From: Nitrospinaceae bacterium
GTDB lineage: Bacteria; Nitrospinota; Nitrospinia; Nitrospinales; Nitrospinaceae
Length of the DNA: 34,405 bases
Reading direction: 5' to 3'
Assembly: GCA_029261395.1 (NCBI GenBank)
Contig: JAJDBJ010000071.1
Span: forward strand, 1-34,405
Position 1 is the stretch's first letter. Every line of letters begins with the position of its first letter. The notes beneath the pieces are model-generated. The model did no database searches and was not told the DNA's origin. It was given only the letters and a program-made list of their open reading frames with translations. The translations under genes were made by a program, and so were the position numbers. Below, one piece after another: positions 1 through 34,405 of this stretch.

Positions 1-2654
1 TCGCCGACAATTAATGGCGCGGTCATGATTTTTTCGAGGATGGCACCTTGAGGATCAGCAATGGGATCATAAGAATGTAAGAAAGCTCGACCGCCCAAAT
101 CTAATCCTTTGCTCAGTTTTCGTCTTCCAATGAGAAACGCGGCATTGCCTGCCAATCCCCATTCCGGTCGAGGATTCGCCCAATCGCAACTGCGTTCGTC
201 GACATGAGCAAAAGCCTGCTCTGGAGAAATTTCAGTCGGAGCACTGGGCATGCGATGGCATCGCTCAAGAGCCTGCTTCGCGCCCGCTTCTCTGAGATTC
301 CTGTTCAATGCCTGCAAATCTTCTTTATGCGAATCAGGCAATTCCTCCAGATCGTAAAACTCGACCCGGTCCGTCGTCGTGTTATGTTTCCCTGGAAGAA
401 ACCAGGTGTCATCGGGAATCGGCAATCCTTTTTCATTGAGAATACGACGAACTTCAGGTTCATTCGCCATCGCGGCAAAAACTCGCGCATTTGCATCGCC
501 CGGTGCTCCCCCGCAAGCCCCGCAATCCAACGCTCCATAATAGGGATTGTTATCTGTCTCACTGCCATGGCCACAGAGGCACACCAACCGCGCAAAATTT
601 TTGGTGAGCCCCATACCTCGCAAACCATTTTCAATAAATGTCGCCCGTTCCGAAAGAGAAAATCCTGGAGAAAGCCCGTCAGGAATCCCTTCGGTATTCA
701 CTTCTCCGATCCTGGGATTTTGAGGATTAGAGGGTGTGGAAATTGAGATCTGAGTTGGAACCCTATGCGTCAGCCCATTCTGGATAGTAGAGGTCATTGT
801 ACGAAATATTTTTTGGAACAAGGTCTTGCCCACCAAGCCCAGACTAAAAAAGAATCCCAATACATCAATCACCATCATCGACCCAATGGGATGATGCTTC
901 AGATCGTGAAAAAGATGGTCCCCCAGTTGGCCCCAGCGCGTACCAGAAGAATATTTTTCTAACGCTGCTCTTTCTCCCGGCCGAGGTGTCTCCGTTACCG
1001 CATGGTTGGGAGTCAATAACACCGGACATAATGAGGCACGTTGATTACAATCAAAAGGTTGATGGCTAATGGGGATGCCAAAAAACCCTGCAAACCCAAA
1101 CGTTTCATAGGGACCTTGGGCTTCAATATGGCGACGAAATGATTCAGAACGTACGTCGATGCAAAAGACCAGTTGTGCATGGGGACGAGTTTCCAATTCT
1201 GATACCGTTCCGCGATGTGCTGAAATATTTTTCAGTATATTCTCTCGAAAGGAATCTTCGTACGCCTCAATCCATACCCGTCCATGCTGATCAGAAGGAA
1301 AGTGATCTAACCATTGCAACAACATCTGGGCATCAGTAAGTGAGAGATCGTCAACTTCTCTTGGCGATAACTCAAGAAATTGTGCCAAATGGAACAATCG
1401 CCAGGCCTGTCGACTTATCATCTGTTGGGTTGGATTCTTAGATTGCCCTCCATGTCCAATTTGTTGGTGGTATTCTTCGGATCGATCATTCCAATACGCA
1501 GTCAGGGCAGAAACCGTCCCATCAATTCCCCATTCTTGTTGGCACCGAATGTGGGTCAACTCCACTTCATAGAATAAACGCACGGCTAGATATTGTGTGG
1601 TGTCAATGGGATGTTTGCGTTGCGCATGGTATGTCGGGTGTTCCCCAAGCCACCGTATGTATCGGGTCCAGCCTGGCAATAATGATAGTTGTCTTGAAAG
1701 GTAATCTTTCCATTGTTCTTGGGGAATTTCGAGCTGGTGTAAGCTGGAACGGATCGCGTCCTCTGGAGCCGCAGGAAGGCTGTGAACTTTTTGCGCGAAA
1801 TCTGTGATCCCGAGAAGCTGCCCCGAAAAATCTTTTTGCGCCAGGTTCCGCCATACTTGGTAGAAACCTTCTTCCCGGCCAGGCATTTCCCAGCCGGCTA
1901 ATCCTTCATCGAGAAACGCCGTCACCCATTTGATGAGTTGATCATTGATTTGGTCGACCAGCCCACCCTCAGTCAAACTATCAACCCAATCGCTGAGGGT
2001 CTGTTGAGGCGGTAAGAAAATGGGTGCAGACGTTTGCGAATGCGAATCCTCAGATATTTGAGAGGCATTATGAAAGTCAGATAGCTCGAGGGTGGCTAAC
2101 ACATTCTTCCATAAATTCGTCAGGTAGGTCTCTTCTGGATGCTCCCGACACGGCTCATATTCTTTGGCGGTTTGTTCAATAATTTGTTTCTGGCATTCTT
2201 CTGGAAGATCTTGCCGAAACTGTTTTGTAGTTCCAGCATTGCTTAATTCCCATTCCAAGAGAGCTACTGGCAATTCCTCGAAGCCAAAAAGTACGTGCAA
2301 TCGCCAAACATCTTCGGGGGTAATCTTCCGACTTCCAACTGCAATAGAAGCCTGCTCATCTAAGGAAGACCCAACCCTGGAAAAAGCGCGTTTAAAACTT
2401 TCTTTGGTAATGCGGCCATTTCGGTAAAATTGACGATACTCTTCATTCGCGAGATAGCCATTTCCACCCAGAAGATCCTTGCCTTTTCGAACAGCCTCAT
2501 CAAATGGCAGATATTCCAATCCATGAATGGGATTCTGCGCGACCATGGTCCGCATGGGCCAAAACGGCGCAATTGGCTCGCTGGCGTTCAGTACAATTTG
2601 CCGAACCTGATCACGATCTTCCGGTGAAAGGGACTTCACTAAAATAGTACTCAT
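1..2654 (-). CDS. dabA: DabA-type inorganic carbon transporter subunit (DUF2309/UPF0753), C-terminus beyond window
   Basis: The minus strand is open from an ATG at 2654 to the window edge (884 codons, no stop), so the gene is partial only because the window ends. DabA is the carbonic-anhydrase-like subunit of the DAB complex. With the membrane protein DabB it is thought to hydrate CO2 vectorially to bicarbonate in the cytoplasm. The zinc-site pattern is visible: a Cys-Ile-Asp (C498, D500) and, later, a CGHG motif (H696) followed 15 residues on by the first Cys of CGACGG (C711). The His-to-Cys spacing matches the ligands known in Halothiobacillus DabA. The region before the CxD motif is about 150 residues longer than in that protein, so this is a long-form member. 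No dabB lies directly upstream; it may lie past the left edge. A promoter is seen at 2720-2747. An AAGGA sits 14 nt before the ATG, slightly far for a ribosome site. Confidence 0.9.
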   Translation of the reverse strand, partial: MSTILVKSLSPEDRDQVRQIVLNASEPIAPFWPMRTMVAQNPIHGLEYLPFDEAVRKGKDLLGGNGYLANEEYRQFYRNGRITKESFKRAFSRVGSSLDEQASIAVGSRKITPEDVWRLHVLFGFEELPVALLEWELSNAGTTKQFRQDLPEECQKQIIEQTAKEYEPCREHPEETYLTNLWKNVLATLELSDFHNASQISEDSHSQTSAPIFLPPQQTLSDWVDSLTEGGLVDQINDQLIKWVTAFLDEGLAGWEMPGREEGFYQVWRNLAQKDFSGQLLGITDFAQKVHSLPAAPEDAIRSSLHQLEIPQEQWKDYLSRQLSLLPGWTRYIRWLGEHPTYHAQRKHPIDTTQYLAVRLFYEVELTHIRCQQEWGIDGTVSALTAYWNDRSEEYHQQIGHGGQSKNPTQQMISRQAWRLFHLAQFLELSPREVDDLSLTDAQMLLQWLDHFPSDQHGRVWIEAYEDSFRENILKNISAHRGTVSELETRPHAQLVFCIDVRSESFRRHIEAQGPYETFGFAGFFGIPISHQPFDCNQRASLCPVLLTPNHAVTETPRPGERAALEKYSSGTRWGQLGDHLFHDLKHHPIGSMMVIDVLGFFFSLGLVGKTLFQKIFRTMTSTIQNGLTHRVPTQISISTPSNPQNPRIGEVNTEGIPDGLSPGFSLSERATFIENGLRGMGLTKNFARLVCLCGHGSETDNNPYYGALDCGACGGAPGDANARVFAAMANEPEVRRILNEKGLPIPDDTWFLPGKHNTTTDRVEFYDLEELPDSHKEDLQALNRNLREAGAKQALERCHRMPSAPTEISPEQAFAHVDERSCDWANPRPEWGLAGNAAFLIGRRKLSKGLDLGGRAFLHSYDPIADPQGAILEKIMTAPLIVG

Positions 2655-2719
2655 ATAGAGCGACTTATTCCTTTCTCAGACACACAAAAACCCCACTGCA
2701 GTCTAGAATGCTTATTCCT

Positions 2720-2747
2720 TTTATATCAAGAATTTCCGGCAGGTCAA
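2720..2747 (-). promoter_or_regulatory. Predicted sigma70 promoter of dabA
   Basis: On the minus strand TTGACC (2747-2742) is followed by a 16-bp spacer and TATAAA (2725-2720), each matching five of six consensus bases. Transcription would begin near 2713, giving a leader of roughly 60 nt before the dabA ATG. No operator symmetry was noticed around it. Confidence 0.5.
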
Positions 2748-2857
2748 GTGATAACTCCTCAATCTACGGTAATCTTTTTTCGAACTATTATTAAGGTGGA
2801 TTTAATGATAGATAATTTTATATTCAAAAAACTGATTTAAGGGAATAAATGATATGT

Positions 2858-2885
2858 GTTCACAGCGGGATTCGAACCCGCGTCG
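2858..2885 (-). other. Orphan tRNA/tmRNA T-arm-like sequence (possible attachment-site remnant)
   Basis: On the minus strand there is a perfect T-arm: stem GCGGG, loop TTCGAAT, stem CCCGC, preceded by GAC and followed by TGTGAACA. The GAC plus arm resembles the 3' ends of tmRNA and some tRNAs. I could not fold a complete tRNA: no matching 5' acceptor strand (GTTCACA or close) lies within 60 to 100 nt upstream, no anticodon arm is evident, and no CCA follows, although both real tRNAs in this window encode CCA. It is best read as a fragment, for example an integration-site remnant, or as a divergent RNA. Confidence 0.4.
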
Positions 2886-3209
2886 CCGTCGGGAAAGACC
2901 CTGTAAGATACGACTCTGAGGTTTCGAGGTCTCCACACCAACAGCCAACAAAAGTCGGATATCCTCAACCAAGACCTTGCGTTCTTCTATTTCCCAATAT
3001 ATTAAAAAAGAGAAATACACCATTTTTTAAATGGATTGGAAAAGGGTCGGGAAAAACTAAAACTTTCCCTTCCGTACAGAATTTAAGTTTTGCTATGTTA
3101 TTATAATACATATTTGAATCTCCCTCCCTCTCTACATTTTGCTTTTGCGAAGGGTTTGACGGGAGAGCGGATTCGGTGGTCTTCAGGGCGGTTATTTTAG
3201 GGGGTTGAG

Positions 3210-4409
3210 ATGTTTAATTTTAGAGATATAACAATAGGGAAAAAAGTAGGTTTGGGTTTTGGTGTCATCACCTTAATTTTAATGGGAGTGGTTTTGCTCA
3301 CCATTCAGCAGGTGAGAACCATGGAGAAAATCACTAAGAGGGTTGTCGACGTTCGAACCCCCACGGCTCACGCCAGTCTTATGATGTTAAATGGTATCAA
3401 CCATTCGCTGGCTTCTCTACGCGGATGGATTCTTCTAGGTGATCCAAAATTCATGGCGGAACGATCCATTGCGTGGGAACAACAAATTATTCCGTCCTTG
3501 AAGTTGGTGCTTGGGCTTGCTCCTAACTGGACAGATTCAGAAAATAAAACTCGTTTAAAATCTATCGAAGAAGAAACCAATAAACTAAAAGCGGTCCAAC
3601 AGAAAATTGAAGACATCGCACAAACCCCGGAAAATTCTCCTGCACAGAAGATTTTATTCAATCAGGCGGAACCTTTGGAAAAATCCATTGTGGCTACCGT
3701 CTCCGAAATGATCAAGCTGGGTGTGAATGGCAACATGACCCTCAAAAATAAACGACTGATAGAAATTCTCGCGAATATAGAAACCACAATCAGCCTGGCG
3801 TTGGAAAGAGCCGATGAGTTCTTGTTATCTGGTAGAGAGGAGTTTAAAAAAGAATCCTTGGAAAACTGGAAAAAAAATGCTGAGAATATGAAAGCATTGA
3901 AGAAAAATGAAAACAACTTAAGCAAAGCACAATTGAAGTATTTTGAATCCCTGCAAAGGGAGCTTAATCAGTTCGGCCCTTTACTGGAAGAAATTATTCG
4001 AATTCGGTCGGGAGAAGAATGGAACCATGCCAATCATTTGTTGAAAATTGAAGCCGCTCCCGTAGCATTTCGAATTAAAGAACTCTTGAATGAAATGACT
4101 ACAATTCAGGAACAATTACTGGAAAATGATGTGGAGGAAATTTCCAGCAAAACTCATTTTTTAATAGTCCTTTTGGTGGCATTGTTTGTTTCGGCGGCAC
4201 TGATCAGCGGCATATTGTCCGCAAACATCTCTCATTCGATCAGCGATCCCCTCCTGGAAATTTGTAAGTTGGCAGATGAGCTTGCGCATGGAAATTATAA
4301 CGAAAAACGCTTGCCCGTTACTTCTGGAAATGAATTGGGCACCCTGAGCCAAAGCTTCAACCAACTTTTGGACCGACTGCAGAAAGAAAAACCAGAAAAG
4401 AAAGAGTGA
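3210..4409 (+). CDS. Membrane receptor with periplasmic helical sensor and HAMP domain, no output domain
   Basis: This 399-residue protein has the front half of a methyl-accepting chemotaxis protein. A first transmembrane helix lies at about 14-31, a long helical periplasmic domain at about 32-312 (four-helix-bundle type by composition), a second transmembrane helix at about 316-338, and a HAMP domain at about 340-392 containing a P-x-x-x-I/L start and an ELG-x-L-x-x-x-F-N motif. The protein stops right after HAMP with a short charged tail, and no methyl-accepting, kinase or cyclase domain follows. The next gene is convergent, so the missing domain is not downstream in another frame. The start has a strong AGGGGG ribosome site. 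It may be a truncated chemoreceptor or a stand-alone sensor that acts through a partner. Its position between dabA and a SulP gene suggests, but does not prove, a link to anion sensing. Confidence 0.8.
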   Translation: MFNFRDITIGKKVGLGFGVITLILMGVVLLTIQQVRTMEKITKRVVDVRTPTAHASLMMLNGINHSLASLRGWILLGDPKFMAERSIAWEQQIIPSLKLVLGLAPNWTDSENKTRLKSIEEETNKLKAVQQKIEDIAQTPENSPAQKILFNQAEPLEKSIVATVSEMIKLGVNGNMTLKNKRLIEILANIETTISLALERADEFLLSGREEFKKESLENWKKNAENMKALKKNENNLSKAQLKYFESLQRELNQFGPLLEEIIRIRSGEEWNHANHLLKIEAAPVAFRIKELLNEMTTIQEQLLENDVEEISSKTHFLIVLLVALFVSAALISGILSANISHSISDPLLEICKLADELAHGNYNEKRLPVTSGNELGTLSQSFNQLLDRLQKEKPEKKE

Positions 4410-4444
4410 CTTGTTGCAATAAAATAGAAGGGGTCCTGTGAGAA

Positions 4445-6043
4445 TCACTCATCGGGGGAGCTCTTCCTGGTTCGCACTGACAACTCAAGACCGTTTTCCT
4501 TGAATTTCTCTTTCCATTCGTCAATATTAGACAAGACCCTACGGTCAACGAGTCGCGTTTCGGTAATATCCAGGGTGACCCGCTTCCCTTTTTTCAAGTA
4601 ACGTTCAAGTTGCTTTCGCAGAGAAATCCACGAACTAAAAACTATTGAGCCTCGTAAAAAAATCGTAATTGAAAGATCTCTTTCAAGAAGGATCTTGGCA
4701 TGCAATCTAAAGATGGAGCCCCCACGAATTAATTGGATGATAATCTTGACTCCAATCCCAATTGCTAATCCCTTCAAAAGATCCGTAGCAAGTACACCGA
4801 AAATGGTCGATACAAAAATAATAAACTGGTCCTTTCCCTCACGATATATAGACATAAACTCTTGAGGAGAGGCCAGGCGATATCCTGTGATAACCAATAG
4901 TGCCGCCAAGGCGGCCAGGGGGATTTGATTAATGACTCCTGGGATCAAGGCAACGCAGATGAGTAGAAACATCCCGTGGTAAAAATTGGCAAACCGTGTT
5001 TTGGCGCCATTATCAATATTGGCTTTACTTCGAACAATTTCAGAAATCATCGGCAACCCACCAATGAAAGCCGCCAGGGTATTCGCTAAACCGGTGGCTA
5101 ACAGGTCTCGATCGAGATTTGTTTTTCGACCCCACGGATCAATGGCTTCAATAGCCTTTGCGCTTAGAATGCTCTCCAAGCTTCCAATGATCGCAAATAA
5201 AACCGTATACTTAATTCCAGTCTCCGTGGTGATTCCTGAAAAATCTGGAAAAGTCATGGCATTCATTAAACTGGCTGGAACATTGACTAAAAACTTTTGA
5301 CCTAATTCGTAAATTTTATTGTTGAACGTATAAGACCCGTCCACCCCAATTCCCATAAATATTGCCATTGGAACGATTATCAATAACATCATCATGGGGG
5401 CAGGAATAACTTTTAATTTGGGATTTTTAATATAGCTATAACCCAAAACAATGGTAACGCCCAATATTCCAATTAATCCAACTTTGGGGTTCATGTTTAT
5501 TACAAAGGAAGGAATGCCAGCGAGTAATGCCAGCGGAGATCCCTGTGGATTCAACCCCATCAATATAGGAAATTGTTTTGAGATAATGATAATTCCGATG
5601 GAGGCCAGCAAACCGTGAATCGCCGGTTTCGGACAAAGCTTTACGAGGATTCCTGCGCGGAAAAGACCCATTATAATTTGAAATACCCCCGCCACAACTC
5701 CAACGCCTAATGCCAAACGATAGGCCTGAAAATCCTTCGCCGGGTCCACCCCTCCCGTAAAGCCAAACTCCTGAACGCAACCCAATGCAATAACAATCAT
5801 ACCGGCAGCAGGCCCTTTAATCGTGAGCTCTGAATCGCTAAGGAAGGTGGCAACTAATCCGCCAACAATGGCAGTAAAGATGCCGGCCACTGCGGGATAT
5901 CCTGAAGCCAGAGAAATTCCCAAACACAGGGGCAAGGCAATAAGAAAAACTAAAAATCCCGAGAGGATATCGTGTTTGAAATAGGCCTTAAACCCGGCAA
6001 GATTCCCTCTTGGAGTTTTCAGGGTGTCTGATGGCATACTCAT
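4445..6043 (-). CDS. SulP-family anion (possibly bicarbonate) transporter with short STAS-like tail
   Basis: The 532-residue product begins with the SulP signature region, including FLIALPLCLGISLASGYP at about 33-50 and a GPAAGM loop near 75-80. About a dozen hydrophobic segments follow to about residue 425. The C-terminal 80 residues resemble a reduced STAS domain, with a TLDIT strand followed by an amphipathic helix. SulP carriers import sulfate, bicarbonate or other anions with Na+ or H+. This N-terminal subtype often occurs beside or fused to carbonic anhydrases, which with dabA nearby favours bicarbonate. The substrate is inference. The ATG at 6043 has a GAGGTT ribosome site. The gene converges on the HAMP receptor and has a separate 5' region from the second SulP gene, which lies upstream on the same strand. 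Confidence 0.85.
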   Translation of the reverse strand: MSMPSDTLKTPRGNLAGFKAYFKHDILSGFLVFLIALPLCLGISLASGYPAVAGIFTAIVGGLVATFLSDSELTIKGPAAGMIVIALGCVQEFGFTGGVDPAKDFQAYRLALGVGVVAGVFQIIMGLFRAGILVKLCPKPAIHGLLASIGIIIISKQFPILMGLNPQGSPLALLAGIPSFVINMNPKVGLIGILGVTIVLGYSYIKNPKLKVIPAPMMMLLIIVPMAIFMGIGVDGSYTFNNKIYELGQKFLVNVPASLMNAMTFPDFSGITTETGIKYTVLFAIIGSLESILSAKAIEAIDPWGRKTNLDRDLLATGLANTLAAFIGGLPMISEIVRSKANIDNGAKTRFANFYHGMFLLICVALIPGVINQIPLAALAALLVITGYRLASPQEFMSIYREGKDQFIIFVSTIFGVLATDLLKGLAIGIGVKIIIQLIRGGSIFRLHAKILLERDLSITIFLRGSIVFSSWISLRKQLERYLKKGKRVTLDITETRLVDRRVLSNIDEWKEKFKENGLELSVRTRKSSPDE

Positions 6044-6316
6044 CGCTATTGTAACCTCAGCTATATGCTTTCAAACGAATCAGCATTGGCAAAACTTAAT
6101 GCAGGAAAATTATGGACTATAAATGTTATGAAATAACTTTTTAAATTATACTTAAAGTGCTTAGGGGAATACAGTAGTATCTAGTAAGGATAAATTGAAG
6201 GGACCCCCTGCATATGAAAATCACGATAAGTTGTTTTGAATCTATGCAACTTGTGATTAATTTTTACCAGAGAAAAGCTCTCAGAAGGGTTTGAGGGACC
6301 AGAATTTAATACCTGA

Positions 6317-8059
6317 TTATAAACGATACCTCGGTGTGAGTCTTTTGCTTTCTCCTTTACCCAGATCGTCGAAAAATCGATGCATGTCAGAGAGGTCAGA
6401 ATCGCTCAATTCCTGATTCAACCAGTCGATGCAATCTTTGAAGGTTTTGAACAGGTATCTCTCAGGGATCAAGCCCGGAATAAGATTGATACGTCTTAAC
6501 ATACGCACGTGCTGAGCTTTTAGGCCAGTCATCACAACGGCGATACCTCTTTTTTCCAGATCCATAACAACCTCTTCCAGAGCATACAGGCCGGTCTGGT
6601 CGATATAAGGAACTCGCTTCATGCGGAAAATGACTACGAGAATATCGGGCAAGGTTTTGGTCATTTCCTGAAAGGCTGGAGCGAAGCCGAAAAACAGGGG
6701 ACCGTCCAGGTGTTTAACAAAAATCTTGTTAGTAATGCTGGCAGGAATGTTTTCATCATTCCAGGGTACTTCCTTCAAATAATCTCGCAGGGGAGAAATA
6801 GTAACCCGTCTTCCTCCCTGATCGCTCATTTGTTTCATGAACAGGATGGAGGCCAGAATCATACCGGCCGCAACCGCCTGAATCAAATCGACAAATACGG
6901 TAAGGGCTAAAACAATGAGCATTACCACCGCATCGGCCCGGGGAACGTGAGGGATATGGCGGAATCCCTTGTAATCGATAATCCCTATACCGACGGTAAT
7001 CAGGATGCCAGCGAGTACAGCAAGCGGAATTTGTGCCGCATACACACCAGCCCCCAGTAGGACGAACAGAAGCAGACCGCCATGGACGATTCCGGACAAC
7101 TGGGTTTTGCCGCCCGCGTTGACATTGACCAGAGTCCGCATTGTCGCTCCGGCTCCCGGCAGGCCGCCGATGGCTCCCGCGACCATATTGCCGATTCCCT
7201 GGCCAATCAATTCTTTATTGCTGTCGTGTTTGGTTTTGGTGACGTTGTCGGCAATGACGGAGGTGAGCAGGGAGTCAATGGCACCCAGCAGGGCCAGTGT
7301 CAGGGCCAGCTCGATGATGAGTGTCAGGCTCAGTCCGGATAAGGAAAATTGGCTAATCTGCAACTCCGGGATACCGTTGGGGATTTCCCCAATCAAAGGG
7401 ACGTCGAGCTCTGCCCAGTTGGCGATGATGGTGACTGCCAATAAAGCGACCAGAGAACTTGGGACGGCTTTGGTGAATTTAGGGAAAATATAAATGACGG
7501 CAATGGTGGCGCCGGCCACCAGTACCGCTTCAATATTAATGTTCTGCAGGCCTGTCGGTAATTGTTTGAAAACTTCGACGATTGATTTTGGAGAAGCCAG
7601 CCCCATCAATGGAAATATTTGAAAAACGATGATGATCACTCCGATGCCGGACATGAAACCGGAAACGACGGGGTAGGGGATATATTTGATGTAGGTGCCC
7701 AGCTTGAGCAGGCCGAACAGGACCAACATGACACCGGCGATAAAGAAAATCGTGATAACCGTCCCGTAGCCGTTTTCCAGGCTACCGGAACTGTCAATGA
7801 CATCTTTAACCACCAGGATAGAAACGACAGTCATGGGTCCGGTCGGACCACTGATCTGGGAGGGTGTGCCGCCGAATGCCGCCGCAAACACTCCCACCGC
7901 AATCGCTCCATACAGTCCGGCGATGGCACCCATTCCGGATTGCACCCCGAATGCCAAAGCCAAGGGCAAGGCGACAATGCCAGCGGTAATGCCGCCAAAC
8001 AAATCTCCCCGGAGATCGGAAGGATCATATTTAAATCGCTTGAACAGGTTTTTCAGCAT
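6317..8059 (-). CDS. SulP-family anion transporter with C-terminal STAS domain
   Basis: The 580-residue product is a full-length SulP carrier. It has the GIVALPLALAFGVQSG region at about 28-43, a SGPTGPMTV loop near 70-78, about twelve membrane segments to about residue 410, then a cytoplasmic STAS domain at about 440-565 with an IDQTGLYAL motif. The family includes the cyanobacterial bicarbonate carrier BicA and sulfate carriers; sequence alone does not settle the substrate. It is only distantly like the SulP encoded at 4445-6043, so this is not a recent duplication. The alginate-export-type porin gene upstream on the same strand ends 212 bp before it, so the two may be co-transcribed. No strong ribosome site precedes the ATG at 8059. 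The unassigned bases 8060-8271 contain a short direct repeat (TTCTAGCG) and nothing else clear. Confidence 0.88.
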   Translation of the reverse strand: MLKNLFKRFKYDPSDLRGDLFGGITAGIVALPLALAFGVQSGMGAIAGLYGAIAVGVFAAAFGGTPSQISGPTGPMTVVSILVVKDVIDSSGSLENGYGTVITIFFIAGVMLVLFGLLKLGTYIKYIPYPVVSGFMSGIGVIIIVFQIFPLMGLASPKSIVEVFKQLPTGLQNINIEAVLVAGATIAVIYIFPKFTKAVPSSLVALLAVTIIANWAELDVPLIGEIPNGIPELQISQFSLSGLSLTLIIELALTLALLGAIDSLLTSVIADNVTKTKHDSNKELIGQGIGNMVAGAIGGLPGAGATMRTLVNVNAGGKTQLSGIVHGGLLLFVLLGAGVYAAQIPLAVLAGILITVGIGIIDYKGFRHIPHVPRADAVVMLIVLALTVFVDLIQAVAAGMILASILFMKQMSDQGGRRVTISPLRDYLKEVPWNDENIPASITNKIFVKHLDGPLFFGFAPAFQEMTKTLPDILVVIFRMKRVPYIDQTGLYALEEVVMDLEKRGIAVVMTGLKAQHVRMLRRINLIPGLIPERYLFKTFKDCIDWLNQELSDSDLSDMHRFFDDLGKGESKRLTPRYRL

Positions 8060-8271
8060 TTCTATTGACTAGTGGGCTTGAGAATTTCTAGCGTGCTTGG
8101 GAAACTTGGGTTCTAGCGAGTGAGTGTATAATCTACCATAAACCAAAGGCAAAGAGATCGCTCTATTCTTAGATAGCTATTATTGAGCAAGACCTGTTGG
8201 GAAACAATTCGTCTTATCGAAAGAGAGCATTTGCTTAAAGCAACATGCCGTGCTTCCAGAATACGAAAATA

Positions 8272-9738
8272 TTAAAACGTGAGGGTTGTCTGAATATATG
8301 AGTAAAGAGAGTTGCCTTCCCGTGGCGAATTGGGAGCGGTTTTCTGGAAATCGCCGTCAATCCGGTACGCGACACCTCCCTCCAACTGCACGTTAGCGAG
8401 CACCTGCCATTTAGCCCGTACAAACCATTGTTGACCCAGAAAGGAACCAGAGCCACCGGTCGGATCCTGCAGGCCTGAGTTCCCGGCCCATACGTCAGAA
8501 TTCGAAGCCAGCCAAAACGCGCGGTAATGGATGTAGGTACTGACTCGCTTATGTGGATGAATTGAAACAATGAAACCGGGGCCAGTGACGTTGGACCGGA
8601 TAAACGGCCTGTGAATACCGGTCGGGCTGAAATCGAACACCGTTGCACCGAACAGAGGATCGAACCTTCCCTGAGTTCCATCATTGGGATCGGCGTCTCC
8701 GCTGGCATAGTCGTATGCCAGAATCAGACGGGGGGACCAAGCGACAGGAAAAGTATAGCCCACCTCTACATGGTGAAAATGGGCGAAATGATCCAGATCG
8801 CGCGTGTCTGTGGCGGCAGTAGAAGCGCGTGATGTACCGAATTGAATGATCGATTCCCATTCGTAGTCGATCCGGCTTTTTTGTGGCGAGCGGTATAGCC
8901 GAAACCCCGGCGTGTAGAGCTGACGGTTTCGAGTGAGGAAATCCGGACGATCATTTTCGTGCAGTCCGTATAAATAGAACTCTGCCTGGTCCCCCGAGAG
9001 AAGATTAGGGGTGGCAATAAATACACCCCAGAAAATACGATCGAGTGTTTCCTCATCGAATGCGGCGTCGTTCTCCAAAAGCTCGGCCTGGGAGGTGGGT
9101 TGGCGGTTCACTGGCAGGGTGAAAAAGGCGCGAACCGTGTCGCCGCTTTTTGCTTTCCAGATCCAGTCCACTCCGGTAAAGGCGTTAAGCGCATTGCGAA
9201 ATCGATTGCGTGACACCAGGCGCCTCTTGCCAATGTCCATGGTCAAGCGCCCACCTCTCAGGAGACTTCGGCTGTCTTCCTGGAAAAGTCCCTTCACCAA
9301 CCACTGCAGATTGGCCTCCAGCAGTTCCGCAGCGTTGACGATTCCGTTGGTCATTGCTGTCCCCGAGTCAGCCAATTCCGCACGGGAGTCCTGAAGCTCC
9401 AGCTGGATTTTGAAATTCGGGTGGAGGCGCACCGTGGCTTGGGCCAGTGTGCGCAGGGATAAAGCCTGATCGCTTCCCGTGGTACCGGAGCGGAATTGGC
9501 TGTTCAATGTTTCGTATCGGGTTCGGTGTTGCACGGCGAGGGACAGCCAGTCCGGCAACGCCCCGCTTTGGTTGATTGTGAATCTTGGCTGGGTATCAGG
9601 TATTACCTTGTCTTTGTATACATAAGGCTGGGGAAAGGGGTCGCTGTCATCAAAATTGTAGTGTAACGCGGAGGATGGGGCAGGGATCAGGAGCAATAAA
9701 AAGGCCCACCACCAGATTTTTCTCTTGCTGCATCTCAT
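8272..9738 (-). CDS. Outer-membrane beta-barrel, alginate-export-type porin
   Basis: The 488-residue product has a signal peptide (basic start, hydrophobic stretch, SSALH cleavage-like site near 24) and a body rich in alternating aromatic/polar strands, ending in phenylalanine as outer-membrane proteins do. The LSLAVQHRTRYETLN and FKIQLELQDSRA strands and the RLTMDIGKRRLVSRNRFRN segment are characteristic of the alginate_exp (AlgE-like) family. In non-alginate producers these proteins serve as general anion or solute porins; no alginate genes are seen here. It is upstream of, and possibly co-transcribed with, a SulP carrier. Its promoter has an unusual 20-bp spacer with a dyad, suggesting MerR-type activation. 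A clear ribosome site is missing. Confidence 0.78.
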   Translation of the reverse strand: MRCSKRKIWWWAFLLLLIPAPSSALHYNFDDSDPFPQPYVYKDKVIPDTQPRFTINQSGALPDWLSLAVQHRTRYETLNSQFRSGTTGSDQALSLRTLAQATVRLHPNFKIQLELQDSRAELADSGTAMTNGIVNAAELLEANLQWLVKGLFQEDSRSLLRGGRLTMDIGKRRLVSRNRFRNALNAFTGVDWIWKAKSGDTVRAFFTLPVNRQPTSQAELLENDAAFDEETLDRIFWGVFIATPNLLSGDQAEFYLYGLHENDRPDFLTRNRQLYTPGFRLYRSPQKSRIDYEWESIIQFGTSRASTAATDTRDLDHFAHFHHVEVGYTFPVAWSPRLILAYDYASGDADPNDGTQGRFDPLFGATVFDFSPTGIHRPFIRSNVTGPGFIVSIHPHKRVSTYIHYRAFWLASNSDVWAGNSGLQDPTGGSGSFLGQQWFVRAKWQVLANVQLEGGVAYRIDGDFQKTAPNSPREGNSLYSYIQTTLTF

Positions 9739-9770
9739 CCAATAAGACCCAAAGTACGAGGATTGATAGC

Positions 9771-9802
9771 GTTATACATATCAAGATATATCGATATGTC
9801 AA
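9771..9802 (-). promoter_or_regulatory. Spacer-elongated promoter with dyad operator (MerR-like architecture)
   Basis: On the minus strand a perfect TTGACA (9802-9797) is followed by a 20-bp spacer and TATAAC (9776-9771). The spacer is filled by an inverted repeat CATATC-N10-GATATG (9798-9777). A spacer of 19-20 bp carrying a dyad is the hallmark of promoters activated by MerR-family regulators. Transcription would start near 9764, about 26 nt before the porin ATG. No MerR gene is seen in the window. Confidence 0.5.
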
Positions 9803-9864
9803 GTGCGGATATGTGGTTCTCGGCAATTCAGATATGCTCGGGAGTGAAAACTCCCAGACAAAAA

Positions 9865-9902
9865 GAAAACCCGCCCGGTCCCTGCGCGGACCGAACGGGT
9901 TT
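9865..9902 (-). terminator. Intrinsic terminator after OprO/OprP-type porin
   Basis: In the minus direction AACCCG...CGGTCC pairs with GGACCG...CGGGTT around a six-base loop, then a T-rich tail (TTTTCTTTTT) follows. It lies about 60 nt beyond the stop codon at 9958 and upstream of the next porin's promoter, so the two porins are separate transcription units. A second, weaker GTAAG...CTTAC hairpin lies between the stop and this terminator. Confidence 0.8.
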
Positions 9903-9957
9903 GGAGGAGGTAAGAAAACTTTATATTTTCCTTACCCTTGTACAATGTAAGCGACGC

Positions 9958-11331
9958 TTAAAACGAGATGTCCCACTGGAGCCTTACGCGGTTGTCGGAA
10001 TAATCCATCATGGTCGCAAAATCTTTCAGAGTCAGATAGGAATAATCCACGGTGAGTTTGTTGTTGTGGCCGGCAAGAAACCAGTTCACGCCTACCGTGT
10101 ACTCCTGTCTTCGGTTTCTATTTACGTTATCCGTTCCACCGAGTGACTCAATCACATACGCATAACGAAGGGCCAGTTCAAGGCCTTCAGGAAGCGCGGT
10201 GATTAGACCATGATTGGTATACCCGATTTGAGCATACAACCCCTGGTAATCATGCGTGAGCATGGTGGACTTGTCCTCAATTTCCATTTCATGATATTCC
10301 TGTTGAATAGCCAGTCCTTTGTACTTGAAAGCGAATTCCTGCACCCACTGGTCTCTCTTGTGTTGCGTGGATGTTGCTGCGGCCGGAGAAGTGAATCCGC
10401 TCTGGTTTCCACAACCGGAGGAACTCCATCGGGTACACCGTCCGTTGTTGGTCGAGTAGGCAAACGCCAGACTGCCAGCCGCTTCTTTATGGTAAGAAAC
10501 GTCCGACTGCCGCCATTTCAAATCGCGGCCCAGAAAGTTCCATTGTAGACGGCCCATATACAGCATGTCATTGGTCGGGTTATTCACCGAACGTCCTTCG
10601 CCGTTGAACACACCCGCGTAATACCTCAGGTCAGCCGGCGTTTTCTTGAACAGGCGGCCCTGCACCATGGCGCCCACTTGGCGGTCGATAGTGAATACGC
10701 GATTAACAATTGACCGCTCGACAAAAGTCTGGCGGCCGGAAGAATCGACCCGTTCGCGGTTGTAGTTGATTTTCCATTGTCCCACCCGAAAACCGATTTC
10801 ATCAATCGGTTGTACGGTGATTCTGTAATCGATGACTCGGGTTGAAGACGCAGAGGATGAATCGTCGAAATCCCGTGAGGGTTGCAGGTCGACTTCAAAA
10901 TAGTATTTGATCCATTTTTTATATCCGTGACCGCCGATTTTCATGCGGAGCCGCCGGGCTTCAAAGTTGCTGGCATCCTCACGGGTGGTAAAGTTGCCCA
11001 CACTTCTGGGGTCCGAGCGATTGGGATTGGTGTATCGCAATTGCGCGCGCCAAACCAGTTTGGTGGAAAATAATCCATCCGCCGTGGTTAATTGAAACCC
11101 CGGATAACTGTATTTAACTTTTAAATAATCATCTGAAGAATCTGCGGAAACCACCTTGTTCACCAGGCTTAAGCCGTTCGCGTTGAGAGCCAACCGTTCT
11201 TTTTGCAGTGTCTCTATTTTTTCTTCCAGGGCCAGTAGACGTAAGTCGGTTTCCGTAGACTTGGCCCAGGCTCCCTGGGCAGAAACCACAACCCCCATCA
11301 TTATTAAAAAGTTGAGTAACCTTTTGAACAT
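9958..11331 (-). CDS. Phosphate-selective porin O/P family outer-membrane porin
   Basis: I place the start at the ATG at 11331, directly after an AGGAGG ribosome site. An upstream in-frame ATG at 11385 has no such site. The 457-residue product has a signal peptide ending AQGAWA, then a coiled-coil segment (LLALEEKIETLQKERLAL), then a 16-strand-type barrel ending in WDISF. The RRLRMKIGGHGYKKWIKYYFEVDL and VGQWKINYNRERV segments are typical of the OprO/OprP family, whose members take phosphate, polyphosphate or other anions. N-terminal coiled coils trimerise these porins. An insert with three Cys residues (CTRWSSSGCGNQ, one Cys just before) may form an extracellular loop. Specificity cannot be read from sequence. 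Confidence 0.85.
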   Translation of the reverse strand: MFKRLLNFLIMMGVVVSAQGAWAKSTETDLRLLALEEKIETLQKERLALNANGLSLVNKVVSADSSDDYLKVKYSYPGFQLTTADGLFSTKLVWRAQLRYTNPNRSDPRSVGNFTTREDASNFEARRLRMKIGGHGYKKWIKYYFEVDLQPSRDFDDSSSASSTRVIDYRITVQPIDEIGFRVGQWKINYNRERVDSSGRQTFVERSIVNRVFTIDRQVGAMVQGRLFKKTPADLRYYAGVFNGEGRSVNNPTNDMLYMGRLQWNFLGRDLKWRQSDVSYHKEAAGSLAFAYSTNNGRCTRWSSSGCGNQSGFTSPAAATSTQHKRDQWVQEFAFKYKGLAIQQEYHEMEIEDKSTMLTHDYQGLYAQIGYTNHGLITALPEGLELALRYAYVIESLGGTDNVNRNRRQEYTVGVNWFLAGHNNKLTVDYSYLTLKDFATMMDYSDNRVRLQWDISF

Positions 11332-11379
11332 TTTTCCTCCTTTTGGGTATTGATTGGCTTGGTACATAAAAACCTTAAA

Positions 11380-11477
11380 ATTCATAAATGAATATTGATC
11401 TCATTCTGTTGACTGAAGAATAGGGTCAATCTGTTAGAGTTCGGTGAGGGAAGAATTAAAATTCATTGAGAATTCAT
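11380..11477. promoter_or_regulatory. Repeated ATTCAT motifs in divergent control region
   Basis: A perfect 14-nt palindrome ATTCAT-AA-ATGAAT occupies 11380-11393. The same half-site recurs twice as direct repeats at 11461-11466 and 11472-11477. These lie between the divergent OprO/P-type porin and pentapeptide gene. Repeated half-sites in a divergent region suggest a shared operator, though AT-rich chance matches cannot be excluded. Confidence 0.3.
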
Positions 11478-11504
11478 AGGGTTGGGCATTCGATCAAGAA
11501 ACCA

Positions 11505-11533
11505 TTGACAAATTCCCCAGGTATTGGAACAAT
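11505..11533 (+). promoter_or_regulatory. Predicted promoter of small pentapeptide gene
   Basis: A perfect TTGACA (11505-11510) is followed by a 17-bp spacer and AACAAT (11528-11533; four of six consensus). Transcription would start about 45 nt before the start codon at 11586. Confidence 0.4.
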
Positions 11534-11585
11534 TCTCCGAAACAAGATGTGGTAGCCTCGCAGTCATCCAATGAAAGGGAAATCC

Positions 11586-11990
11586 ATGCTGGAAGAATGG
11601 GCCGAAATTCTAAAAAAAGTGGAGGCCAAAAAAGACGATCTGGAAGGCGCCGACCTCAGTTATCACAAGCTGATGAAGGGGCAATTACAAGGAGCCAACC
11701 TGAGTGGGGCCGATCTGAGTTATGCCTATCTTATGCAGGCCGACCTGACCGGGGCCGACCTCAGTGAAGTGGATTTCAACAGCGCCGTGCTCAGCGAAGC
11801 CAACCTCAATGGCGCCAATCTGGAAGACGCCGATTTCACCGATGCCTATCTGTGTGGCGTCGACCTGAGTCAGGTCCTCAATCTCACCTGCGACCAGCTC
11901 GAGCTGGCCAACCTCGACCGGGACACCCGCCTCCCCGATTATATACAAATCACCTGGGTATCTGATACCACGTTCGAATGTAAGGAATAA
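11586..11990 (+). CDS. Small pentapeptide-repeat protein
   Basis: The 134-residue product has a short helical head followed by tandem A(D/N)LxX pentapeptides (GADLS, GANLS, QADLT, EANLN, EDADFT types) from about residue 15 to 100, and then a non-repeat tail. Pentapeptide repeats fold as a right-handed quadrilateral beta-helix; some members mimic DNA and protect gyrase, but most have unknown roles. I use the ATG at 11586 because an AAAGGGA ribosome site precedes it by a suitable distance; an in-frame ATG at 11571 lacks one. There is no signal peptide, so it is probably cytoplasmic. An intrinsic terminator follows. Confidence 0.85.
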   Translation: MLEEWAEILKKVEAKKDDLEGADLSYHKLMKGQLQGANLSGADLSYAYLMQADLTGADLSEVDFNSAVLSEANLNGANLEDADFTDAYLCGVDLSQVLNLTCDQLELANLDRDTRLPDYIQITWVSDTTFECKE

Positions 11991-12046
11991 AATCCCCCTA
12001 AAAAGGTCTTAGTAACTGAGTCAAAATTTTCAGACCGAGCCTATCC

Positions 12047-12078
12047 ATCAAGGTTTTCTTTAAAGCCTTGATTTTTTT
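12047..12078 (+). terminator. Intrinsic terminator after small pentapeptide gene / leader hairpin of next gene
   Basis: ATCAAGG (12047-12053) pairs perfectly with CCTTGAT (12066-12072), followed by a run of seven T. It ends 23 nt before the next start codon at 12101, so it either ends the pentapeptide transcript or controls entry into the barrel gene. Confidence 0.8.
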
Positions 12079-12100
12079 ACTATTAGATCGGAGGGGGAGA

Positions 12101-13009
12101 ATGAAAAAATCGGTTGTTGGAATTTTTGCTTGTTTGCTTGCGGTAATCGGATTAGCGGTGGCTCCGGCTTATGCCATCGATTGGGATTTCAAAGGGTCCC
12201 TGGGGGAGGGAGAACATAAGCATTACGTTCCACCCGTATCCAACCCGGTGCTGAACGAAACCCCGTTCATCACTACTGAAGTCCGTCCCATGTATCTTTA
12301 CAACGATCTCCCGGACAATGTGCCGCTTGCGGGTGTTCAGGGTGGAAACATTAACATGTGGGCGGTTCAACTACGGGTCGCCTTGACCGACCGCCTGGGG
12401 TTCATCGCCAATAAAGATGGGTATGCGGATGTCGATTTGAATGTTCCCGGACTGGATGACGACGGTTTCGCCAACCTGGGTTTCGGATTTAAGTACGCTC
12501 TTATTTCCGATCCCCAACAGCAAACCATTGTCACCGCCGGGTTGACGTATGAAGCACCGACCGGTCGTCTTAAGGCCGGGCCTTTCTGGTGGCAGGGCAA
12601 CGGCGACGGGTTCCTAAACCCATTTCTTACCGCCGCAAAAAGTGTCGATAAATTAGGTTTGCAAGGCATGGTTGGCGCTAAGTTTGCCCTGGATGGAGAC
12701 GCCAACACTTCATGGTTCAATTATTCCCTGCATATGGATTACGAAATTCTCCCCGATTTTTTCCCGCTGGTGGAACTCAACGGTTTTGTTCCCATCAATG
12801 ATGCCAGTGAAACCGCTTTCCCTTTTGAAGGACTGGATCTGGTCAGCATCGGAGGCTCTGAGCCGAGCTCCGTGGTTACCTTCGCCGCTGGCGGTCGTTA
12901 CAAGATCATGGATCACGTGATGGCGGGAATCGCCTACGAAGTTCCTTTGACCGATGACGAAGATATTCTGGATTGGCGTCTCACCGCCGACCTAGTGATT
13001 TATTACTGA
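12101..13009 (+). CDS. Outer-membrane beta-barrel protein
   Basis: The 302-residue product starts at an ATG preceded by GGAGGGGG, with a clear signal peptide (KK, then hydrophobic stretch, cleavage near AYA). The mature part has alternating strand patterns typical of small outer-membrane barrels of the phenol-degradation MetA-like/transporter family (for example the WAVQLRVALTDRLGFIA and FGFKYALI strands) and ends in an aromatic residue (VIYY). A role in solute passage is likely but unproven. A terminator hairpin lies just upstream with no room for a promoter between it and the start, so the gene's promoter must lie further upstream or the gene is read through. A strong terminator follows. 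Confidence 0.72.
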   Translation: MKKSVVGIFACLLAVIGLAVAPAYAIDWDFKGSLGEGEHKHYVPPVSNPVLNETPFITTEVRPMYLYNDLPDNVPLAGVQGGNINMWAVQLRVALTDRLGFIANKDGYADVDLNVPGLDDDGFANLGFGFKYALISDPQQQTIVTAGLTYEAPTGRLKAGPFWWQGNGDGFLNPFLTAAKSVDKLGLQGMVGAKFALDGDANTSWFNYSLHMDYEILPDFFPLVELNGFVPINDASETAFPFEGLDLVSIGGSEPSSVVTFAAGGRYKIMDHVMAGIAYEVPLTDDEDILDWRLTADLVIYY

Positions 13010-13031
13010 TCTAAAACTGAAAGTATTGTCA

Positions 13032-13062
13032 CGGCTCACCTTCGGGTGGGCCGTTTTTTTTT
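13032..13062 (+). terminator. Intrinsic terminator after outer-membrane barrel gene
   Basis: CGGCTCACC and GGTGGGCCG pair around a stable TTCG tetraloop (one G-T wobble), followed by nine T. It begins 22 nt after the stop codon. Confidence 0.92.
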
Positions 13063-13154
13063 GCCTTTCCGTTTTCGGTAAAGGTCGTCTTGAGATGAAT
13101 TGGGAGGGAGCTTATGGTAAGTTGAAATCCTAGTTTTTAACCGGAGCGCATCAG

Positions 13155-13661
13155 ATGAGTGAAAAACGACGGGCAGTGGTTCTGGTCGGTCATGGCGGCC
13201 TGCCGAAGGATTGTCCCCGGGAAATCATCCAGCAATTCAAGCAACTGGAACGGGAACGCAAAACTTCCGGCCAACCGGCGACCGCACAGGAGCAGGATCT
13301 CGAGAAGAGTATTCGCGAATGGCCCCGCACGCCGGAGAATGATCCTTATAAAGCCGGGATGGAACAACTGGCGCAACGCCTGGAGCCGTTATTGGAAGAG
13401 GCGCCTCTGGTGCTGGCCTACAACGAATTTTGCGCGCCGACGGTGGAAGATGCAGTCGCGGGGCTGGCGGCACGAGGTGTCACTCACATCACCGTGGTAC
13501 CGACCATGCTCACCCCTGGCGGGTCTCATTCCGAAATCGAAATCCCGGAAATCCTCGACGACCTGCGCATTCGCCATCCCGCTTTGGAAATCCGTTACGC
13601 CTGGCCGACCGATCTCGACCTCCTGGCCGGTATGCTCGCCGATCACCTTAAAAAATTTTGA
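13155..13661 (+). CDS. CbiX/SirB-family sirohydrochlorin chelatase-like protein
   Basis: The 168-residue product has the class II chelatase fold signature. It begins with a beta strand and VGHGG (His at about 13) and later has the VVPTMLTPGGSHSEIEIP segment (His at about 126), the usual pair of metal-binding histidines. CbiX/SirB enzymes insert cobalt or iron into sirohydrochlorin for cobalamin or siroheme synthesis. The protein is slightly longer than SirB because of an extra charged helix region at about 30-65. No cobalamin or siroheme genes flank it, so substrate and metal are unknown. A GGAG ribosome site lies about 9 nt before the ATG. Confidence 0.75.
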   Translation: MSEKRRAVVLVGHGGLPKDCPREIIQQFKQLERERKTSGQPATAQEQDLEKSIREWPRTPENDPYKAGMEQLAQRLEPLLEEAPLVLAYNEFCAPTVEDAVAGLAARGVTHITVVPTMLTPGGSHSEIEIPEILDDLRIRHPALEIRYAWPTDLDLLAGMLADHLKKF

Positions 13662-13694
13662 ATGGGGTCCCCGCTGTTGTGGCGGGTTGCTCTG

Positions 13695-13925
13695 TTAGAG
13701 CCAGTCGTCCAGATCGAACTGGGCGATGCATTCGGGACTGCGCATGTCCATATATAGATCCGCCTGATCGAAGCGGGGGTTGTATTCCTTCCACCGCTCG
13801 CAGGTAAGGTCCGCCTCCTCGATTTTCTTTTGGACTTCTTCCACTTCCTCGGGTCCACCGTATTCCAGCACCACGTGAAACCCGGTAGCCGCTTTAAAAC
13901 TCAGTATATAACGCTCGTCGCTCAT
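13695..13925 (-). CDS. Small conserved-looking hypothetical protein
   Basis: This 76-residue acidic protein has no signal peptide, membrane helix or motif I recognise. It reads as a mixed alpha/beta fold with a glutamate-rich helix (PEEVEEVQKKIEEADL) in the middle. It is convergent with the CbiX-like gene, leaving about 33 bp between stops. A good ribosome site (GAGAGGAAAG) before the ATG and a continuous, codon-like composition support it as a real gene. No function is assigned. Confidence 0.6.
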   Translation of the reverse strand: MSDERYILSFKAATGFHVVLEYGGPEEVEEVQKKIEEADLTCERWKEYNPRFDQADLYMDMRSPECIAQFDLDDWL

Positions 13926-13956
13926 GAAGATTCTTTCCTCTCGATGGGTATTTTCT

Positions 13957-13973
13957 CCCCCTTGAAAAGGGGG
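13957..13973. repeat. Short GC palindrome, possible dispersed repeat
   Basis: CCCCCTT and AAGGGGG pair around a three-base loop, and CCGGGTGG follows. Palindromes of this form occur as dispersed intergenic repeats in several proteobacterial and Nitrospinota-like genomes. Only one copy is seen here. The rest of the gap 13926-14155 shows nothing else except an AAGGAG at 14103-14108 that is too far from the next start. Confidence 0.35.
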
Positions 13974-14155
13974 CCGGGTGGTTAAATCCGCAGATGTTCA
14001 ACATCTCATACCCCGACCGACCGTTCAACCGGAAACCGCAAAAGGTTCAAAAAAAAGGATTTAGGGTCTTATCATTCCCGGTGTTTCCTTTACACTAATA
14101 AGAAGGAGAATCAACGTCGGGCAGTCCCAATCACATCTTTCTACCGTGAGCATTT

Positions 14156-16105
14156 GTGGGTGAACAACAGGTTATCGATCAGAAAAAATCGGCCATCGAG
14201 CTCTGGAAACGGGATATCCCCGGCGAGTTGACCTCCGTCGATTTGTCGCCGGAACACCATTGGGTGGCGCTTGGCTTCGAGAACGGGAATGTGCACTTTT
14301 TAGATGCCGGGGGCAAACTGGTGTGGGAGGCGGATGTCGGTCAGCCGGTGAAGAAAGTAAAAATTCTGGCCCGCAAAAAAAAGGTCGCAATCCTGAACGA
14401 GTACAGCCAATTGTTTCTGGTCGATTTTACCGGCAAGCTGGCGTTGAAAAAAGGTTTCAGGCAATTCTGGTCCGGGTTGGACAGCAAATCCGGAGATGTC
14501 CTGTTGTCGGGATGGAAGAGCAAACCGCGCCGCGTTGACGTGAAGGGCAGGATGGTGCGGGAATACGCCGTCCCTCAACCGTGGATACGGGTGATACCCG
14601 TTCCCAAAAAGGAGCAGTTCTGGGTGGTGCACAACCAGGTCTGTCTGGGGTTGTATCAATCCAACGGGACAAACCTGTGGCTGGTCAACAATCCTTCGCC
14701 CCTGGAATTGTCCCGCGAAATATCTTCCGAGTTTGCCATCAGTGATACGGGGGATGTGTTCGCGATATCCTGTTTTCATAAAGGAGTCTATATCTACAAC
14801 GGGATCAACCAAACACTGAGCCAGATTGATCTGGACCGGTCAGTGGCTCATGTCGATGTCAGCGGCAACGGTAAGTTCATACTGTTGGCGGATCAATTGG
14901 GAAAAATTATGATGGCATCCAAAAGCGCCGCCGTAGTGTGGGAAAAAGAATTGTTGTCTGCGGTAACCCATTGCCGGATCGACCGTCGGGGAACACGGGT
15001 CGTCGTGGCGGAGAGGAACGGGACGCTGACCTGTTTCAAGTTTTTGGAGGAAGGGGAGCAACGCTCAAACTTTTTGGAGTTGACTCAGTTCCATGATCTT
15101 GGCGATCACAAGGAAATCTGGAGCCAGCCGGTTCATAAGGTCAGTCACTCGCCCGGACAGTTGAAAATTTCAGGGGATGGACGTTACATTCTCCTGGCTG
15201 ACGGCAAGGAATTTCAGCTTTACGACTCCACGGGAAGCCTGGTGTGGATCAAGCATTTCATGACAAGTCTTCCCAATGCTCGGATTTCCAAAAACGGCAA
15301 GAGGATTCTGCTGTTCAGTAATACCGAGCTGTTTCTACTGGATACCCAAACCCTGAAGGAAAAGCATTTGACCTTTTACAACGCCGAGTTGAGTGAAGTA
15401 GCGCTGGCGCCCTCGGGAACCGCCGTTATGGCGTTTGACAAATTCAAGACGCTGACCTGCTACTCCGGGCAAGGCAAAAAAGTCTGGAGTCGCAATCTCA
15501 AAGAAAAGATTTATAACCTTCGCGTCCACAACCTCGCGCGCCGGGCGGTGTTTCAAGCGTCACCGAAAATTTTGTTCGTGCTGGACCTGAAGAGTTTCAA
15601 GCTCAAGCGCACGGTATTGGGCGGACCCGTCACCGCCCTCGAACTCACTCAGGATGGAATTTTTACCGGCGGGAAAATGGGACGCTGTTACGGTCTCGAT
15701 TTGAACGGCAAAGAACAATGGCAACATAAAATGAAGGGGCCGATCGAAGAGATCATCACTTTGAAGAAAAAGGTGATCTTCCGAAACAAACAAGGCGACG
15801 TGTTGTTATGCAGTCATGACGGATGCAAACTGGGAGAGTCTGCCGCGCACAACTCGCATTCCCTGTTCGGTCAATATAAGAAAGATGTGCTTGAGTTGGT
15901 GCCGAGCGGCGACATGCTGTCCTGCTACAAGGTGCCGACCGGGGATCTGGCGTGGCGGTTCCCGTTGGTCGGGGGCATCCAGTCGGTCGCGGTGAGTGAA
16001 ACCGCTAACCGCATGGCGGTTCTGGATTCACAGAGCCTGCATTATCATCAATTGATTCACGAACCGCACGCGGTGGAGGATCGGTCATCATTTCTCGAAC
16101 TTTAA
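14156..16105 (+). CDS. Cytoplasmic beta-propeller protein (PQQ/WD-like repeats)
   Basis: The 649-residue product is built almost wholly of beta-propeller blades of about 40-45 residues. These repeat a pattern of strand, S.DG/GNGKFILLA-type turn, and a closing strand ending in Trp (for example GKLVWEADVG, AAVVWEKELL, GSLVWIKHF, GKKVWSRNLK, KEQWQHKMKG, GDLAWRFPLV). The count suggests about twelve to fourteen blades, that is two propellers. There is no signal peptide, unlike periplasmic PQQ-like BamB proteins, so it should be cytoplasmic, probably a protein-binding scaffold. The assigned start is GTG at 14156; an in-frame stop lies just upstream at 14147, so it cannot start earlier, but no good ribosome site is seen. 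The AAA+ gene follows after only a few bases, so the two are almost certainly one operon and probably act together. Confidence 0.75.
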   Translation: MGEQQVIDQKKSAIELWKRDIPGELTSVDLSPEHHWVALGFENGNVHFLDAGGKLVWEADVGQPVKKVKILARKKKVAILNEYSQLFLVDFTGKLALKKGFRQFWSGLDSKSGDVLLSGWKSKPRRVDVKGRMVREYAVPQPWIRVIPVPKKEQFWVVHNQVCLGLYQSNGTNLWLVNNPSPLELSREISSEFAISDTGDVFAISCFHKGVYIYNGINQTLSQIDLDRSVAHVDVSGNGKFILLADQLGKIMMASKSAAVVWEKELLSAVTHCRIDRRGTRVVVAERNGTLTCFKFLEEGEQRSNFLELTQFHDLGDHKEIWSQPVHKVSHSPGQLKISGDGRYILLADGKEFQLYDSTGSLVWIKHFMTSLPNARISKNGKRILLFSNTELFLLDTQTLKEKHLTFYNAELSEVALAPSGTAVMAFDKFKTLTCYSGQGKKVWSRNLKEKIYNLRVHNLARRAVFQASPKILFVLDLKSFKLKRTVLGGPVTALELTQDGIFTGGKMGRCYGLDLNGKEQWQHKMKGPIEEIITLKKKVIFRNKQGDVLLCSHDGCKLGESAAHNSHSLFGQYKKDVLELVPSGDMLSCYKVPTGDLAWRFPLVGGIQSVAVSETANRMAVLDSQSLHYHQLIHEPHAVEDRSSFLEL

Positions 16106-16120
16106 GGGATGGAACAACCC

Positions 16121-17602
16121 ATGAATAATTTGAAACTGCAGTTGTCACTCAGCATCCGGGCGCGTTACCCGTTGATCTATCTCGTGACCAGTGAGGAAAG
16201 CCGCGCCGAAGAGGCGTTGGAGGAAGTCGGCCGCACCACCGGCAAGGAAGTGATCACCTGGACTTGTTCCAAAGGGTTTCAGCCACCGCAGGGCGATGCC
16301 AAGAAATCGACTCATCCGGAGGAGGCGTTGAAGTATATCGATGCTTCCGACAAAAAAGCGGTGTTCGTGCTGAAGGATTTTCATCCCTACCTGGAGGAAC
16401 AAAAAATACTCCGGCTGATGCGCGATCTGGTGAGTCATCTGAAGCGGAGTTATAAAACCATCCTTTTGGTGTCGCCGGTGCTGAAAATTCCGCCGGAGTT
16501 GGAAAAGGACATCACCGTCCACGACATGCCGTTACCGGATGCCGACGAGCTGGGAGCAGTGCTGAATAATCTGTTGGAGCCGTATCGCAAATCGCAAAAG
16601 GTGAAGGTGGAGTTGACCAAAGACCTGCAGGAAAAAGTGATCCAGGCCACGCTCGGTCTCACTCGCAACGAAGCGGAGAACGTGTATGCCAAGGCATTGA
16701 TCACCGACCGTAAATTCAGCAAGGATGATTTACCACACATCATCGACGAAAAGAGACAGCTCATCCGCAAATCCGGCATCCTCGATTTCATCGGCCTGTC
16801 GACCACACTGTCGAACGTCGGTGGACTGGGCAAGCTCAAGGAATGGTTGAGGGAGCGTGGCGGGGCATTCAGCAACAAGGCGCGTGAGTATGGCCTGCCG
16901 GAACCGAAGGGACTGCTCATGCTGGGTGTGCAGGGCTGTGGCAAAAGCTTGTCCGCCAAAGCCATCGCTTCCGAATGGAACCTGCCTCTGCTTCGGCTCG
17001 ATGTCGGCCAGATTTTCGATTCGTATATCGGCAACTCAGAGGCCAATATGCGCAAGGCCATCGCGCTTGCCGAAGCGATGAGTCCCGCCGTGTTGTGGCT
17101 GGACGAAATCGAAAAAGGGTTTTCCGGACTGAAAGGTTCGGGGTCGGGCGACTCCGGCGTGACCCTGCGTGTGTTCGGGACTTTTCTGACCTGGATGCAG
17201 GAGAAGGTCAAGCCGGTGTTTGTCATCGCCACCGCGAACGATATCGAAAGCCTGCCGCCGGAGTTGTTGCGCAAGGGCCGGTTCGACGAAATCTTTTTTA
17301 TCGACCTGCCGACAGCCACCGAGCGGAAAACGATTTTCGAAATTCACTTCGGCCTGAAAAAAAGGGATCACAAAAAATATGATGTGGATCGCCTGGCGAA
17401 GGAGGCCGACCAGTTCAGCGGCGCGGAAATCGAACAGGCCATTTTGTCCGCCATGTACCGGGCGTTTGCCGAGAACCGGGAGTTCACCACGGAGGATATC
17501 CTGCTCAGCATCAAGGAAACCGTTCCTCTGGCAGTAACAGCGTCGGAAAAGATCACCCACCTCCGCCAATGGGCCCACAAGCGCGCCCGTCCTTCGTCGT
17601 AA
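16121..17602 (+). CDS. Ycf46-like AAA+ ATPase
   Basis: I choose the ATG at 16121, where AAGGG is well spaced; an ATG at 16109 sits directly against it. The 493-residue product has an N-terminal non-ATPase domain (about 1-220) and a C-terminal AAA+ module. That module has Walker A GVQGCGKS (269-276), Walker B AVLWLDE (323-329), sensor ATAN (370-373), the arginine-finger region RKGRFDE (384-390) and a helical lid. This matches the Ycf46 family, found in algal plastids, cyanobacteria and many bacteria; a cyanobacterial member has been linked to photosynthesis and CO2 utilisation. Its clients are unknown. Tight coupling to the beta-propeller gene upstream suggests that protein supplies substrate or complex recognition. 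Confidence 0.85.
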   Translation: MNNLKLQLSLSIRARYPLIYLVTSEESRAEEALEEVGRTTGKEVITWTCSKGFQPPQGDAKKSTHPEEALKYIDASDKKAVFVLKDFHPYLEEQKILRLMRDLVSHLKRSYKTILLVSPVLKIPPELEKDITVHDMPLPDADELGAVLNNLLEPYRKSQKVKVELTKDLQEKVIQATLGLTRNEAENVYAKALITDRKFSKDDLPHIIDEKRQLIRKSGILDFIGLSTTLSNVGGLGKLKEWLRERGGAFSNKAREYGLPEPKGLLMLGVQGCGKSLSAKAIASEWNLPLLRLDVGQIFDSYIGNSEANMRKAIALAEAMSPAVLWLDEIEKGFSGLKGSGSGDSGVTLRVFGTFLTWMQEKVKPVFVIATANDIESLPPELLRKGRFDEIFFIDLPTATERKTIFEIHFGLKKRDHKKYDVDRLAKEADQFSGAEIEQAILSAMYRAFAENREFTTEDILLSIKETVPLAVTASEKITHLRQWAHKRARPSS

Positions 17603-17642
17603 AAAGAAAATTGCCCATTGCCGCCGGAGTTGCAATATTATG

Positions 17643-17659
17643 AGTAGAAGATTTCTACT
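17643..17659. promoter_or_regulatory. 17-nt palindrome upstream of tdh, operator-like
   Basis: AGTAGAA-GAT-TTCTACT is a perfect 7+7 inverted repeat. It begins two bases after a -10-like TATTAT (17636-17641, with TTGCCC 19 bp upstream at 17611-17616) and ends just before the GGGAGG ribosome site of tdh. That position would let a bound repressor block transcription of tdh-kbl. Confidence 0.4.
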
Positions 17660-17671
17660 TAGGGAGGCTTC

Positions 17672-18832
17672 ATGAAGGCACTGATACTCGACATCAAACG
17701 CGACCAGTGGGACACGACTACCGGCATGACGTTTGCCGACGTCGACGAGCCGAAGCTCGACGAGGCCAATATTCCCAACGATGGCGGGCGGGTGCTCATC
17801 AAGCCGATCTACACCGGATTTTGCGGCTCGGACAAGGGTATCTGGTTCCGCCACGCGTTTGGGGACATGATTTTCGACTCGTTGGAAAACGAGGGCAAAA
17901 CGGTCCGCGTCTGCGGCCACGAACTGCTCGGCGAAGTGGTCGAGACCGGCTCCTACGCCATGAGCCATTACGGTTACCGCCCCGGCGACATCGTCTCCAC
18001 CGAATCCCATATCTTCTGCGGCTTGTGCCATCAATGCAAGATCGGCGAGGAGCACGTCTGCGCCAACCACCTCATCATCGGCATCTCCGCCGACGGCTGT
18101 TTCGCGGAAACGGTCAAATTGCCCGCCAAGGAATTGTGGCGGACCGATACCGATCTCATCCGCCCGGAAGTGGCGGCCATCCAGGAACCGCTGGGCAACG
18201 CGGTGCACGCCTGTAGCAAGGTCGACCTGCGCGGCAAGACAGTGGCGATTTTTGGGTGCGGCACCATCGGCCTGTTCGCGGTGCTGGTGGCGCGGGCAAT
18301 GGGCGCAACCACCATTATCGGCGTCGATCCCAATCCACAAAATTTAGAGATGGCAGGACGGCTCGGGGTCGACCAGGCGCTGAAAGTTCTTATCGGTTCG
18401 ACCGGCAAAGATTCGGTGACACCCGATCCGGAAATCGTCAACCAAATTTACAAAACCTGTTTGGGTGAGGGCGTCGACGTCGCCTTCGAGATGTCCGGCA
18501 GTAACCAGGCGCTGAACACCGCCATCGCTTCGACCCGCGCGGGAGGCGACGTCATCCTGTTCGGCCTGTCGTCCGGCGAGTACCGCTTTCCCGATTTTGA
18601 GGATATCATTATGTACGGCAAAACCCTGCACGGCATCGTCGGGCGCAAAGTGTTTCAGACCTGGTACATCGTCAACAATCTACTCACATCGAAAGGCCAC
18701 AACCTGCAGGACAAAATATGGGAAGTGATCCTGAACAAGGGCGAGGGCACGATATTTCCTTTTCATACATTCGACCGCGAACCCTTTGAGCAGGCGATCA
18801 AAACCAATCCCAAAACCATCTTGAAATATTAA
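17672..18832 (+). CDS. tdh: Zinc-dependent alcohol dehydrogenase family, probable L-threonine 3-dehydrogenase
   Basis: The 386-residue product is a zinc medium-chain dehydrogenase. The catalytic zinc site shows C51, H83 and E84; the structural zinc loop has C116, C119, C122 and C130; the NAD-binding motif is GCGTIG (195-200). The adjacent downstream gene encodes 2-amino-3-ketobutyrate CoA ligase, which makes threonine dehydrogenase the most likely role: oxidation of L-threonine to 2-amino-3-oxobutanoate with NAD+. The protein is about 45 residues longer than E. coli Tdh, mainly in two insertions (about 24-40 and 61-78), so another polyol or sugar dehydrogenase activity cannot be ruled out. 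A GGGAGG ribosome site precedes the ATG. Confidence 0.82.
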   Translation: MKALILDIKRDQWDTTTGMTFADVDEPKLDEANIPNDGGRVLIKPIYTGFCGSDKGIWFRHAFGDMIFDSLENEGKTVRVCGHELLGEVVETGSYAMSHYGYRPGDIVSTESHIFCGLCHQCKIGEEHVCANHLIIGISADGCFAETVKLPAKELWRTDTDLIRPEVAAIQEPLGNAVHACSKVDLRGKTVAIFGCGTIGLFAVLVARAMGATTIIGVDPNPQNLEMAGRLGVDQALKVLIGSTGKDSVTPDPEIVNQIYKTCLGEGVDVAFEMSGSNQALNTAIASTRAGGDVILFGLSSGEYRFPDFEDIIMYGKTLHGIVGRKVFQTWYIVNNLLTSKGHNLQDKIWEVILNKGEGTIFPFHTFDREPFEQAIKTNPKTILKY

Positions 18833-18870
18833 TAGGGTAAAAGCTCTCATTAGTATAGGGAAAACATGCC

Positions 18871-20055
18871 ATGCCTGATGACCAATTAAAACATATCCAG
18901 AGTGAGTTGGAGGAGATTCGCAAGGCGGGTCTTTATAAGGAAGAGCGGACTTTATTGTCTCCCCAGCAGGCGCATATCAAAACCGCTGGCGGGGAGGTGC
19001 TCAATTTCTGCGCCAACAATTACCTCGGACTGGCGAATGACCCGGACCTGATCGCGGCGGGTAAGGAAGCGCTGGATCAGTATGGATACGGAATGGCCTC
19101 GGTGCGTTTCATCTGCGGCACCAGCGAAATCCACAAGGCGCTCGAAAACAAAGTTTCGGAGTTTTTGCAGACCGAGGACACGATTCTCTATTCCTCCTGC
19201 TTCGATGCCAACACTGGATTGTTCGAGACGCTTTTGAATGAGAAGGACGCCATCATCAGCGACCGCCTCAACCACGCCAGCATCATCGACGGCGTACGGC
19301 TGTGCAAGGCGACGCGCTTCCGCTATAACCACAGCGACATGACCCACCTGGAAACCCAACTCAAGCGGGCGGCGGACAAGCGGTTCAAGCTGATCGCCAC
19401 CGACGGCGTGTTCAGCATGGATGGCGACGTGGCCTTGCTCGGCGACATCTGCGATCTGGCGGAGAAATACAGTGCCTGGGTGATGGTGGACGATTCCCAC
19501 GCTACCGGTTTTTTCGGGCCAACGGGGCGGGGCAGTATCGAATACCGTAAAGTGATGAGACGGGTGGATATCATCACCTCAACTTTCGGCAAGGCGCTGG
19601 GTGGAGCGTCCGGGGGATTCACCACCGGCCGGAAGGAGATGGTCGAACTGCTGAGGCAGAGGTCGCGACCTTACCTGTTCTCCAACTCCCTGTCACCAGT
19701 CATCGCCGCGGTCACCTTGAAGGCGATTGATAAGATCGACCAGAGCCCGCATCTGGTGAAGAAGCTCCAGGCCAATATCACTCATTTTAGGGGGGAGATT
19801 ACCCAGGCAGGGTTCGATATCCGGCCGGGGGAGCATCCCATTATCCCGATCATGCTGGGAGAGGCCTCACTGGCCCACGAGATGGCAGACAAGTTATTGA
19901 AAGAGGGCATTTACGTGATCGGCTTCAGCTATCCCGTAGTGCCCCAAGGCGAGGCCCGTATACGCATCCAGGTCTCCGCAGGCCACGAGATCCCCGATTT
20001 GGACCAGGCAGTGGCCGCATTCAAGAAGATCGGCTCCGAACTGGGGCTGATCTGA
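18871..20055 (+). CDS. kbl: Glycine C-acetyltransferase (2-amino-3-ketobutyrate CoA ligase)
   Basis: The 394-residue protein is a full-length alpha-oxoamine synthase of fold-type I. The PLP lysine is K241 in [14 protein letters not shown]; the [11 protein letters not shown] motif (206-216) supplies the aspartate and histidine that hold the cofactor; and CANNYLGLA (47-55) is the family's N-terminal signature. Kbl cleaves 2-amino-3-oxobutanoate with CoA to glycine and acetyl-CoA, the second step after Tdh. It lies 38 bp behind tdh on the same strand, forming the classic tdh-kbl operon. AGGG at 18857-18860 serves as ribosome site. No convincing terminator follows. Confidence 0.93.
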
Positions 20056-20851
20056 TCCCTCCCGCTTTCCAACCCGGAAAACTCGTTTCCCAGAAAAATT
20101 CAATATCAGGCGATAAAATTGAGTGTATTTTTTGTGATACCCTTTTCAGGAGATTTTGCATCTTTTAATCATTTCGCTTGATTTTCGCTATGCGGCAGTC
20201 TTATTTAATAATAAGTCCATTCCTGGGAACAGAGCGTTTGTGTGCGACCGCTCAAGTTTGGGATGGAATAACTCCGTTAATGAACTGTGTAACCGGTATA
20301 TTTTACAAAGGTAATAACAACGAGGGTTTTTGGATGAATGCAACGACTAAAGTTTTTTACTTTTAAAAGAAAATTTTTGGTTGTCGATGATTGTTAGTAA
20401 AAAAACTATTTTAAAAATATTTTTAACCTAAACTTTTTAAATCTAAAAACAATAAAACCTTTTTTTACAAATATAAATTATTATTTTAGCCCTTGCAATT
20501 TGAGGAACATATTGAGAAGATTCATCTCCAACTCCCAACAACAAATTTTTGGAAGAGCTGTCTGCATCGGTTGAGTTGGATGATTGAGTCACAACAGGGC
20601 AGACTGGCAGGATCCAAATTTATTGATGGTGTTTTTCCTATTTGTTTGGGAAGTATAGAAACAGCCAGGACCCTCCCCAAAATAATCACAGACTAAACAG
20701 CGTTTGGATTTTTCAAGCTGTGAAGTGGGTTATTTAATCAGGTTCTGGTTTTTTAGTGTAATGAGGCCCAGCCTTTTTTTGTAAAGTAATGATCAATGCA
20801 AATCATTGATTGGATACAAAGGCCTCATAAAATGAGAAAGTGGAGATGCCG
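20056..20851. other. Long intergenic gap, partly very AT-rich
   Basis: No credible coding sequence is seen in these roughly 800 bases. Two short frames (20178-20366 and 20493-20696) have no ribosome site or recognisable protein. The part at about 20340-20485 is extremely AT-rich with runs of A and T and could be bent DNA or a promoter UP region. The right end (20761-20828) is the long inverted repeat before kamA. I see no tRNA-like fold. Confidence 0.6.
20761..20828 (+). promoter_or_regulatory. Long stem-loop in the leader of the KamA-family gene
   Basis: ATGAGGCC (20761-20768) pairs perfectly with GGCCTCAT (20821-20828). Inside it TTTGTA (20778-20783) pairs with TACAAA (20815-20820), and at the tip ATCAATG (20792-20798) pairs with CATTGAT (20804-20810) around CAAAT. 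That is 21 paired bases in three coaxial blocks, ending 14 nt before the GGAG ribosome site. It has no T run after it, so it is not an ordinary terminator; a leader control element or protein-binding site is possible. Confidence 0.5.
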
Positions 20852-22018
20852 ATGACTAACAATAATTCCAATGGCAATGGAACAAACAAAGCGAAATACT
20901 TGACCAAGCTGGAGCAGATTCCCCAGTTGAGTCAGGGTGAAATCAATAGACTGGAAGATGTTAACGAGAAATTTGTTTTTCGCACGAACGATTACTATCA
21001 ATCGCTGATCGATTGGGACGATCCAGAAGATCCGATTCGCCGCATCGTAATTCCCGACGTTCAGGAGCTGGACGATTGGGGGCAGTTGGATGCTTCCGAT
21101 GAAGAGTCTTACACCGTCGCCAAGGGACTGGAGCACAAATACGACTCCACTGCTCTGTTGCTGGTGAATGAAGTGTGCGCGGCGTATTGCCGATTCTGTT
21201 TCCGCAAGCGCCTGTTCATGGACGAAAACGAGGAAGTCACCAAGGACGTGAGCGAAGGATTGGAATACATCCGGACTCACAAAGAGATCAGCAACGTTTT
21301 GCTGACCGGTGGTGATCCTCTCATCATGTCCACTTCCAAACTGGAGCCGATCATCCAGAAGATACGCGAGGTGGACCATGTCAACATCATCCGCATCGGC
21401 ACCAAGATTCCTGCGTTCAATCCGATGCGGATTTACAACGATCCCTCCCTGGAGGCGATGTTCCGCAAGTACAGCACGCCGGAGAAGCGGATTTACGTGA
21501 TGGCGCATTTCAATCACCCGCGCGAGTTGACTCCCGAAGCGGTTCGCGGCCTCAGTTTTCTGTTGAACGCGGGCGCCATTGTGGTGAATCAGACGCCGAT
21601 GATCGCCGGTGTGAATGACGATCCCGACGTTCTTGCCGACATGTTCAATCAATTGTCTTACATGGGTGTTCCTCCGTATTATGTGTTCCAATGCCGTCCC
21701 ACATTGGGGAACCGCATCTATGTCACTCCCGTGGAAGAGGCGTTTGAGATTTTCGAAACGGCGCGCACCCGGTGTTCGGGTCTGGCCAAGCGAGCCCGCT
21801 TTGTGATGTCCCACGCTACCGGAAAAATCGAGGTGGTTGGACTGACCGAGAGATATATTTACTTCAAGTATCTCAGGGCTCCGGTGGAAGAAAACGATGC
21901 CAAGTTCATGGTATTCAAGCGCGATCCCGAAGCTTACTGGTTTGATGACTACAAAGAACTGGTGGATGAATACTCGCCGGTGGGAGAGACCGCAGGAGTC
22001 GACGCCGATTTCTTTTGA
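20852..22018 (+). CDS. kamA: KamA-family radical SAM aminomutase (lysine 2,3-aminomutase-like)
   Basis: The 388-residue protein carries the radical SAM motif C-x3-C-x2-C (C109, C113, C116 in CAAYCRFC), then LLTGGDPL and the IGTKIPAFNPMRI and QTPMIAGVND segments typical of the KamA family. A Lys in SHATGKIEV (about 325) is a candidate PLP lysine. Family members shift the amino group of lysine or related amino acids between carbons 2 and 3 using SAM, a 4Fe-4S cluster and PLP. Beta-lysine serves as an osmolyte precursor, a catabolic intermediate or an EF-P modifier, but no ablB acetyltransferase, lysine-degradation or epmA gene is nearby, so the role stays open. I use the ATG at 20852, which follows GGAG by a good distance. 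A strong terminator follows. Confidence 0.85.
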   Translation: MTNNNSNGNGTNKAKYLTKLEQIPQLSQGEINRLEDVNEKFVFRTNDYYQSLIDWDDPEDPIRRIVIPDVQELDDWGQLDASDEESYTVAKGLEHKYDSTALLLVNEVCAAYCRFCFRKRLFMDENEEVTKDVSEGLEYIRTHKEISNVLLTGGDPLIMSTSKLEPIIQKIREVDHVNIIRIGTKIPAFNPMRIYNDPSLEAMFRKYSTPEKRIYVMAHFNHPRELTPEAVRGLSFLLNAGAIVVNQTPMIAGVNDDPDVLADMFNQLSYMGVPPYYVFQCRPTLGNRIYVTPVEEAFEIFETARTRCSGLAKRARFVMSHATGKIEVVGLTERYIYFKYLRAPVEENDAKFMVFKRDPEAYWFDDYKELVDEYSPVGETAGVDADFF

Positions 22019-22046
22019 TTTTTTGAGTGCATGTAAACCTTGATAC

Positions 22047-22090
22047 AAGGCTCCATTCCCCAACGACTTTGGGAGTGGGGCCTTTTCTTT
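22047..22090 (+). terminator. Intrinsic terminator after kamA
   Basis: A 14-bp stem from AAGGCTCCATTCCC to GGGAGTGGGGCCTT (with G-T wobbles) closes a ten-base loop and is followed by TTCTTTT. It begins 28 nt after the stop codon. Confidence 0.88.
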
Positions 22091-22193
22091 TGACTGCCTC
22101 ATCCTGCCGACAGCCGGATTTTCATGGAATTCAGTGGTAACATATTAAAACTCATAGTGTAATGATTTCCCGAACTGAAAAGGAGGGTTGGGT

Positions 22194-22694
22194 ATGATGA
22201 CTGAAAAAAACAAGCCGTGGTCCGTACTTTTGGCGGCGCTGATATTTTCGTTGATATGCGCTTCCAATGTTTGGGCGGAAGAAGATGGGGAGATGGCAGA
22301 TCCTTTTGAAGGTAAACCTCCGATAGCGGACCAGCTCAAGCAGTTCAGTGATGAAATAGCCAAGCGGGTTCATCAGGAACTGCAGGAGTTGCTGGACAAG
22401 GAGATGAAGGTTCTTCAGGAAGAGAGGAAAAGGAACCGGTATACCGCCGAAGAAAAGATTGCGAAACAAGCGGGGATTATCAAAGACGATCCGAAAAATG
22501 CCCAAGCTCATTTGGCTCTAGGCGAAGCGTATGATGAAATGAGAGCAGGTGCCAACGCCATCGTGCATACTCAGATTGCCGAACTGTTATTCAAGGAACA
22601 GGAAAACAAAATAGGGCTGGCGAAGTCCCGACGTAACCTGAGAATATATTTTGAGAAGTATGAATACAGGAAGGAAGACTTCCTGTTGAATTGA
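22194..22694 (+). CDS. Exported helical protein with TPR-like region, unknown function
   Basis: The 166-residue product starts at an ATG 7 nt after AGGAGG (a TTG six bases earlier is less likely). It has a signal peptide with a cleavage-like SNVWA site near residue 29. The mature part is helical and charged: a coiled-coil-like segment rich in E, K and Q (about 45-85), then a tetratricopeptide-like unit (NAQAHLALGEAYDEM). It probably sits in the periplasm as a binding or scaffold protein. I do not recognise a named family. It converges with the large pentapeptide gene; the stops are 26 bp apart with no visible terminator. Confidence 0.7.
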   Translation: MMTEKNKPWSVLLAALIFSLICASNVWAEEDGEMADPFEGKPPIADQLKQFSDEIAKRVHQELQELLDKEMKVLQEERKRNRYTAEEKIAKQAGIIKDDPKNAQAHLALGEAYDEMRAGANAIVHTQIAELLFKEQENKIGLAKSRRNLRIYFEKYEYRKEDFLLN

Positions 22695-22720
22695 GGGGGT
22701 TGTCAAAACAGAGCGGTCGT

Positions 22721-24142
22721 TTAGGGATGGTACCCTTTAACCTCGTTCAATTCCGCATCTTTAAAGTCAGCTCCGTCGAGTTTAGCGCCCGTCAGGTTGG
22801 ATTCGTTCAGCTTGGCGCCGGTCAAGTTGGCATTGTTCAGATCGGCCTGTGACAGGTCGGCCTTGTCAAGCTCGGCTCGATGCAGGTCGGCTCCCTTCAA
22901 TTGAGTTCCCACAAGAGATGCGCCTTTGAGCTTGGCGCCCGCCAGGTCAGCTCCTTCAAGATTGGATTTATCGAGTTTAGCTTTTCTGAGGTTGGCACCG
23001 GTCAGGTAAACGTTCTTGAGGGAAGCGCCCTCCAGCACGGCATCCTGTAGATGGGCACGGCTCAAGTCGGAGTTGTCCAGATTCGCTTTGTTGAAGTATG
23101 CCCCTTCCAGGTCCGAGTCGCTCAGGTCCACCCCTTCCAGATTGGCATTCTCAAGTTTGGCGCGGCTGAGGTTGACCCCACGTAGATAGGCGCCTTTCAA
23201 ATTAGCGTCGTTCAGTTTGGTGCGGTTCATGTGGGAACCTTCGAGCTTCACATCCAATAATATGGCACCGTTCAAATCGGCGATATCCAGGTTGCATTCA
23301 CTCAGGTCCGAACCCTTCAGATTGGTTCTTCGCATGATGGCACCGTTGAATTTAGCGCGGGTGACATCGGCATTGGTGAGATTGGCCTCGGTCAAGTCCG
23401 CTCCGGTGAAATCCACGCGGGTGAGGCGGGCCTTGTTGAAATTGGCGCCGAACATTTTGGCGCCTTTGATTTCCGCACGAACCATATTGGCTTCCTGCAA
23501 GTTGGTTTCGTAAAAGACGCCGATGCTGAGTTTGGAATCCGAGAGATCGGAGTGGCTCATATCGGCCCCTTTGAAATTAGCGCGGGACAGGTCGGCATTG
23601 TTCATGGACGCGCGGGACAGGTTGGCCTTCAAAAAGTCGGCTTTATTGACGATGGATTCGTTTAGATTGACTTGGGTCAGGTTGGATTCGTGCAGTTTGG
23701 CGCGGCGCAGGTCGACGCGCTCCATATTGGCTTCCGTCAGGTTGGCGTGGTTGAGCTGAGTGTCGTTCATGATGCAATCCATTAGCTCGGCTTTCGACAG
23801 GTCCGCGTCATTGAACACACAATTTGTCAACTCGGAATCCGCAAACTTGGTTCCGACGAGCTTTGACCCGGTAATATCCGCACCGTAAAAATTCAGGCCG
23901 GACAGATCAAGGCCGGCCAGGTCCCGATTTTTGAGGTTGGGGATCTCTTCTTCCGGCTCTTCCTCTTCAGCCTGCTTAACCTGATCCTCATCGGTGGGGG
24001 ATTCGTCTTCTTCTTCTTCAGTTTCTTCGTCGGCAGGTTCTTCCTTGTCTTCTTCTACATCCGTTTCCGCTTCGACCCGCTCGTTATGTTCCTTGAGCTG
24101 ATCCAGAATTGCTTCGACCTCTTCCCGTGTCAAATCCGCCAT
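22721..24142 (-). CDS. Large pentapeptide-repeat protein with acidic N-terminal domain
   Basis: The 473-residue protein has three parts. Residues 1-18 form a short helix. Residues about 19-68 form an extremely acidic low-complexity segment, mostly Glu and Asp. From about 70 to 465 there are some 75-80 uninterrupted A(D/N)LxX pentapeptides. That is enough for about 19-20 coils of a quadrilateral beta-helix, close to 90-100 angstroms long. Such helices can mimic DNA in size and charge, as in MfpA and Qnr proteins, but this one is longer and is not a recognised gyrase protector. No signal peptide or membrane segment is present, so it is probably cytoplasmic. The ATG lies 20 nt after a terminator-like hairpin, and the ribosome site (GGGG) is weak. 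Confidence 0.88.
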   Translation of the reverse strand: MADLTREEVEAILDQLKEHNERVEAETDVEEDKEEPADEETEEEEDESPTDEDQVKQAEEEEPEEEIPNLKNRDLAGLDLSGLNFYGADITGSKLVGTKFADSELTNCVFNDADLSKAELMDCIMNDTQLNHANLTEANMERVDLRRAKLHESNLTQVNLNESIVNKADFLKANLSRASMNNADLSRANFKGADMSHSDLSDSKLSIGVFYETNLQEANMVRAEIKGAKMFGANFNKARLTRVDFTGADLTEANLTNADVTRAKFNGAIMRRTNLKGSDLSECNLDIADLNGAILLDVKLEGSHMNRTKLNDANLKGAYLRGVNLSRAKLENANLEGVDLSDSDLEGAYFNKANLDNSDLSRAHLQDAVLEGASLKNVYLTGANLRKAKLDKSNLEGADLAGAKLKGASLVGTQLKGADLHRAELDKADLSQADLNNANLTGAKLNESNLTGAKLDGADFKDAELNEVKGYHP

Positions 24143-24161
24143 AAAACCCCATTTAAACTAT

Positions 24162-24184
24162 AAAAAAGGCCGGAAAGGCCGGCC
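24162..24184 (-). terminator. Intrinsic terminator / leader hairpin between ADP-ribosylglycohydrolase and pentapeptide genes
   Basis: In the minus direction GGCCGG (24184-24179) and CCGGCC (24173-24168) pair around CCTTT, followed by six T (24167-24162). It can end the upstream glycohydrolase transcript. A promoter-like pair (TTGCGT at 24250-24245, TATGGT at 24227-24222, spacer 17) lies before it, so the hairpin would also fall within the pentapeptide gene's leader. Confidence 0.8.
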
Positions 24185-24221
24185 CGGTTGATATCCTACT
24201 CTTGCTTTGAAATGAGTTAAA

Positions 24222-24250
24222 ACCATAGCCTACCCGCTCCCGGAACGCAA
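24222..24250 (-). promoter_or_regulatory. Predicted promoter of large pentapeptide gene
   Basis: TTGCGT, a 17-bp spacer and TATGGT on the minus strand give four of six matches in each box. Transcription from it would start near 24215 and cross the GGCCGG hairpin before reaching the start codon at 24142. Confidence 0.35.
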
Positions 24251-24275
24251 GAGGGAAGATCAAGTTTTTGCCAGG

Positions 24276-25052
24276 TCACCGGCAGGAAAATCGGTCGCAA
24301 AACAGGGTAAGAATTTGACGCAGAGGGACTTCGAGGCGACTGTGGACCTCGGCTGAAATAATGTCTGGGAGTTTCCCATAAAAAGCGTGGGCGATGCCAC
24401 CGGCGATGCAGGCCTGGGTGTCGCTGTCGCCTCCCAGTGAAACGGCCTTACGGACCGCGTCTTCGAAATTTTCCGATTCCAGAAATGCTGTGATCGCCTG
24501 TGGGACCGAACCCTGGCACGTCACGTCAAAGGTGTATTGCGGGCGGAGGGCATCGATGCTTTGGTTCAGGTCGTATTGAAATTGCGTTTCAATGAAACGC
24601 TTGATCTCTTGTTTGCTGTTTCCGGTGCGGGCGAGAAAAATCGCGGCGGCAGTAGCCTGTGCGCCTTTAACCCCTTCCGGATGATCATGCGTCACTTCGG
24701 CGGTAGCCCGGGCTTTCTCCAGAACCGTATCAAGAGAATCGAATGCGAAACCGACTGGGCTCACTCGCATGGCGGAACCGTTACCGAAACTGTTGTACGG
24801 TTCGCGTGATGGAGATGAAGCCCACTGCATGAAACGTTCGCCGTATCCGGCATTGGGGTACTGATTGAAATATTCCTTGAAAGTATCGATCAAATCAGAG
24901 CCGAGGAAAATGTGATCGGCTACCGCCAGTGTTAAGACGGAATCGTCCGTAAACCGGCAATCCGAATGAAACAGTTCGAAGTCGGTTGTTTTGGTCGGGT
25001 TCCATTCAAAACGCGAACCGATGATGTCGCCTGCAATTGCTCCCAGCATCAA
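24276..25052 (-). CDS. ADP-ribosylglycohydrolase family protein
   Basis: The 258-residue protein matches the ADP-ribosylglycohydrolase (DraG/ARH) family. It begins with GAIAGDIIGSRFE (4-16), has the metal-binding TDDS (35-38), and near the C-terminus GGDSDTQA, whose aspartates complete a two-metal site. These enzymes remove ADP-ribose from proteins or small molecules; DraG itself reactivates nitrogenase reductase, but no nif or draT gene is here, so the substrate is unknown. Both ATG codons at the start (25052 and 25049) follow an AGGAA. The gene is divergent from the HTH-metallo-hydrolase fusion, with about 115 bp shared between their likely starts. Confidence 0.88.
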   Translation of the reverse strand: MMLGAIAGDIIGSRFEWNPTKTTDFELFHSDCRFTDDSVLTLAVADHIFLGSDLIDTFKEYFNQYPNAGYGERFMQWASSPSREPYNSFGNGSAMRVSPVGFAFDSLDTVLEKARATAEVTHDHPEGVKGAQATAAAIFLARTGNSKQEIKRFIETQFQYDLNQSIDALRPQYTFDVTCQGSVPQAITAFLESENFEDAVRKAVSLGGDSDTQACIAGGIAHAFYGKLPDIISAEVHSRLEVPLRQILTLFCDRFSCR

Positions 25053-25117
25053 TATTTCCTGATTTCATCAAATTTCAAAAAGGAATCAATGTATAACATT
25101 TTTTAAATAGGGTGATA

Positions 25118-25123
25118 TATAAT
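25118..25123 (+). promoter_or_regulatory. -10-like TATAAT before HTH-hydrolase fusion gene
   Basis: A perfect TATAAT lies about 47 nt before the start codon at 25170, in the divergent region. No matching -35 is seen at 16-18 bp, so the site may need an activator or be a chance AT-rich match. Confidence 0.3.
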
Positions 25124-25169
25124 TTCATTTGAAGATGGATGTCAATAATGCATGGAAAGGGCGGTTGAA

Positions 25170-26003
25170 ATGACAACGGGTCTCGAAGACGAACTGGGCG
25201 ATATTCTGCAAAAAGCCCGTGACGGAAAATCATGGACACCGTATGAACTGGCGTTGGCGGCAGGTCTTAAGCCGGATGAAATCCGCCGTATTGAAAGTTA
25301 TGAGTTAATCCCGCCTGAACCAGTCATTGCCCGAATTGCGGAGGTGCTCGACCTGGACGGTCCTGCGCTTTCGGCTATCGCCCGCAACGCCTGGCATCCC
25401 AAGGAACCGGTATCCGATCCTAATCTTGATCTGGTGTGCCTCAACGTGTTTATGGGAGCGTATCCCGTCAAATGTTACCTGCTTCGTTGCCCCACTACGA
25501 ATGAAACCGCCATTGTGGATACCGGAGCGAATCCGGAGACCATCATCCGGAAAGCGCAGGAGATGAAGGTGAAGCCTTCCAAAATTTTTCTGACCCATGC
25601 ACACCCCGACCATGCCTGGGGACTGGATCTCCTGGTGAAAGAATTTCAATGTCCGACCTGGATCGACGCGCAGGAGCCGAGACCGGAGGGAACGGATGAT
25701 TTCCAGTTTGTAAAGGACGGTGAAATCATCGCATTGGGCAGGTTGAACGTGCAGGTGATTGCGACGCCGGGTCATACTCCCGGCGGCGTTTCCTACAAGG
25801 TCAATAATACGATCTTGTCGGGAGATACTCTTTTCGCCGGGTCGATGGGACGGGCCAATTCATCGTGGCAGGACCTTTATCGTTCGATCACGCAGACGCT
25901 CTTTTCTTTTTCGGATGATACGGCTCTGTATCCCGGTCACGGTCCCGCCACCACGGTAGGCGAAGAGAAACAGCACAATCCGTTTTTCTGCGGTAAATTC
26001 TGA
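25170..26003 (+). CDS. XRE-type HTH fused to metallo-beta-lactamase-fold hydrolase
   Basis: Residues about 15-66 form a helix-turn-helix of the XRE/Cro type (SWTPYELALAAGLKPDEIRRIES then VIARIAEVLDLD). The rest (about 85-277) is a glyoxalase II-like metallo-beta-lactamase fold with THAHPDH (H143, H145, D147, H148), the PGHTPGG motif, LSGDTLF and a final PGHGP. This set can bind two metal ions and hydrolyse thioesters such as S-lactoylglutathione, or related substrates. Joining the HTH to the hydrolase in one chain is uncommon and hints at an enzyme that senses or regulates with its substrate, or an HTH reused for dimerising. The ATG at 25170 has AAAGGG upstream; an ATG at 25152 does not. Confidence 0.82.
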   Translation: MTTGLEDELGDILQKARDGKSWTPYELALAAGLKPDEIRRIESYELIPPEPVIARIAEVLDLDGPALSAIARNAWHPKEPVSDPNLDLVCLNVFMGAYPVKCYLLRCPTTNETAIVDTGANPETIIRKAQEMKVKPSKIFLTHAHPDHAWGLDLLVKEFQCPTWIDAQEPRPEGTDDFQFVKDGEIIALGRLNVQVIATPGHTPGGVSYKVNNTILSGDTLFAGSMGRANSSWQDLYRSITQTLFSFSDDTALYPGHGPATTVGEEKQHNPFFCGKF

Positions 26004-26077
26004 CTTTTTCTCCCCCGACACAAATAGTTTCATGATTTCTTGCAATTTACCCTGTGCGTGACCATATTAGGGGTGCT

Positions 26078-27646
26078 ATGGATCCGGAAAAGGTCAATTA
26101 CCACTATTGCGACGATCTACCGACATCTCCTCTACCCGATGTCAAAACCGTTTTAGTGTCCGGAGCCAGTGGTTACGTGGCGCGGCGCCTGGTGCCAGAG
26201 CTTTTGTTTCGAGGCTACCGGGTTCGGTGCATGCTCCGTAAAAAACTCCTGTTTGCCATTCTCTCCCACCCCAATCTTGAGTATGTGTACGCCGACGCGA
26301 TGCACCCGGATCAGTTGCGTCACGCCATGCAAGGAGTGGATGTGGCTTATTTTTTGATCCACAGCATGCGGTTGGTCAAAAGCAAATTTCGGCAGGCAGA
26401 CAAGGAAGCCGCCAGAAACTTTCGCGAGGCGGCGGAGGAGTGCGGAATTAAAAAAATAATCTACCTTGGTGGGCTGGGTGAAACCAGTAAAGTATTGTCG
26501 CGTCATTTGCAAAGTCGAATTGAGGTCGGGAGCATCTTGTCCGAAGGACCCATTCCGGTGATCCGTCTGCGGGGAGCCATTATCATTGGAACCGGAAGTA
26601 CTTCTTACGAACTCCTCAAATCAATGATCCAACACACACGCTGGATTCCTTTTTTGCCTGAGTTCAATTCCCGGTGCCAACCGATTGCCATTCGTGATGT
26701 CATCAAGTACCTCGTTGGCGTCCTGGAAACAGATGGACTGAAGACCGGTAAGTATCCCATCGGCGGCAAGGATGTGATGAGCTATGAGGAAATGGTGCAA
26801 CGGTTTGCCAAGGTATTGGGCCGGCAAGTCCGATTTTTCAATGTTTCCTGGGTTCCGATTCCGGTGACCCTGATGTGTCAGTTGTTCGCTTACTGGCTCC
26901 ATTTGTTTATTTCGGTGCCCGTGAATGTTATCTGTCTGCTCCTCGAAAGTTTGCGGACTGATGTGGTGTGTCCGGATGAAAGGATTCGGGAAACTCTGCC
27001 GTTCGAGACGGTGGGTTTTGAGACGGCGGTGCAGTGGGCGCTCCAGAAAGAAAAGAACTCGATGGTGTATTCGCATTGGAGTGATGTGCCGCCGGAAAAT
27101 ATGGCTGATCTCCTGCCGCTTTGTAAGTTTGAATCTTCAGATTTTATTGTCGAGGAACATTCGAAAGATATTCCAGCCCCGGTGGAAGTCGTGTTCCAAT
27201 CCGTTTGCCGGATTGGAGGGTCACACGGTTGGGTGCATGGCAACCTGTTGTGGAAAATCCGCGGATTCATAGACCGGGTCCTGGGCGGCGTGGGTTTGAA
27301 CCGGGGACGTCGGGATCCCAATGATCTGCGTGTCGGAGATTCGGTCGATTTCTGGCGTGTGGAAAACCTGACACCCAACCGGGAATTGCTTCTGCGGGCA
27401 GAGTTGATTTCTCCCGGATTGTCCTGGCTTCAGTTCGCGATGCAACCGATTAAAAACGGTCACACCCGCCTGACCCTCCGGGCGCACTTCATTCCCGATC
27501 CGGTGTGGGGGCATGTCTACTGGACCGTGTTGTCCAAATTCCACACCTATATTTTTAGAGGAATGTTGAATTATTTTTTCAAGCAATCGGTTCAATCGAT
27601 AAAAACGCAGGGTCCGAATCCCGGCGCGATTCCAACCAAAGCTTAG
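26078..27646 (+). CDS. NAD(P)-binding SDR protein with C-terminal DUF2867-type domain
   Basis: The 522-residue protein starts at an ATG after AGGGGTG (a GTG at 26054 has no ribosome site). Residues about 20-300 are an atypical extended SDR domain: VLVSGASGYVARRLVPEL is the Rossmann NAD(P) motif (GASGYVA), and IIYLGGLGE follows in the catalytic strand. The C-terminal part (about 345-520) is the domain that accompanies this SDR subtype (DUF2867, an SRPBCC-like fold). A hydrophobic segment near 275-300 could contact the membrane. Similar proteins are annotated only as NAD(P)H-binding or nucleoside-diphosphate-sugar epimerase-like; the substrate is unknown. Confidence 0.8.
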   Translation: MDPEKVNYHYCDDLPTSPLPDVKTVLVSGASGYVARRLVPELLFRGYRVRCMLRKKLLFAILSHPNLEYVYADAMHPDQLRHAMQGVDVAYFLIHSMRLVKSKFRQADKEAARNFREAAEECGIKKIIYLGGLGETSKVLSRHLQSRIEVGSILSEGPIPVIRLRGAIIIGTGSTSYELLKSMIQHTRWIPFLPEFNSRCQPIAIRDVIKYLVGVLETDGLKTGKYPIGGKDVMSYEEMVQRFAKVLGRQVRFFNVSWVPIPVTLMCQLFAYWLHLFISVPVNVICLLLESLRTDVVCPDERIRETLPFETVGFETAVQWALQKEKNSMVYSHWSDVPPENMADLLPLCKFESSDFIVEEHSKDIPAPVEVVFQSVCRIGGSHGWVHGNLLWKIRGFIDRVLGGVGLNRGRRDPNDLRVGDSVDFWRVENLTPNRELLLRAELISPGLSWLQFAMQPIKNGHTRLTLRAHFIPDPVWGHVYWTVLSKFHTYIFRGMLNYFFKQSVQSIKTQGPNPGAIPTKA

Positions 27647-27647
27647 G

Positions 27648-27676
27648 TTGTTGCGATAAGAGGGGTATGCTATTCT
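27648..27676 (+). promoter_or_regulatory. Weak predicted promoter of FG-GAP lipoprotein gene
   Basis: TTGTTG (27648-27653), a 17-bp spacer and TATTCT (27671-27676) lie just after the preceding stop codon and about 34 nt before the start codon at 27711. Confidence 0.3.
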
Positions 27677-27710
27677 CAAGTCTTGTTTTACCCTTCTATG
27701 GATTTCCTTT

Positions 27711-28883
27711 ATGAAACAGTTTTCAACCGGGCTGGTTTTATTTCTAAGCCTTTTGTCTCTATTGGGTTGCCCTCCCGCCTCACAGTCTCAAAAAAAGATG
27801 GCGCCTTTGTTTCGGATCAGTACGGTTCTGGATACAGGCAAAGAACCGTCATTTCTGATCTCGGATGATTTTGACATCGACGGCAATCTGGACTTGGCGG
27901 TCTTGAACAGCGGCGAGCACACTCTGTCTGTATACAAGGGCAAGGGTGACGGTTCCTTTATGGACCAGGTGCAGTATAAAACCGGCGCGGATCCGATTTG
28001 CCTTGCGGTGGCGGACTTCAATACAGATGGCTTCAAGGATCTGGCAGAGTTGAATTACCAGGATCAGAACATCCAGATATTTTTAAATACCGGTCGCGGG
28101 GGATTTAAAAATACGGGGAAGCTAATCAAGCCGGGCAAAATACCCATCAACCTGATTGCCGGAGATTTCAATGGAGATGGTTTCCCGGATCTTGCGGTTT
28201 CACTGCGTTTCCACAAGGTTGCGATTTTGTTCGGCAAGGGGACCGGAGGGTTCAAAGAACCGGTGATGATACCGGTTAAAGGTCAGCCTACCGGGTTGGT
28301 GGTGGGCGATTATAACCATGACAAGCATATCGACGTGGCAGTAGCCCTGGCGGGATCGGGTAATGTGGGAGTGGAAATCCTGTGGGGTGACGGCAAGGGA
28401 AAGTTTGAGAAATCCAAAGTCTTTAAAGGGGGAGGCCAGCCTCTCACCGTTGCTAATGTGGACGCCAACAACGACGGGTTTATGGATCTGGTCACGTCCA
28501 GCAACTCCCTGCATGCGATGACCGTGCTGATGAATAACAAGGATAAAACTTTTAAAACCTTGCAGGATTTTTCAGCGGGCGAGTTCCCAAAGTTTGTTGC
28601 CGCTGAAGATTTTTCGGGCGATGGGATTGTCGATCTCGCAGTTTCCAATTCAACCCACGATACAGTGGCGGTGACTTTGGGAAGGGGAGACGGCACGTTC
28701 ATTTATCCACCCATCAAACATTTTGTTGATGAATATCCTCAAGGGTTGGTCGCCGGTGATTTCGACAAGGATGGAAAGATGGATGTTGCCGTGTCGAACC
28801 GGGATAAAAATCTGGTGACCATTCTGTTGAAGAAAAATACGGTGCCTTCCAGACTATTGATCCCCAAGCCTGCATCCCCTTGA
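27711..28883 (+). CDS. FG-GAP/VCBS-repeat propeller lipoprotein
   Basis: The 390-residue product has a lipoprotein signal peptide with lipobox LLGC (Cys at 20). The mature part has seven repeats of about 45 residues, each with a DxDxDGxxDL calcium-binding-type motif (for example DFDIDGNLDLAV, DFNTDGFKDLAE, DFNGDGFPDLAV, DYNHDKHIDVAV) and a closing GDGSF-like turn, so a seven-bladed calcium-binding propeller is expected. It is probably anchored to the outer membrane or periplasmic face and may bind proteins or glycans. No partner gene is adjacent: it lies between an SDR gene and ftsY. The ribosome site is weak. Confidence 0.85.
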   Translation: MKQFSTGLVLFLSLLSLLGCPPASQSQKKMAPLFRISTVLDTGKEPSFLISDDFDIDGNLDLAVLNSGEHTLSVYKGKGDGSFMDQVQYKTGADPICLAVADFNTDGFKDLAELNYQDQNIQIFLNTGRGGFKNTGKLIKPGKIPINLIAGDFNGDGFPDLAVSLRFHKVAILFGKGTGGFKEPVMIPVKGQPTGLVVGDYNHDKHIDVAVALAGSGNVGVEILWGDGKGKFEKSKVFKGGGQPLTVANVDANNDGFMDLVTSSNSLHAMTVLMNNKDKTFKTLQDFSAGEFPKFVAAEDFSGDGIVDLAVSNSTHDTVAVTLGRGDGTFIYPPIKHFVDEYPQGLVAGDFDKDGKMDVAVSNRDKNLVTILLKKNTVPSRLLIPKPASP

Positions 28884-28936
28884 AAACTCCTTTTTTAAAT
28901 GATTTCGTAAACCCTGAATAATTCCACAACTATAAA

Positions 28937-29890
28937 ATGAGTGAACCGATAAAAGAAAAGCCAACTGAAAAGAAAAGCGGTTTTTTCCAAAACCTTAAAA
29001 AGGGATTGTCCAAAACCCGTAACTCCCTCGCCGGAGGAATCGATAATCTGGTCCATGGCAAGGCTACGCTCGGTCCAGAACTCGTCGATGAAATCGAAGA
29101 AGCGTTGCTGGTTGCCGATGTGGGGGTGAAGACCACGCAATTTATCGTGGACGAACTCAAGAGACAAATTGCGGAAGCGCGCATCCGCGATCGCGAGGGT
29201 ATGCTCAACCATCTGCGTCAAATGATGGCTCAACTGCTCAACAAGAACCAGAAGCACTGGGATTACTCTGCCCATTCGCCGTTTGTGATTCTGGTGATCG
29301 GTGTCAACGGTTCCGGCAAGACCACGACGATCGGCAAGCTGGCGCAGAGGTGGCACAACGAAGGCAAGAAGGTATTGCTGGCGGCGGGAGATACGTTTCG
29401 GGCGGCGGCGGCGGAGCAGTTGCAGATGTGGGCCGACCGCATCGGGATTCCCTGCATCAGACAAATCAGCGGTGCGGATCCTTCGGCAGTGGCGTTCGAT
29501 GGCATTCAGGCGGCGGTCGCGCGCAAGATGGATATCGTTATCATCGACACCGCAGGACGACTCCAGACCAATTTGAACCTGATGGAAGAATTGAAAAAGG
29601 TGAAGCGGGTGATCGGCAAGGTTGTGCCTGGTGCGCCGCATGAAACCTTATTGGTGCTGGATGCAACCATCGGGCAGAACAGTATTTCGCAGGCCAAACA
29701 ATTTCACGAGGCGATGGATATTGATGGGCTGGTGATGACCAAGCTGGATGGCACCAGCAAGGGAGGGGTGCTTCTCAATATTTCCCAGGAGATGGATCTG
29801 CCCATTCGGTTTGTCGGTATCGGGGAGAAGTCGGAGGACCTCCAGGAATTTCAAGCGGAGGACTTTGTCCAAGCGTTGTTTGAAGAGTGA
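28937..29890 (+). CDS. ftsY: Signal recognition particle receptor FtsY
   Basis: The 317-residue protein is a complete NG-domain SRP GTPase. The N domain (about 20-100) is followed by G1 GVNGSGKTT (122-130), the insertion-box [11 protein letters not shown] (152-162), G3 DTAGR (204-208), G4 TKLDG (268-272) and a closing GIGEKSEDL (294-302). FtsY docks the SRP-ribosome complex at the inner membrane and feeds SecYEG. The acidic A domain of E. coli FtsY is absent; a short lysine-rich N-terminus (1-30) probably serves for membrane contact, as in many bacteria. It converges with the DUF4105 gene 12 bp away, so transcription of the two may collide. Confidence 0.96.
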
Positions 29891-29902
29891 GTGAGGCAGA
29901 GG

Positions 29903-31828
29903 TCAAAAAAATAGATTGATGGAAAATAATCCCTGGTCCTTCTGGTCGAATCGCTGGTATTCTAACCGCAGGTCCACATCCTTGGCCGGGGAATAGCGTA
30001 GCTTGGAATCGTATCGAATATACTCCGAAGTATTCCCCAGAGGAAACCGCTTGTACTCGGCGGACATTTGAAGCCTCCAACTCTCACCAAAGTTAATAAA
30101 CAGTCCTCCCGAAACCCCGCCGCCGGCACGGTGATCGTCTTCCAATTTGTCGGAAGCTTCCGCTTCCAGTTCTGCCATGATAAACAGGATGTACGGCGAT
30201 CGGTGATTGGGTTTGTAAGAATATCCGTAGCCTATATTTCCTTTAAATGAGTTGCAGTAGTCGCAGTCGAGGTCGCGGATTGTGTCGACTCCCAGATTGA
30301 TTTTCCAGGAGGGTTTTTTAAAGATGGGTTCGTAGGGCGTGAGGGATATGATATCCAGAAGGCGGAACCGATCCAACCGGTACCGCTTGGATTCGTAATA
30401 ATACCTGGCGGCAATGTCCAGAAATAGAAATTGCGAATCTTCTTTGTATCCTTTATCCCGGGCCATAATATCGTGCAGGGTGGGGTGGTAGGCGATTTCC
30501 TGAAACAGCTCGTTATCGTTGACGCCGACTCCCAGCCGCAATTGATCGGTACCGTGCGCCGTTTCCGGCGGTGCCGAGAATGGAGTCATCTCTGTGTCCT
30601 GCCGCTTGTACTTTAGTTTACTGCGTTCCAAGAGGATGGAGTGGGGAATCCGAAGCGGTTTTTTGGGATCAAAGTCTTCTTTACCAAAACCCTTATATTC
30701 CAAATAATCCAGATAAGCGTCCAACACAAGAGCTTTTTGCGGAGTGTTTAATTGTTGATAGGGGCCTTCTTTAATGGCATCCATATTTTCAACCAGATCA
30801 TAGAGAACGTCCTTTTCTGTATCCTTCATCTGGTCGGTTTTGCGTTCCATCCGACTCAAAATGGCAGGGCGGTAGGTGACCTTGGAAATCAACCCTTCCT
30901 GCTCTGTTAGAATTTTAACGGTATCGACCGGTTGGACGGAAATGAAAAAATTGTCACTCAACTCCAATTCGGGATTTGCCACTTCCAGGACCGTGAGCAT
31001 ATGATAGGAACAGTTTTCCTGAAAGTAATAATAGTCGAAGTGAGTGGCTCCCAGTTCCCATACATGGAGCATGAGGGTATCGATCTGGTCGGGAGTAAAA
31101 TTTAATTGGTATTCCCACAAATCGCGGCTTTCCATATTACTGTATTCCTGAACCTTGAGGTAATAGGGAAACACGCTGAATGTTCCTTTAAAGTACCCAA
31201 AAAGACCTTTGAACGCATACAAGAGCATGCTTTGTGTATCCGTGGTTGCAGCGTAGTTGACGCCATAATTGGATAGTTGGGTGTGGTTGATTTTGCCTTT
31301 ACTGTCGATGCGTAGAAAGGTGTGGCCGAACATGGAGGCCGGGTTGTTCATGTAAAAAGAAGAAAAAATAAGAGTGACACTTTGAGGTTCCAGCTGGGAT
31401 AACCACTTTTCCAGGCGGGTGCATTCCGCATTGGGGAGTTGGCTGGCATCAATCGAAAGTTTTCGTTTCAACCATTTGTAGCGGGCGGCGAAATTGCACT
31501 GTGGGTGTTCTTCTTTGGGTTTTAATGATTCCGGATTTTTGAAAAAATTTCTGATCGTAGCGGTCAGTTCGGCTTTGGGATCGGTTTTGCCGTCCGGCGC
31601 GTTGAAAAAGTCCATTCCGTCCGCTTCGCTTTCGTATCCGCCCAGCCAGGTTTCCTTGTAATGGAGCAAAAGATGCCAGGGTCTTGTCTGGTCCAACTGC
31701 TTTTCCAGTGCCTGTTGAACCAATTGCTCGGCGTAGGGATTGGTTTCGGACGGTTGGGCCCACAGAGGACCGCATAAGAGAGAAACCCATATCAGGAAGC
31801 TGATGGTAATGCGGACGGGATAACGCAA
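29903..31828 (-). CDS. DUF4105 (Lnb-type) envelope protein with C-terminal beta-barrel-like region
   Basis: The 641-residue product has a signal peptide (cleavage near PLWA, 24) and then a DUF4105 domain. Its papain-like residues are visible: H169 in SMFGHTFLRI and C273 in QENCSYHML. In Bacteroides and Bdellovibrio, DUF4105 proteins (Lnb) have been described as lipoprotein N-acyltransferases that work on the envelope by thiol chemistry. The C-terminal 180 residues (about 460-641) alternate aromatic and polar strands and end in LFF, like a barrel or beta-rich outer-membrane domain. The start is TTG at 31828; no in-frame ATG or GTG and no clear ribosome site precede it. A DUF3015 terminator lies only 30 nt upstream, so expression may need read-through. 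Confidence 0.78.
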   Translation of the reverse strand: MRYPVRITISFLIWVSLLCGPLWAQPSETNPYAEQLVQQALEKQLDQTRPWHLLLHYKETWLGGYESEADGMDFFNAPDGKTDPKAELTATIRNFFKNPESLKPKEEHPQCNFAARYKWLKRKLSIDASQLPNAECTRLEKWLSQLEPQSVTLIFSSFYMNNPASMFGHTFLRIDSKGKINHTQLSNYGVNYAATTDTQSMLLYAFKGLFGYFKGTFSVFPYYLKVQEYSNMESRDLWEYQLNFTPDQIDTLMLHVWELGATHFDYYYFQENCSYHMLTVLEVANPELELSDNFFISVQPVDTVKILTEQEGLISKVTYRPAILSRMERKTDQMKDTEKDVLYDLVENMDAIKEGPYQQLNTPQKALVLDAYLDYLEYKGFGKEDFDPKKPLRIPHSILLERSKLKYKRQDTEMTPFSAPPETAHGTDQLRLGVGVNDNELFQEIAYHPTLHDIMARDKGYKEDSQFLFLDIAARYYYESKRYRLDRFRLLDIISLTPYEPIFKKPSWKINLGVDTIRDLDCDYCNSFKGNIGYGYSYKPNHRSPYILFIMAELEAEASDKLEDDHRAGGGVSGGLFINFGESWRLQMSAEYKRFPLGNTSEYIRYDSKLRYSPAKDVDLRLEYQRFDQKDQGLFSINLFF

Positions 31829-31857
31829 AGTGGAAGTTTTGGGAAAGGGTGAACAAG

Positions 31858-31903
31858 AAAAAAAGGGATATCAATGCATCGCGAGGATACATTGACATCC
31901 CTT
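31858..31903 (-). terminator. Intrinsic terminator of DUF3015 gene pair (repeat copy 1)
   Basis: An 18-bp stem (31863-31880 with 31886-31903, a few wobble or mismatch pairs) closes a five-base loop; in the minus direction a run of seven T follows. Its stem sequence nearly equals that of the hairpin at 33361-33401 behind the third DUF3015 gene. Confidence 0.88.
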
Positions 31904-31923
31904 ATAAATCAAGGCCATTTAGG

Positions 31924-32433
31924 TTAGCCGATGGCTCCCGTACAGGTTTTGGACAGAACCGCGTGTCCGGAAATCTGTTGTTCCAGAGAACCCAGCATGT
32001 CCTTCGTGGAGGTGTTCTCATCCTTCACGATGATGCCAAAGTTTTCCTGAGTAACGCTTCCGAAATCCCCATAGGAATCCCGTGAGCAACCGTACATGCT
32101 GGCCAGGCTATCGAGATTTTCGCCTTCACCGGCGGCCATTTCCTTGACCAGACTATTGTAGTTGATGCTGGCGAAGGTCTCACGCTCCTGTTGCTTGCGG
32201 GACAGTTTGTCTGCTCCACAGTTGGAGGTACCGAAAGTGATTGCGGTAGAGTGCATGGATCCTGTGGGATCCATCATTGCCGCCAGGAGCTGAGCTCCAT
32301 CCCGTTTCTTTCCATAAACGAGTGAACCGGGACCACAACCGGCATCGCCATAACCCGCGGGATGGGCGATAGCGGTTCCGGAAAAAGCGACTAAAGTGAA
32401 AAGAATCGCACTTCCAATCAGATATTTTTTCAT
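31924..32433 (-). CDS. DUF3015-family exported protein, paralog 1
   Basis: The 169-residue product begins at the ATG at 32433, which follows GAGGAGACACTCG; an earlier in-frame ATG at 32511 lacks a ribosome site and abuts the previous stop. A signal peptide ends near AIAHPAG. The mature protein has the DUF3015 pattern: a GYGDAGCGPGSLV start, then SNCG, the MAAGEGENLDSLASMYGCS segment and the closing SKTCTGAIG. Four cysteines are spaced as in the two paralogs, so two disulfides are likely. DUF3015 has no known function. It lies 78 bp behind paralog 2 with no terminator between, so they form an operon. Confidence 0.88.
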   Translation of the reverse strand: MKKYLIGSAILFTLVAFSGTAIAHPAGYGDAGCGPGSLVYGKKRDGAQLLAAMMDPTGSMHSTAITFGTSNCGADKLSRKQQERETFASINYNSLVKEMAAGEGENLDSLASMYGCSRDSYGDFGSVTQENFGIIVKDENTSTKDMLGSLEQQISGHAVLSKTCTGAIG

Positions 32434-32511
32434 CGAGTGTCTCCTCGTGATGTTCAATGTTGGTTTCATTTTATTATCGTGATTCATAAAGACGATAATG
32501 TTCGGGGTCAA

Positions 32512-33018
32512 TTAACCGATCACACCGGAGCATGACTTGGATAGAACCGAGTGGTCCGCCATTTGGCTCTCGATAGAAGTCAGCATCTGATTGGAAGTGG
32601 TGCTTTCACTTTGAACGATGTGCTGGAAATTTTCCTGAACCATGGAGTTGAATTCTCCATGAGATTCTTTCGAGCATCCGTACATACCAGCCAGAGTATT
32701 CAGGTTTTCACCTTCGCCTACGGCCATCTCCCGCACCAGACTGGAATAGTTGGATTGAGCAAACACTTCACGTTCTTTGTCCAGCTTGACCAGGCCCTGT
32801 GGATTACAATTGGAAAACCCGGTCGTAATAGCCGATAATTGGGTATACTTGAAAGTTGAATTCGTGGTCACACCCACCAATTGCATAGCACCCGGTTGGG
32901 TACCCGCTACCAGGGAACCCGGTCCACAGCCGGCTCCACCATAACCTGCGGCAAATGCAGGACCCGAAAGGGTAATGAAAGTGACAAGAACAGCACCCGC
33001 CATTAGAAGTTTTTTCAT
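32512..33018 (-). CDS. DUF3015-family exported protein, paralog 2
   Basis: The 168-residue product starts at the ATG at 33018, preceded by GAGGAGACAG. A signal peptide ends near AFAAGYG. It shares the GGAGCGPGSLV N-terminus, SNC, MAVGEGENLNTLAGMYGCS and SKSCSGVIG blocks with its neighbours, including all four cysteines. It is the first gene of a two-gene transcript with paralog 1. The DUF3015 gene upstream has its own terminator, so this gene needs a promoter in the gap 33019-33360; I could not point to a good one. Confidence 0.88.
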   Translation of the reverse strand: MKKLLMAGAVLVTFITLSGPAFAAGYGGAGCGPGSLVAGTQPGAMQLVGVTTNSTFKYTQLSAITTGFSNCNPQGLVKLDKEREVFAQSNYSSLVREMAVGEGENLNTLAGMYGCSKESHGEFNSMVQENFQHIVQSESTTSNQMLTSIESQMADHSVLSKSCSGVIG

Positions 33019-33428
33019 TGACTGTCTCCTCATGTTATTAAAGATTAAGGGTGAGTTGATATTCCGGATAACCGAAATTTAAGGAAAAAACTGATTTATG
33101 CAATAATTTTGAAAAGCCATAAACTCCTTATCTTTTAATAGATTAAAGGGCCATAGATAATTACACAAGAGATAAATGTAACTCTTTTGTGATCTGATTG
33201 TGACATTTGGAACTGATAAAAACCGAGCCCTGAAAATGAGAAGTCCTTAGGAAGGAATATTCTTATAAATGCGGGGGTTAAAGCTTCTGTGGAGCGGCAG
33301 TAGTAAAAGTCGGGGAATACCTTTTTAAGGCTGGTTTGCTGATTTGCGGGGCAAAATAAAAAGGGGTATCAATGCATCGCATAGATACATTGATACCCTT
33401 TCATTTTTTACAGCCAAGTCCTGTTGGA
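33019..33428. other. Gap between DUF3015 paralogs 2 and 3
   Basis: The right part holds the terminator of paralog 3 (33361-33401). The remainder is AT-rich 5' region for paralog 2 with no clear promoter, small gene or RNA fold. A direct repeat of TTGTGA at about 33188 is not a CRP-type inverted site. Confidence 0.55.
33354..33401 (-). terminator. Intrinsic terminator of DUF3015 paralog 3 (repeat copy 2)
   Basis: An 18-bp stem (33361-33378 with 33384-33401) closes a five-base loop; in the minus direction TTTTTATTTT follows. The stem shares TATCAATGCATC and GATACATTGA with the hairpin at 31863-31903, so the terminator seems to have been duplicated with the gene. Confidence 0.88.
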
Positions 33429-33932
33429 TTAACCAATGATTCCGGCACAGGATTTGGACAATACAGCGTGACCCGCCATCTCAGAATTCAGGCTGGAAAG
33501 CATTTCCTGAGAGTCGGTGGAGTCGCTTTTAACGATAGAAGCAAAGTTCTCTTGAACCAGAGAACCGAAATCTGCATGGGACTCTTGAGAGCAACCATAG
33601 AGGCCTGCCAGAGTGTCCAGATTTTCCCCTTCGCCCATAGCCATTTCTTTAACGAGAGTGGGATAGTTTTTCATTGCGAATTCTTCCCGCTCTTTCTCCA
33701 GTTTTACCAGGCCGGCAGGATTACAATTGGAAGTACCCGTGGTGATGCCGAAGGTCTGACTTCCAAAAGTTCCGTTGGTGGTAGCGGCCAGAACCTGAAC
33801 AGCGCCTTGCTCGCTACCAAATACGATGGCACCGAGACCACAACCAGCATCGCCATAGCCGGCGGCAAATGCCGATCCGGAAAAAGAAACTAAAGAAAGA
33901 ACCAGAGCACCTACCAGTATTAGTTTTTTCAT
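33429..33932 (-). CDS. DUF3015-family exported protein, paralog 3
   Basis: The 167-residue product has a signal peptide ending near AFAAGYG and an AGAGGAGAAC ribosome site before the ATG at 33932. Cysteines sit at 31, 70, 114 and 162, and the MAMGEGENLDTLAGLYGCS block is nearly the same as in paralog 2. It is a single-gene unit: a promoter-like pair and an upstream hairpin precede it and its own terminator follows. Three copies in a row point to repeated tandem duplication of one ancestral gene plus terminator. Confidence 0.9.
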   Translation of the reverse strand: MKKLILVGALVLSLVSFSGSAFAAGYGDAGCGLGAIVFGSEQGAVQVLAATTNGTFGSQTFGITTGTSNCNPAGLVKLEKEREEFAMKNYPTLVKEMAMGEGENLDTLAGLYGCSQESHADFGSLVQENFASIVKSDSTDSQEMLSSLNSEMAGHAVLSKSCAGIIG

Positions 33933-33975
33933 CGATGTTCTCCTCTTGGGGTTGATTAAAGGTGTGGCTGAGTTT

Positions 33976-33996
33976 CATGGCCAGGGATTGGCCATG
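33976..33996. promoter_or_regulatory. Perfect 8-bp inverted repeat in the 5' region of DUF3015 paralog 3
   Basis: CATGGCCA and TGGCCATG flank a five-base spacer, just after a predicted -10. It could be an operator or, in RNA, a hairpin at the very 5' end of the transcript, of the kind that can stabilise mRNA. No T run follows in either direction, so it is not a terminator. Confidence 0.45.
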
Positions 33997-33997
33997 C

Positions 33998-34027
33998 ATA
34001 ATAAGTTAGAGCGAGTTTTTCAAGCAA
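33998..34027 (-). promoter_or_regulatory. Predicted promoter of DUF3015 paralog 3
   Basis: On the minus strand TTGCTT (34027-34022), an 18-bp spacer and TATTAT (34003-33998; five of six) would start transcription near 33991, about 60 nt before the gene and within the CATGGCCA inverted repeat. Confidence 0.4.
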
Positions 34028-34162
34028 TATCAAATACTTGGGGTAAAGTTATCATATCACTATATATTACACAATGATTAATTGTAATTCTAATGGGGTG
34101 GTTTTTCTACCCCACCCGTGTCTTTAGGATAAAGCTTTGAACGGAGGATTCAAATGAAAAAT

Positions 34163-34237
34163 TGGAGGCGCCGGGCGGATTCGAACCGCCGATAGGGGTT
34201 TTGCAGACCCCGGCCTTAGCCACTTGGCGACGGCGCC
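34163..34237 (-). tRNA. tRNA-Cys (GCA)
   Basis: A full cloverleaf is present: acceptor GGCGCCG/CGGCGCC, anticodon loop CTGCAAA with anticodon GCA, T-arm GGCGG-TTCGAAT-CCGCC, the U73 discriminator typical of tRNA-Cys, and an encoded CCA. Confidence 0.97.
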
Positions 34238-34272
34238 TTTTGAGTTATATCGGGTGGGGAAAAGAAGAAAAT

Positions 34273-34346
<74 letters not shown>

Positions 34347-34390
34347 AAATTGGAGTTTACTAATTGGATTCCCTAACGGGTAAGTGACCT

Positions 34391-34396
34391 ATTATA
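34391..34396 (-). promoter_or_regulatory. -10 box likely serving the tRNA-Gly/tRNA-Cys unit
   Basis: A perfect TATAAT on the minus strand lies about 45 nt before tRNA-Gly. Its -35 would fall past the right edge of the window, so the promoter cannot be confirmed. Confidence 0.4.
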
Positions 34397-34405
34397 TTTT
34401 CTCTT

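Follow-up and report, generated by a model that had tools for sequence, protein, structure and literature searches.

The window, the whole stretch of 34,405 nucleotides that was analysed, lies on contig C71 of a 2.94 Mb Nitrospinaceae genome. Two neighbouring genes on its plus strand form the couplet described here, with the following layout.

14156–16105, plus strand: tandem beta-propeller protein, an open reading frame of 649 amino acids with a GTG start, cytoplasmic
16103–16120, plus strand: propeller stop codon overlapping a Shine-Dalgarno-like AAGGGA, with a short spacer to the ATPase start, from direct reading of the sequence
16121–17602, plus strand: Ycf46-type AAA+ ATPase of 493 amino acids (PF00004, E 1.4e-29)

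The GTG start of the propeller gene is found at the homologous place in four members of the genus. For the ATPase a longer frame exists (16109–17602, plus strand, 497 amino acids), and the gap between the two genes is 3 bp with the start at 16109 and 15 bp with the ATG at 16121, exactly as an earlier note on this DNA had given them. The same note preferred 16121. In two close relatives, a frame that begins at the first ATG meets a stop upstream of this position; we therefore rejected 16109 and placed the start of the ATPase at 16121. Both genes are in the same reading frame, and in relatives they are separated by about 12 to more than 100 nt. No membrane helix or signal peptide was visible in either protein (maximal 19-residue hydropathy about 1.0 in both), in agreement with the earlier description of a propeller without signal peptide. 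Both genes are under purifying selection, with dN/dS values of 0.10–0.15 for the propeller gene and 0.05–0.06 for the ATPase gene. The window furthermore carries two SulP carriers and dabA; the latter is real (3–2588, minus strand), but it is incomplete, being cut by the contig end.

The upstream gene had been described as encoding one propeller. The propeller fold was recovered, but the AlphaFold2 model, built with nine homologs, predicts two seven-bladed propellers in tandem, with a short motif behind each of them.

14192–15043, plus strand: first seven-bladed propeller, residues 13–296 (AlphaFold2 model, 28 strands, pLDDT mostly 80–94)
15062–15082, plus strand: motif 1, R-S-N-F-L-E-L, residues 303–309, within the linker 300–320 (pLDDT below 50; fourth most conserved of 643 stretches)
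15113–16057, plus strand: second seven-bladed propeller, residues 320–634 (AlphaFold2 model)
16082–16102, plus strand: motif 2, R-S-S-F-L-E-L, residues 643–649, in a disordered tail at the extreme C-terminus (pLDDT below 50; 19th most conserved of 643 stretches)

The mean pLDDT of the model is 83, with low confidence at residues 1–8, 300–320 and 637–649. The overall pTM of 0.51 is consistent with two rigid bodies joined by a flexible linker. Foldseek returned generic tandem WD40 matches, with TM-scores that are low because the two propellers are flexibly joined. Pfam and NCBIfam gave only weak PQQ/BamB-like scores. BamB/PQQ-like and tandem WD40 proteins share the same fold, and the top structural matches were tandem WD40 proteins. 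In contrast to BamB, the propeller protein is cytoplasmic, neither a lipoprotein signal nor a signal peptide was found in it, and all BamB scores were far under the cut-off (47 bits against 285 for the BamB model).

The motif R-x-x-[FYW]-L-E-[LFI] thus occurs twice in the propeller protein, once in the inter-propeller linker (in the context EQRSNFLEL) and once at the extreme C-terminus (DRSSFLEL). Conservation was ranked over 643 seven-residue stretches in 13 sequences. The linker copy reads FFDL in two sequences, and in G063, the most distant genome with the pair, the tail copy has its arginine at a shifted position; FLE[IL] is kept at both sites even in a distant homolog of 20% identity. Residues that are conserved within disordered segments usually form a binding peptide. 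The predicted disorder of both copies (pLDDT below 50), together with their high conservation, is the signature of short linear motifs, and the duplicated motif looks like a two-point docking peptide. It is a new lead from the present analysis. We infer that both copies bind the ATPase. A third protein or the propeller itself could also be the target of the motif. We also considered a general FLEL degradation tag and rejected it: the genome has a single occurrence of the coding pattern for the C-terminal motif plus stop codon, in the propeller gene, which speaks against a tag of this kind.

The ATPase consists of two parts, with the following features.

16121–16804, plus strand: N-terminal domain without Walker motifs, residues 1–228 (alpha/beta pattern in the model; weak hhalign match to AAA, probability 46%)
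16805–17599, plus strand: AAA domain and lid, residues 229–493 (PF00004, AAA_lid_3)
16925–16948, plus strand: Walker A, GVQGCGKS, invariant in orthologs apart from flanking variation
17021–17032, plus strand: pore loop 1, S-[YF]-[IV]-G, an aromatic-hydrophobic-Gly pattern, aromatic in 12 of 12 orthologs
17093–17107, plus strand: Walker B, LWLDE, invariant in 12 of 12 orthologs
17270–17287, plus strand: arginine-finger region, RKGRFD (RKGRFDE), invariant in 12 of 12 orthologs

The Walker A, Walker B and arginine-finger region had been called intact, and their near or complete invariance across the 12 orthologs confirms this. The AAA domain belongs to the classic clade, and the nearest solved structures are those of the Cdc48/p97 family. 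An aromatic pore loop is typical of threading AAA+ proteins; in the distant ortholog the pore loop residue is Y. The N-terminal domain, in which helices and strands alternate in the model, is probably a degenerate AAA-like domain. We assigned the protein to the Ycf46 type by comparison with plasmid and phage relatives. Like these relatives, it has a C-terminal classic-clade AAA domain with Walker A, Walker B and arginine finger, preceded by an N-domain of about 230 residues that lacks a P-loop and is collinear with theirs (BLAST alignments, residues 7–493). The Nitrospinota orthologs form one clade (support 100/98). Of 28 positions that are fixed in this clade and rare outside, 19 fall in the N-domain, which makes up 46% of the ATPase length; this distribution hints at a specialised surface on the N-domain.

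We then searched 77 Nitrospinota genomes with a propeller profile. Thirteen Nitrospinales genomes had copies of full or nearly full length, and G063, which belongs to the same class but to another family, had a distant copy. One incomplete genome held a further trace, a fragment of 35 residues. Orthologs of the ATPase were present in the same 13 genomes and in G063, and in no other of the 77 at that level; in the remaining Nitrospinota genomes the matches were all to FtsH-type or other AAA proteins. In 13 of the 14 genomes the propeller gene lies directly upstream of the ATPase gene, although one of the genes is truncated by a contig end in two of them, and the adjacency holds at propeller identities down to about 32%. 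In G063 the ATPase gene lies at one end of a small contig. The propeller gene is on a different contig, with non-coding repeats over at least 814 bp behind it. The couplet is broken there, or at least not tight, so the genes need not be neighbours.

The surroundings of the pair vary. The genus of the window and one other have CbiX, a 76-aa gene, threonine dehydrogenase and KBL as neighbours; genus g2 has a reprolysin-like and a Tll0287-like gene; in family f4, NUBPL lies downstream and, in one genus, gltX upstream; in genome G038 an M48 peptidase adjoins the pair. Because the neighbours on both sides change between genera, only the couplet itself is conserved. The earlier note had proposed a two-gene module and had named loss of the adjacency in related genomes as one of the observations that would speak against it. 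Joint presence in 14 of 77 genomes and adjacency in 13 of the 14, in several contexts within Nitrospinota, uphold this proposal. The association of propeller and ATPase is well beyond chance, and the two genes are a real conserved module.

Ycf46-type ATPases, which are COG0464-like, are widespread in bacteria, including the chromosomes of cyanobacteria, and in plasmids, phages and plastids, and their biochemical role is not settled. They were common on the plasmids and phages searched, and full-length plasmid and phage relatives (Treponema, cyanobacterial) are 43–49% identical to the ATPase of the window, with the same length and layout. The closest plasmid relative, from Treponema, adjoins a contractile-injection baseplate gene. 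At the loci that we opened on plasmids and viral contigs, DUF1257 (Ycf35) and DUF2997 often lie beside the ATPase. Unlike these relatives, the pair genomes do not have DUF1257, which was found in one of the 77 Nitrospinota genomes and in none of those with the pair; a control search found it in Synechococcus. Pore loop 1, aromatic here, also differs: in many of the plasmid and phage relatives it reads SLVG or GIVG, and in one phage group K-[YWF]-VG. The propeller was absent from all 39 viral-contig loci and from the plasmid loci opened around Ycf46-type ATPases, and no homolog of it was found on the plasmids or viral contigs searched. A scan of genome contigs with a single peptide pattern matched only Nitrospinota MAGs, most of the named ones being Nitrospinaceae or Nitrospina and one record being labelled Nitrospirota; with one peptide pattern as the probe, distant propeller relatives elsewhere may have escaped the scan. 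The idea of the propeller as a general partner of Ycf46 therefore did not hold at these loci, and the pairing is a feature of Nitrospinota and not a property of the Ycf46-type family. On a Pseudanabaena plasmid, a HEAT-WD40 gene follows a Ycf46-type ATPase gene by 9 bp. We considered it as an independent recurrence and rejected it, as the protein is unrelated to the propeller and the motif is absent; none of the other plasmid loci opened showed this arrangement. Mentions of Ycf46 in the literature mostly concern organelle genomes, and no description of the propeller-ATPase pair was found in the literature searched.

Contact between the two proteins was modelled with a fused test protein, the read-through translation of both genes (1148 residues), which is legitimate because the two genes share a frame. 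The AlphaFold2 model (24 sequences) reached a pTM of 0.42 without a confident arrangement, from a shallow alignment and with one ATPase protomer in place of a ring. Both motifs had a pLDDT below 50 in this model, in which the artificial tether sits next to motif 2 and two of the 24 rows are partly misaligned in the propeller. As a test of contact the model is therefore weak.

As a working model, we propose that both genes encode one dedicated cytoplasmic complex. The ATPase would act as a ring-forming AAA+ remodeller: its N-terminal domain would be inactive, while the C-terminal AAA domain would build the active ring, in which the aromatic pore loop could grip a peptide. The tandem propeller would serve as the targeting subunit of the ATPase. 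It would dock through both R-x-x-F-L-E-L copies, that of the flexible linker and that of the free C-terminus, and the N-domain of the ATPase is the most likely docking site. The propeller faces would bind a client, and the ring would then pull on the client or take it apart. Complex formation, docking through the motif and client binding by the propellers are all inferred, and we give this adaptor-plus-ring arrangement, with FLEL docking, client capture and pulling, a little less than an even chance.

The propeller protein might instead be the substrate. The pore loops would then grip the FLEL tail and extract the propeller from a larger assembly for recycling, as has been proposed for Rix7 and Nsa1. 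Such tail-threading would suit a C-terminal tail that is free and conserved and a pore loop that is aromatic, and it is itself undecided whether the propeller of the Rix7/Nsa1 system is substrate or adaptor (PMC6920918). However, the internal copy in the linker fits two-point docking better than tail-threading, and a substrate role appears distinctly unlikely to us. It is also conceivable that the proteins are co-expressed in one pathway and make no contact, with the FLEL motifs binding a third partner. Adjacency alone does not show contact, no contact was seen in the fused model, and the genes are apart in G063. Yet no third gene is constant beside the pair, which means that a third partner would be encoded elsewhere, and we regard this explanation as fairly unlikely.

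Two further explanations start from other Ycf46-type or propeller-containing systems. The pair could regulate how inorganic carbon is taken up or used, a role that has been proposed for cyanobacterial Ycf46: the carbonic anhydrase EcaB is less active in Synechocystis that has lost Ycf46 (slr0374), according to Jiang et al. 2015 as cited in PMC7496141. The dabA gene and the two SulP carriers in the window, on which the earlier note had built its carbon link, would agree with this. However, the SulP genes stay with the pair only within the genus, and neither they nor dabA accompany it in other genera. In addition, dabA is present in 36 of the 77 genomes, many of them without the pair, and is missing from several pair genomes, some of them more than 90% complete. 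The neighbour survey and the dabA profile thus led us to discard the carbon-uptake link, and a regulatory role of this kind seems very improbable. A part in an anti-phage or conflict system, like IetAS or the MoxR-vWA-propeller systems, is scarcely probable either. In its favour, IetA models match the AAA domain, MoxR-vWA ternary systems can contain propellers (PMC7159879), and relatives of the ATPase are common on phages and plasmids. The IetA match is nevertheless confined to the AAA domain (81 bits against a cut-off of 510), and no S8 protease (subtilase), vWA or effector gene adjoins the pair. Moreover, the ATPase is very conserved (dN/dS 0.05) and has been retained throughout entire families along a single tree-like history, which sets it apart from defence genes with their rapid turnover.

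The proposed adaptor-plus-ring arrangement has parallels in known systems. In katanin p60/p80, a hexameric AAA+ subunit works with a WD40-propeller subunit, which increases both its activity and its binding of clients (PMC5668312). The likeness lies in an AAA+ protein with its own propeller protein; no sequence relation to the pair was shown, and p80 docks by a folded C-terminal domain on an MIT domain, whereas docking here would use short peptides. In Rix7/NVL2 with Nsa1/WDR74, likewise, the AAA+ ATPase is p97-like and has a propeller protein dedicated to it, as partner or as client (PMC6920918). That system differs in that it serves eukaryotic ribosome assembly, has two active AAA domains and makes contact between a propeller loop and the D1 domain. 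The MoxR-vWA-beta-propeller systems also link a bacterial AAA+ ATPase with propellers (PMC7159879), but they require a MoxR-clade ATPase and a vWA protein; the ATPase here is of the classic AAA clade, and no vWA gene was found among the neighbours scanned. As a wider and tentative reading, somewhat unlikely as it stands, the pair may be a bacterial AAA+ machine with a tandem-propeller adaptor that docks on the ring by a duplicated peptide, a counterpart of katanin p60/p80 in design and one assignable partner of a Ycf46-type ATPase. A lineage that ties a Ycf46-type ATPase to one partner offers a concrete pair that can be tested. If the proposed binding is true, the pair would reveal how targets are chosen in one branch, at least, of the Ycf46-type family.

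Besides the pair of genes for the tandem beta-propeller protein and the Ycf46-type AAA+ ATPase, the window carries the following genes:

3-2588, minus strand, dabA, truncated at the contig end
3210-4409, plus strand, receptor-like protein with 4HB_MCP and HAMP domains
4445-6043 and 6317-8059, both minus strand, two SulP carriers near dabA
13695-13925, minus strand, 76-aa protein
26054-27646, plus strand, NmrA-like NAD-binding domain fused to DUF2867
31924-33932, minus strand, three consecutive DUF3015 genes in tandem

The 76-aa protein, which had no Pfam match, is retained close to the pair throughout the Nitrospinaceae-like family f1 (62-87% identity). For one of the two SulP carriers, the nearest match was BicA (480 bits, under the 880-bit cut-off), and a second dabA copy was found on another contig of the same genome (C28). 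The receptor-like protein terminates directly after its HAMP domain, without an output domain.

Ycf46-type ATPases were also found in other settings, including two in these loci:

L086 (genome G062), 1446-3940, minus strand, divergent Ycf46-type ATPase
L093 (Pseudanabaena galeata plasmid pPg_01), 568-8725, operon-like row of grpE, Hsp70, DUF1257, AAA, DUF2997, Ycf46-type ATPase and HEAT-WD40 protein genes

The start of the ATPase gene in G062 directly adjoins the end of another gene, whose product is secreted and carries a vWA-like motif (VIVDASGS). Ycf46-type ATPases also occur on 39 viral contigs (L111-L149); in one group of them the pore loop is aromatic, K-[YWF]-VG, and the neighbour is a phrog_11021 gene. 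The pPg_01 row is possibly a plasmid-borne chaperone cluster. The nearest plasmid relative of the window's ATPase (48.7%) lies on Treponema succinifaciens pTRESU01 (L091), where a Phage_base_V/PAAR gene directly follows, which suggests that this ATPase is part of a contractile injection system.
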